Below are positions 1 to 51,068 of a stretch of DNA of 51,068 nucleotides, one piece after another. Origin of the DNA: Variovorax sp. CAN15 (GTDB taxonomy: Bacteria > Pseudomonadota > Gammaproteobacteria > Burkholderiales > Burkholderiaceae_C); assembly GCF_030462475.1 (NCBI RefSeq), contig NZ_JASMRZ010000007.1, positions 3,395 through 54,462 on the forward strand, written 5' to 3'. Below the pieces are notes generated by a model. It saw nothing but the letters and a program-made list of their open reading frames with translations. It was not told the DNA's origin and did no database searches. Position numbers and translations under genes: made by a program. How positions within the stretch are numbered: the first letter of the stretch is position 1; the number at the start of each line of letters is the position of its first letter.

Positions 1-146
1 GCCACGGCCTCGGGCGAGGCGTCGGGGCCCATGAGCATCTGCGCGGCGTTGCCGGGCAGGATCTCGAGCACGAGGAAGACGATGACCGAGGCGCCGATCA
101 GGGTGCCGATCAGCGTGGCGAGGCGCTTGACTAGGAACAGACTCAT
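1..146 (-). CDS. ABC transporter permease, peptide/nickel (DppB/OppB) type, N-terminal part only
   Basis: The reverse strand opens with ATG at 146 and reads MSLFLVKRLATLIG, then a hydrophobic helix and the segment VLEILPGNAAQMLMGPDA, and runs off the left window edge after about 48 residues. A short cytoplasmic N-terminus, one long transmembrane helix and a PGNAA-like turn are typical of the first permease subunit of DppB/OppB-family importers, which move peptides or similar solutes across the inner membrane. Substrate and partner subunits lie outside the window. The family call rests only on this N-terminus. Confidence 0.6.
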   Translation of the reverse strand, partial: MSLFLVKRLATLIGTLIGASVIVFLVLEILPGNAAQMLMGPDASPEAV

Positions 147-169
147 GGGGCGGGGCGCAGCATAACTGA

Positions 170-1020
<851 letters not shown>

Positions 1021-1056
1021 TTTTATTTCTCTCCCTCCCTGCACTTCAATGGCCGG

Positions 1057-1689
1057 CTAGGTGGCGGCAGGCGTGCCCCCTTCGCCGGGCTCCCTCCGCG
1101 GCGGTTTGGGCCGGGGTGGTTTGCTCGTGTGAATGACCAGGGTCGCCTTTTCCATCTCGCCCGCGACCAGCGCGGGAATCGCGTGCAGCGTGCGGGTGAT
1201 GGCGTCCTCGATCGCTTCGCGCTGTTCCTTGAGCGGCTTCTTGAGCACCCAGTTGACGACCTCCGACTTCACGCCGGGGTGCCCGATGCCCAGGCGCAGC
1301 CGCCAGTAGTCGCCGGTGCCCAGTTGCGCGTGGATGTCGCGCAGCCCGTTGTGGCCTGCATGGCTGCCGCCGAACTTGAGCTTGACCTGTCCCGGGACCA
1401 CGTCGAGCTCGTCGTGCACCACGAGGATCTCTTCGGGCGCGATCTTGAAGAAGCGCGCGAGGGCGGCCACCGACTTGCCCGACAGGTTCATGAAGGTCTG
1501 CGGCTCCAGCAGCCAGATGCTCTGGCCGCCGATGCTTGTGCGTGCGGCGAGGCCGTGGTAGCTGCGCTCGGGCACGAGATTGAGCTTCCATTCGCGCGCG
1601 AGGGCGTCGATCCACCAGAAACCGGCGTTGTGCCGCGTGGCTTCGTACTCGGGGCCCGGGTTTCCGAGGCCGACAAACAGCTTGATCAT
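1057..1689 (-). CDS. pth: Peptidyl-tRNA hydrolase
   Basis: Cytosolic esterase that recycles peptidyl-tRNA released by ribosome drop-off. The N-terminus [15 protein letters not shown] and catalytic His20 in TRHNAGFW are canonical. Further family motifs are HDELDVVPG and [15 protein letters not shown]. At 210 residues it carries a short Pro/Arg-rich tail beyond the usual ~195. It is the last gene of the leftward prs-rplY-pth series, with a terminator hairpin between rplY and pth, so some expression may depend on read-through. Confidence 0.96.
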
Positions 1690-1720
1690 GGTCGTGGATT
1701 ATCCGGTCGCCGGAAAAGCA

Positions 1721-1745
1721 GAAGGCCCGCACGAGGCGGGCCTTC
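1721..1745 (-). terminator. Terminator hairpin after rplY
   Basis: A perfect 10-bp inverted repeat (GAAGGCCCGC / GCGGGCCTTC) with a five-base loop lies 28 bases after the rplY stop. On the minus strand it is followed by CTGCTTTTCC, a short T-rich tract. It probably attenuates transcription between rplY and pth. Confidence 0.7.
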
Positions 1746-1773
1746 GACAAGCAACAAATGCGAAAGAAGCGAA

Positions 1774-2454
1774 TTACTTCTTGGCAGGTGCCTTGGCGGC
1801 GGGCGTCTTGGCCGCGGCCTTGCCACCCTTGCCGGCCGGAGCGGCTGCTGCTGCGTCCGCAGCTGCTGCGCCTTCGGCGGGCGCTTCTTCTTCGGCAGCC
1901 GGCGTCACGGCCGAAGCCAGCACCGGGTTGGCCTTGCCGTGGCTGACCCACTTCACGCCGCGGGGCAGCTTGATGTCCTTCAGCGTGACGGTGCCGTTCT
2001 TCTTCAGGCCCGACAGGTCGACTTCGATGAATTCGGGCAGGTCGGTCGGCAGGCAGTTCACTTCCAGTTCGGTCGTGATGTGGTTGACCAGGTTGTGGTC
2101 GAGCTTGACGGCGTCGGACTCTTCCTCGCCCTTGAAGTGCACGGGCACCTTCAGGGTCATGCGGGTCTTGGCGTCCACGCGCTGGAAGTCGATGTGCTGC
2201 ACCAGCTGGCGGAAGGGGTGGTATTGCACGTCGCGCAGCAGAACCTTGCTGACGTTGCCGCCCAGTTCCATCTCGAGGACGCTGGAGTGGAAGGCTTCCT
2301 TCTTCAGGGCGTGCCACAGCGCGTTGTGATCGATTTCGATCAGTTGCGGCTGGGTGTCGCCACCGTAGACGATGCCGGGGGTCTTGCCCGAGATGCGGAG
2401 ACGGCGGCTCGCACCCGTGCCCTGCTTTGCGCGCTCAAAAGCGACGAATTTCAT
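1774..2454 (-). CDS. rplY: Ribosomal protein bL25, long Ctc form
   Basis: 5S-rRNA-binding protein of the large subunit. It starts [12 protein letters not shown], preceded by a clear AGGAG ribosome site; an upstream in-frame ATG was rejected for that reason. The N-terminal half is the bL25 5S-binding domain ([16 protein letters not shown]) and the second half is the TL5/Ctc beta domain. The 226-residue length marks the long CTC type. The last ~45 residues are an Ala/Lys/Pro-rich low-complexity tail ending APAKK, which is common in related bacteria. It sits between prs and pth, a widely conserved order. Confidence 0.96.
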
Positions 2455-2500
2455 AACTAGCTCCTGTAAGAGTCCACCGCGACCAGTGCGACTCCGGTTC

Positions 2501-2526
2501 AAAAAGGCCGCCCGTAAAGGAGGCCC
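2501..2526 (-). terminator. Possible terminator after prs
   Basis: On the minus strand a GC-rich imperfect hairpin (GGGCCTCC pairing with GGGCGGCC around TTTAC) is followed by five T residues. It lies between the prs stop and the rplY ribosome site. The stem has a mismatch and a bulge, so its strength is uncertain. Confidence 0.4.
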
Positions 2527-2540
2527 GCTTCATGCCCCGG

Positions 2541-3515
2541 TCAGAACAGGTTGTCCTGATCCGAGAACAAACTCATCACCGACTCGCCCTTGGCAATGCG
2601 CTGGATCGTTTCTGCGATCAGCGGTGCCACGGAGAGCTGGCGGATCTTTCCGCAGGCTTTGGCGCCGTCGGAAAGGGGAATGGTGTTGGTCACGACCACT
2701 TCGTCGAGGGCCGAGCCTTGGGTGATGCGCTCGATCGCCGGCCCCGAGAAGATCGGGTGCGTGCAGTAGGCGTAAACGCTCTTGGCGCCGCGCTCCTTGA
2801 GTACTTCGGCCGCTTTGACCAGCGTGCCGGCGGTGTCGATCATGTCGTCCATGATCACGCAGTTGCGGCCGTCGATCTCGCCGATCACGTTCATGACTTC
2901 GCTGACGTTGGCCTTCGGGCGGCGCTTGTCGATGATGGCGAGGTCGCAATTCAGCTGCTTGGCCAGTGCGCGGGCTCGAACCACGCCGCCGACGTCCGGC
3001 GAAACCACGATCAGGTCTTCGTAGTTCTTGGCGCGCAGGTCGCCCAGCAGCACCGGCGAGGCGTAGATGTTGTCGACGGGGATGTCGAAGAAGCCCTGGA
3101 TCTGGTCGGCGTGCAGGTCCATCGTGAGCACGCGCTCGACGCCGACGGTTTCCAGCAGGTTGGCCACGACCTTGGCCGAGATCGGCACGCGGCTCGAGCG
3201 CGGGCGGCGGTCCTGGCGGGCATAGCCGAAGTAGGGGATCACGGCGCTGATACGTTCGGCCGAAGCGCGCTTGAGCGCGTCGACCATGATCAGCAGTTCC
3301 ATCAGGTTTTCGTTCGTCGGTGCGCAGGTCGACTGCACCACGAACACGTCGCGTGCGCGGACGTTCTGGTTGATTTCGACGGTGACTTCGCCGTCGGAGA
3401 AGCGGCCGACGCGGGCAGCGCCCAGCGAGGTGCCGAGGTTGTGCGCGATTTCTGCGGCAAGGCCCGGATTGGCGTTGCCGGTGAAAACCATGAAATCAGG
3501 GTGATTAGCCTGCAT
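2541..3515 (-). CDS. prs: Ribose-phosphate pyrophosphokinase (PRPP synthase)
   Basis: Makes PRPP from ribose 5-phosphate and ATP for nucleotide, histidine, tryptophan and NAD synthesis. Visible motifs are [15 protein letters not shown], the flexible-loop region [18 protein letters not shown], and the PRPP-binding loop [10 protein letters not shown]. It starts [13 protein letters not shown]; a further in-frame ATG seven codons upstream is less likely. The 324-residue length is close to other class I enzymes. It lies just downstream of tRNA-Gln and upstream of rplY on the same strand. Confidence 0.96.
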
Positions 3516-3620
3516 GAGCGCGTCCCGGCAGTGCAAGTGGGCTTAGGAAGCCGCCAAAAGGTTCGTAGGCGTGGCGGCCGGTGAGCCGCCGATTATTGCA
3601 GCGGGTGGGCTGCAAATGAA

Positions 3621-3644
3621 GACTGCGGCCCTCGGGCCGCAGTC
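3621..3644 (-). terminator. Strong hairpin between tRNA-Gln and prs
   Basis: A perfect 11-bp GC-rich inverted repeat (GACTGCGGCCC / GGGCCGCAGTC) with a two-base centre lies just after the tRNA-Gln gene. The following minus-strand bases are only mildly T-rich (TTCATTTG), so it may be a tRNA processing or weak termination signal rather than a classic terminator. Confidence 0.5.
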
Positions 3645-3653
3645 GTGAAGATT

Positions 3654-3730
3654 TGGCAGGGGAGAAAGGATTCGAACCTTTGCATGCTGGAATCAAAATC
3701 CAGTGCCTTAACCAGCTTGGCGACTCCCCT
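3654..3730 (-). tRNA. tRNA-Gln (anticodon TTG)
   Basis: A 77-base cloverleaf on the minus strand. The acceptor stem AGGGGAG pairs with CTCCCCT, the discriminator is G and CCA is encoded. The anticodon loop reads TTTTGAT, giving TTG. The T-loop TTCGAAT is canonical. It lies between ispE and prs, a conserved arrangement in this family. Confidence 0.96.
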
Positions 3731-3800
3731 ACACGGGTCGACGGCTTTCGCCATCAACCGATATATGTCGCATCGAACCGAATGAACGATCCGATCATCT

Positions 3801-4682
3801 TCAGGTTGCCCATCCGCAGAGTGGATGGGCTTCCAGGTTGCTGCATTGACGAACCTGCCAGCCTTCGGGGGCTTCGAGCAGTTCCGCTTCCTGCGGCGAT
3901 TGCGGCAGCTTTGCGAACACCGAGCTTCCGGAGCCGGTCATCCGGGCCTTCAATCCTTGGGCGCCGAGCCATTCGATGGCGTCGGTGACCACGGGACAAA
4001 GTCGCTGGGCAACCGGCTGCAGGTCGTTGTGGCCGAAGTCGAAAACCCGGTTTCCCAAGTTTGTCGCTTCCGACGATTCGCTGTCTGCAGCAAAGCCTGA
4101 GATTATAGCAACAGGCGTGGCACGTTGAAGGTCTGAGTCCGAAAAAATTAATCGGGTATCGAGTCCCTCGGGTGGTTTGACCACCGCGAAGCGCGCCGAC
4201 GGAAGTGTAACCGGTGTGATTTCCTCCCCGATGCCTTCCACCCACGCGTTGTGCCCGCCGAGGAAGAAGGGCACGTCGGCACCCAGCTTCAGGCCGATGT
4301 GGGCCAGCCGCGACAGCGGCAGGTTCAGCCCCCACAGGCGGTTGAGAGCGAGCAGGCAGGTGGCGGCATCCGACGAGCCTCCGCCCATGCCTGCCTGCGC
4401 CGGAACATGCTTGGCGACGCCGATGTGCGCACCCTGGCCGGGCGCCGCGAACGGCTGCAGGGCGCGCGCGGCGCGCAGGATCAGGTCGTCCGCGGGCAGC
4501 TCCGTCGTCAGGTCCTCGCGGCTGAGCTGGCCGTCGCGCCGCAGTTCGACGTGCAGCGTGTCGCACCAGTCGATCAGCATGAACACCGACTGCAGCAGGT
4601 GATAGCCGTCGTCGCGCCGGCCGGTGATGTGGAGAAAGAGATTGAGCTTGGCCGGCGCAGGGAGGTCGTAGATCGCCTTCAT
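3801..4682 (-). CDS. ispE: 4-diphosphocytidyl-2-C-methyl-D-erythritol kinase
   Basis: ATP-dependent GHMP kinase of the MEP isoprenoid pathway. The N-terminal substrate lysine region [11 protein letters not shown], the ATP loop [14 protein letters not shown] and the C-terminal [10 protein letters not shown] motif are all present. At 293 residues it is of normal length. A less conserved segment around residues 195-215 ([15 protein letters not shown]) is encoded by an AT-richer patch. The start overlaps the lolB stop as ATGA, indicating translational coupling in a lolB-ispE operon. Confidence 0.96.
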
Positions 4683-5206
4683 GACCGCTCGAACACGATG
4701 CGCAGGTCGGCGCGCGGGCTCGGCGACTCACGCACCGCCTGCAACCGCCCGCTGCCGAGTTGCGCGAGATCGGGCTTCCAGCCGGGCACGGGCTCGTTGC
4801 GGCCCGCGAGCCAGCCGAAGAGGGCGCCGACCGGAATGGCCGCGCCAGTAGCGGCCTCGATCAGCTCATCCACGGAGTCGAAGCGCCGAGTCTTGCTGCC
4901 GTCCTTCAGCAGCGCCTCGCCCGGTGCCCAGTGCAGTTGCGCGAGCGTGCTGCCGATGGGCGTCGTGAGCGTCAGGTCGCCCGCCTCGGCCGAGCCGCGC
5001 AACTCGAACAGCGCCGCGAAGGTCTGCACCGGCTCGCTTTCGATGCGCAGCGACATGCGGCCGCTCCAGTTGTCCGTGCTCTTCGGCGTAGAGGAGCCGC
5101 CGGACAATTGCGCGCAGCCGGTAACCAGTATGGCCGCTGCCCCGCCCGCCGCCAGAAAAGCGCGACGGCCGCCCTGCATCGGCGCGAATGCCCCTGCCTG
5201 CGCCAT
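4679..5206 (-). CDS. lolB: Outer-membrane lipoprotein receptor LolB
   Basis: Accepts lipoproteins from LolA and inserts them into the outer membrane. The signal peptide contains [12 protein letters not shown] and a lipobox VTGC, giving an acylated cysteine at about residue 31 of this start. An internal ATG nine codons in would give a more usual cysteine position near 22. The [10 protein letters not shown] motif and the GWLAGR region fit LolB. The 175-residue length is slightly short, as is usual in betaproteobacteria. It overlaps ispE by four bases and follows the TPR gene by one base. Confidence 0.85.
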
Positions 5207-5207
5207 G

Positions 5208-7070
5208 TCAGGGCTTCACTCGCAGGCGCTTGAGCGTTTCCTGCAGCGTCTCGTTCTCGGCGTCGCTCAGCAGGGCTTCCTTCCAGATCGTGACCGCGCG
5301 GTCCTTCTGGCCGGAGGTCCACAGGACTTCGCCGAAGTGCGCTCCGATCTCGGGATCGGGCCGCGTCTTGTAGGCCGCCTCGAGGATGCGGATGGCTTCC
5401 GCGGTGTTGCCGAGCCGGAATTCGACCCAGCCCAGGCTGTCGGCGATGAACGGATCTTCCGGCGCCAACTGCACCGCCTTCTGGATCAGCGTGCGCGCCT
5501 CCTCGAGCCTGATCTTGCGATCGGCCAGCGAGTAGCCCAGCGCGTTGTATGCGTTCTGGTTCTCGGGCTTGAGTTCGATGAGCCGGCGCAGCAGGCGCTC
5601 CATGTCATCGAGGCGGTTGAGCTTTTCCGCGACCATGGCCTGGTCGTAGACCAGATCGCCGTCGTCCGGCGACGCAGCCGAAGCCTGGGCGAGCATGTCG
5701 TAGGCCGCCTGGTACTGCTTGGCGTCGCGCAGCAGCTGCACTTCGGCGAGGAATTTCTGCTTCTTGTCCTCGGCCGTGCGCTCGGGCAGGCTGCGAATGA
5801 CTTCGCGTGCCTGCGGCAGCTTGCCCTGGCGGGCCAGCAGGCTCGCGCGGCGGGTCTGTGCGGCCACCAGTTCGTCGGCGCCGTCGACGCGCGAGAGCCA
5901 GCGCTCGGCCGCCGCATAGTCCTTGCGCCTCTCCGCCAGCTGCGACAGCGCGAAGTACGCCTGCGACACACCGCGTTTGCGGTCGGCGGCATCGTCGGCA
6001 TCCTTGCTGTTGCCGCCGCCTTTCGGGCTACCCGACAGTTCGATGAAGCGCTTGATCGAAGTTTCGGCCGCGGCGTCCTGCCGGGCCTGCATCTGCAGGC
6101 TGCCCAGCAGCAGCCACGGCTCCGCGAGTCCGGGGCGCGTGGTGGTCAGCGTCTGCAGCTGGGCGGAGGCATCGCTGTAGCGACGGTTTTCGACCAGCAC
6201 GCGCGCATAGGCGACGCGCAGGTCTGGCGAGGCCTTCGGGTTGTTGTTGAGAAAGCGCATGACGATCGGCTCGGCGAGCGGCTGGCCAGGGTCGATCATT
6301 TCGAGGGCCAGCGCGGCGGGGGCCTCGGAGGTCGGGTCGATCTCCTGGCCCTTGCGTGCGGCCTCCAGTGCACCGGAAGCATCGCCCGCGTTCAGGCGCA
6401 GCCGGCCGACGGTGGCCCAGGCCAGCCCGCCCGTTGCAGGGTTCTTGAGTTCGTCGGCCAGCGCTTGCTCGACCACCGAGGCAGCCAGCTTCTTGTCCGA
6501 TGCGCGCGAGTAGTTGCGCACGATCACGGCCATGAGCAGCGGTCGCTCGATCTGCGAGGTGGCCGCAACTTCGGCGCGCAGCGGCTCGACGGTTTCGCTG
6601 ATGCGGTTCAGCGCGATCAGGATCTGCAGTTCGATGCGGCGTGCGTCGCGCGAATTCGGCAAGGTTTCCTGCCAGGCGCGTGCCGCGGCGAGCGCCGCGT
6701 CGCCGGAGCGCGACTGCAGCGCGATCTCGACTGCGCGCTGGAACAGCTTGCCGTCGCGCAGCCGGCGCGCGGCGTCGAGCACGAGCGCATAGCCGGAGCC
6801 GGGGTCGCCGGAGCGGGCGGTCATCTCGCCCATCAGGATCTCGTAGAACAGGTCGGCCGTCAGCGCGGATTGCAGCGGCGCGGGTTCGGCGGCTTCCTTG
6901 GCCGCAGTCGGCCGGGGCCTGGCTGCGGGCTTCGATTGCGCCGGCCGTTCGATGGCGGGAGTGGGGCTGATGGGAGCTGCCGGATCGGAAGTTTGCGCGT
7001 GGGTGGCGCAGGCCAGCAAGGCGAGAGACGCGGCCGCCGCAAGGCGGTGTCGGCGGGGCGAAAAGTTCAT
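5208..7070 (-). CDS. Secreted tetratricopeptide-repeat protein
   Basis: A 620-residue protein with an N-terminal signal ([19 protein letters not shown]). Cleavage may occur after AHA, or LLAC may act as a lipobox. A Pro/Ala linker follows, then a helical solenoid of TPR-like repeats through to the end; the clearest are [19 protein letters not shown] and [19 protein letters not shown] in the last 150 residues. Homologues are annotated only as TPR proteins of the envelope. It is upstream of lolB with one base between stop and start, so a shared transcript and a role in outer-membrane biogenesis are plausible but inferred. It is divergent from mutM. Confidence 0.85.
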
Positions 7071-7151
7071 GCAACCATAATAATCCAGCCTTTTGTACGA
7101 GCATCGCGTGGGGCTTCGCCGCCGCGGGCGTTTGCCGAAGATTTACTTTCC

Positions 7152-7964
7152 ATGCCCGAGCTACCCGAAGTCGAAGTCACCCGCCGCGGATTCGCCGAGC
7201 GGATCGCGGGAGGCCGCATCGAGGCGGTGCGCATCGGCAAGCCGCTGCGATGGGCGCTGATGGTGCTGCCCGAGGCGCTGGTCGGCCGGCAGGTGCGCGA
7301 GGTGCGCAGGCGCGGCAAGTACCTGCTGATCGATCTCGATCGCGGCATCCTGCTGCTGCACCTGGGCATGTCGGGCAGCCTGCGCTTCGATGCCGCGCTG
7401 CCGCCGCCTGGCCCGCACGATCACTTCGATCTTGTTACCGACCGAGGCACGCTCAGGCTCAACGACCCGCGCCGTTTCGGCGCAGTTGTTTACGTGGAAG
7501 ACGAATCCGCCCCATGGGCCATCAAGCTGCTGGGCGGCCTGGGCATGGAGCCGCTGGATGAAGGCTTCGACCTCGACGCCTTCCACGCCGGCCTGAAGAA
7601 GCGCAAGACGGCCGTCAAGCAGGTGCTGCTGGCGGGCGACGTGGTGGTGGGTGTGGGCAACATCTATGCGTCGGAGGCGCTGTTCCAGGCGGGCATCCGG
7701 CCGACGTTGTCGGCCGCGCGCATCAGCCGCCCGCGTGCGGCCAAACTGCACGCGGCGGTGCGCGAGATACTGGCGCGGGCGGTGGAGAAGGGCGGCAGCA
7801 CGCTGCGCGACTTCTCCAACATCGACGGCCAGAACGGCTACTTCCAGCTCGAGGCGACCGTCTACGGCCGGGCGGGCGAGCCCTGTCGGGTTTGTGCAAC
7901 GCCGATCCGGCTGCTGCGGCAAGGACAGCGTTCCACCTATTACTGCCCCCAATGCCAGAAGTAG
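7152..7964 (+). CDS. mutM: Formamidopyrimidine-DNA glycosylase
   Basis: Removes 8-oxoguanine and formamidopyrimidines and nicks the strand. The mature N-terminus [12 protein letters not shown] supplies the catalytic Pro2 and Glu3. The beta-turn lysine lies in RRRGKYLL, the DNA-binding segment is [14 protein letters not shown], and the C-terminal zinc finger has CRVC and CPQC. At 270 residues it is full length. A very long reading frame runs into it from the left, but everything before PELPEV is the shadow of ispE, lolB and the TPR gene. Confidence 0.97.
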
Positions 7965-8065
7965 GCGCGGGCTCGCCTGCCGGGGCGGGAAAATAGAAAC
8001 AATCAGGAAACGTCAGCGGCACGCATGCCGATGTATATTTGTAAATTGTTTCTTACATATTCCCC

Positions 8066-10027
8066 TTGAGCCGCTCCTTCAACCAACAACTCGATCAGCA
8101 CGGTGCGTGGCGGAGCAATTTCGCCCACCGGCTGCAGTGGCTGTCCCGCTGGCTGACCGAGAACGAGCTGCTCGACCAGGCGGTGGCGGAGCGCCTGCGC
8201 GGGCTCGAGACGCAGATCCGCACCAGCAAGGTCATGGTTGCCTTCGTGGCCGAGTTCTCGCGCGGCAAGTCGGAGCTGATCAACGCCATCTTCTTCGCCG
8301 GCTACGGGCGGCGCATCATGCCCGCGAGCGCCGGCCGCACCACGATGTGCCCGACCGAGCTGGGCTATGACGCCGCGATCGCGCCCAAGCTGCGGCTGCT
8401 GCCCATCGAGACCCGGCTGGAGCCCCATTCGCTGGCCCACTGGCGCGACAAGCCCACGCGCTGGACCGAGATCGCCATCGACGTCGGCAACGCCGAGCAC
8501 CTGGCGCAGGCCATGGGCAAGGTGGCCGAGGTGCGCTGGGTCAGCAAGGACGAAGCCCGCACGCTGGGCTTCTGGAACGACGAAACGCCCGACGACAACC
8601 CGGTGCAGGACGCCGAAGGCCGCGTCGAGATTCCGCGCTGGCGCCATGCCGTGCTGAACATGCCCCATCCGCTGCTGGAGCAGGGACTGGTGATTCTCGA
8701 CACTCCGGGCCTGAACGCCATCGGCGCCGAACCCGAACTCACGGTGAGCCTGATTCCGCAGGCGCACGCTGTGGTCTTCATCCTGGGCGCGGAGACCGGC
8801 GTAACGCGCTCCGATCTTTCCATCTGGCGCGAACACCTGATCACCGAGGACGAGGGCAACGACACGCGCTTCGTGGTGCTCAACAAGATCGACACCATGT
8901 GGGACACGCTCAGCACGCCCGCGCAGATCGAGCTGCAGATCGAGCGTCAGCGCGAAGGCGCGGCCCGTCTGCTCGAAGTGCCGCTGGCGCAGGTGCTGCC
9001 GGTGTCCGCGCAGAAGGGGCTGCAGGCCAAGATCCAGCACGACGGCCAACTGCTGCAGGCCAGCCGCCTGCCGGCGCTCGAATCGCTGCTGGCCGAAGGC
9101 GTGCTGGGCAAGCGCGAAACCATGCTGCGGCTCGCGGTCGATGCGGGCATGACCGCGCTGCGCGCCGAGGCCGAGCGCATCCTGAAGGTGCGCCAGCGCG
9201 ACCTCGCCGAGCAGGCGCTCGAACTGCAGGGCCTGCGCGGCAAGAACGTCTCGGTGATCCGCCACATGCGCGCGCGCATCGATCAGGAGCATGCCGAGTT
9301 CGAAGGCAGCAACACGCGCATCCTGGCGCTGCGCTCGGTGCAGGGCAAGCTGCTGCGCGAGGTGTATGCCGTGCTCGGGCGCACCGCGCTGAAGGCCGAC
9401 ATGGTGAAGCTGTCGGCCGCGCTCAAGCGCCCCGGCGTCAAGTTCAACGTGCGCAAGGTGTACGCCGAGACTTTCGACTCGCTGCGCAACAACCTGCGCG
9501 AAGTGCAGGCGACCACGGCCGAGATCCAGTCGATGCTGCACGCCACCTTCCGCCAGCTCAACGCCGAGCAGGGCTTCACTCTGCAGGCGCCGGCCGAGCC
9601 CGACCTCACGGGCTTCGAGCAGGAGCTGGCGCAGATCGAGCGCAGCCACATCCACTACCTGGGCGTGGGCAACCTGCTCAAGCTCGCGCAGGCCGACTTC
9701 TGCGACAAGCTGGTGCGCGCGCTCGCCAGCCGGCTGCGGCTGGTGAACGAGGCCGCCATGACCGAGGTCGAGCGCTGGAGCAAGGGCGCAAGCGCGCAGA
9801 TCGATGCGCAGCTCAAGGAGCGCCGCCGCAACTTCAGCAAGCGCATCGAGGCGATCGAGCGCATCCAGAGCGCGGCGGGCAACCTCGACGAGCGGCTGGT
9901 CGAACTGGCCGCGCAGGAGAGCAACCTCACCGAGCTCCATGTGCAGCTGCGCGAGTTCACTTCGCTGATCGCGCAGCACGGAAAGCCGCAGCCCGCGGCC
10001 ACCATCGGCGAACTGCGTGCGGCCTGA
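8066..10027 (+). CDS. Dynamin-family GTPase
   Basis: A 653-residue large GTPase starting at TTG. The P-loop is AEFSRGKSEL (residues 62-71); the first glycine of the usual GEFSxGKS is alanine. G3 is DTPGLN at about 212 and G4 is NKID at about 273. The C-terminal 350 residues are long Glu/Arg/Leu-rich helices of the dynamin stalk type. No transmembrane paddle is obvious, so membrane action is not assured. The last 11 bases overlap the mutY start, so the two genes are probably co-translated, with mutM upstream. Its biological role is not established; bacterial dynamins act in membrane remodelling or stress protection. Confidence 0.85.
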   Translation: MSRSFNQQLDQHGAWRSNFAHRLQWLSRWLTENELLDQAVAERLRGLETQIRTSKVMVAFVAEFSRGKSELINAIFFAGYGRRIMPASAGRTTMCPTELGYDAAIAPKLRLLPIETRLEPHSLAHWRDKPTRWTEIAIDVGNAEHLAQAMGKVAEVRWVSKDEARTLGFWNDETPDDNPVQDAEGRVEIPRWRHAVLNMPHPLLEQGLVILDTPGLNAIGAEPELTVSLIPQAHAVVFILGAETGVTRSDLSIWREHLITEDEGNDTRFVVLNKIDTMWDTLSTPAQIELQIERQREGAARLLEVPLAQVLPVSAQKGLQAKIQHDGQLLQASRLPALESLLAEGVLGKRETMLRLAVDAGMTALRAEAERILKVRQRDLAEQALELQGLRGKNVSVIRHMRARIDQEHAEFEGSNTRILALRSVQGKLLREVYAVLGRTALKADMVKLSAALKRPGVKFNVRKVYAETFDSLRNNLREVQATTAEIQSMLHATFRQLNAEQGFTLQAPAEPDLTGFEQELAQIERSHIHYLGVGNLLKLAQADFCDKLVRALASRLRLVNEAAMTEVERWSKGASAQIDAQLKERRRNFSKRIEAIERIQSAAGNLDERLVELAAQESNLTELHVQLREFTSLIAQHGKPQPAATIGELRAA

Positions 10028-11099
10028 AAAAACCGCCTCCACGGCGGCGACCGCGACCCAGCCATTGCCCCCGGATTTCGCAGCGCAGATCGTGAGCTGG
10101 CAGCGCAGCCACGGGCGCGGCCAGCTGCCGTGGCAGAACACGCGCGACCCGTATCGCGTGTGGCTGTCGGAGGTGATGCTGCAGCAGACGCAGGTGTCGA
10201 CGGTGCTCGGCTATTTCGCGCGCTTTCTCGAACGCTTTCCCGACGTGAAGGCTCTCGCCGCCGGCACCGAGGACGAGGTGTTCGGCCTGTGGAGCGGGCT
10301 GGGCTACTACAGCCGGGCGCGCAACATGCATCGCTGCGCGCAGGAGGTCGTCGCGCGTTTCGGCGGCGAGTTTCCGCGCACTGCGACCGAGCTCGTCACG
10401 CTGCCGGGCATCGGCCGATCGACCTCGGCGGCCATCGCGGCCTTCTGCTTCGGCGAGCGCGTGGCGATCCTCGACGGCAATGTCAAGCGCGTGCTGACGC
10501 GCGTGCTCGGCTTCGCGGGCGACATGTCTTCGGCGGCGCAGGAGCGCGCGCTGTGGGATCTGGCGACGCACCTGCTCCCTCCTGCGAGCGACAAGGAAGC
10601 CATCGCGTCCTACACGCAGGGCGTGATGGACATGGGTGCCACGGTGTGCCTGCCGCGCAAGCCTAGCTGCATGATCTGCCCGGTTCAGAAGAGCTGCGCG
10701 GCCCTGCGCGAAGGCGCGCCGGAGCGCTACCCGGTCAAGACGCGCAAGCTCAAGCGCAGCGCGCAGTCGCTGTGGGTGCTGCTGGCGCGCGATGCCCAGG
10801 GCCGAGCGTGGCTAGAGAAGCGGCCGGCGAAGGGAATCTGGGGCGGTCTTTACTGCCTGCCGGTGTTCGAGAGCCGTGAAGAGCTTCTTGCTGCCCTGCC
10901 TTTAGCCGCGCGGCGCGGTGCTCACGACCTGCCGGCCTTCGTGCACGTGCTGACCCACAAGGACTTGCATCTGCATCCGGTGCAGATCGATGATGGCCAG
11001 CCGCAAGGCGAGGGCGCGCGCTGGTTCGCAGCAAAGGAGTGGAGCCGGCTGGGCCTGCCGGCCCCGATGCGCAAGCTGCTGGAGGGCGGCGAGGCCTAA
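10017..11099 (+). CDS. mutY: Adenine DNA glycosylase
   Basis: Removes adenine mispaired with 8-oxoguanine, complementing MutM. The catalytic glutamate is in SEVMLQQTQV, the helix-hairpin-helix is LPGIGRSTSAAI, and the catalytic aspartate is in ILDGNVKRV. The iron-sulfur motif is C-X6-C-X2-C-X5-C (CLPRKPSCMICPVQKSC). A C-terminal NUDIX-like domain follows. The start is GTG inside the end of the dynamin-like gene; the ~25 residues before PLPPDFAAQIV are variable, so a later start is possible. At 360 residues it is full length. Confidence 0.96.
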   Translation: MRPEKTASTAATATQPLPPDFAAQIVSWQRSHGRGQLPWQNTRDPYRVWLSEVMLQQTQVSTVLGYFARFLERFPDVKALAAGTEDEVFGLWSGLGYYSRARNMHRCAQEVVARFGGEFPRTATELVTLPGIGRSTSAAIAAFCFGERVAILDGNVKRVLTRVLGFAGDMSSAAQERALWDLATHLLPPASDKEAIASYTQGVMDMGATVCLPRKPSCMICPVQKSCAALREGAPERYPVKTRKLKRSAQSLWVLLARDAQGRAWLEKRPAKGIWGGLYCLPVFESREELLAALPLAARRGAHDLPAFVHVLTHKDLHLHPVQIDDGQPQGEGARWFAAKEWSRLGLPAPMRKLLEGGEA

Positions 11100-11112
11100 C
11101 CCCGCCAGCCGA

Positions 11113-11991
11113 TCAGTTCGCGTCGAGCTCGCGGTGCCGCTTCAGGGCGCCCCAGCGAGCGCCGAACGAGCGCGCCAGTTGCTCGACCAGGAACACCGAG
11201 CGGTGCTGCCCGCCCGTGCATCCGATGGCCACCGTCACGTAGCTGCGGTGGTCGCGCGCCAGCGCGTCGAGCCAGTGCGTCAGGAACTGCTCGATGTCGT
11301 CGTACATGCGCGCCACGTCGTCGTGCTCGCGCAGCCATTCGATCACAGGCTCGTCGCGGCCCGTGAGCGGGCGCAGCGCGGGCACGTAGTGCGGGTTGGG
11401 CAGCATGCGCACGTCGAACACGTAGTCGGCATCCAGCGGCACGCCGCGCTTGAAGGCGAAGGATTCGAACACCAGCGTCAGCGCGCTCTGGGGTGCCGAG
11501 ATCAGAGATTTGATATAGCTCTGCAGCTGCGCCGGGCGGATCAGGCTGGTGTCGATCACGTCGGCGCCGTCGCGCAGATCGGCCAGCAGCTCGCGCTCGA
11601 GTTCGATCGCCTGAGCCAGCACACGGTGCTGCTCGGGCACGTCGGTGCGGCTTTCCTGGCGTGAAAGCGGGTGGCGGCGGCGGGTTTCCGAATAGCGGCG
11701 CAGCAGCGCGTCGGTGGTCGCGTCGAGGAAGAGCGAGCGAAGCGAAATGCCGCCATCGCGGCGCAGCGCGTCGAGCTGCTGCGGAACGGTGGGCAGCGAG
11801 ACGCCACTGCGCACGTCCATGGCAATCGCCACGCGCGTGGCCTGCTGCTCGTGCTGCAGCGCGATGAACGAGGTCAGCAGCTCGGGCGGCAGGTTGTCGA
11901 CGCAGTAGTAGCCAGCGTCTTCCAGCGCATGCAGGGCCACCGACTTGCCGGAGCCCGACATGCCCGTGATGAGCACGAGGTCGAGCGTCAT
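11113..11991 (-). CDS. rapZ: RNase adapter protein RapZ
   Basis: Nucleotide-binding protein that in enterobacteria directs RNase E to the GlmZ small RNA and controls glucosamine-6-phosphate synthesis. Walker A is [11 protein letters not shown] at residues 8-18. DVRSGVSLP and the C-terminal [16 protein letters not shown] motif are diagnostic of the family. At 292 residues it is full length. ATG overlaps the recN stop as ATGA, implying coupling. Whether it has a GlmZ-like target here cannot be told. Confidence 0.95.
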
Positions 11992-13670
11992 TGCGCCGTC
12001 GCCGAGGTCTTGTGGCCGAGCATCTCGCGCGCGTGGGCGAGCGAGGTCTGCGAGACTTTTTCGCCGCCCAGCATGCGGGCGATTTCCCTGGCGCGGTTGT
12101 CGTCGTCCAGGCGCGACACGCCGCTTTCGGTGCGCGGGCCGTCGCTGCCGGTTGCAGCCGTCTGGCGCTTGGCCACCACCAGGTGGTGGTCGGCGCAGGC
12201 CGCCACCTGCGGCAGGTGGGTCACGGCGAGCACCTGGCGGTCGCGGCCGAGCTGCTTCATCAGGCGGCCGACGGTCTCGGCGACCGCGCCGCCCACGCCG
12301 GAATCGACCTCGTCGAAGATCAGCGTCTGCGCCGCACCGAGCTCGCTGGTGGTGACCGCGATGGCCAGCGCGATGCGCGAGAGTTCGCCGCCCGAAGCCA
12401 CCTTGCCGATGGCCCGCGGCGTGCTGCCGGTGTGGCCGGCCACGAGGAAGGCCACGTCTTCGAGGCCAGCGCGGCTGGGTTGAGCCAGCGGCTGAAGCTC
12501 GACCTCGAAGCGCCCGCCCTGCATGCCCAGGCCCTGCATTGCGTCGGTAACGGCCTGCGAGAGTCGGGGCGCCGCCTGCTTGCGGATCTTGCCGAGCGCC
12601 TTGGCTTCCTTCATGTAGGCCTGCTGCGCGGCTTGCTCGGCGCGCTCCAGGCCTTCGAGATCGCTTTGCGCGTCGAGCGCCTGCAGCTCGGCCTGCCAGC
12701 CGGCCAGCAGCGCCGGCAGCTCGGCCGGCGGGCGCTTGTAGCGGCGCGCCAGCGACATCCAAAGGCCCATGCGCTCGTCGAGCTCCGCAAGGCTTTGAGG
12801 GTCGGTTTCGGCATCGCGCAGGTAGCCATGCAACGTGTGGGCCGCGTCGGAGGCCTGGGCCACGCAGGAGGCGAGCACTTCGCCAAGCGAACGGAACTCG
12901 GGCTCGATGTGCTCGCAGTTCTGCAGCAGCGTGGCCGCGCGCTGGAGCGCGGAAAGGGCGCCGTTGTCATCGTCCTCCAGCGCCTGGCTGGCGCCCTGGG
13001 CCGCGTCGATCAGCGCCTGTGCATTGGAGATGCGCGAGTGGTTGGTCGACAGCTCTTCCCATTCGTCGGCGCCCGGCGCGAGCTTGGCGACTTCGGAAAT
13101 TTGCCACTGCAGCCGTTCGCGTTCGCGCTGCAGCGAGTCTTGAGCGGAGCGGGCGTGTTCGAGTGTGGATAGCGCCTGCCGCCAGGTCTGCCAGGCGGCG
13201 TCGAGCGCATCGGTACGCGCGCCCGCGTAGGCGTCGAGCAGGCCGCGCACCGCTTCGGGCCGCGTCAGGCTCTGCCAGGCGTGCTGGCCGTGGATGTCGA
13301 GCAGTCGGTCGCCGAGCTCGCGCAGCTGGGTGGCGGTGGCGGGGCTGCCGTTGATCCAGCCGCGGCTGCGGCCCTGCAGATCGACGGTGCGGCGCAGCAG
13401 CAGCGCGTCGCCGGGTTCGAAGCCGCCTTCGTCCAGCCAACTGTCCAGCGCCGGGTCGGCATCGAATTCGGCGCTCACGTCGAGGCGCTCGGCGCCTTCG
13501 CGCACCGCGCCGGCATCGGACCTGTTGCCCAGCGCGAGTTGCAGCGCGTCGATCAGGATGGATTTGCCCGCGCCTGTTTCGCCGGTCAGCACCGTGAAGC
13601 CGCCGGACAGGTCGAGTTCTAGTGATCGCACGATCACGAAGTCGCGCAGTGCGATGCGTCGCAATGCCAT
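11988..13670 (-). CDS. recN: DNA repair protein RecN
   Basis: SMC-like ATPase of double-strand-break repair. Walker [11 protein letters not shown] is near residue 32, a long coiled-coil middle follows, and the ABC signature [12 protein letters not shown] with Walker [13 protein letters not shown] lie near the C-terminus. I start at [11 protein letters not shown] because GGAGGA lies upstream and the 44 codons before it look non-coding. The 560-residue length matches the family. It is followed by rapZ with a four-base overlap. Confidence 0.96.
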
Positions 13671-13732
13671 CTCAGTTGTTCCTCCAGGGTCCGTGCAGGG
13701 GGCGTTGTGCGAAGTCGTAGGGTTCGAGGCGC

Positions 13733-13828
13733 GAAACACCGCGGAACCGGCTTTGCCGGGCTGCCGGTGTTGCCCCCTGCAAGGGGGTTGGCGAAGCGAC
13801 ACGAAGTGCGCGCAGCCTGGGGGCGAGC
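13733..13828. repeat. REP-like intergenic palindromic element
   Basis: The recN-nadK spacer holds back-to-back palindromes: CCGGC-TTT-GCCGG and a CCCC...GGGG stem, then GCGAAGCGACACGAAGTGCG. I recall very similar GC-rich sequences scattered between genes in Comamonadaceae genomes, but only this copy occurs in the window, so the repeat status rests on memory rather than on a second copy here. Confidence 0.45.
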
Positions 13829-13833
13829 TTCAT

Positions 13834-14754
13834 TCAGGAGCCCCCTTCGTTCCAGTGAAGTTTCTTGCGCAGCGTGTCGAAGTAGCTCCAGCCGCGCGGA
13901 TGCAGGAAGCGCACGCGGAAGTCGGAGCGGCGCACCACCACGCGGTCGCCGATAGCCAGCGAGGCGAGCGACTGCATGTCGAAATTGGCGCTGGCATCGC
14001 GCCCGCCCACCAGCTCGATGACGATCTCGTCGGCATCGGGCAGCAGGACCGGGCGGTTCGACAGCGTGTGCGGCGCGATCGGCACCAGCACCCACCCCGG
14101 CACCGCCGGGTGCAGCAGCGGGCCGCCGGCCGACAGCGCGTAGGCGGTTGAGCCCGTGGGCGTTGCGATGATCAGTCCGTCGGCGCGCTGGTTGGCCACG
14201 AAATGCCGGCCCACCGAGACGCGAAGCTCGACCATGCCCGATGTGGCGCCGCGGTTGACGACCACGTCGTTCATGGCGAAGGCGTCGAACACCGAGGCAC
14301 CGTCGCGCACGACCCTGGCCTGCATCAGGCTGCGGTGGTCTTCCTCGTACTCGCCGGCCAGCATCGGAATCAGCGTGGCCTGATAGTTGTCGAGCGGAAT
14401 GTCGGTGATGAAGCCGAGCCGGCCGCGGTTGATGCCGATCAGCGGAATGCCATAGCTGGCGAGCTGACGGCCGATGCCGAGCATGGTGCCGTCGCCGCCG
14501 ACCACCAGTCCGAGGTCGCAGCGCTGGCCGATTTCCTCGACGCTCAGGGCTTCGTAGCGTGGATGGGCGGGGAGGGTGTCATCGGTGTCATCGGCTTCTT
14601 CGCATGTCGGGCGCTCGACGTAGACCGTGCAGCCTTGCGATTCGAGAAAGGCACCGATGTCTTCCATGACGCTGTCGCGCGCATCCGCCTGCGCCCGGGC
14701 GCCGGAAGCCTGGTATTTGCCGATCAGGGCGACGTGACGAAAGCGTGAGGTCAT
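13834..14754 (-). CDS. nadK: NAD kinase
   Basis: Phosphorylates NAD to NADP. The GGDGT motif in [13 protein letters not shown], the [12 protein letters not shown] segment and the conserved [15 protein letters not shown] loop are present. At 306 residues it is of normal length. It is divergent from hrcA with only 31 bases between start codons, a conserved neighbourhood in beta- and gammaproteobacteria. Confidence 0.96.
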
Positions 14755-14773
14755 ATCTCACAAATTACAACAC

Positions 14774-14779
14774 TAAAAT
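14774..14779 (+). promoter_or_regulatory. Candidate -10 box for hrcA
   Basis: TAAAAT lies seven bases before the hrcA ATG. A start point at the usual distance would fall on or beside the ATG, and no Shine-Dalgarno-like sequence precedes the gene. No good -35 is visible, so this is a weak call. Confidence 0.35.
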
Positions 14780-14785
14780 CTTGCA

Positions 14786-15793
14786 ATGCTGGACGACCGT
14801 GCCAAGTTGCTGCTCAAGACGCTCGTCGAGCGCTACATCGCCGATGGGCAACCCGTCGGATCGCGTACGCTGTCGCGTTCTTCGGGGCTCGATCTGTCGC
14901 CGGCAACCATCCGCAACGTCATGTCCGACCTCGAGGCGCTGGGGCTGATCGCCAGTCCGCACACTTCGGCCGGCCGCATTCCGACGCACCGCGGATACCG
15001 CCTCTTCGTCGACACCATGCTGACCGCGCAGCGCGAGCAGATGACCGCGCCGAGCCTCGCGCCCGACCAGCCGCAGAAGGTGATCGCCAATGCGGCGCAC
15101 CTGCTGTCGAACATGTCGCAGTTCGTGGGCGTGGTGATGGCGCCGCGGCGCGCTTCGGTCTTCAAGCAGATCGAGTTCCTGCGGCTGTCGGAGCGGCGCC
15201 TGCTGGTGATCATCGTCTCGCCCGACGGCGACGTGCAGAACAGGGTGATTTTTCCGGAGGCCGACTACTCGCAGTCGCAACTGGTCGAGGCATCGAACTA
15301 CATCAACGCGAACTATGCGGGGCTCACCATCGAGCAGGTGCGCGACAGGCTGCAGTCCGAGATCGAGAAGCTGCGCGGCGAGATCGCCACGTTGATGCAG
15401 GCGGCGGTGCAGGTCAGCTCGGAAGTGCTGACCGAGGCGCAGGAAGATGACGTCGTCATTTCCGGCGAGCGCAACCTGTTGGCGGTGAGCGATTTCTCCA
15501 GCGACATGGGGCAGTTGCGCCGTGCCTTCGAGCTCTTCGAGCAGAAGGCCCAGCTAATGCGTCTGCTCGACGTGTCGAGCAAGGCAGAGGGCGTGCGCAT
15601 CTTCATCGGTGGCGAGAGCAAGGTTGTGCCGTTCGAGGAGCTTTCCATCGTCAGTGCCAACTACGAGGTCGACGGGGAAGTCGTGGGCACGCTTGGTGTG
15701 ATCGGACCGACGCGCATGCCCTACGAGCGGATGATCCAGATCGTCGACATCACGTCGCGTCTCGTGAGCAATGCGCTGAGTCATCGCAAGTAG
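14786..15793 (+). CDS. hrcA: Heat-inducible transcription repressor HrcA
   Basis: Represses groESL/dnaK heat-shock operons by binding CIRCE and is folded by GroEL. The N-terminal winged helix [19 protein letters not shown] is followed by [16 protein letters not shown], then the GAF-like core, ending in [17 protein letters not shown]. At 335 residues it is full length. No CIRCE inverted repeat (TTAGCACTC-N9-GAGTGCTAA) is visible upstream. In relatives the dnaK cluster often follows; here a tRNA and accessory DNA follow. Confidence 0.96.
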
Positions 15794-15824
15794 GCTCGTC
15801 GGCGCGCATAGAATCGTTCCACGT

Positions 15825-15901
<77 letters not shown>

Positions 15902-15924
15902 ACAATAAGACTTCAGAGTCAATG

Positions 15925-15957
15925 AAGGGTTTGCTACTGAAAATGTAGCAAACCCTT
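15925..15957 (+). terminator. Rho-independent terminator after the CAT tRNA
   Basis: A perfect 13-bp stem (AAGGGTTTGCTAC / GTAGCAAACCCTT) with a seven-base loop is followed by TTCTATTG. It lies 23 bases after the tRNA and is the only strong terminator before the accessory genes. Confidence 0.85.
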
Positions 15958-16006
15958 TTCTATTGTGACTATTTTTCTTTGATGCAAGGGTCGATGTAAG
16001 AAGATT

Positions 16007-17016
16007 TCGGGGTCCGGCTTTCGTGATGAGTTGCAGGACGTGATGGCGCTGGTCCACGCCACGCCCGCATTCGTGCGCGACCACCCGGCGCGCGGTGCGG
16101 CCCGGCAGTTCCCCAAGGCGAAGTGCAACACTGCCGGCACCCGCCGTCGGGGCGCGGCGTGCGCACGCGCTGCTCAGACGACTACCTGTGGCTGCCGCTC
16201 GCAACCTGTCGCCGCGCCCTCGTCACTGGCGACAACGCCGTACTCGACGAGCCGGTGCGTTTTCTGCAGGGGTGGCCCCTGAAGGACGGCAAGGCCTCCT
16301 ACTACGAACTACCGACCGAGTGCATCGAATCGGCCAGCTTGTACGAGCGCTGCGTGCGCGCCGTGGCGTATGTCCTGCGTTTCGGCGAGCATGGGCTTCC
16401 CTCGATGGGGACAGGTGGCTGGAACGACGGCATGGACCCCGTCGGTGCCGTGGGGCGGGGCGAGAGCGTCTGGCCGTCCTTCATCCTCGACACGGTGCTC
16501 ACCCAATTCGGCCAGTTGGCTACTTGGCGAGGCGACGCATCGTTCGCGCGGCGCTTCGCCGTCGAATCGGTGCGGCTGCGCGCCGCGAGGGAGCAAAGCG
16601 ACTCGCCGCGTGCCGTCGCGACCTACAAGACCGAGCCGTACGTCAGCGCATCGGATGTGTATGCGCCGGCGCCGCACGCAAGCCGTTGCGGCTGGGCCTG
16701 GTACACGGGGCCGGCTGGCTGGATGCCGCGTTTCATTCTCGAGTCGCTGTTGGGATTGACGGTGGAGTCGAACGGACTGCGGATCGCTTCCTGCGTTCCG
16801 AAAGACTGGGGCTCGTTTCAGTTGAACTATCGGTATCGCGAGACGCTCTACCGAATCGAGGTGTTGCCCACATCACGCGAAGGCGATGGTCCTGCGCCGA
16901 TGCTGGACGGCACGGAGTCGTTCGGCTCGGCCATTCCCCTGATCGACGATCGCCGCGAACACGCGTTCGTTGTTCGCCTCAACCAGACGGGAGACTCGCG
17001 ATGCAGATCGGCATGA
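16007..17016 (+). pseudogene. Remnant of cyclic beta-1,2-glucan synthase (NdvB/ChvB), GH94 end
   Basis: The first frame reads GFRDELQDVMALVHATP and AARQF, a GH94 active-site neighbourhood of NdvB. Near 16111-16116 the match moves to another frame (QGEVQHCRHPPSGRGVRTR), a one-base loss in a C run. The second frame continues with DDYLWLPLATC, RFGEHGLPSMGTGGWNDGMD and GESVW. At about 16600 it jumps directly to TYKTEPYVSASDVYAP and AWYTGPAGWMPRFILESLLG, so roughly 100-200 residues that separate these motifs in intact enzymes are missing. The intact protein exceeds 2,500 residues, so most of the gene is gone. The enzyme makes periplasmic osmoregulated glucans; this copy cannot. It ends overlapping gnd. 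Confidence 0.85.
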
Positions 17017-18041
17017 TCGGACTCGGACGCATGGGCGCCAGCATGGCAACCCGCCTGCTGCGCGGAGACCATGCATGCGTCGTCCACGACGCGCACCCCG
17101 AAGCGATGGCGCCTTTGGCGGCGCTGGGCGCGCGCAGCACGACTTCGCTGCAGGCCTTCGTCGCGGCGCTGGCGCCTCCACGCGCGGTGTGGGTGATGGT
17201 GCCGGCGGCAGTCGTCGACGATTTGCTCGCACAGTTGGTCCCGCTGCTGCAGCGAGGCGACATCGTCGTCGATGGCGGCAACTCCTACTACCACGACGAC
17301 CTGCGCCGCGCCGCCGCGTTGCGCGAATCTGGTATCCAGCATGTCGACGTGGGCACCAGCGGCGGGGTTGCGGGGTTGGGGCGCGGGTATTGCCTGATGA
17401 TCGGTGGCGAGGACACCGCTGTGCAGCGGCTCGCGCCGGTGTTCGCCACGCTGGCGCCGGGGCCTGGCACATCCGCGCCGACGCCGGGTCGGCGTGCCGA
17501 CGCCGGCACCGCCGACCAGGGCTGGCTGCACTGCGGTCCACACGGCGCAGGCCACTTCGTCAAGATGGTCCATAACGGCATCGAATATGGCGTGATGGCG
17601 GCCTATGCCGAGGGCCTGAACATCCTGCGCGGCGCCAACGTCGGCAAGTCCGCGAGCGCCGCCGATGCAGAGACGACGCCGTTGCGCCATCGCGAGCTGT
17701 ACCAGTACGACATGGACCTGCCCGAGATCGCAGAGGTCTGGCGTCGTGGCAGTGTGATCGGTTCATGGCTGCTCGACCTGACCGCAGCGGCACTGGCCGA
17801 GGACCCGGAGCTCTCGAAATTCGAGGGCCGTGTCTCCGACTCCGGAGAAGGCCGCTGGACCGTCCAGGCCGCGATCGACGAGGCGGTGCCGGTCCCGGTG
17901 CTGAGCGCGGCGCTCTACGCGCGCTTCAGCTCGCGTGGCGAAGCCGATTTCGCCAACCGCGTTCAGTCGGCCATGCGGCACGAGTTTGGCGGCCATCTCG
18001 AAAAGCCGGCTCCTGGCCCGGCGTCCAAGGGGGGCGCATGA
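17001..18041 (+). CDS. gnd: 6-phosphogluconate dehydrogenase, decarboxylating (GndA/YqeC type)
   Basis: Oxidises 6-phosphogluconate to ribulose 5-phosphate with reduction of NAD(P). The Rossmann motif [14 protein letters not shown] is at the start, the substrate motif [14 protein letters not shown] is near residue 112, and the catalytic lysine is in [14 protein letters not shown]. At 346 residues it belongs to the shorter GndA-like class and carries the typical 25-residue Pro/Gly-rich insert before HCGPHGAG. It starts within the end of the ndvB remnant and overlaps zwf as ATGA. It appears intact among broken neighbours. Confidence 0.93.
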
Positions 18042-19453
18042 ACCATCAAACCCCAGCCGCGTCTTCCGAGGCGCGCATCCCCTCCGATGCGTTGGTGGTG
18101 TTCGGCATCACCGGCGATCTGGCACGCAAACAGATCTTTCCAGCGCTCTACGCGATGTGCAAACGCGGAACGCTGCGCGTGCCGGTGATCGGTGTCGCCT
18201 CGTCGGACTGGGGCATCGAGCATCTGCGGGCCCGTGCGATCGAGAGCATCGGGCACGACGATGACGGCGTCGACAAAGGCGCCCTTGACCGATTCCTCTC
18301 GCTTTTGCACTATGTGCGCGGCGACTACGCGGACCGGGCCACTTTCGATTCGCTCAAGCACACGCTCGGCGACGCGCAGCGGCCCGCGCACTACCTGGCC
18401 ATTCCGCCGGCGCTGTTTCCGACCGTCATCGAAGGCCTGGGGGCGGCGGGCCCCGGGGCGAATGCCCGCGTGATCGTCGAGAAGCCTTTTGGGCGAGACC
18501 TCGCTTCAGCCCGCGAACTCAACCGCGTGGCCCTGGCGGTGTTTCCCGAAGACTCGATCTTTCGCATCGATCACTTCCTTGGCAAGGAGTCGATCATGAA
18601 CATCCTGTACTTCCGCTTCGCCAATTCGTTCCTCGAGCCGATTTGGAACCGCAATCACGTGGCGAGTGTGCAGATCACGCTGGCTGAGCAGTTCGGGGTC
18701 GAAGGGCGGGGCGCTTTCTACGAGAGTGCCGGGTGCCTGCGCGACGTGGTACAGAACCACCTGTTCCAGATCGTCGCCTTGCTGGCGATGGAGCCACCGG
18801 CGAGCCGCGACTTCAAGGCTGTGCACCGCCACAAGGCCGACGTGTTCGCGGCCATGCGCCCGTTGCAGCCAGCCGACCTGGTGCGGGGCCAGTACCTCGG
18901 CTACCGCGACGAACCGCAGGTCGCCCACGACTCCGATGTCGAGACCTATTGCGCGTTGCGGCTCCACGTGGATTCTTGGCGCTGGGGCGGCGTGCCCTGG
19001 TACCTGCGTTCCGGCAAGTGCCTGCCGGTGACCGCTTGCGAGGTGGTCGTGCAGCTGAAAGCACCGCCGCAGAACCTGTTCGCCGACTCTGCGGTGCGCG
19101 AGGACGCGAACTATCTGCGCTTTCACCTCTCACCGCATTCGACGATTGCGCTCGCCGCGCGCGTCAAGCGCGCTGGCAAGGAATTCGTCGGGGATCAGCG
19201 CGAGTTCTCGCTGCTGGAAGAGGAGCCCGGCGAACAGACGCCCTATGAGCGGCTGCTGACCGACGCGATGGATGGCGACGGTGCGCTGTTCACACGCGAA
19301 GGGGCGATCGAGTCCGCGTGGGCGGTGGTGGAGCCGGTGCTGGCCAGGTATCCACCTGCCATTGGTTATGCGCCGGACACCTGGGGGCCGCCGGCCGCGA
19401 ATCACCTGATCGCTGCCGATGGCGGCTGGCACAACCCCGAACCAGCGAGCTGA
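18038..19453 (+). CDS. zwf: Glucose-6-phosphate 1-dehydrogenase
   Basis: First enzyme of the oxidative pentose-phosphate pathway, making NADPH. The nucleotide fold [18 protein letters not shown], the substrate-binding RIDHFLGKE and the following [15 protein letters not shown] are canonical. At 471 residues it is slightly shorter than the usual ~490. The start overlaps the gnd stop by four bases, so gnd and zwf are translationally coupled. Order and linkage with glucan, glucoamylase and transaldolase remnants suggest an ancestral sugar-phosphate operon. Confidence 0.95.
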
Positions 19454-19457
19454 GGCC

Positions 19458-19888
19458 ATGCCTCTGCCCATTGAAGACTACGCGCTGATCCGTGATGGCC
19501 ACACCGGCGCGCTGGCGGGGCGCGACGGCCCGATCGATTGGCTGTGCCTGCCACGCTTCGACTCGAGCGCGTTCGGCTGCGGATGGAACTCGTCATCCGC
19601 TTCGACTGCGGCTCCATCGTGCCCTGGGTACGGCGCGCCAACGGCACCTTGTTCGCAACCGCCGGGCCCGACACGCTGGAGCTTCACACGCTGGTTCTCA
19701 CATGCGGCGAGCACATGACTTCGACGGCCAGCTTCGAGGTTGGTGTCGGCGAGTGCGTTCCGTTCGTGCTCAACTACCGGCCGTCGCACGTGCCGGCACA
19801 AGAGCCCGTCGACGCGGGCAGCACATTGGCGCAGACGCACAGCCGTTGGCAGGACTGGTCGCAGCGGTGCAGCTACCAGGGAGGTTGA
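19458..19888 (+). pseudogene. Remnant of GH15 glucoamylase-like hydrolase
   Basis: The reading frame begins [20 protein letters not shown] and continues [14 protein letters not shown], the standard N-terminus of bacterial GH15 proteins. Around 19570-19580 the match skips sequence and continues in another frame with [29 protein letters not shown] and VPFVLNYRPSH. It ends in the N-terminal beta-domain at RCSYQGG-stop, so the catalytic (alpha/alpha)6 barrel is missing. The start lies four bases after the zwf stop, showing it was once the next gene in the operon. Confidence 0.8.
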
Positions 19889-19899
19889 CAGGAACCGGT

Positions 19900-20090
19900 G
19901 GTGCGCTCGCCGATCACGGCAAGGTAGAACGCGCCCTGCCCATGGACGGCAGCTGCGCCGAAGCCGTGATCGAGAAGTTCAGGCCTGAAAGTCTGGACGG
20001 CGGCGCGTGGGCGACCCGCTTGCAGCGCGTGGGCGTCGACGAGGCAGCCGGACTGTTGTCGCGTCACCATGGCCATCCAGCGTCGAGTGG
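19900..20090 (+). pseudogene. Probable C-terminal remnant of transaldolase
   Basis: Directly after the GH15 fragment one frame reads ALADHGKVERALPMDG, then AEAVIEKF and TRLQRVGVDEAAGLL. This resembles the last ~60 residues of transaldolase (DHG-VARTL, then -AVTxxLQxEGVxxFxxSFxxLL). No start or N-terminal barrel is present. The call is by pattern memory, but it fits a pentose-phosphate operon with gnd and zwf. Confidence 0.5.
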
Positions 20091-20159
20091 CGGCAAAGCA
20101 AGGGTGCCGGGCGGATGTCGGCGAGCACGGTGATCGTGGGTAGCCTGAAGTTGTTGACA

Positions 20160-21536
20160 ATGTCGCATATGCATCACGAGCCCAACTTCCTCGAAAATTT
20201 GCGCGCTGAACTTTCGGGCTGGCGGGTTTGGATAGATCGCTCGATCGTGCTGGGGTATGCGGTTGCGGCCGGTCTCTTCGTGGTGGGATTCACGATCGCC
20301 AGCGATTGGGCTTTCGGCCTTTTTCGCCAACTCTATGGCTCTCACGCCTGGGTCGTGCTTCTTTGGACGCCGGCTGCGGCCGCTGGCATCGTCTGGGCCA
20401 CACGGCGCTGGTTTCCGGGTGCGGCTGGTTCGGGCATCCCTCAGATCAAGGCGGCACTTCACCCAGCATTGCCTCCCGAGCAGCGCGGCCTGTTCGCATC
20501 GTTGAGGCTGACACTGGCCAAGGTGGCTCTCGGAGTTGCGGGGTTCACCGCCGGGCTTTCGATTGGCCGTGAAGGGCCCTCGGTGCAGGTGGCCGCCGGT
20601 GTAATGCAGCACGCGCGCCGTTGGCTTTCGCCGAATTCGACCATCAACATTCACGCACTGCTGGTGGCCGGAGGCGCTGCTGGCATTGCCGCGGCCTTCA
20701 ATGCACCTCTGGCCGGCATCGTGTTCGCGATCGAGGAGCTGTCGGGCCGTATCGAGGCGCGAACCAGCGGGGTCATCATCACGGCCATCGTGCTGGCCGG
20801 TTTGGTGGCGGTGTCGGCGTTCGGAAACCTGAGCTACTTCGGCGTGATCCGGGCCCCGCAACTGGGCTGGGGAGCACTGGGTCCCGGCCTTCTGGTGACC
20901 CTGGTCAGCGGCGCGGCGGGCGGCCTTTTCGCGCGGCTGCTGATTGCTTCGCTCACTGGGGCGCCGCAGCGCATGAATCGCTGGCGCGCGCGCTGGCCGG
21001 TGCGTTTTGCCGCTGCCGGCGGTCTGGTCGTGGCGGTGATCGGCCTGGTCACGGGGGGCGTTACCTTTGGTGCGGGCTCCGAGGCCGTCAAGCAGATGCT
21101 GGCCGGTCATGATGAACTTACACCTCTGTATACCCTCCTCAAATTCATTGCCACCTGGATCACGGCCTGGTGCGGCGTGCCGGGCGGCATCTTTGCTCCT
21201 GCGTTGTCCATCGGTGCGGGCATCGGCGACGGGATTGCCCGGCTGGCGGGCACCGACCTTGGGCCGGCGCTGATCGCCATGGGCATGGCAGGCTTTCTGG
21301 CAGCAGTGACCCAGGCGCCGCTGACTGCTTTCATCATCGTGATGGAGATGGTGGATGGCCACTCGATGGTGTTGAGCCTGATGGCGTGCGCCATGTTGGC
21401 AAGCCTGGTTTCGCGCATGATCAGTCGACCGCTCTACGACACCCTGGCCGAGCACATGGTGAACGGTGCCAATGCGTTGCGCGGGATAGAACCGGCGCCG
21501 CGGCCGTCGGCAGAGCCAACGACCAAGAGCGCCTGA
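20160..21536 (+). CDS. ClC-family chloride/proton exchanger
   Basis: A 458-residue polytopic membrane protein. The anion-selectivity motifs GSGIPQIKA and GREGPSVQVAAG are present, the latter with the gating glutamate. FAIEELSG supplies the internal proton glutamate, so an exchanger rather than a channel is expected. GGIFAPALSIGAGIG is the third ClC motif. There are no CBS domains. I start at MSHMHHEPNF; MHHEPNF three codons later is equally possible, and longer in-frame extensions run into the transaldolase remnant. Such proteins help acid resistance and fluoride or chloride balance. Confidence 0.9.
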   Translation: MSHMHHEPNFLENLRAELSGWRVWIDRSIVLGYAVAAGLFVVGFTIASDWAFGLFRQLYGSHAWVVLLWTPAAAAGIVWATRRWFPGAAGSGIPQIKAALHPALPPEQRGLFASLRLTLAKVALGVAGFTAGLSIGREGPSVQVAAGVMQHARRWLSPNSTINIHALLVAGGAAGIAAAFNAPLAGIVFAIEELSGRIEARTSGVIITAIVLAGLVAVSAFGNLSYFGVIRAPQLGWGALGPGLLVTLVSGAAGGLFARLLIASLTGAPQRMNRWRARWPVRFAAAGGLVVAVIGLVTGGVTFGAGSEAVKQMLAGHDELTPLYTLLKFIATWITAWCGVPGGIFAPALSIGAGIGDGIARLAGTDLGPALIAMGMAGFLAAVTQAPLTAFIIVMEMVDGHSMVLSLMACAMLASLVSRMISRPLYDTLAEHMVNGANALRGIEPAPRPSAEPTTKSA

Positions 21537-21775
21537 GCCGCTTTCGGACAGATGCAGGCCACAGCGAAGTCATCTTGATTGCCTGAGCGAGGGGCATCCT
21601 GTGCGCGATGAGCGGCCGCGCGCCACAAGCACAGCGCGCAGTTCAAGGCCGTGGTTCTGACGGCATGTCGGAAATGGAATGCGTGACACCGTACAGACGT
21701 CGTGAGCTTTTGCCACGAATGTTCTCCCTTGAACCACAAGCTGCTGTGGCCCTGGATTGCAATTGAAGGAATCCG

Positions 21776-21991
21776 ATGAATGTTCATGATGATCTTCTCG
21801 CTCTGGAAGAGCGTATCGGCAAGGCCTTGAAAGACTGCGAAACTTGGCGGGCAACAGGTTTTGGCGAAAAGTATCTCGAAGCCTACGATCTGGTCGAAGC
21901 CCTGCAGTTGCAGTTGCAGCTGCGGCAACGCCTTCGACTGCCCCCAGAGGCCAGGCCGAGTACGGATCTGCTGGCTCTGGGGACCCGTTGA
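21776..21991 (+). CDS. Small hypothetical protein (71 aa)
   Basis: Starts MNVHDDLLALEERIGKALKD after a GAAGGA ribosome site six bases upstream. The protein is acidic and helical, with no membrane segment. Near the end a hexanucleotide tandem repeat (CAGTTG units at about 21905-21920) encodes LQLQLQLRQRLRL. I do not recognise a family. The good ribosome site and ordinary N-terminus favour a real gene between the ClC and SulP genes. The 239 bases before it show no other gene. Confidence 0.5.
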   Translation: MNVHDDLLALEERIGKALKDCETWRATGFGEKYLEAYDLVEALQLQLQLRQRLRLPPEARPSTDLLALGTR

Positions 21992-22032
21992 GTTTTCTCA
22001 TCGCAAAACCGCGGCATCGTTAAAATGCTCTG

Positions 22033-22128
22033 ATGCACAAAGGCAGCCGCGTTTCCATGAAGCACCAGCCGGGCTATCCCGGTAGCCAGCTTCCGCGCGG
22101 CTACTTCTGCTCGGTAACCCCGCCCTAA
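22033..22128 (+). CDS. Putative regulatory leader peptide upstream of SulP, ending Pro-Pro-stop
   Basis: A 31-codon frame runs from ATG at 22033 to TAA at 22126, about 100 bases before the SulP gene. An internal ATG at 22057 would give the 23-residue peptide whose second half is LPRGYFCSVTPP. A TAAAAT box at 22021-22026 could place a transcription start just before the first ATG, leaving the second ATG with a short leader. Termination directly after Pro-Pro is the context that slows release in known arrest peptides. The ORF overlaps mutually exclusive helices. No homologue was checked. Confidence 0.45.
   Translation: MHKGSRVSMKHQPGYPGSQLPRGYFCSVTPP
22069..22104 (+). promoter_or_regulatory. 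Overlapping alternative RNA helices in the SulP leader
   Basis: Three helices compete: CCGGG (22069-22073) with CCCGG (22078-22082); GGCTA (22072-22076) with TAGCC (22083-22087); and GTAGCC (22082-22087) with GGCTAC (22099-22104). They cannot all form, and all lie inside the leader ORF. A further hairpin TGCGCT-CTTC-AGCGCA lies downstream, before the SulP start. No T-run terminator follows, so control at ribosome-site access or by Rho is more likely than intrinsic termination. Confidence 0.4.
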
Positions 22129-22225
22129 GGCCATCCCTTCGCTTCGCTGCGCTCTTCAGCGCACGCATCTGTGCAAGCTCGTTCCGCTTGCGATCGTCTC
22201 CCTCTGAATACCTGAGGCCGCCGGC

Positions 22226-23731
22226 ATGCCCGGCGCAGTCTCCATTTTTCCCATGCTCCTTTCATGCATCCGCAGGGACTGGCTCTCCAACGTGCGAGGC
22301 GACCTCCTGGCCGGCCTCGTCGTGGCACTCGCTCTCATCCCAGAGGCCATCGCCTTTTCCATCATCGCGGGCGTTGATCCCAAAGTGGGTCTGTACGCCT
22401 CTTTCAGCATGGCCGTGGTTATCGCCTTCGCAGGTGGACGCCCAGGCATGATCTCCGCCGCGACGGGGGCCATGGCGCTCGTCATGGTCCTCCTGGTCAA
22501 GGAGCACGGGCTTCAGTACCTTCTTGCCACGACCGTACTCACAGGTGTCCTCCAGATCGTGGCCGGGCTGCTCAAGCTGGGCTCGCTGATGCGCTTCGTC
22601 TCGCGCTCGGTGGTGACCGGCTTCGTCAACGCGCTGGCTATCCTGATATTTCTTGCGCAGTTGCCAGAGCTGACGAATGTCACCTGGGTGGTCTATGCGA
22701 TGACCGCCGCAGGTCTGGCGATCATCTACGGCTTCCCGTACATCACGCGTGCGATTCCCTCACCGCTGGTGTGCATCGTGGTGCTGACCATCGTTGCCAT
22801 CGTGCTGAAGCTGGACATTCGTGCCGTGGGCGACATGGGGAGGCTGCCGGACAGCCTGCCGATCTTCCTGCTGCCGGACGTGCCGCTCGACTTCGAAACC
22901 CTCAGGATCATCTTCCCGTATGCGCTGACGCTGACCGTGGTTGGTCTGCTCGAGTCGATGATGACCGCCGCCATTGTGGACGACCTGACAGACACGACCA
23001 GCAACAAGAACCGCGAATGCATGGGCCAGGGCGTGGCCAACATCGCCACCGGCTTCATCGGCGGCATGGCCGGCTGCGCCATGATCGGCCAGTCGGTGAT
23101 CAACGTGAAATCGGGCGGCCGCGGCCGGCTCTCCACCTTCTGCGCGGGGCTGTTTCTCCTGATCCTGATCGTGTTCCTCGGCCCCTGGGTCAAGCTGATA
23201 CCGATGGCGGCGCTGGTCGCCGTGATGATCATGGTCAGCATCGGTACGTTCAGCTGGGATTCGATCCGCAAGCTGCGTGAGTACCCTCCGAGCTCCTCGC
23301 TGGTGATGATCGCTACCGTGGCCGTCACTGTCTCCACGCACGACCTGGCCAAGGGCGTGTTCGTCGGCGTTCTGCTGTCGGGCATCTTCTTCGCCCACAA
23401 GGTCGGCCGCGTGCTGCGTATCGACCGCACTAGCGACGCCGAGGGCCGCCTGCGCAACTACTCCGTGGTCGGCCAGGTCTTTTTCGCCTCGTCCGAGACT
23501 TTTGTCGGCGCGTTCGACTTCAAGGAAGTGGTCGAGACGGTCCGGATCGACGTGAGCGGCGCCCATTTCTGGGACATCACGGCCGTCAGTGCGCTGGACA
23601 AGGTCCTCCTCAAATTCAAACGCGAAGGCACCGAGGTCGAGGTCATCGGCCTCAACGAGGCCAGCGCCACACTCGTGGACCGCTTTGCCATCCACGACAA
23701 GCCCGGCACTGTCGAAAAACTCACGCACTGA
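22226..23731 (+). CDS. SulP-family anion transporter with STAS domain
   Basis: A 501-residue inner-membrane protein of the SLC26/SulP family, which move sulfate, bicarbonate or organic anions. The N-terminal signature [20 protein letters not shown] and [14 protein letters not shown] begin the membrane domain (about residues 20-400). The C-terminal STAS domain covers about 415-500 ([23 protein letters not shown]). It lacks a carbonic anhydrase fusion. Substrate cannot be read from sequence. It follows the leader ORF by about 100 bases and is followed by a degraded universal stress protein gene. Confidence 0.92.
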
Positions 23732-23743
23732 AGGATATGCGCC

Positions 23744-24474
23744 ATGAACAAGGGTTGCGCCTGTATTGATGGGTTCGGCAATACCGCTGCCGTGATCGAC
23801 TGGGCCGCCTGGTCGGCGCTGCGGCTTGATATCCCTGTGGAATTCCTGCATGTGCTGGAACGAGACCCGGGTCGGAGTGCGGTCGGCGACTGCAGTGGCG
23901 CCGTCGGGCTCGGCGCCCAGGAGTTCCTGCTGCAGGAGCTGAGCGAGTTGGACGGAAAACGCAGCAAAGTGGCCATGGAGAGCGGCCGCCGCTTGCTGGC
24001 TGCCGCCCGCCAACGGGCGCATGCCGCGGGGATTGCGCGTCAGGACGCGCCTGCGCCATGGCGAGTTGGTGGAAGGCGCGCCCGATGCCGAGCCTGACAC
24101 ATGACTGTTGGTGCTGGGCATGCACCACCGCGCAGAGACGCACGGCAGGATTCATCTCCACCACCGTGCGGAGCGCGTCATCAGCTCGATCAAGCGCCCG
24201 GTGCTTGTCATTACGGGCGATTCCCTTCGCGGCGCCCACCCGATTCGTCATCGCCTTCGACGGTAGCCCTGTCGCCCGCAAGACGGTCGAAACCGTTACG
24301 CGCAGCCCGATGAGGACGGGCCTTCCGGTGCTGCTGGCTATGGTCGGCTCCGGTGCGCCCGAGGCCCGACGTCAAGTGGAAGATGCCTGCCTTGTGCTCG
24401 AGACAGCCGGCTTCGTTGCGGAGACGGAACTGGCACCCGGTGAGCCCGAGGATGTCCTTCCTGCGCTGATATAA
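23744..24474 (+). pseudogene. Remnant of a two-domain universal stress protein
   Basis: Begins intact as a UspA-like protein: ACIDGFGNTAAVIDWAAWS, then PVEFLHVLERDP and LQELSELDGKRSK. Near 24045 the match changes frame to LRHGELVEGAPDAEPDT, followed by an in-frame TGA at about 24102, then LLVLGMHHRAETHG and RPVLVITGD. Near 24235 it changes frame again to TRFVIAFDGSP and RKTVETVTRSP. It stops at EPEDVLPALI, short of the C-terminal ATP-binding G-2X-G-9X-G(S/T) motif. Two frameshifts, a stop and a truncation make it non-functional. It lies 12 bases after the SulP gene. Confidence 0.8.
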
Positions 24475-24504
24475 GTAGCTCACTTTGCTTGCAGGTAGCA
24501 TGCC

Positions 24505-24790
24505 GGGGTCGACAGCGCACCGCACGATCAACTCTTTCCACTGATGTCCGCCGTCGTTCATCACGGCGGCGCAGGCGCTACGGCGGCAGGATTGCGGGCA
24601 GGCAAGCACACCGTGATCTGTCCTTTTTTTCGGAGACCAACCCTTCCGGGGGGCGTCGTGTCGCGGCGCCGGGCGCGGGACCGGGTTTTGACAGGCCCTC
24701 CGTGCGGGGCCAGTTACACTCGGAAAAAGGGTGCGGACTCGCGCGATGCGGTACGCAGGTTCATGCGCTGGTCGGGCCGCCACGCGGAAT
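24505..24790 (+). pseudogene. C-terminal remnant of an MGT/GT28-type UDP-glycosyltransferase
   Basis: One frame reads [21 protein letters not shown] then [17 protein letters not shown], the donor-binding signature of MGT/sterol-glucosyltransferase-like enzymes. At a run of seven T's (24624-24630) the expected FGDQPF continues in a second frame, and after a G run the expected GRRVAAxGAGP continues in a third. No N-terminal domain is present. The piece sits between the broken universal stress gene and the intact antiporter, whose long upstream in-frame extension is this remnant. Confidence 0.75.
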
Positions 24791-24807
24791 TGAAACGTCA
24801 GCACCTG

Positions 24808-26064
24808 ATGCAAGAACCCGCCATCCAATACATCGCCGCAGCCCTTTTTGCTGTGGCGCTCCTCCATACCTTCACGGTCAAGCAGTTCGAGCGCCTGTCG
24901 CACCGTTTTCCGCGGCATGCCGGCATGTTTCACTTGCTGGGCGAGGTCGAGGTCGTCTTCGGGTTCTGGGCCATCGTGCTCGTTCTTTCGATGGCGCTGG
25001 TGGTCGGCGGCGATCAGGCGCTGACCTACGCCGAGTCGCGCAACTACACAGAACCGCTCTTCGTCTTCGTTGTCATGGTAGTGGCTGCGTCCCGGCCAGT
25101 GCTGATGACGGTCATGTCCAGCGTGAACACCATTGCGCGCGTATTGCCGTTGCCTACGCCGATTGCGGTGGCCTGGCTCGGGCTCGCGGCTGTTCCGCTG
25201 CTCGGATCCCTGATCACCGAACCGGCGGCCATGACCATTGCTGCGCTGATGCTCGCGCCGCAGATTTTCAGATCACAGGTGCCCGAGTCTCTGAAATACA
25301 TGGCCTTGGGGGTGCTGTTCGTCAATGTGTCGATCGGAGGCACGCTAACTTCCTATGCCGCGCCGCCCGTTCTGATGGTCGCCTCAACCTGGCAGTGGGA
25401 CAGCGCGTTCATGGTTGTCACCTTCGGCTGGAAGGCCGCGCTGGCTGTGCTTGTGAATGCCACCGTCGCCACGTATGTGTTGCGCAAGCACTTGCCCGTT
25501 GTCTCTGCAAGTGCGGCGTCTTCCGGTGCGCGGGTGCCGATTCCGGTAGTGTTGACACACCTGATCCTGCTCGCTGGCATCGTGATATTCGCGCACCATC
25601 CGGTGGCCTTTCTCGGGCTCTTCCTGATGTTCCTGGGGTTCACACAAGCCTACGAGCGGCATCAGAACCCTCTGATCATCAAGGAGGCGCTGCTTGTCGG
25701 CTTTTTCCTGGCTGGCTTGGTGGTGCTTGGCGGAATGCAGCAGTGGTGGTTGCAGCCGGTGGTGTCCGGCTTGGAGCCGGTGGCCCTGTTCTTCGGCGCC
25801 CTCGGGTTGACAGCCATCACGGACAACGCGGCGCTGACCTATCTGGGATCGCTCATCGCGGGAATCTCGGACGAGTCGAAATACATGCTCCTGGCCGGAG
25901 CGGTGGCTGGCGGTGGACTGACGGTGATCGCCAATGCGCCGAACCCGGCAGGCGTTGCGCTTCTCAAGAAGGGATTCTCCGACGAGACGATCGGCGCTGG
26001 CGGCCTGCTGCTCGGAGCGCTCGGGCCGACGATGGTCGCTGCCGCAGCGTTCATGCTCTTGTAG
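24808..26064 (+). CDS. Putative Na+/H+ antiporter (Na_H_antiport_3-like)
   Basis: A 418-residue protein with about 11-12 hydrophobic segments, starting [51 protein letters not shown] and [16 protein letters not shown] resemble the PF07399 family of predicted sodium/proton antiporters. The acidic residues in TEPAA and TDNAA within helices could carry ions. The start was chosen because codons before it belong to the glycosyltransferase remnant. Function is predicted by family only. Confidence 0.8.
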
Positions 26065-26290
26065 AAGGCTGAACCGGGGGACGGCGCATCGCGCGAGGCG
26101 GCTGTTCAAACCGCTCGGGCCGTCCATCCTTTTCTAGACTGCCGCGGCGCGATCTGGCGGAAGTTGCGGCAATCACGAGCGAGCGGAAAGCACGCGGCAA
26201 CCCGAAGACGATGGCCCGTCGCCTCGATCGATGAACGTGTCCTTGAGTGGCGTGGTTGGGGTGCACCTCAAAACAACGAGGCGCTGCGCC

Positions 26291-26663
26291 ATGGATGACC
26301 TCGCCGTTGCAGGCTTGCTGATCGTCAGCTCGTTCCTCATTCTTGGCAGCGGTGCCTGGATCGGCCTCACCCTCTCGGGGGTGGCGTGGATCGGCATGGG
26401 GTTCTTTTCGTCGCGCTGCGCCGGGATGCGATGGCCTGGGGATCTGCTTCCAGCTGGACATTGACCGCGATGCCACTCTTTGTATGGATGGACGAGATCC
26501 TGTTTCGCACCAGACTATCGCAAGACATGTCATGACGGGGCGCCCGCTGCCGCACATCGCGAAGGTGACACTGCCCATGTTCTTGTAGATGGTTCTGGCC
26601 GTGCTGCTCATCTACTTCGTGCCCGGAATCGTGACCTGGCTCCCGCAGCAAATGCCCCTGTAA
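26291..26663 (+). pseudogene. Remnant of TRAP transporter large permease (DctM)
   Basis: Starts MDDLAVAGLLIVSSFLILG then GAWIGLTLSGVAWIGM, a DctM N-terminus. After a frame change the sequence continues SSWTLTAMPLFVWMDEILF and RTRLSQDMS-stop. It then jumps to the DctM C-terminus: IAKVTLPMFL, an in-frame stop, and VLAVLLIYFVPGIVTWLPQQ. About 300 residues of central membrane helices are missing. The DctQ and DctP partners are absent. The 226 bases before it show no recognisable gene. Confidence 0.8.
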
Positions 26664-26834
26664 GGCAGACAGCCAGCCAAGTTCCGCGGGCATGCGATCG
26701 CGACCTCCGCGAAGAGGCCATTGGCGTCGGAGGTCGCTTGCCGGTCTCGTTCGTGAGCATGCAGGCCGCGAGGGCGGCGCAGGAGCGGCCGCGCAGCGAT
26801 GACAATGGCGTTCCAAGCAGCTAGGGAATCTGGA

Positions 26835-28085
26835 ATGCTCGACATCGCCGCCACCTGTCTCGTTATCACGGCCCTTCTGGCATACCTGAATCATCGTTTC
26901 ATCAGATTGCCGACGACCATTGGCGTCATGGTGATTGCCTTGGTTCTTTCGCTGGGCATCGTCATGCTCGATGCGCTGGGCTTGGATCACGGGTTGCGGC
27001 AGTACGAGGAATCCTTCGTCCGGTCGATCGATTTTTCGGACGTGCTGATGCAGGGAATGCTCTCGCTGCTGCTGTTCGCAGGTGCGCTTCACGTGGACAT
27101 TAGCGAACTGAAGGCCTATCGATGGCAGGTCGGCGTCTTGGCACTCGTCGGCACCCTGGCTTCGACCTTGGTCGTCGGCTTCGGCATGTACTTCGTGCTG
27201 CCCTGGGTCGGCATCAAACTACCGTTGCTTCAATGCTTGCTTTTCGGCGCGCTGATCTCCCCTACCGATCCGATTGCCGTGATGGGTATCCTGAAATCGG
27301 CCGGCGCCCCCAAAAATCTGGAGTTGGTGGTCGCCGGTGAGTCGCTGTTCAACGACGGCATTGGCGTGGTGATTTTTGTCCTGATCCTCGGCATGGTGAC
27401 GAGCGGCAGTGCACCAACGGCGGGCGTCGCATTCGAGCTGCTGGCGCGCGAAGCCGGCGGTGGAGTCGTCTTCGGCCTCGTGCTCGGCTACATCACTTAT
27501 CGGATGCTCAAGAGCGTGGACCAATATCAGGTCGAAGTGCTCCTGACACTCGCCGCCGTGCTGGGCGGCTATGCGCTCGCAAGCCATCTTCACATCTCAG
27601 GACCCCTGGCCATGGTCGTCACGGGGCTGATGATCGGTAACCGCGGCCGGGCGCTGGCCATGTCGGACACCACGCGGCGCTACATCGACATGTTCTGGGA
27701 ACTGCTCGACGAAATCCTCAATGCGGTGCTGTTCGTATTGATCGGGATGGAAGTGCTCTTGATTGCGTTCACTGCACCGCTCCTTGTCGGTGGCGTGGCA
27801 GCTGTTGCTGTGACGCTGCTGGCGCGGTGGCTGACGGTCGGTGTGCCTGTCGGCGCGCTTGGGAGTTTCTTTCGACTTCCGGCGGGGTCTTCGCGCGTGC
27901 TCACCTGGGGTGGACTGCGCGGCGGCATTTCCGTGGCGCTCGCTCTGTCGTTGCCCGCTGGGCAGGAACGTGACACGATCCTCGCGCTGACCTACTGCAC
28001 GGTGGTGTTCTCGATCCTGGTGCAGGGATTGACCATTGGGCGAGTGATCAAGCAAACCATTGCAACGGGTTCCGCCGGCAAGTAA
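26835..28085 (+). CDS. CPA1-family Na+/H+ antiporter
   Basis: A 416-residue inner-membrane cation/proton antiporter of the NhaP/NHE type. The ion-binding region GALISPTDPIAVMGILK with two acidic residues and GESLFNDGIGVVIFV are diagnostic, followed by TWGGLRGGISVALALSLP. I start at MLDIAATCLV, with GGAAT just upstream; an earlier in-frame ATG at 26799 lacks support. It is followed by a convergent MarR gene 85 bases away. Likely role is pH and sodium homeostasis. Confidence 0.92.
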   Translation: MLDIAATCLVITALLAYLNHRFIRLPTTIGVMVIALVLSLGIVMLDALGLDHGLRQYEESFVRSIDFSDVLMQGMLSLLLFAGALHVDISELKAYRWQVGVLALVGTLASTLVVGFGMYFVLPWVGIKLPLLQCLLFGALISPTDPIAVMGILKSAGAPKNLELVVAGESLFNDGIGVVIFVLILGMVTSGSAPTAGVAFELLAREAGGGVVFGLVLGYITYRMLKSVDQYQVEVLLTLAAVLGGYALASHLHISGPLAMVVTGLMIGNRGRALAMSDTTRRYIDMFWELLDEILNAVLFVLIGMEVLLIAFTAPLLVGGVAAVAVTLLARWLTVGVPVGALGSFFRLPAGSSRVLTWGGLRGGISVALALSLPAGQERDTILALTYCTVVFSILVQGLTIGRVIKQTIATGSAGK

Positions 28086-28170
28086 GGACCTCTTCCCGCC
28101 CAGGGGGAAGGCGGTCTGGCCAGAGTCGGCTGATCGCGGCGAAGGTCCCCGAAGCACGCCGCGTCGTGAC

Positions 28171-28587
28171 TCAGTCCGGGGTTTGGCTGGCCAGCCGCAC
28201 GACCTCCGCGAGCTCGGAGAGTTGGTCGGCGTGCTGCGCCGCCAGGCGCGCCAACTTCTTTCGACCAGCGGCAAGCAGATGCACCTCGACTTGCCGGCGA
28301 TCGACAAGGCTCGGCTTCCGCTTGACGAGCCCCGCCTCTTCGCAGCGCGACACCAGCGCGACCACGCCATGCGGCTGAGCTTGCAGGCGCTCGGCGAGCT
28401 CTCCGATGGTGGCCCATTGGCGACCGGGAAAACCCTGGGTGTGAAGCATCAGTTGGTACTGCAGCACCGTGATGCCCTCGGCCCGTGCGGCGTCTTCGCT
28501 GAATCGCAGAAAGCTGCGCAGCCTGAAGCGGAACTCGGAGAGTGTTTCGAAGCGCTGCTTTTCGAGAGCGCCTTGATCGTTCGACAT
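28171..28587 (-). CDS. MarR-family transcriptional regulator
   Basis: A 138-residue winged-helix regulator. The recognition region reads TIGELAERLQAQPHGVVALVSRCEEAGLV and the wing is RKPSLVDRRQVEVHLLAAG. N- and C-terminal helices would form the dimer interface. It is divergent from tctB, with a palindrome between the genes, so it may control itself and the transporter. The ligand is unknown. Confidence 0.88.
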   Translation of the reverse strand: MSNDQGALEKQRFETLSEFRFRLRSFLRFSEDAARAEGITVLQYQLMLHTQGFPGRQWATIGELAERLQAQPHGVVALVSRCEEAGLVKRKPSLVDRRQVEVHLLAAGRKKLARLAAQHADQLSELAEVVRLASQTPD

Positions 28588-28650
28588 GTCGTTTCTTGAA
28601 AGTGGCCGCCGAATGTATCAGCCCGATCGCAGAACGCACAGGGTTATTAC

Positions 28651-28661
28651 TCACGGCGTGA
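28651..28661. promoter_or_regulatory. Candidate MarR operator
   Basis: TCACGGCGTGA is a perfect 5-1-5 inverted repeat 64 bases upstream of the MarR start in the divergent marR-tctB spacer. It is flanked by an AT-rich segment (GATATAAATAATC) that could contain promoters, itself bracketed by GTTAT and ATAAC. It could regulate either gene. No second copy was seen. Confidence 0.35.
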
Positions 28662-28814
28662 TATAAATAATCTCATAACATGACATATCTGATCGGCAGC
28701 TGACCAAGCGCGGTCATGCAGCCTCATCTCGCCTGCAAGGCTCGCTGCGAGCTAGCGGGTGTTCGGCGTTGCCGAAGCCGTGCCTTTTCTTTGTCCGAAC
28801 TTCCCCGCCATTCC

Positions 28815-29303
28815 ATGAAGATCAAGAGTCAGAAGGACTTCCTGTCCGGTGTCATGTTCATTTGTGTCGGCCTCGCATTCGCGATCGGCGCCACGAATTA
28901 CCCGATAGGCTCCGGCGCCCGAATGGGGCCGGGTTACTTTCCGTTGGTGCTTGGCATCCTGCTCGTGATCGGAGGAGCGATCGTCATCTTCGGCGCGCTC
29001 AAATTCAATACGCCCGACGGCGATCCGATGGGGCGGATCGCGTGGAAGCCCCTGGTGCTGATCATCGGCGCCAACCTTGTGTTCGGGCTGCTCCTGGGAG
29101 GGTTGCCGACGCTGGGCGTCCCCGCAATGGGCCTGTTGATCGCGATCTACGCGCTGGTCGTGATCGCCAGCATTGCCGGACCCAGGTTTTCGTTGAAGAC
29201 GTCGTTGATTCTCGCGACGATTCTGGCGATCGGGAGTTACCTCACCTTCATCGTCGGCCTGAGTCTGCAGTTCCAGGTCTGGCCCACTTTCATCACAGGC
29301 TGA
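28815..29303 (+). CDS. tctB: Tripartite tricarboxylate transporter small subunit TctB
   Basis: A 162-residue protein with four hydrophobic helices starting MKIKSQKDFLSG. The conserved SGARMGPGYFPLVLGILL segment near residue 35 identifies TctB. It works with TctA and a periplasmic TctC to import citrate-like carboxylates. A longer upstream in-frame extension was rejected because MKIKSQKD matches the family start. It precedes tctA by ten bases. No TctC gene is in the window. Confidence 0.9.
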   Translation: MKIKSQKDFLSGVMFICVGLAFAIGATNYPIGSGARMGPGYFPLVLGILLVIGGAIVIFGALKFNTPDGDPMGRIAWKPLVLIIGANLVFGLLLGGLPTLGVPAMGLLIAIYALVVIASIAGPRFSLKTSLILATILAIGSYLTFIVGLSLQFQVWPTFITG

Positions 29304-29313
29304 GGACGATCGC

Positions 29314-30828
29314 ATGGAACTGATCAACAACTTGTCCATCGGCTTCGAAGCTGCATTCACGCTGCAGAACCTGGTCTATGCGTTCATCGGCTGCCTGCTT
29401 GGAACGCTGATCGGGGTGTTGCCTGGCATCGGCCCCGTCGCAACGATTGCCATGCTGCTACCGGCAACCTACGCGCTTCCACCTGTGGCAGCGCTGATCA
29501 TGCTGGCTGGCATCTACTATGGCTCGCAGTACGGCGGTTCGACCACGGCGATCCTGGTCAACCTGCCCGGAGAATCCTCATCGGTGGTGACCGTGATCGA
29601 TGGCCACCAGATGGCCAAGCAGGGGCGAGGAGGGCCCGCGCTCGCGGCAGCGGGCCTTGGCTCGTTCTTCGCTGGCTGCGTCGGCACGCTCGTTCTTGCA
29701 GCGTTCGCGCCACCGCTGACAGAGCTGGCCTTCAAGTTCGGTCCCGCCGAATATTTCTCGTTGATGGTGCTGGGCCTGATCGGTGCAGTGGTCCTGGCGT
29801 CCGGTTCGCTGATCAAGGCCATCTGCATGATCATGCTGGGTCTGCTGCTGGGGCTGGTTGGCACAGACGTGAATTCGGGCGTGGCTCGCTACAGCTTCGA
29901 CATCCCGGAGCTCACCGACGGCATCAGCTTCATCGCGATCGCAATGGGTATCTTCGGCTACGGCGAGATCATCGCAAACCTCTCCCAGAGCGAAGACGAG
30001 CGTCAGGTCTTCACTGCCAAGCTCCAGGGCCTTATGCCGACGCGGGAAGACTTCAAGAACATGTTCCCTGCCGTGCTGCGCGGCACCGCGCTCGGCTGCA
30101 CGCTCGGAATTCTTCCAGGGGGCGGCTCGCTCCTGTCGGCGTTCGCCTCCTACACGCTGGAAAAAAAGCTCAAGCTGAAGCCTGGCGAGATCCCTTTCGG
30201 CAAGGGCAACATCCGCGGGGTGGCGGGGCCGGAGTCGGCAAACAATGCGGGGGCGCAGACCTCGTTCATTCCGCTCCTTACCCTCGGCATTCCGGGCAAC
30301 CCCGTGATGGCATTGATGGTCGGGGCCATGACCATCCACAACATCCAGCCGGGCCCGCAGGTCATGACGAGCAATCCGGAGCTTTTCTGGGGTCTGATCG
30401 CATCGATGTGGATCGGGAACCTGATGCTGATCGTGTTGAACCTTCCACTGATCGGCATCTGGATCAAGCTGTTGTCCATTCCCTATCGATGGCTGTTCCC
30501 CGCCATCGTCCTGTTCTGCGCCATTGGCGTGTATTCGACGAACAACAACACGTTCGATGTCTGGATGGTCGGCTTCTTCGGTGTTGTCGGCTACGCGTTC
30601 ATCAAACTCGGCTGCGAGCCGGCCCCCTTGTTGCTGGGGCTGATCCTGGGGCCGATGATGGAGGAAAACCTTCGGCGTGCCTTGCTGCTTTCACGAGGCG
30701 ATTGGAGCGTGCTCGTGACACGCCCGATCTCGGCGACCCTACTGGTCTGCGCGATGCTGCTGCTGATCATCGTCCTCTTGCCAGCTGTCAGATCCAAGCG
30801 CGAGGAAGCGTTTGTCGAGGAGGGCTGA
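29314..30828 (+). CDS. tctA: Tripartite tricarboxylate transporter large permease TctA
   Basis: A 504-residue membrane permease with about 11-12 helices. The signature GVLPGIGPVATIAMLLPATY lies near residue 37, followed by YYGSQYGGSTTAILVNLPGE. A repeat-like second half carries GILPGGGSLLSAFASY and LTLGIPGNPVMALM. It is intact and coupled to tctB. It needs a TctC substrate-binding protein; betaproteobacteria often encode many of these elsewhere, so partnership in trans is likely. Confidence 0.94.
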   Translation: MELINNLSIGFEAAFTLQNLVYAFIGCLLGTLIGVLPGIGPVATIAMLLPATYALPPVAALIMLAGIYYGSQYGGSTTAILVNLPGESSSVVTVIDGHQMAKQGRGGPALAAAGLGSFFAGCVGTLVLAAFAPPLTELAFKFGPAEYFSLMVLGLIGAVVLASGSLIKAICMIMLGLLLGLVGTDVNSGVARYSFDIPELTDGISFIAIAMGIFGYGEIIANLSQSEDERQVFTAKLQGLMPTREDFKNMFPAVLRGTALGCTLGILPGGGSLLSAFASYTLEKKLKLKPGEIPFGKGNIRGVAGPESANNAGAQTSFIPLLTLGIPGNPVMALMVGAMTIHNIQPGPQVMTSNPELFWGLIASMWIGNLMLIVLNLPLIGIWIKLLSIPYRWLFPAIVLFCAIGVYSTNNNTFDVWMVGFFGVVGYAFIKLGCEPAPLLLGLILGPMMEENLRRALLLSRGDWSVLVTRPISATLLVCAMLLLIIVLLPAVRSKREEAFVEEG

Positions 30829-30830
30829 AT

Positions 30831-31376
30831 ATGACGTTGACTCACTGGAGCGCGGGAAGGCTTTGCAGATTCGCAATCCTGTTGCTGTCTGCGGGGCTGA
30901 CTGCCTGCGGAGTGCTCGGTCCTTCGCCGCGAGCCGATCCAGTGCCCGTCTTGTCCGCCCATGACGAAACGCCTGCTGCCGCGTCCGCGCCCCTGCCGGG
31001 TAGGGAGCCAGAATTTGCATGGCCCGCGAAGGGCGCGGTCGTCGGCCGCTTCGACGGTCAAGCGAATCGCGGGGTGGACATCGCCGGCAAGCCGGGCGAC
31101 GCCGTTATGGCCGCGCGCGACGGCCGGGTGGTGCTTGTGAGCAATGCGCTTGCCACTTACGGGACGATGATCGTCCTCATGCATGACGAAGCCCTGCTGA
31201 CGGCCTACGCTCACCTCGACAAGACGCACGTGAAAGAGGGCGAGACGGTGCGCAAAGGCCAGCGCATTGCCGACATGGGACACAGTGCGGCTGGCGACAT
31301 GGAGCTGCACTTCGAGATTCGCGAGCGAGGCGTGCCGGTCGATCCATTGCCATATCTGCGCGCCCGCTCGCATTGA
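30831..31376 (+). CDS. LytM/M23-domain lipoprotein, probably non-catalytic (NlpD-like)
   Basis: A 181-residue protein with a signal peptide and lipobox LTAC, giving an acylated cysteine near residue 26. A Pro/Ala linker leads to a C-terminal LytM domain (about 58-181) with FAWPAKGAVVGRFDG and MELHFEIRERG. The metal ligands of active LytM peptidases are not complete: the first histidine position is asparagine (NRGVDIAG) and the HxH motif has one histidine (MELHFE). That pattern matches NlpD/EnvC amidase activators. It starts two bases after the tctA stop, an odd position for a cell-wall gene. Confidence 0.82.
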   Translation: MTLTHWSAGRLCRFAILLLSAGLTACGVLGPSPRADPVPVLSAHDETPAAASAPLPGREPEFAWPAKGAVVGRFDGQANRGVDIAGKPGDAVMAARDGRVVLVSNALATYGTMIVLMHDEALLTAYAHLDKTHVKEGETVRKGQRIADMGHSAAGDMELHFEIRERGVPVDPLPYLRARSH

Positions 31377-31497
31377 CGTCGCGGCTTTCCCGCAGGCCTG
31401 GAGTGCCGTTAGGGGGTCATGTCCGAACTGGTGAAAAGCCGTGTGGCGCACCAAGCGATACGCGCAGGCTCAACTCTGAAGAAAGTCGATTTCAGCT

Positions 31498-32427
31498 TTG
31501 CAATATCTTGAAAACATCAATTGGGAGCGGTGGAGTGCTCCCGCGCTCGCAGGACTGCGGATCGTACTGATCGTGGCAGCTGCCTGGGTCTCCATCAGCC
31601 TGCTTCAGCGCATGGTTCGCATGGTGCGCCTGCGCGTCGAAGGACGGTTGGGCGGTACAGATGGTGCCCGTCGCGCGGAGACGCTGGGACGCGTCGTGCG
31701 ATACCTCATCGCGCTGGTCATCAGTGCGGTTGCGGTCATGCTGGTGCTGGCGGAAGTCGGCGTCTCTCTCGCGCCCATTCTCGGCGCGGCAGGCGTCGTT
31801 GGCCTGGCCATCGGCTTTGGCGCACAAAGCTTGGTGAAGGACTACTTCACCGGGTTCTTTCTCCTGTTCGAAGACCAGATCCGCACTGGCGATGTCGTCA
31901 AGATCGCGGGCATCGGCGGCTCCGTCGAGGACATCACGTTGCGGCATGTGCGCCTGAGGGACTACGACGGCAACGTGCATTTCATTCCAAACGGGATGAT
32001 CACGTCGGTCACCAACATGTCGCGCTCCTTCGCCCAGGCTGTGGTCGATGTCGGTGTGTCCTATCGCGAGAATGTCGACGAGGTGATGGCGCTGATGTGC
32101 AAGGTGGCCGGTCAACTGCGTGCGGACCCCGAGCATGCGGGCCGGATCCTCGCCGACCTGGAGATGGCCGGCGTCGAACGGCTCGACGACAGTGCCGTGG
32201 TCTTGCGTTGCCGCTTCAAGGTGGCGCCGCTGCAGCAATGGACCATCAGGCGTGAATTTCTCCGGCGGCTGAAGGCGGCATTCGACGATCAGGGCATCGA
32301 GATCCCGTTCCCCCATGTCACCGTGTACGCGGGCGCCGGCAAGGATGGATCGGCTCCGGCACTTCCATTGCGCGTCTCGGGCGACACCGGTGCCACGCTC
32401 CCGGCCACAGAGCCTTCGCTGCCATGA
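31498..32427 (+). CDS. MscS-family mechanosensitive channel
   Basis: A 309-residue small-conductance channel. The pore helix and beta-domain junction GAAGVVGLAIGFGAQSLVKD and YFTGFFLLFEDQIRTGDVV are canonical. Two hydrophobic helices precede the pore. The start is TTG at 31498 with GAAGAAAG about 11 bases upstream; no better ATG is available before the first helix. The C-terminus has a Pro/Ala-rich tail. Its role is relief of turgor during osmotic downshock. Confidence 0.9.
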   Translation: MQYLENINWERWSAPALAGLRIVLIVAAAWVSISLLQRMVRMVRLRVEGRLGGTDGARRAETLGRVVRYLIALVISAVAVMLVLAEVGVSLAPILGAAGVVGLAIGFGAQSLVKDYFTGFFLLFEDQIRTGDVVKIAGIGGSVEDITLRHVRLRDYDGNVHFIPNGMITSVTNMSRSFAQAVVDVGVSYRENVDEVMALMCKVAGQLRADPEHAGRILADLEMAGVERLDDSAVVLRCRFKVAPLQQWTIRREFLRRLKAAFDDQGIEIPFPHVTVYAGAGKDGSAPALPLRVSGDTGATLPATEPSLP

Positions 32428-32540
32428 CCTCTGCCGAGCGGCGGGTATTTCCCGATACGACTTTCTTTCCTTGCCGCCAGAGTCGTGGTCTTTGCCGCAG
32501 CGGCAAGTGATCCGGTTCGAATCGAGCCTTCAAGACTTCA

Positions 32541-33527
32541 ATGGAGACCGCCATGCACCACCCCATCCACTTGTCTCGCCGCACACTGACGCTCGGCGCC
32601 GTGGGAGCGGCCGCCCTGGCGGCGCTGTCGCCGGCCAGGGCCCAGCAGAAATTCATCAACATCCTGACTGGCGGGCAGAGCGGCGTCTACTACCCGATGG
32701 GTGTGGCGCTGTCGCAGATCTACGGCAAGGCCATTCCTGGTGCGAAGGTGACGGTGCAGTCGACCAAAGCCTCTGCGGAGAATCTCAACCTGCTGCAGGC
32801 TGGCCGCGGGGAGATCGCGTTCACGCTCGCCGACGCGTTGTCCGACGCCTGGAAAGGCAACAAGGACGCGGGTTTTGCCACACCGCTCAAGAAGTTGCGT
32901 GCCGTCGCAGGGATCTACTCCAACTACATACAGATCGTGGCAAGCGCTGATTCGGGGATCAAGACCATGGCGGACCTGAAAGGGAAGCGCATTTCGGTCG
33001 GAGCCCCCAAGTCGGGCACCGAGCTGAACGCGCGTGCCATCCTGAAGGCTGCGGGACTGACCTACGCCGACTTCTCCAAGGTGGAATATCTCGCGTTCGG
33101 CGAATCGGTCGAACTCATGAAGAACCGGCAGCTCGATGTCACCTTGCAGTCCGCGGGCCTTGGCGTGGCCTCGATCCGCGACCTCGCGACGAGCGTGAAG
33201 ATCGTGGTGGTGCCGATCCCTGCAGAGATGGTCGCCAAGGTCGGCGATGCCGCCTACCAGCCGGCCACGATCCCTGCCAACACCTATGACGGCCAGACCG
33301 TCGACATGCCGACCGCGGCGATCAAGAACTTCCTGGTCAGTCATGAAGGGGTTCCGGCCGACGAGGTCTACGCCATGACCAAGAGCATGTTCGAGAACCT
33401 CGATGCACTTGTGGCTGCGCACAATGCGGCAAAAGGCATCAAGCGCGAATCGGCAATTGCCGGCACCACGGTCACATTCCATCCTGGCGCCGAAAAGTAC
33501 TACCGTGAGATAGGCCTTCTGAAATGA
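32541..33527 (+). CDS. TAXI-family TRAP solute-binding protein
   Basis: A 328-residue periplasmic binding protein. The N-terminus has SRRTLTLGAVGAAALAAL, a Tat-like signal ending ARA before QQKFINILTGG. The TAXI hallmark follows: GGQSGVYYPMGVALSQIYGK, VQSTKASAENLNLLQAGRGE and ISVGAPKSGTELNARAIL. The ATGA overlap with the fused permease shows they work together. Ligands of this family include glutamate and other carboxylates; none can be assigned here. Confidence 0.92.
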   Translation: METAMHHPIHLSRRTLTLGAVGAAALAALSPARAQQKFINILTGGQSGVYYPMGVALSQIYGKAIPGAKVTVQSTKASAENLNLLQAGRGEIAFTLADALSDAWKGNKDAGFATPLKKLRAVAGIYSNYIQIVASADSGIKTMADLKGKRISVGAPKSGTELNARAILKAAGLTYADFSKVEYLAFGESVELMKNRQLDVTLQSAGLGVASIRDLATSVKIVVVPIPAEMVAKVGDAAYQPATIPANTYDGQTVDMPTAAIKNFLVSHEGVPADEVYAMTKSMFENLDALVAAHNAAKGIKRESAIAGTTVTFHPGAEKYYREIGLLK

Positions 33528-35581
33528 ACGCACCGACCGCGCCAGCGCACGCGCCGGGCGTTGTCGACGCGGCCTCGCAGGAGACAGAGACTGCCGATCC
33601 TGCGGCATTTTCGGGCGCGTTGTTCTGGGTGGCCGTGGCCTTCTCGGTCTTCCAGATCGTCACCGCCGCGTTCAGTCCGCTGTCCAGTTCCGTGGTGCGG
33701 GCGGTCCACGTCGGATTTCTGTTGCTGCTGGCATTTGTCCTGTATCCGCCCCTGCGCCAACGTTGGCTGGGATGGTGCATTGGAGCCGCTGCATTCGCCA
33801 CCGGCATCTATCACTGGGTGTTCGAGGCTGACCTGATCCAACGCGCGGGAGACCTTACGACATCCGACATGATCGCCGGCATCCTTGTCATCGTGCTGGT
33901 ATTCGAAGGGGCACGCCGGATCATGGGGCTCGCGCTACCTTTGATCTGCGCGATGTTCCTTGCCTACGGCCTCTTCGGGCAGTACCTGCCCGGCGGGCTG
34001 GCCCATCGGGGCTACGGCCTGGACCAGATCGTGGGTCAACTGAGCTTTGGCACCGAAGGCATCTACGGCACGCCGACCTACGTGTCGTCCTCCTACATCT
34101 ACCTCTTCATTCTGTTCGGCGCCTTCCTGGAGCAGGCAGGGATGATCACGCTGTTCACCGACTTCGCGCTCGGACTGTTCGGGCATACCAAGGGGGGGCC
34201 GGCCAAGGTCGCCGTCGTGTCTTCGGGGCTGATGGGTACGATCAGCGGCTCCGGCGTCGCCAACGTCGTGACGACAGGACAATTCACGATACCTCTCATG
34301 AAGCGCTTCGGCTACAACGCCGCATTTGCCGGCGGGGTCGAGGCGACGTCCAGCATGGGAGGCCAGATCATGCCGCCCGTGATGGGGGCGGTGGCCTTCA
34401 TCATGGCCGAGACGATCGACGTGCCCTACGTGGAGATCTGCAAGGCGGCGGCCGTTCCCGCCCTGCTGTATTTCCTCACCGCCTTCATCATGGTTCATCT
34501 CGAGGCTGGACGCCGCGGGCTCGTTGGCATTCCCAGGGATCAATGCCCGGACCCGTGGGCCGCGATCAAGTTGCGCTGGTACCTGATCCTTCCGCTGGCA
34601 GTGCTCGTATGGCTGTTGTTCTCCGGCTATACGCCGCTGTTTTCGGGAATGGTGGGATTGGCATTGACCGTCGTGCTGATCTTTGGTGCTGCCATCACGG
34701 TGCGCTTCGGCGGCAACACGCTGCGCGCCATCTTCTGGGTCCTGATCGGTCTGGCCGCGTCGGCGTTCTTCAAGTACGGCATTGGCGCGATCATCGCGCT
34801 GGCCATGGCGATGGCGGGCGCCCTGTGGTTCCTCAAGGGTGGTCGGGCCGCCCTGCGTGCTGCACTGAACTCCCTGGCCGACGGTGCCAGACACGCATTG
34901 CCGGTGGGCATTGCGTGCGCCCTTGTCGGTGTGATCATCGGCGTGCTCACTCTGACCGGTGCCGCCACGCTGTTTGCCGGCTACATCATCCAAATTGGCC
35001 GGAACAGTCTGTTCCTGAGCCTCGTGCTCACGATGCTGGTCTGTCTGGTCCTGGGCATGGGCATTCCGACAATCCCCAACTACATCATCACCAGCTCGCT
35101 CGCGGCGCCTGCGTTGCTGCAGCTCGGCGTGCCATTGATTGTTTCCCACATGTTCGTGTTCTATTTCGGGATCATGGCCGACCTCACGCCGCCAGTGGCT
35201 CTGGCCGCGTTCGCGGCAGCGCCCATCGCACGCGAATCGGGTCTGAAGATCGGGATGCAGGCGCTGCGAATTGCGATTGCCGGCTTCGTCATTCCATTCA
35301 TGGCGGTCTACGCACCGGCCCTGATGCTGCAGGGCGGGACGTGGCTGGATACGGGCTATGTCGTGGTCAAGGCCATTGCGGCCATCTTGCTCTGGGGCGG
35401 TGCAACGCTGGGTTACTGGGTAGGGCCGTTGCGCTGGTACGAGCGGATCTGGGCCTTCACGGCGGCGGGCTTTCTCGTCGCCGCACTGCCGGCTACGGAT
35501 GAAATCGGCATTGGCATGACGGCCGCGCTGATGCTGTTGCACGGCCTGAAGCAGCGCCGCGCACGCGGCGCCGCGCCCTGA
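33524..35581 (+). CDS. TRAP transporter permease, fused 4TM/12TM subunits
   Basis: A 685-residue membrane protein in which the small (DctQ-like) and large (DctM-like) TRAP subunits are fused, as usual for TAXI systems. The N-terminal ~170 residues hold about four to five helices. The large-subunit signatures are GGPAKVAVVSSGLMGTISGS and EATSSMGGQIMPPVMGAVAF near residue 260, with LGMGIPTIPNYIITSSLAAP and FGIMADLTPPVALAAFAAAP later. It is intact, and its start overlaps the binding-protein stop. Confidence 0.94.
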   Translation: MNAPTAPAHAPGVVDAASQETETADPAAFSGALFWVAVAFSVFQIVTAAFSPLSSSVVRAVHVGFLLLLAFVLYPPLRQRWLGWCIGAAAFATGIYHWVFEADLIQRAGDLTTSDMIAGILVIVLVFEGARRIMGLALPLICAMFLAYGLFGQYLPGGLAHRGYGLDQIVGQLSFGTEGIYGTPTYVSSSYIYLFILFGAFLEQAGMITLFTDFALGLFGHTKGGPAKVAVVSSGLMGTISGSGVANVVTTGQFTIPLMKRFGYNAAFAGGVEATSSMGGQIMPPVMGAVAFIMAETIDVPYVEICKAAAVPALLYFLTAFIMVHLEAGRRGLVGIPRDQCPDPWAAIKLRWYLILPLAVLVWLLFSGYTPLFSGMVGLALTVVLIFGAAITVRFGGNTLRAIFWVLIGLAASAFFKYGIGAIIALAMAMAGALWFLKGGRAALRAALNSLADGARHALPVGIACALVGVIIGVLTLTGAATLFAGYIIQIGRNSLFLSLVLTMLVCLVLGMGIPTIPNYIITSSLAAPALLQLGVPLIVSHMFVFYFGIMADLTPPVALAAFAAAPIARESGLKIGMQALRIAIAGFVIPFMAVYAPALMLQGGTWLDTGYVVVKAIAAILLWGGATLGYWVGPLRWYERIWAFTAAGFLVAALPATDEIGIGMTAALMLLHGLKQRRARGAAP

Positions 35582-35583
35582 GC

Positions 35584-35970
35584 ATGGCCGCTGTCGCCGC
35601 ACTGTGCCTGGTGGCTGGCGCTCTGCATGTGGTCATTCCCGAAGACCACTTCACCCTGCGCTGGCAGCATTCGATCGAGAAGATCGAATGGGACGAAGAC
35701 TATGCGGTCGTCGGCGGGTGGCTCATGCTGAATGAGGCTCGAATTCGAGGATCGGGGGCAGGCATGGAGCCGCCGCCCGGGGCATGGTTCCATGACGGCG
35801 TCTGGCACTACAAGCTGCGCGATCCTTGGCGTAAGGAAGTTGTCCTGGCCCGTTCTCCCTATGTGCGTGACTACGAAGTGTGCACGCAGCGCGGATGCGC
35901 ATCGATGGGGCGGTGGATTCCCGTGTCTGCCGGTACCACGGTTCTGTCGGCGTGCGCGGTCGGGCGCTGA
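35584..35970 (+). CDS. DUF1850 protein of TAXI-TRAP operon
   Basis: A 128-residue protein starting MAAVAALCLVAGALHVV, a short N-terminal hydrophobic segment. The core FTLRWQHSIEKIEWDEDY followed by RGSGAGMEPPPGAWFHDGVW is the DUF1850 pattern. It starts two bases after the permease stop. DUF1850 genes are recurrently linked to TAXI-TRAP permeases, suggesting an accessory role in transport; the biochemical role is unknown. The last residues contain a VCTQRGC cysteine pair. Confidence 0.85.
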   Translation: MAAVAALCLVAGALHVVIPEDHFTLRWQHSIEKIEWDEDYAVVGGWLMLNEARIRGSGAGMEPPPGAWFHDGVWHYKLRDPWRKEVVLARSPYVRDYEVCTQRGCASMGRWIPVSAGTTVLSACAVGR

Positions 35971-36079
35971 CACAGACGCTGCCGGGTTTTGCGTGGAGGG
36001 AGACGAAATCCATCCCATGACCGCAAGTCCCGCATCTGCAAAACCCGGGGTGATTCACGCAAGCAAGACGCTGCCGTTG

Positions 36080-36544
36080 TTACCTGCCTGGCGATCCGCG
36101 CGGCGTAGGTGCCTGCTGTGCCGCGCAACGCATTTGCAGTTGTTGGAAATGTGACCGCCAAGCCACCGCCTCGAGCCATTCTCCAACCGAAAGGCTCAGT
36201 CGGGTCGTTGTTTTCCCGTTCGCGACGTCGACCAGCTTTACCAAAAAATGACCGCTGTCGGAGTCTGTACCCAGAATGACATTGGTAGAGCGCAAGGACA
36301 GCAGAAGGCCCGTCGGCCCGGGGGTGTCGAGTTTCGACAAAACCAGATGACAAGGGTCGCGGATCATCAGCTTGCGCTTCTCGCCTGCAAGTGCGTGGTT
36401 CAACAATTGCAGATGGGTGGAGACGCTCATGCTCCTGTCGCCTGGTCGATCGCCGCGGGGGTATCCGTCGCGGCATGCCACAAGCAAGGCAAGAATCGTC
36501 AATGCTAGGCAAAGTGCGGCGTTTCGTGCGACGACAGAATTCAT
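36080..36544 (-). CDS. Small hypothetical lipoprotein
   Basis: A 154-residue protein starting MNSVVARNAALCLALTILAL with lipobox LVAC, giving an acylated cysteine near residue 24. The mature part is mixed alpha/beta with no family I recognise: LLNHALAGEKRKLMIRDP, then TTTRLSLSVGEWLEAVAW. An upstream in-frame ATG at 36658 was rejected because the signal peptide fits this start. It is convergent with the TAXI-TRAP operon and alone on its strand. Confidence 0.6.
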   Translation of the reverse strand: MNSVVARNAALCLALTILALLVACRDGYPRGDRPGDRSMSVSTHLQLLNHALAGEKRKLMIRDPCHLVLSKLDTPGPTGLLLSLRSTNVILGTDSDSGHFLVKLVDVANGKTTTRLSLSVGEWLEAVAWRSHFQQLQMRCAAQQAPTPRGSPGR

Positions 36545-36937
36545 CGAGATGGCTTTCCTGGGGTGGGGAGGCGCTACGTCATCGCCATTGCCCCGTGCAC
36601 TTCGCCCAACTGCAATCGGCAACGAAGCGTTTAGACACGCCTCCACGGGTGCGTACAACCAGGTCGCGGTTCGAAGGTTTGCGATGGGGCGTGCCTGAGT
36701 TTCGCGGGACTGGCCTATGCCTAGACATAAACGATAAGCGATTTCAGGCGCAGCCCCTATCCTGAATGAAATGAAGAGTCTTTTCCAACTTGGAATGCGG
36801 CACCGCAGCGTGGCGAGCGGCGATAGATTTCAACATTGCGGCATGACCAAGTTTCCATTGCGGAAAGGCACAGTAGCCATGATGGCTGCGGGCCTTGGAG
36901 CCGCTCGAGAATGTTCCTCCGATGGAGTGGTTCAGTC
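36545..36937. other. Intergenic region with no recognised gene
   Basis: The 393 bases between the divergent lipoprotein and DUF2254 genes hold no recognisable coding sequence, tRNA or strong hairpin. Short AT-richer patches (about 36710-36790) could contain the two promoters, but I cannot place -10/-35 pairs with confidence. Confidence 0.6.
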
Positions 36938-38257
36938 ATGAATGCCCGAATTCGCAAGCTTCTCAATCAACTCGGCGAGACCTTCTGGCTCGTACCTGGC
37001 GCCATGGTGCTCGCGGGGATCCTGCTCTCGATCGCCTTGCTGAACGTCGATCGCAGCGGCCGCTTGCCCGCATGGCTGACCGAAAGCAACTGGTTCTATA
37101 ACGGGGGTGGCACCGGCGCACGGACCTTGTTGGGAGCGATTGCATCGTCGACGATCGGGGTCGCGGGCACGGTGTTCTCCATCACCATTGCCGCCTTGTC
37201 ACTCGCCGCCGGGCAGATGGGGCCACGCTTGCTGCGCAATTTCACGCGTGACCGTGGCGTGCAGATGACGCTGGGTGCATTCCTCGGTACTTTTTCTTAT
37301 GCCCTGATGGTGCTGCGCAGTGTCAGAACCCAGGAGGAGGGGTCTTTCACACCGCACCTTGCGTTGAGCCTCGGGATTTTGCTGGCCTTCGCCTGCGTTG
37401 CGACTCTTGTCTATTTCGTGGCACACATGGCCAATCGGATCAATGTCGACACGGTGGTCGAACTGGTAAGCGATGACATACGCAATGCGATCGAATCCAC
37501 GGTGACCGACAAATTGCAGGCAGAGCCGCCACCTGCAACGTTCTGGTCCGCCTCGACTGTCATCGTCGATGCAAGGCGCGGCTACCTGCAGCAAGTCGAT
37601 GAACAAGGCCTCGCAGACTGGGCGGCGAAGAACGGCACGGCCATCCGGCTGCTCGCCCGCAAAGGCGATTATGTCTTTCCGGGTGCGCCGATTGCAGTAA
37701 TGTCCGTCCATGTGCCGGAAGCGGAGGAGGCGGTGCGCAATGCCACGGCCCTGGGGGTCGCACGGGGCAGCGCCGGTAATGCCGAACACGCCGTCCGGCA
37801 ACTGGTTGAGGTGGCGGTGCGCGCGCTGTCTCCCGGCATCAACGATCCGCACACCGCCATGAGCGTGCTCGATCGGCTGGGTGCTACGCTCTGCGACCTT
37901 TCGGGCACCCATTTGCCGAGCGGTGTCACGTTACGCGAAGGAGCGGTTGCGCTCGTGGTACCGAGCGTGACTTATCGCAGTCTCGCGGATGTCATGTTTC
38001 ACATGATTCGCCAGAATGCCGCAGGCAGCACTGCCATGATGATCAGGCTGTTGGACGTGCTCACGGCCGTGGCCGCCTGCGAGTCCGATCCTGCGCGCAG
38101 GGAGGTGCTGGCGCGCCACGCGGATCTGGTCTGGTCAGATGCACGGCGTGGCATCGGCAACGAGTGCGACCTGGCCGACGTCGGCCGCCGGTATGCCACG
38201 TTTCGGCTCATCCTTGCCCACGGTGTGATCGGCGCCATAGGCGCGCTGGCCCACTAG
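36938..38257 (+). CDS. DUF2254 membrane protein
   Basis: A 439-residue predicted inner-membrane protein. Four hydrophobic segments occupy the first ~200 residues: VLAGILLSIALLNV, then IGVAGTVFSITIAALSLAAG, FLGTFSYALMVL and LALSLGILLAFACVATLVYF. A soluble C-terminal domain contains RLLARKGDYVFPGAPIAV and RALSPGINDPHTAMSVLDRL, typical of DUF2254. I start at MNARIRKLLNQLGE with GGAG about ten bases upstream. Function is unknown; family members are sometimes near stress and transport genes. Confidence 0.85.
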   Translation: MNARIRKLLNQLGETFWLVPGAMVLAGILLSIALLNVDRSGRLPAWLTESNWFYNGGGTGARTLLGAIASSTIGVAGTVFSITIAALSLAAGQMGPRLLRNFTRDRGVQMTLGAFLGTFSYALMVLRSVRTQEEGSFTPHLALSLGILLAFACVATLVYFVAHMANRINVDTVVELVSDDIRNAIESTVTDKLQAEPPPATFWSASTVIVDARRGYLQQVDEQGLADWAAKNGTAIRLLARKGDYVFPGAPIAVMSVHVPEAEEAVRNATALGVARGSAGNAEHAVRQLVEVAVRALSPGINDPHTAMSVLDRLGATLCDLSGTHLPSGVTLREGAVALVVPSVTYRSLADVMFHMIRQNAAGSTAMMIRLLDVLTAVAACESDPARREVLARHADLVWSDARRGIGNECDLADVGRRYATFRLILAHGVIGAIGALAH

Positions 38258-38271
38258 GTCTGCTCGCGATC

Positions 38272-38550
38272 GGAGCCTGTCATGAATTTTGTGTTCGAGG
38301 CATGGCCTGACAACCAGGAGCATGTATGCCGATGAGCAAGACAAAAGCGAAGAACGCGGTGATCGCCGCCCGGATGGCGGCACTGCCGTCGAATCCCAAG
38401 GAACTGATTGACCGGTACTTGGCTGGTCCGATGACCGGCGAGGCCGTCAATGAAGCGACTGCTGCGCTCAAGAAGGCGCTCATCGAGCGCGCGCAGGGCG
38501 CCGAGTCGTCGCGCCATCTGGGCTACCCCAGTGGTGCCGCCACTCCCTTA
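38272..38550 (+). mobile_element. 5' remnant of an IS256-family insertion sequence
   Basis: From ATG at 38326 the frame reads MPMSKTKAKNAVIAARM, then PKELIDRYLAGPMTGEAVNE and KKALIERAQGAESSRHLGYP, the N-terminus of IS256-family transposases. The match stops around 38545, before the DDE catalytic domain, so about 300 residues are missing. The sequence TCATGAATTTTGTG at 38280 may be the left terminal repeat. The remnant ends just before the promoter of the first tRNA-Arg, marking the right edge of the accessory region. Confidence 0.75.
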
Positions 38551-38607
38551 GGCGAATCGATCCTGCAACGTATGGTCATGCGTTCGGGAGTCGCCCAAAA
38601 AACACGC

Positions 38608-38613
38608 TATAAT
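38608..38613 (+). promoter_or_regulatory. -10 box of first tRNA-Arg gene
   Basis: A perfect TATAAT lies 10 bases before the tRNA. No consensus -35 is evident at 16-18 bases. The same CTATAAT plus AAGCT context occurs before the second copy. Confidence 0.7.
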
Positions 38614-38623
38614 CGAAAGCTTA

Positions 38624-38700
38624 GCGGCTGTAGCTCAGCTGGATAGAGTACTTGGCTACGAACCAAGGGGTCGTGGGTTCGATTCCTGCCAGCCGCACCA
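38624..38700 (+). tRNA. tRNA-Arg (anticodon ACG), copy 1
   Basis: A 77-base cloverleaf with acceptor stem GCGGCTG/CAGCCGC, discriminator A and encoded CCA. The anticodon loop CTACGAA gives ACG, decoded as ICG after deamination. It is identical over its full length to the copy at 38819. Confidence 0.97.
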
Positions 38701-38709
38701 TCTTGAAAA

Positions 38710-38740
38710 TGCCTGGAAGATTTGTCTTCCGGGCATTTTT
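38710..38740 (+). terminator. Terminator after tRNA-Arg copy 1
   Basis: An 11-bp stem (TGCCTGGAAGA / TCTTCCGGGCA, one G-U pair) with loop TTTG is followed by five T residues. Confidence 0.85.
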
Positions 38741-38802
38741 CTTTTCCGGGAGTACGTTTAGATTCGCCCCTGAATAGTTCAGGGAAGGGCTCCAAAGCGG
38801 GC

Positions 38803-38808
38803 TATAAT
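38803..38808 (+). promoter_or_regulatory. -10 box of second tRNA-Arg gene
   Basis: A perfect TATAAT lies 10 bases before the second tRNA. A small palindrome CCTGAA-TAG-TTCAGG covers the region where a -35 element would lie. Confidence 0.7.
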
Positions 38809-38818
38809 TGCAAGCTGT

Positions 38819-38895
38819 GCGGCTGTAGCTCAGCTGGATAGAGTACTTGGCTACGAACCAAGGGGTCGTGGGTTCGATTCCTGCCAGCCGCACCA
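38819..38895 (+). tRNA. tRNA-Arg (anticodon ACG), copy 2
   Basis: Identical in all 77 bases to copy 1, with its own promoter and terminator. The spacer between copies is 118 bases. Confidence 0.97.
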
Positions 38896-38904
38896 CTATA
38901 AAGA

Positions 38905-38934
38905 AAGCCCGCAACGCAAGTTGCGGGCTTTTTT
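38905..38934 (+). terminator. Terminator after tRNA-Arg copy 2
   Basis: A perfect 11-bp stem (AAGCCCGCAAC / GTTGCGGGCTT) with loop GCAA is followed by TTTTCTTTT. It lies just before the greB ribosome site. Confidence 0.9.
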
Positions 38935-38951
38935 CTTTTCGGAGGATCAGT

Positions 38952-39527
38952 GTGAACAAGGCATTCACCAAGGAAACGGATTCCGACGGAGACGACGATG
39001 ACACCGATGGCGTTTCGCCTCCGCTGCCTGCGGGCGGCAAGAACTACATCACTCCCGAAGGCTACGCGCGTCTGCGCGACGAATTGCTGCAGCTGATGGA
39101 TGAGGAGCGCCCGAAGATCGTCGAAACCGTCCATTGGGCTGCCAAGAACGGCGACCGCTCGGAGAACGGCGACTACCTCTACGGCAAGAAGCGCCTGCGC
39201 GAAATCGATCGCCGCATCCGCTTCCTCACCAAGCGCCTCGAAATCGCGGAAGTCACCGACCCATCGGTTCACCATGGCCGCGATCAGGTCTTCTTCGGCG
39301 CCACGGTCCTCTATGCCGATGAGGCCGGCGAGGAGCGCAGCGTCACCATCCTCGGCATCGACGAGGCGCAGAGCGCGAAGTCGCAGGTCAGCTGGATTTC
39401 GCCCATCGCGCGGGCGTTGCTGAAGTCGCGTGAAGGCGATGTCGTGAAACTGGTGACGCCCGGCGGGGCGCACGATGTCGAAATCCTGTCCGTGAGCTAT
39501 CCGGCGCCGCGACCGGCCGGAGCGTAG
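38952..39527 (+). CDS. greB: Transcription elongation factor GreB
   Basis: Rescues backtracked RNA polymerase by stimulating transcript cleavage. Starts at GTG with GGAGG upstream. A 30-residue acidic N-terminal extension (DSDGDDDDTDG) precedes the coiled-coil domain. The tip motif GDRSENGDYLYGKKRLREID is diagnostic of GreB rather than GreA, and the C-terminal FKBP-like domain contains SPIARALLKSREGD. At 191 residues it is longer than E. coli GreB because of the acidic tail. Confidence 0.94.
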   Translation: MNKAFTKETDSDGDDDDTDGVSPPLPAGGKNYITPEGYARLRDELLQLMDEERPKIVETVHWAAKNGDRSENGDYLYGKKRLREIDRRIRFLTKRLEIAEVTDPSVHHGRDQVFFGATVLYADEAGEERSVTILGIDEAQSAKSQVSWISPIARALLKSREGDVVKLVTPGGAHDVEILSVSYPAPRPAGA

Positions 39528-39549
39528 CAGCCGGCGAACGGACGCAGCC

Positions 39550-41805
39550 TCAGGGCGCGGGGACAGTCCTGGAGGCGGTCAGTACCGATGCCGTGCGCCG
39601 CGCCGCGCGCAGCACCGCATCCAGATGCGCACGGTCGCGCACGGCGATCACGAAGCGCAGGTCGGTCGAGTCCTGCGGGGTTTCGTCAGCCATTTCCACG
39701 TGCGTGATGTCGGCTTCCGCATCGGCCAGCGTGGCTGCGACACGTGCCAGCACGCCCTTGTCGTTGCGCACGGTGATGACAACACCGGTTTCAAAAGCAC
39801 GCGTGGGCTCATCCGCCCATTCGACGGCGAAGAAGCGCTCACTGTCCTTGTGGCGCAGCCGCTGGCCGACGCCGCATTCTTCGGTGTGCACCACCAGGCC
39901 TTCTCCATGGCCGAGATATCCGACGATCGAGTCGCCAGGAATCGGCCGGCAGCACAGCGCAAAACGCACCGACGAGTTCTCGCTGCCATCCAGCGTCACG
40001 GCGCCCTGCGACACCGTCTCGTGCGAGATGAAGCGCTCGCGACTCAACAGCAGCGCGTCGGGCCGTTCGCCGAGCTCGGTGAGCATCGCCACCAGCCGCT
40101 TCGCGACGATGCTCGCGATGCGCTTGCCCAGGCCGATGTCGGTCAGCAGCTCCGAGCGTGTGCGGTTGCCGGTGAAGCGCAGCAGCTTTTCCCACAGCGC
40201 CTGGTGCTCTTCGTCGTCCTCCGGCAGCTTGCTCAGGCCTTCGGCGCGCAGCGCCTGAGCGAGCAGCTTCTCGCCCAGGCCCTCGGACTCGGCGTGCGCC
40301 AGGGTCTTCAGGTAATGGCGGATCTTGGAGCGAGCCCGGCCGGTGCGCACGAAGCCGAGCCACGCTGGATTCGGCGTCGACACGGGCGCCGTGATCACCT
40401 CGACCACGTCGCCGTTCTTGAGTTCGGTGCGCAGCGGCACCTGGTCGCCGTTGATGCGTGCGGCCGAGGTGTGATCGCCGATGTTGCTGTGGATGGCGTA
40501 GGCGAAGTCGACCACCGTGGCTCCGCGCGGCAACGCCATGATCTGGCTCTTGGGCGTGAACACGTAGACCGCGTCGGGAAACAGGTCGACCTTGACGTGG
40601 TCCCAGAACTCGGCGGCGTCGCGGGTCTCGTCCTGAATGTCGAGCAGAGACTGCAGCCACTTGGTGCCCAGCCGGTCGTTGCTGGCAGCGCTCGGCTCGG
40701 CCGCCTTGTAGAGCCAGTGCGCGGCCACGCCCGATTCCGCCACCACATGCATGGCCTCGGTACGCAGCTGGAACTCCACGCTCACCCCGGCCGGACCCAC
40801 GAGCGTGGTGTGCAGCGACTGATAGCCATTGAGCTTGGCGATCGCGATGTGGTCCTTGAACTTGCCCGGCAGGGGCTTGTACATCTGATGCAGGATGCCA
40901 AGCCCGGTGTAGCAGGCGATCACGTTCGGCACGATCAGGCGGAAGCCGTAGATGTCGGTCACCTGGGCGAAGCTCAGGTGCTTTTCTTCCATCTTGCGGT
41001 AGATGGAATAGAGCGTCTTCTCGCGGCCGGCGATCCGCAGCGTCATCCCGGCGGCGGAAAAGGCGGCCTCGACTTCCTTTTGTACCTTCTGGATCAGGTC
41101 GCGTCGTCGGCCGCGTGCCTTGGCGACGGCCTTCGACAGCGTGGCATAGCGCCACGGTTTCAGATGACGGAACGACAGCTCCTGCAGTTCGCGGTAGGTC
41201 TGGTTCAGCCCCAGCCGGTGGGCGATTGGCGCGTAGATGTCCAGCGTCTCGCGCGAGATCCGGCCCCATTTCTCGCGGGGTGTGTCGGCGAGCGTGCGCA
41301 TGTTGTGCGTGCGGTCCGCCAGCTTGACCAGGATGACGCGAACGTCGCGCGCCATGGCCAGCAGCATCTTGCGGAACGACTCGGCCTGATTTTCCTCGCG
41401 AGTATTGAACTGCAGCTTGTCGAGCTTGGTGAGCCCGTCGACCAGGTCGGCGACCGGGGCGCCGAAGCGCTCGATGAGTTCGGGCTTGGTGACGCCGCAG
41501 TCCTCGATCGCGTCGTGCAGCAGGGCGGCCATCAGCGCCTGCGCGTCGAGCTTCCATTCGGCGCACTGCGCCGCAACGGCGATGGGGTGGGTGATGTACG
41601 GCTCGCCGCTGTTGCGCAGCTGCCCCAGGTGCGCCTCGTCCGCGAAGCGGTAGGCGCGGCGGACCAGCTCGGTGTCTTCGGGGCTCAAGTAGTCCAGCCG
41701 CGCGGTCAGTGCAGCAAAGCTCGCAGCGGCCGCATTCAGCGCCGCCGGGCTCGGCTTCGGCGTGCCTTTGGGGGCATGGGACTGAGATTTGGCGACCGCG
41801 CTCAT
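39550..41805 (-). CDS. spoT: Bifunctional (p)ppGpp synthetase/hydrolase
   Basis: Controls stringent-response alarmone levels. At 751 residues it has the full RSH layout: an HD hydrolase (MAALLHDAIEDCG near residue 90, HD intact), a synthetase (TDIYGFRLIV and AKLNGYQSLHTTLVGP), a TGS domain (DLFPDAVYVFTPKSQIMALP), and a C-terminal ACT domain. Starts MSAVAKSQSHAPKG. The intact HD motif argues for a Rel/SpoT bifunctional enzyme rather than a RelA-type synthetase. It follows rpoZ on the same strand, as in E. coli, with a terminator between. Confidence 0.95.
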   Translation of the reverse strand: MSAVAKSQSHAPKGTPKPSPAALNAAAASFAALTARLDYLSPEDTELVRRAYRFADEAHLGQLRNSGEPYITHPIAVAAQCAEWKLDAQALMAALLHDAIEDCGVTKPELIERFGAPVADLVDGLTKLDKLQFNTREENQAESFRKMLLAMARDVRVILVKLADRTHNMRTLADTPREKWGRISRETLDIYAPIAHRLGLNQTYRELQELSFRHLKPWRYATLSKAVAKARGRRRDLIQKVQKEVEAAFSAAGMTLRIAGREKTLYSIYRKMEEKHLSFAQVTDIYGFRLIVPNVIACYTGLGILHQMYKPLPGKFKDHIAIAKLNGYQSLHTTLVGPAGVSVEFQLRTEAMHVVAESGVAAHWLYKAAEPSAASNDRLGTKWLQSLLDIQDETRDAAEFWDHVKVDLFPDAVYVFTPKSQIMALPRGATVVDFAYAIHSNIGDHTSAARINGDQVPLRTELKNGDVVEVITAPVSTPNPAWLGFVRTGRARSKIRHYLKTLAHAESEGLGEKLLAQALRAEGLSKLPEDDEEHQALWEKLLRFTGNRTRSELLTDIGLGKRIASIVAKRLVAMLTELGERPDALLLSRERFISHETVSQGAVTLDGSENSSVRFALCCRPIPGDSIVGYLGHGEGLVVHTEECGVGQRLRHKDSERFFAVEWADEPTRAFETGVVITVRNDKGVLARVAATLADAEADITHVEMADETPQDSTDLRFVIAVRDRAHLDAVLRAARRTASVLTASRTVPAP

Positions 41806-41856
41806 GCCTATCACTTTAGCGTGACCGATGTGTGGGTGCCTCCGGCCATAAAAAAA

Positions 41857-41873
41857 GCACCGCTTTGCGGTGC
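41857..41873 (-). terminator. Terminator between rpoZ and spoT
   Basis: A perfect 7-bp stem GCACCGC/GCGGTGC with loop TTT (AAA on the minus strand) is followed on the minus strand by TTTTTT. It probably reduces read-through into spoT. Confidence 0.8.
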
Positions 41874-41898
41874 CTTTTCGTTGCAGGGCTGCGTCAGA

Positions 41899-42102
41899 TC
41901 AGCCCGGCACCTTCTTGAGCATTTCGAGGCCGATCTTGCCTTCGGCGATCTCGCGCAGGGCAGTCACGGCGGGCTTGTTCTTGCTCTCGATCTTGGGGGC
42001 GTGGCCCTGGCTCAGCATGCGCGCACGGTAGGTGGCGGCCAGGACGAGCTGGAAGCGGTTCGGAATGTTGACGAGACAATCTTCGACGGTGATGCGGGCC
42101 AT
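41899..42102 (-). CDS. rpoZ: RNA polymerase omega subunit
   Basis: A 67-residue subunit that helps assemble beta-prime and forms part of the ppGpp site. [20 protein letters not shown] and [12 protein letters not shown] are canonical. It lies between gmk and spoT, the conserved order. Confidence 0.96.
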
Positions 42103-42145
42103 GATGAGGATCTTTCGGTCGGTCTGGGAGCGGTGGGCTCGGAAA

Positions 42146-42793
42146 TCAGGGGATGTTCAGTGCGGCGAAGGTGTCGGCACGCGCTCGGCGTTGCGCGGAA
42201 TACCGCAGCCGCTGAGCGTGGACGATCGCCTTGAGATCGAAAAGTGCCCGCTCAAATAACTCGTTGATTATAACGAAGTCGAATTCCCCGGCTTGCGCCA
42301 TCTCTTCCGCGGCGTTCTTCAGGCGCAATTCGATGACCGAGGCGCTGTCCTCGCCGCGCCGTTCGAGCCGGGAGCGCAGCTCTTCCCAACTGGGCGGCAG
42401 GATGAAGATCATGACTGCGTTGGCGAAGGTCTTGCGGATCTGCAGCGCGCCCTGGAAGTCGATTTCAAGGATGACGTCGGCCCCCTGGGCGATGCGGTCT
42501 TCGACGGCCTTCTTGGAGGTGCCGTAGCGGTGGCCGTGCACATGGGCCCATTCCACGAAGCCGTCGGCCGCGATCATCGCGTCGAACTCGCTCGGCGAGG
42601 CAAAGAAGTACTCGCGGCCGTGCTTTTCCTGCCCGCGCGGCGACCGCGTCGTGTGCGACACCGAAGGCTGCACCGCCGAATCGAGCTCCATCAGCGCCTT
42701 GACCAGGCTCGACTTGCCCGCGCCGCTGGGCGCCGCCACAACGAAGATATTGCCGGGGTAATCCATTCTTTCGCTCGTCTTCGTCGTCGTCAT
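42146..42793 (-). CDS. gmk: Guanylate kinase
   Basis: Phosphorylates GMP to GDP. The P-loop is [15 protein letters not shown], and the GMP-binding motifs are [19 protein letters not shown] and the segment around [12 protein letters not shown]. The start [14 protein letters not shown] overlaps the yicC stop as ATGA, which favours it over the internal MDYPGN. At 215 residues it is of normal length. Confidence 0.96.
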
Positions 42794-43713
42794 TCGATGT
42801 TCTGGACCTGCTCGCGCATCTGCTCGATCAGGACCTTCATGTCCACGCCGATGCGCGTGAGCTCCAGCGCCGCCGACTTCGACCCCAGGGTGTTGGCCTC
42901 GCGGTGCAGCTCCTGGATCAGGAAGTCGAGGCGCTTGCCGATCTCGCCACCCTTCTTGAGAAGGCGCTCGATCTCATCGAGGTGCGAGTTCAGCCGGGTG
43001 AGTTCCTCGGCCACGTCGATGCGGATCGCGAAGGCGGTGGCCTCGGTCAATGCGCGGTCCTGCGCGGCCTCGGGTAGCGTGCCACCGGCTCCGGCGGTCA
43101 GGCCCATGGCCTCCTGCCAGCGCTCCAGGAAGCGCGTGCGCTGCTGCTCGACCAGCTGCGGCACCAGCGGTCCTGCCTGCCGCACCAGGGTGCGCAGTTG
43201 CTCAAGATGGGCTTCGAGCATCTTCGCCAGGCGGGCGCCTTCGCGCTGGCGGGCGGAGACCAGGCCTTCGAGCGCCTTGCCGGTAACGTCGAGGAGGTCG
43301 GGGCCCCAGTCGCCGCGCGCGGCGCTGTCGCCGCCGGCCAGGCTCAATACGTCGGCCACGCTGAGCTCGCGCGCGCCGGGCAGCCATGCCTTGATGCTGT
43401 CCTGCACGCCGTTGAGCCGCTGCAGCAGCTTGACGGAGGGCTCGACCACGCCCGATGAGGAAGTGCTTTCGATGGCCGCGCGGACCTCGACCTTGCCGCG
43501 CTTGAGCTTTGCGGCGAGCAGTTCGCGCAGGGCGGTTTCATGCTGGCGGAGTTCTTCCGGCAGCTTGAAGGTCAGATCGAGGAAGCGGCTGTTGACCGAG
43601 CGGATTTCAACCCCGAGCCGGCCCGCGGCGGAAGGCCGTGCCTCGGCTTCGGAGTGGCTGCCCGCGGACCCGTTCTGGCCGCTGGCGTAGCCGGTCATGC
43701 TGTAAACTGGCAT
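42790..43713 (-). CDS. yicC: YicC-family endoribonuclease
   Basis: A 307-residue protein starting [15 protein letters not shown], the signature YicC N-terminus. The C-terminal DUF1732 region ends [20 protein letters not shown] then [11 protein letters not shown], including conserved acidic residues. E. coli YicC is reported to degrade the small RNA RyhB; the target here is unknown. It is coupled to gmk by a four-base overlap and divergent from the kinase gene. Confidence 0.95.
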
Positions 43714-43804
43714 TGCGCCTCACTGTGGTTTTGCTTGCATGCACCGAGGCGTCGGCACGGCGTTCGCTTGCCGCACCATCGCCTTCGGGCGAAACTCCCG
43801 GATT

Positions 43805-44812
43805 ATGTCAAAGGTCAAGCCTACGCCCCTGCCGCCGGATACGGTCATTGGAGGTTACCGCGTTGTACGCCGGCTTTCCGCAGGCGGATTCGGCGTCGTC
43901 TACCTCGCCATCGATTCGAGCGGCCAGCAGGTTGCCATCAAGGAATACCTGCCGTCGTCGCTTGCCACGCGCGGCCCCGGCGAACTGGCGCCGCAGGTGC
44001 CGCCGGAGAAGCTGTCGCTGTACCGCCTGGGCCTGAAGAGCTTTTTCGAGGAAGGGCGCTCGCTGGCGCAGATCTCGCACGCATCGGTGGTCAGCGTGCT
44101 CAACTTCTTCCGCGAGAACGAAACCGTCTACATGGTCATGAACTACCTGGAGGGCGCGACCCTTCAGGACTTCGTGGTCACTGCGCGCGACCTGAAAAAG
44201 CAGAAGGTTTTCCGCGAGTCGACCATCCGCTCGCTCTTCGACGAGATCCTGCGCGGCCTGCGCATCGTCCACCAGTACAAGATGCTGCACCTGGACATCA
44301 AGCCGGCCAACATCTTCGTCACCGACGACGACCGCGCCGTGCTGATCGACTTCGGCGCCGCGCGCGAAGTGCTCAGCAAGGAAGGCATCTTCATCCGCCC
44401 GATGTACACCCCCGGCTTCGCCGCCCCCGAGATGTACCGGCGCGATTCGTCCATGGGCCCCTGGACCGACATCTACGCCATCGGCGCCTGCATCTATGCC
44501 TGCATGCAGGGCTACCCGCCCAACGACGCGCCCCGGCGCATCGAGAAGGACCGCCTCAGCCTGTCGCTCTCGCGCCTGCGCGGCGTGTATTCCGACAACC
44601 TGATCGAGGTGGTCGAGTGGTGCATGTCGCTGGACCCGCTGTCGCGCCCGCAGTCGGTCTTCGCGCTGCAGAAGGAGCTCAGCCGAGAGGGCGAGCGCCG
44701 CTACACCAAGCTGACCGTGGGCGAGAAAGTGCGCCTGTCGATCGACAACATCCGTTCCTTCGACAAGAAGGCCCTGCCCAAGGCTGCCGCGCCCACCACG
44801 CGCCCTGCATGA
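43805..44812 (+). CDS. Hanks-type serine/threonine protein kinase
   Basis: A 335-residue soluble kinase. The glycine loop is SAGGFGVVY (residues 26-34), the ATP lysine is K46 in VAIKEYLP, the catalytic loop is HLDIKPAN (162-169) and the metal aspartate is D182 in IDFGAAR. The arginine before the catalytic aspartate (HRD) is leucine, so activation-loop control may be unlike that of RD kinases. There is no PASTA, transmembrane or sensor domain. The start at MSKVKPTPLP is preferred over an upstream frame. The PP2C gene begins four bases after its stop, forming a reversible phosphorylation pair. Confidence 0.93.
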   Translation: MSKVKPTPLPPDTVIGGYRVVRRLSAGGFGVVYLAIDSSGQQVAIKEYLPSSLATRGPGELAPQVPPEKLSLYRLGLKSFFEEGRSLAQISHASVVSVLNFFRENETVYMVMNYLEGATLQDFVVTARDLKKQKVFRESTIRSLFDEILRGLRIVHQYKMLHLDIKPANIFVTDDDRAVLIDFGAAREVLSKEGIFIRPMYTPGFAAPEMYRRDSSMGPWTDIYAIGACIYACMQGYPPNDAPRRIEKDRLSLSLSRLRGVYSDNLIEVVEWCMSLDPLSRPQSVFALQKELSREGERRYTKLTVGEKVRLSIDNIRSFDKKALPKAAAPTTRPA

Positions 44813-44816
44813 CATC

Positions 44817-45722
44817 ATGAAATTCTCCGTCTTCCAGGTCAGCCGCAAGGGCGGGCGTCTCAAGAACGAAGACCGCATGGGCTATTGCTACACGCGGGAA
44901 TCGGGGTTGTTCGTGCTGGCTGACGGCATGGGCGGCCATCCGGAAGGCGAAGTGGCGGCGCAGCTCGCGCTGCAGACCATCGCCGCGCTCTACCAGCGCG
45001 AGGCGCGCCCGACTGTGAAGGACGTGAAGTCCTTCCTCGCCGAATCGGCCATGGCCGCGCACCAGCAGATCATGCGCTACGCGAGCCACAAGGCCATGCT
45101 CGACACCCCGCGCACCACCGTCGTCGCGGCCGTGTTGCAGGGCACCACCGCCACCTGGATGCACTGCGGCGATTCGCGCCTTTACGTCGTGCGCGACGGC
45201 CGCCTGCTGGTGCGCACGCGCGACCACTCGCACGCCGAGCGCCCGAAGCCGCACGGCTCCGACGCGCCCGTCAACCGCAACCTGCTGCTGACCTGCCTGG
45301 GCTCGCCGACCACGCCGCTCTTCGACGTCTCGGCACCGCTGCAGTTGCAGCGCGGCGACCGCATCATGCTGTGCTCCGATGGCGTCTGGGGCGTGCTCGA
45401 CGACGAACTCATCGTGCACACGCTGTCTTCCGGCAAGCCCGTGTCCGACGCCGCCCCCGACCTCGCCGAGATGGCCCTGCGCAAGGGCGGCTCCCACAGC
45501 GACAACGTCACGCTCATCGCGCTCGAATGGGAAATGCCCGACAGCGCCGACGACCGCAGCGGCGTGTCGACCGAGACCATCGAGGACGGCGTCTTCGCCT
45601 CCACCATCCAGGCCGGCATGCCCTCGGACAACGAGATCGACGACCTCGACGAAGACGCGATCGAGCGCTCCATCGCCGAGATCAACGAAGCCATCCGCAG
45701 ATCGGCGGCGCGCAAGACCTGA
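44817..45722 (+). CDS. PP2C-family serine/threonine phosphatase
   Basis: A 301-residue metal-dependent phosphatase. The motifs are [44 protein letters not shown] and [13 protein letters not shown], so all metal-binding aspartates are present. The catalytic domain ends about residue 240; the remaining ~60 residues are strongly acidic ([15 protein letters not shown]) and may be a regulatory tail. It probably reverses phosphorylation by the adjacent kinase. Confidence 0.93.
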
Positions 45723-45763
45723 GCGCCGCTTTCCTTCCTTTTTCCTTTTCCGGTTCTCGAACA

Positions 45764-46495
45764 ATGACTGCTTTCACACGAAGCGGCGGCCGCGCCGCAG
45801 ACCAGCTGCGCCCGGTGCGCATCACCCGCGGCTTCACCATCCATGCCGAAGGCTCGGTGCTCATCGAGTTCGGCCAGACCCGCGTGCTGTGCACCGCCTC
45901 CGTCGAAGAGAAGGTGCCGCCGCACAAGAAGGGCAGCGGCGAAGGCTGGGTCACCGCCGAATACGGCATGCTGCCGCGCGCCACCCACACCCGCAGCAGC
46001 CGCGAGGCGGCCAAGGGCAAGCAGACCGGCCGCACGCAGGAAATCCAGCGCCTCATCGGCCGCTCGATGCGCGCCGTGTTCGACCTCGCCGCGCTCGGCG
46101 AACGCACCATCCACCTCGACTGCGACGTGCTGCAGGCCGACGGCGGCACGCGCACCGCGGCCATCACCGGCGCCTTCGTCGCCGCGCAGGACGCCGTCAA
46201 CAGGCTGATCGCCTCCGGCGCCATCACCGCCTCGCCCATCAAGGGCCACGTGGCCGCCATCTCGGTCGGCATCGTCGAAGGCACGCCGCTGCTCGACCTC
46301 GAATACACCGAAGACTCGGCCTGCGACACCGACATGAACGTCGTCATGACCGGCGCCGGCCACTTCGTCGAAGTGCAGGGCACGGCCGAAGGCGTGGCCT
46401 TCACGCGCGACGAAATGGACATCCTGCTCGGCCTTGCCGAAAAGGGCATCGGCGAACTCGTGACCCTGCAGAAGCAGGCACTGCTCTCGAACTGA
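45764..46495 (+). CDS. rph: Ribonuclease PH
   Basis: Phosphorolytic 3'-5' exonuclease that trims tRNA 3' ends. [17 protein letters not shown], then [18 protein letters not shown], the phosphate-binding [17 protein letters not shown], and [19 protein letters not shown] are canonical. At 243 residues it is full length. It lies 41 bases after the PP2C gene and 17 bases before rdgB. Confidence 0.97.
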
Positions 46496-46512
46496 CGATC
46501 ACTGACAACTGC

Positions 46513-47112
46513 ATGAAACTGGTTCTGGCTTCCAACAACGCGGGCAAGCTCGCCGAACTCCAGCAGCTGTTCGCGGAGCTCGCCGTCACCCTCGTGCCGC
46601 AATCGGCGCTGGGGGTGAGCGAGGCTGAAGAACCCTTCCGTACCTTCGTCGAGAACGCGCTGACCAAGGCGCGCCATGCCAGCGCCGCCACCGGCCTGCC
46701 GGCCATCGCCGACGACGCAGGCCTGTGCGTCGACGCCTTCGGCGGCCTGCCGGGCGTGGACACCGCCTACTACGCCACCCAGTTCGGCTACGCCAAGGGC
46801 GACGCGAACAACGTGAAGGCGCTGCTCGAGCAGCTCGACGGCGTCGCCAACCGCCGTGCCGCGCTCGTCAGCACGCTGGTCGCGCTGCGCAGCCACGATG
46901 ACCCCGAGCCGCTCATCGCCGTGGGCCGAGTTGTCGGCGAGATCGCGCCCGCGCCCATCGGCGACAACGGCTTCGGCTTCGACCCCGTCATGTACCTGCC
47001 GGCCTTCGGCAAGACCTTCGCGCAGCTGCCGCCCGAAGTGAAGAACGCCAACAGCCATCGCGGCCGCGCGGCGCAGGCCATGCTGGCGCTGATGCGCGAA
47101 CGCTGGTTCTGA
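46513..47112 (+). CDS. rdgB: dITP/XTP pyrophosphatase (RdgB/HAM1)
   Basis: Removes non-canonical purine triphosphates such as dITP and XTP from the nucleotide pool. The N-terminus MKLVLASNNAGKLAEL and the motifs ADDAGLCVDAFGGLPGV and GDNGFGFDPVMYLP, then SHRGRAAQAM, define the family. At 199 residues it is full length. The rph-rdgB-hemW order is conserved in proteobacteria. Confidence 0.97.
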   Translation: MKLVLASNNAGKLAELQQLFAELAVTLVPQSALGVSEAEEPFRTFVENALTKARHASAATGLPAIADDAGLCVDAFGGLPGVDTAYYATQFGYAKGDANNVKALLEQLDGVANRRAALVSTLVALRSHDDPEPLIAVGRVVGEIAPAPIGDNGFGFDPVMYLPAFGKTFAQLPPEVKNANSHRGRAAQAMLALMRERWF

Positions 47113-47122
47113 TGGGCGATTG

Positions 47123-48385
47123 ATGGCCACCACGTTCCCGATCCAGCCAGCGCCGCCCACGGGCGCGCCGCAAGCCAACGACGTCCTGCACTGGATGCGC
47201 CCCGGCCCGCTGCAGCTCAGCGCGCTGCCGCCGCTGTCGCTGTACATCCACCTGCCGTGGTGCCTGCGCAAGTGCCCGTACTGCGACTTCAATTCGCACG
47301 AATGGCGCGCCGCCAGCGAGGCCGACATCGACGGCATTCCCGAGGCCGCCTACATCGACGCGCTGGTCGCTGACCTCGATGCAGCGCTGCCGCTCATCTG
47401 GGGCCGCACCGTCCACACCATCTTCATCGGCGGCGGCACGCCCAGCCTGTTCTCCCCGCAGGCCATCGACCGCCTGCTGGGCGACATGCGCGCACGCCTC
47501 AAGCTCGCGCCCGACTGCGAGATCACGCTAGAAGCCAACCCCGGCACCTTCGAGCGCAACCGCTTCCGCGCGTACCGCTCGGCCGGCGTCACGCGCCTGT
47601 CGGTGGGCGTGCAGAGCTTCAACGACGAGCACCTGAAGGCGCTGGGCCGCGTGCACGACCGCGCGCAGGCCATTGCCGCCCTCGAAGAAGCCGCGAGCAC
47701 CTTCGACACCTTCAACCTCGACCTGATGTACGCGCTGCCCGGCCAGACCCTGGAGGGCCTCGACGCGGACCTTTCGCAGGCGCTGGCGCTCGCGCCGCCG
47801 CACATCTCGGTCTACCACCTGACCATCGAGCCCAACACCTGGTTTGCCAAGTTCCCGCCGGCCCTGCCCGAGGACGACATCGCCTACGCCATGCTCGACC
47901 GCATCACCGAGCGCACCGGCGCCAGCGGCATGTCGCGCTACGAGGTGTCGGCCTATGCGCGCGAAGGGCACCGCTGCGCGCACAACCTCAACTACTGGCA
48001 GTTCGGCGACTACCTCGGCATCGGCGCCGGCGCGCACAGCAAGCTGAGCTTCGCGCACCGCATCGTGCGGCAGGTGCGCTTTCGCGAGCCGCGCCTGTAC
48101 ATGGAGAACGCGCGCGCCGGCGCGGCCGTGTCGCAGAGCGACGAAGTGGCGCTGGCCGACCTGCCGTTCGAATTCATGCTCAATGCATTGAGGCTGAAGC
48201 AGGGCTTCACGCTGCCGCAGTTCAGCGAGCGCACGGGGCTGGCGATGACGTCGATCCAGCGCGGTTTGGAAGAGGCCGAACGCAAGGGCCTCGTCGCCCG
48301 CGACCTGTTCCGCGTATGGCCGACCGAGCGCGGCCTCGACTTCCTGAGCGACCTGCAGTCGATGTTCCTGCCCGACGAGGAGTAG
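47123..48385 (+). CDS. hemW: Heme chaperone HemW (radical SAM)
   Basis: A 420-residue radical-SAM protein. The cluster motif is CLRKCPYCDF (C-X3-C-X2-C), followed by the GGGTPSL motif and SVGVQSFNDEHLKALGR. A winged C-terminal domain ends the protein. It was historically called a coproporphyrinogen III oxidase-like protein; lack of the extra N-terminal cysteine of HemN favours heme transfer. The ATG start is one codon inside a TTG alternative. Ten bases separate it from rdgB. Confidence 0.95.
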   Translation: MATTFPIQPAPPTGAPQANDVLHWMRPGPLQLSALPPLSLYIHLPWCLRKCPYCDFNSHEWRAASEADIDGIPEAAYIDALVADLDAALPLIWGRTVHTIFIGGGTPSLFSPQAIDRLLGDMRARLKLAPDCEITLEANPGTFERNRFRAYRSAGVTRLSVGVQSFNDEHLKALGRVHDRAQAIAALEEAASTFDTFNLDLMYALPGQTLEGLDADLSQALALAPPHISVYHLTIEPNTWFAKFPPALPEDDIAYAMLDRITERTGASGMSRYEVSAYAREGHRCAHNLNYWQFGDYLGIGAGAHSKLSFAHRIVRQVRFREPRLYMENARAGAAVSQSDEVALADLPFEFMLNALRLKQGFTLPQFSERTGLAMTSIQRGLEEAERKGLVARDLFRVWPTERGLDFLSDLQSMFLPDEE

Positions 48386-48417
48386 GGCGCCGCCGTCGGC
48401 ATAAAATCGCCGGTTCC

Positions 48418-48502
48418 GGAGAGTTGGGTGAGTGGTTTAAACCAGCAGTCTTGAAAACTGCCGACGTGAAAGCGTCCGTGAGTTCGAATCTCACACTCTC
48501 CG
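48418..48502 (+). tRNA. tRNA-Ser (anticodon TGA)
   Basis: A class II tRNA with a long variable arm. Acceptor stem GGAGAGT pairs with ACTCTCC, and discriminator G is at 48502. The anticodon loop CTTGAAA gives TGA at 48452-48454. The sequence after the discriminator is CACC, so CCA is not encoded. It starts 33 bases after the hemW stop. Confidence 0.95.
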
Positions 48503-48508
48503 CACCCC

Positions 48509-48540
48509 AAACACTCGCCGGTTGCGCGGGTGCGTGTTTT
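48509..48540 (+). terminator. Terminator after tRNA-Ser
   Basis: AAACAC at 48509-48514 pairs with GTGTTT at 48534-48539, extended inward by CGCC with a G-U pair, and is followed by only one more T. It is moderately convincing. Confidence 0.55.
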
Positions 48541-49055
48541 GACGCTCATGCTGCAAAGCACTGAGCTCGAACAAGCCGATCTCAGTGCTGAAAGATGCCG
48601 GCGCAGTGCCGCATTGCTGGAACTCAGCGCCTGGGGATAGGCCAGGCCGACGTCCGCGGCCTCCAGGATTTCTCCGCGTCGGCGCATCGCAATCCTGAAG
48701 ACTTTCAACGCTCCTCACCGCCGCTGGTCCGCATGAAGCTGTGCGCGACACGTCCGGACGCATGTGACGTGCTTCGAGCCATCGATTCGGGAATCCCGTA
48801 GCCAAAGCCAATCCCGTTCCCACCGATTCCCGTAGGCCACAGTCGGGTTTTGTAATCTAGTGTTTTTATTTGAAACGGATGTTATATTTTCCCAGAAACA
48901 TTTTGATAACACTTATGCATTCAGTCCAGGCCAGACGCCACGTCTCCCTGTGAATGTTCACCTTGGGGAGTCCTGGAATTGCAGTTCAAGCCGCAAGAAA
49001 ACCCCAATTTGGTGCAACTGGCCCTGGTCATCGCTTGGCAGTTCGGGTGCCATCC
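48541..49055. other. Intergenic region before the GTPase operon
   Basis: About 515 bases with no recognised gene. It contains a 9-bp inverted repeat (48557-48589), two similar segments (GGAATCCCGTAGCC and GATTCCCGTAGGCC, about 48790-48840), and a sharply AT-rich stretch at 48850-48910 (TTTTTATTTGAAACGG, then TTATATTTTCCC). That stretch is the likely promoter of the downstream operon, although I cannot fix a -35/-10 pair. Confidence 0.55.
48557..48589. repeat. Inverted repeat, 9-bp arms
   Basis: AGCACTGAG at 48557-48565 and CTCAGTGCT at 48581-48589 are perfect complements around a 15-base loop. No T tract follows on either side. It may be an operator, part of a small RNA, or a second weak terminator for tRNA-Ser. 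Confidence 0.5.
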
Positions 49056-49826
49056 ATGAGCACGCCAACCGCCGCACCTCGTGCCCGCCGGCCGCTGCTG
49101 AGCTTCAGCGTCGAGGGGCTGCCGGCCCGCGACGAACTGCTCTTCAAGTCCCTTGTCCGGTTGCTCGACCACCGCACCCACCAGCACTGGGCCTGGCAGG
49201 TCGAGGGCGCCGACCTTCGCGTGGTGGGCGACAGGCTCCCCGCGCCGCCTGAAGAAGAACCGGCCGACAGCCCGGTGCCGCTGTTGACGATCGGCGAGAC
49301 GCCGCCGCCGCGCGGGCCGTTCCTGCGTTTGCCGTTGCATGCCGATGCGCTCGAGGCCATGCTCAACCGCCTCGGCGCGCTGGTGGTCCATGCCCGCGAG
49401 CTCGGGCTGGCTGCGGCTTCCCGCCGCCGCAACGAGCAGGCAGCGCATGGCGAGGAATACCGCTTGCTGCGCTGGCCCTCGGCCACGCTGCTCGACTCCA
49501 CCCTGCGCATGAAGCTCGCCACGCTGCTCGCGAGCCGTCCGGCTTCGCTGCAGGCGCTGCAGCAGCGCTCGAACGCCAGCGCGCAGGAGTGCGCGGATTT
49601 CATCTCCGTGCTCGAGCGCGCGGGCTTCATCGCGAGCAGTGGCGGAGGCGCCACCGGCTTCGCCAACAGCCGCGCGCCCGAGTCGATCTGGCCCGATTCG
49701 CACATCTCCACCGGCAACGACGCGCCTCATGCCGCGCCCCCCGCGCCGCGCGCCAACGTGGAACCAGGCCTGTTGGCGCGCATCCGCAGCCGCCTCGGGC
49801 TGCTGTCATCCGGACCGAGGGCCTGA
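49056..49826 (+). CDS. Unrecognised 256-aa protein of the roadblock/GTPase operon
   Basis: Starts MSTPTAAPRARRPLLSFSVEGLP. The first ~120 residues are Pro-rich and mixed, with DELLFKSLVRLLDHRTHQHW. A second region (about 145-195) reads STLRMKLATLLASRPASLQ then ALQQRSNASAQECADFISVL and ERAGFIAS, which has the look of a winged-helix fold. The tail is Pro/Ala-rich. It has no signal peptide or membrane helix. The GTPase start lies five bases after its stop, so it is probably the partner or adaptor of that GTPase. No known family was recognised. Confidence 0.75.
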   Translation: MSTPTAAPRARRPLLSFSVEGLPARDELLFKSLVRLLDHRTHQHWAWQVEGADLRVVGDRLPAPPEEEPADSPVPLLTIGETPPPRGPFLRLPLHADALEAMLNRLGALVVHARELGLAAASRRRNEQAAHGEEYRLLRWPSATLLDSTLRMKLATLLASRPASLQALQQRSNASAQECADFISVLERAGFIASSGGGATGFANSRAPESIWPDSHISTGNDAPHAAPPAPRANVEPGLLARIRSRLGLLSSGPRA

Positions 49827-49831
49827 AGAGC

Positions 49832-50350
49832 GTGGAGCACAAGATTCTTTTCACCGGCACCATGGGTGCGGGCAAGACCACTGCCATCGCCGCGGTGAGC
49901 GAGATTCCACCGGTGCGCACCGAGGTGCGCAACAGCGACACCTCCGTCGCCAAGGCCACCACCACCGTGGGCCTGGACTACGGCGAGCTCACGCTCGACA
50001 ACGGCGAGAAGCTGCGCCTGTACGGCACGCCGGGGCAGATGCGCTTCGACTTCATGTGGCGCATCCTCGCGCGCGGCGCGCTGGGCCTCGTGGTCCTGGT
50101 CGACAACAGCCGCCCCGATCCGCTGGCCGACCTGGAGGTGTACCTCGACGGCTTCGCCGAGTTGATCGAGAGCACCGCCTGCGTGGTTGCTGTGGGCCGC
50201 ATGGAGGCGCACCCCGAGCCCGGCCTCGACGCCTATGCCCGGCGCATGCAGGACAAGGGCGTGCTGTGCCCCGTGCTGCCGGCCAACGTGACCGATCCGC
50301 AGCAGGTGGTGCAGCTGCTGGAGCTGCTGCTGATCCAGCTCGAAGCCTGA
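49832..50350 (+). CDS. Ras-like small GTPase (MglA/CvnD-like ATP/GTP-binding protein)
   Basis: A 172-residue single-domain protein starting at GTG (MEHKILFTGTMGAGKTTAIA). G1 is GTMGAGKT. A threonine-rich switch I follows (VAKATTTVGLDYGEL). The G3 region is LYGTPGQMRF, where glycine replaces the aspartate of DTPGQ. The usual G4 NKxD is not visible; CVVAVGRMEAHPEPG occupies its place. The same GTPG variant is found in actinobacterial conservon GTPases. Roadblock proteins downstream are the expected partners. A TTG or other earlier start is unlikely given the upstream stop. Confidence 0.85.
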   Translation: MEHKILFTGTMGAGKTTAIAAVSEIPPVRTEVRNSDTSVAKATTTVGLDYGELTLDNGEKLRLYGTPGQMRFDFMWRILARGALGLVVLVDNSRPDPLADLEVYLDGFAELIESTACVVAVGRMEAHPEPGLDAYARRMQDKGVLCPVLPANVTDPQQVVQLLELLLIQLEA

Positions 50351-50406
50351 TCGCGGCGGACGGCTTTCCCCCTTTCTTTTTCACCGCAACGCCGGACCCC
50401 AACCAC

Positions 50407-50790
50407 ATGAACATCGCACCCCGCATCAAGGACGCCGCCGAGACCGTCGTCGACACGCTCATGCGCGAGGTCAAGGGCGTGAAGGCCGTGGTGATCGCGA
50501 CCGAGGACGGCATGGAGCTCGCCGCGCGCGCGGAGAACACCGCCCAGGTCGCGCGCATGTCTGCCATCGCGAGTTCGCTCGCGGCGCTTGGCGCGGTGGC
50601 TGGCGAGGAAAGCGGCCTCGGCCAGTGCGAGAACGTCGTCATCGAAACCGCGCTGGGCCACATCCTGATGCTGCAGGCCCGGCACGAGGAAGCCGGGCTG
50701 ATCGTGAGCGTGGTGACGGGCAAGGACGCCGTCATCGGCCAGGCCCTGTACTTCTCCAAGCAGGCCACGCTCGCGCTGCAGCGGGCCTGA
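50407..50790 (+). CDS. Roadblock/LC7-domain protein (first)
   Basis: A 127-residue single-domain protein: MNIAPRIKDAAETVVDTLMR, then VKGVKAVVIATEDGMELAAR, MSAIASSLAALGAVAGEESG and IETALGHILMLQARH. The dimeric roadblock fold of MglB/CvnB and LC7 proteins regulates small GTPases by direct contact. It lies 56 bases after the GTPase stop in the same operon. It lacks other domains. Confidence 0.88.
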   Translation: MNIAPRIKDAAETVVDTLMREVKGVKAVVIATEDGMELAARAENTAQVARMSAIASSLAALGAVAGEESGLGQCENVVIETALGHILMLQARHEEAGLIVSVVTGKDAVIGQALYFSKQATLALQRA

Positions 50791-50874
50791 ACGCTTTCAC
50801 CACCGGCTGCCGCTCATCATTCGCCCGGGCGGCGGCCGATCATCAGGGCGATGGAATACCTACGAAAGACTCCG

Positions 50875-51068
50875 ATGGCAAACATCAAGCAATCCATGGA
50901 CGAACTCATGACGATCGACGGCGCGCTCTGCGCGGCACTGGTCGATTCGGGCAGCGGCATGATCCTTGGACAGATCGGTTCGGGCGTCGACCTGGAAGTG
51001 GCCGCCGCCGGCAATACCGAAGTGGTGCGCGCCAAGCACAAGACGATGCGCGCGCTGGGCCTGAACGA
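50875..51068 (+). CDS. Second roadblock/LC7-like protein, cut by window edge
   Basis: The 64 visible residues read MANIKQSMDELMTIDGALCA, then ALVDSGSGMILGQIGSGVDL and EVAAAGNTEVVRAKHKTM, a roadblock-like N-terminal half of a different subfamily from the first. An in-frame ATG eight codons earlier (50851) is an alternative start. The gene continues beyond the window. Confidence 0.75.
   Translation, partial: MANIKQSMDELMTIDGALCAALVDSGSGMILGQIGSGVDLEVAAAGNTEVVRAKHKTMRALGLN

Follow-up and report, generated by a model that had tools for sequence, protein, structure and literature searches.

The end of the window, by which we mean the whole stretch of 51,068 nucleotides analysed here, raises the question of which known system a small Ras-like GTPase operon belongs to, and of what the proteins encoded beside the GTPase might do for it. 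The operon lies at 49056-51068 on the + strand and comprises gene A, encoding a 256-aa protein, gene B, encoding the GTPase, and genes C and D, encoding two roadblock proteins; a preliminary description had already read this set of four same-strand genes from the sequence, and translation, motifs and folds bear it out (Table 1). The window comes from contig C161, in a genome of 6.9 Mb. Gene D is interrupted by the window end, but the contig sequence continues and, with a single unresolved base immediately past that end, extension beyond 51068 as that description had proposed completes D near 51234 (119 aa), 3' of which lie an SDR gene and then two styrene-monooxygenase-like genes. All reading frames of the operon are open in the window copy. 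Two further A-B-C-D operons are found on contigs C139 and C107, and it is nearly certain that the window operon is one of three paralogous copies in this Variovorax-like genome. The GTPases of the two paralogous operons are 60% and 64% identical to window B, and their A proteins only 32% and 25% identical to window A.

Table 1. Positions of the genes, predicted domains and motifs of the operon in the window.
Feature	Position	Strand	Basis
Gene A, 256-aa partner	49056..49826	+	translation; model pLDDT 82.4; upstream of GTPase gene in relatives
A residues 14-115, predicted reduced receiver-like domain without phospho-Asp	49095..49400	+	model, VIA
A residues 134-194, predicted winged helix with RWP motif (W140)	49455..49637	+	model, alignment, VIA
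A residues 198-237, low-confidence linker, probably disordered	49647..49766	+	pLDDT; gappy in family
A residues 238-249, C-terminal basic amphipathic helix GLLARIRSRLGL	49767..49802	+	conserved columns, amphipathic criterion
Gene B, Ras-like GTPase, MglA Group 3 type	49832..50350	+	motifs, sequence comparison
B G1 P-loop GTMGAGKT	49856..49879	+	sequence
B G3 motif GTPGQ (Groups 2-5 signature)	50024..50038	+	sequence; PMC4316618 (available part)
B degenerate G4 motif GRME (canonical [NT]KxD)	50195..50206	+	119-sequence comparison
B altered G5 motif NVT (DxR usual in relatives)	50285..50293	+	119-sequence comparison
Gene C, roadblock/LC7, MglB-like, Asp-Gly pair	50407..50790	+	Robl_LC7; alignment
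C Asp34-Gly35 pair, as in MglB of Groups 2-5	50506..50511	+	alignment; PMC4316618 (available part)
Gene D, first 64 codons, second roadblock, Asp of the pair absent	50875..51068	+	alignment; ortholog fold

Judged by sequence comparison, the operon nearly certainly encodes a GTPase system of the MglA family, Group 3, in which both roadblock proteins are of the MglB type. Prokaryotic MglA GTPases were sorted into five groups by Wuichet and Sogaard-Andersen in 2014 (PMC4316618, cited throughout from its available part), and Group 3 was described there computationally as a conserved protein of unknown function together with MglA and one or two MglB proteins in beta- and gamma-proteobacteria. The assignment is made because the gene set, the taxonomy, the GTPGQ motif and the Asp-Gly pair of one roadblock protein agree with that description. 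The window operon has the same gene neighbourhood, A has the receiver-like N-terminus, winged helix, variable linker and lack of a Pfam family above cut-off that mark the Group 3 partner, and B carries both the G3 motif GTPGQ and the Thr that replaces Arg in G2. In contrast, the window subclade lacks the receiver Asp and the G5 D-x-R, and three copies share one genome; a G5 motif with Arg (DAR) is a conserved trait of Group 3 rather than a group criterion (PMC4316618), and where window B has NVT the two paralogs have DPR and DVR. In a tree of 119 relatives, which takes in Snodgrassella, whose mglA has been placed in Group 3 (PMC11112851, available part), the nearest named relatives are Variovorax.

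The system is known but almost unstudied, and its partner, which the preliminary description called unrecognised, is better called uncharacterised: A agrees with the Group 3 protein that had been listed as conserved and without known function, whose receiver-like and winged-helix make-up was already predicted with Phyre2 in 2014 (PMC4316618). A conserved C-terminal region was also noted, and the available part of that paper does not mention an amphipathic C-terminal helix. What is new here is the predicted domain layout of A, its conserved tail, the MglB-like fold predicted for D and the loss of G5 in the window subclade. Our literature search, in which subscription journals are thinly covered, returned no tested function for the Group 3 partner protein.

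A profile built from the three GTPases of the genome matched in 25 of 200 family genomes (24 of the 179 good ones) and in 64 of 369 class genomes (60 of the 314 good ones). Matches to this GTPase type are therefore found in about a fifth of the sampled class members. Among the named loci, which are the best 80 of 433 confirmed matches, gene A immediately precedes the GTPase gene in 78, the exceptions being L037, at a contig edge, and L080; D is present in 54, and all 80 carry proteobacterial titles. In 27 of 29 further class-level loci, own copy excluded and two of them duplicating named loci, A is again found upstream. The C-family HMM was a trimmed version from which over-long ORFs had been removed. 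The proposal of a conserved module related to MglA/MglB whose genes co-occur in relatives, and the neighbour survey suggested for it, thus came out positively. In Thiotrichaceae and one other genome we also observed a B-A-B-C layout, in which a GTPase gene flanks A on both sides (L068, L071, L072, L073 and L093).

One close known counterpart is the Snodgrassella mgl locus (PMC11112851), in which, at L079 and L087, genes for A, B and a roadblock protein recur with a Group 3 mglA. Unlike the window operon, both loci have a TPR protein upstream, no detected D, and, between B and C, a protein of 218-219 aa that shows weak matches to winged-helix and roadblock proteins. Such an interposed protein, of about 211-244 aa and with weak matches of the same two kinds, occurs in Neisseriaceae, Sphaerotilus and other lineages (for example L079:8543-9199 and L082:5591-6229, plus 22 other ORFs, two ORFs being longer by extension). 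Its relation to the winged helix of A is weak, with an hhalign E of 2e-4 in one comparison at a probability of 44%, and 10% for the roadblock part, and we draw no support from it.

Protein A has no Pfam match above cut-off, and DUF742 does not appear in its Pfam scan even with E values of up to 1; with Foldseek alone, nothing scored below E 0.001. In the structural model, a receiver-like domain is followed by a winged helix, a linker that falls below pLDDT 50 at residues 198-209 and 212-221 and is gappy across the family, and a helix at residues 239-246. The receiver fold is also found in VIA, in which residues 132-204 match the winged helix 2yu3, and the winged-helix-like segment noted earlier thereby gains a predicted fold. 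At the receiver Asp position, which we assigned from strand 3, 38 of 68 relatives have D and 23 have G. Window A has Gly at this position (residue 58) and so lacks a phosphorylatable Asp; its N-terminus is predicted from the model to be a reduced pseudo-receiver. The most conserved parts of A include the RWP motif, whose W140 is present in all 68 rows of the alignment, and the C-terminal amphipathic helix.

Nearly every A protein ends, past the variable linker, in a basic amphipathic stretch, such as GLLARIRSRLGL in the window, GLLTRLFGWLNK at L075 (nearly identical in Sphaerotilus) and GLLSRLMSHLKGK in Snodgrassella. Our criterion for this tail, fixed only after per-sequence shuffle results were known, asks of the best 11-mer in the last 30 residues a moment of >=0.45, a net charge of >=+2 and a mean hydrophobicity of >0.15. 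It is passed by 75 of 78 A proteins (75 named and three own copies) vs 27 of 390 control ORFs, which are other ORFs of the same loci picked by all-against-all hits and of which some may be spurious, and by 20 of 25 A proteins in a second set; these passes are not independent events because A proteins are related by descent. Four A rows are excluded from the tail tests, namely L057 (a spurious ORF), L076 (wrong start) and the near-duplicates L012 and L023, and the second set excludes L089, L094 and L096 as own or duplicate loci. When each tail is compared with shuffles of its own last 30 residues, 33 of 78 exceed them at p 0.05; the window tail, with a moment of 0.50, is not significant by itself (p 0.245), so the case for an amphipathic tail rests on conservation, and it is at the family level that a C-terminal helix of high moment and net positive charge is found conserved.

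The two roadblock proteins differ in how readily they are recognised, and the profile searches that had been proposed gave a divided outcome. C matches Robl_LC7 with 29.8 bits, above the gathering cut-off of 23, and its Asp34-Gly35 pair is invariant (34/34 rows). In Pfam, D stays below the Robl_LC7 gathering score, both as the full-length paralog and as the 64 residues in the window, and a comparison of the D and C profiles gave no match, so that their kinship is visible by fold only. The model of a D ortholog (L009:9072-9431) has a firm MglB-like predicted roadblock fold, which also matches Ragulator chains, and at the position of the Asp-Gly pair of C an invariant Ser27-Gly28 is found in 34 rows of D. 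A D-like roadblock domain also forms the C-terminal ~110-117 residues of larger proteins, often of ~440 aa, in related genomes (L139-L148), most of which have no GTPase match; at L140, nadA and a nadB-like gene lie between two such paralogs, and L140:930-2273 matches no Pfam family outside the D-like domain.

From the gene set, the predicted folds, the motifs, the conservation of the tail and the gene linkage in some relatives, we infer a GTPase switch tethered to the membrane or the pole and positioned by A, with C as GAP and D as a non-catalytic partner, a reading to which we give somewhat less than even confidence. In such a system B would be the on/off switch, and C, which keeps the Asp-Gly pair, would be the putative GAP stimulating GTP hydrolysis by B. 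D, with a roadblock fold and without the Asp of the pair, could act like MglC of Myxococcus, pairing with C or serving as a docking platform. A would be the input and positioning protein, its pseudo-receiver taking no phosphate and offering a protein-binding surface instead, and its winged helix making contact with the GTPase/roadblock complex and not with DNA, possibly to promote nucleotide exchange. The amphipathic tail, on its flexible linker, may keep the switch membrane-bound, with the inner membrane, probably at a pole, as the place where the complex is tethered; the output is probably polar surface machinery, e.g. type IV pili. In view of the likely GEF role reported for the CvnC homolog MfpC, and of the GAP role reported for MfpD (PMC13343842, available part), the winged helix of A is a candidate exchange factor.

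A functional parallel is found in Myxococcus. MglA, MglB, MglC and RomR together provide a GTPase, a GAP roadblock, a second roadblock and a receiver-linker-helix adaptor, and to our knowledge RomR, unlike A, has no winged helix. RomR combines a receiver with a disordered region and with a C-terminal helix through which it binds the roadblock MglC (PMC12719032, available part), and it serves as the working precedent for A. Unlike A, it has a glutamate-rich C-terminal region (PMC12719032); unlike window B, Myxococcus MglA belongs to Group 1, with TVPGQ and an arginine finger (PMC4316618).

Whether the module acts in polarity can be approached through its neighbours. The earlier remark that no polarity factor is visible is correct for the window locus, since no bactofilin, FimV/HubP, TPR or globin/PAS neighbours of the polarity type were seen near the window operon or near either paralogous operon, but does not extend to some relatives, whose modules sit beside bactofilin and FimV/HubP. 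At the Sphaerotilus natans locus L077, the module is preceded by a bactofilin gene (91.8 bits, cut-off 27.9) and followed by PAS and FimV/HubP genes; FimV_core scores 66.2 bits at L077 and 59.6 at L084 (cut-off 43.45). In 4 of 72 module-bearing genomes (G058, G170, G273 and G502), these four coming from two families (two of one genus, two of the other family), a bactofilin gene lies within <=5 kb of the GTPase, where a rough Poisson figure gives about 0.4 expected; FimV_core is above cut-off within the same distance in two of the 72 (G058 and G170) and sub-threshold in the other two. Neisseriaceae loci encode a TPR protein that overlaps the start of A in L079 and L087 and abuts it in L074 and L086; by eye, its N-terminus has a hydrophobic stretch, and the TPR matches are at or just above cut-off in L079, L074 and L086. 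In L086, C is followed by a protoglobin-GGDEF gene, and a protoglobin gene lies between B and C in L085. In Snodgrassella, mutation of an orphan mglB about 1 megabase off the operon alters soft-agar spreading (PMC11112851). Such neighbours in relatives make polarity a reasonable inference by kinship and nothing beyond, and a role of the window module in polarity, motility or surface sensing, as the preliminary description had suggested, is plausible.

We also looked for type IV pili by co-occurrence. PilT was uninformative, being present in 24/24 module-bearing and 34/36 other family genomes (p 0.51; G008, 65% complete, excluded). For PilQ, the sample of 40 class-level positives and 40 negatives gave 39/40 module-bearing vs 31/40 other genomes (p = 0.014), a weak difference subject to small-genome bias.

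Other readings of the same proteins need to be weighed against a tethered switch, and two of them concern A. The tail fits either a membrane anchor or a docking helix like that of RomR, and in the latter case A would be a soluble adaptor whose tail binds the roadblock D (or C) instead of the membrane, as the RomR helix does with MglC. In keeping with docking, a tail subtype, IRxRLGL, tracks D, which is present in 52 of 63 loci with the motif vs 4 of 41 without it. However, this association is confounded by descent, and the tree holds too few independent changes to judge it: with L054 and L056 (short contigs), L089 and L094 excluded, it requires a minimum of 4 changes of tail subtype and 8 of D, with 2 to 4 independent pairs on supported branches. 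Moreover, lineages without D still have an amphipathic A tail, which is kept at several loci without detected D, e.g. L046, L047 and L048. We regard docking as a possibility of some weight, albeit on the unlikely side. Slightly less likely is a transcription regulator in which a receiver-like domain and a DNA-binding winged helix are switched by the GTPase, a role proposed for Group 3 from the Phyre2 prediction (PMC4316618). Both folds are present in the model of A and the whole winged helix has a positive net charge (mean +2.7), which is compatible with DNA binding; against this, no column of its third helix is mostly basic, and the average charge of that helix is negative (mean -0.87; positive in 18% of 68), a measure for which the LysR control, meant to supply true DNA-binding helices, scored none, and conservation is highest in parts that include the RWP motif and the tail. 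The winged helix is accordingly predicted to lack a basic recognition helix.

The remaining alternatives turn on B and on the origin of the operon. In the 119 sequences, G1 and GTPGQ are intact in 115, window B included, canonical G4 [NT]KxD is found in 10 only, and G5 DxR in 105. Both canonical G4 and G5 are absent in 14, 12 of which form one group of 11 Variovorax-type rows (including the window) and Xenophilus that share GRxE and NxT, which places window B in a subclade in which G5 has been lost as well and G1-G3 kept. This double loss, with that of the receiver Asp in window A, would suit a degenerate paralog whose GTPase has come to bind guanine nucleotides poorly and which serves the other two copies as a decoy or fixed scaffold. 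We find this improbable: the frames are open and G1 and GTPGQ intact; with G4 non-canonical in 109 of 119, its loss is usual in these GTPases; the Group 2 protein CvnD9 has GTPase activity despite an unusual G4 (PMC4316618); and every one of the 11 Variovorax-type copies of the window-type operon retains NVT, with NAT in Xenophilus, a conservation that suggests function. The preliminary description had also likened the operon to actinobacterial conservons (AGPS; CvnA-D), which likewise combine a GTPase, a roadblock protein and a third small protein in an operon and occur in several copies per genome, and the profile of C matches the CvnB5 structure 3leq (E 1.7e-14). Yet a Pfam scan of nine genes neighbouring the window operon and of six near the paralogs found no histidine kinase, the counterpart of CvnA, in line with the earlier remark that no sensor kinase is visible; by Pfam, A is no relative of CvnC, which we take to be DUF742, and D is an extra roadblock. 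Conservon membership is therefore rejected, the likeness being at most one of analogy, and an origin by transfer of an actinobacterial conservon with later loss of the kinase is scarcely credible.

More speculative, and in our view quite unlikely, is a design analogous to the eukaryotic Rag-Ragulator (LAMTOR) system, in which A would be a membrane-anchored pseudo-receiver scaffold holding a C/D heterodimer and the GTPase at a defined membrane site, the GTPase of the window subclade lacking both guanine-specificity motifs, with three insulated switches per cell. The likeness is one of design only, namely a membrane-anchored scaffold, roadblock partners and a Ras-like GTPase, and remains an analogy; Rag GTPases are heterodimers with C-terminal domains of their own. 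Under the tethered switch that we prefer, the family would offer simple beta-proteobacterial models of a Ras-like switch and roadblock polarity without many of the Myxococcus parts.

Some minor observations concern the surroundings of the operon. Copies of the window-type operon seem to be placed at differing genomic sites in relatives. Of 13 loci with this operon type, a hemW neighbour occurs in one (L023) and the downstream SDR gene in three, some missing neighbours possibly reflecting contig ends because several upstream flanks are short. A tRNA-Ser gene (48418-48503) lies just upstream of the operon (49056-51234). Farther upstream, about 3.3 kb from the operon and separated from it by genes for RNase PH, Ham1 and HemW, a Ser/Thr protein kinase (Pkinase, 135.6 bits) and a PP2C phosphatase (52.9 bits) are encoded adjacently on the same strand at 43739-45722.
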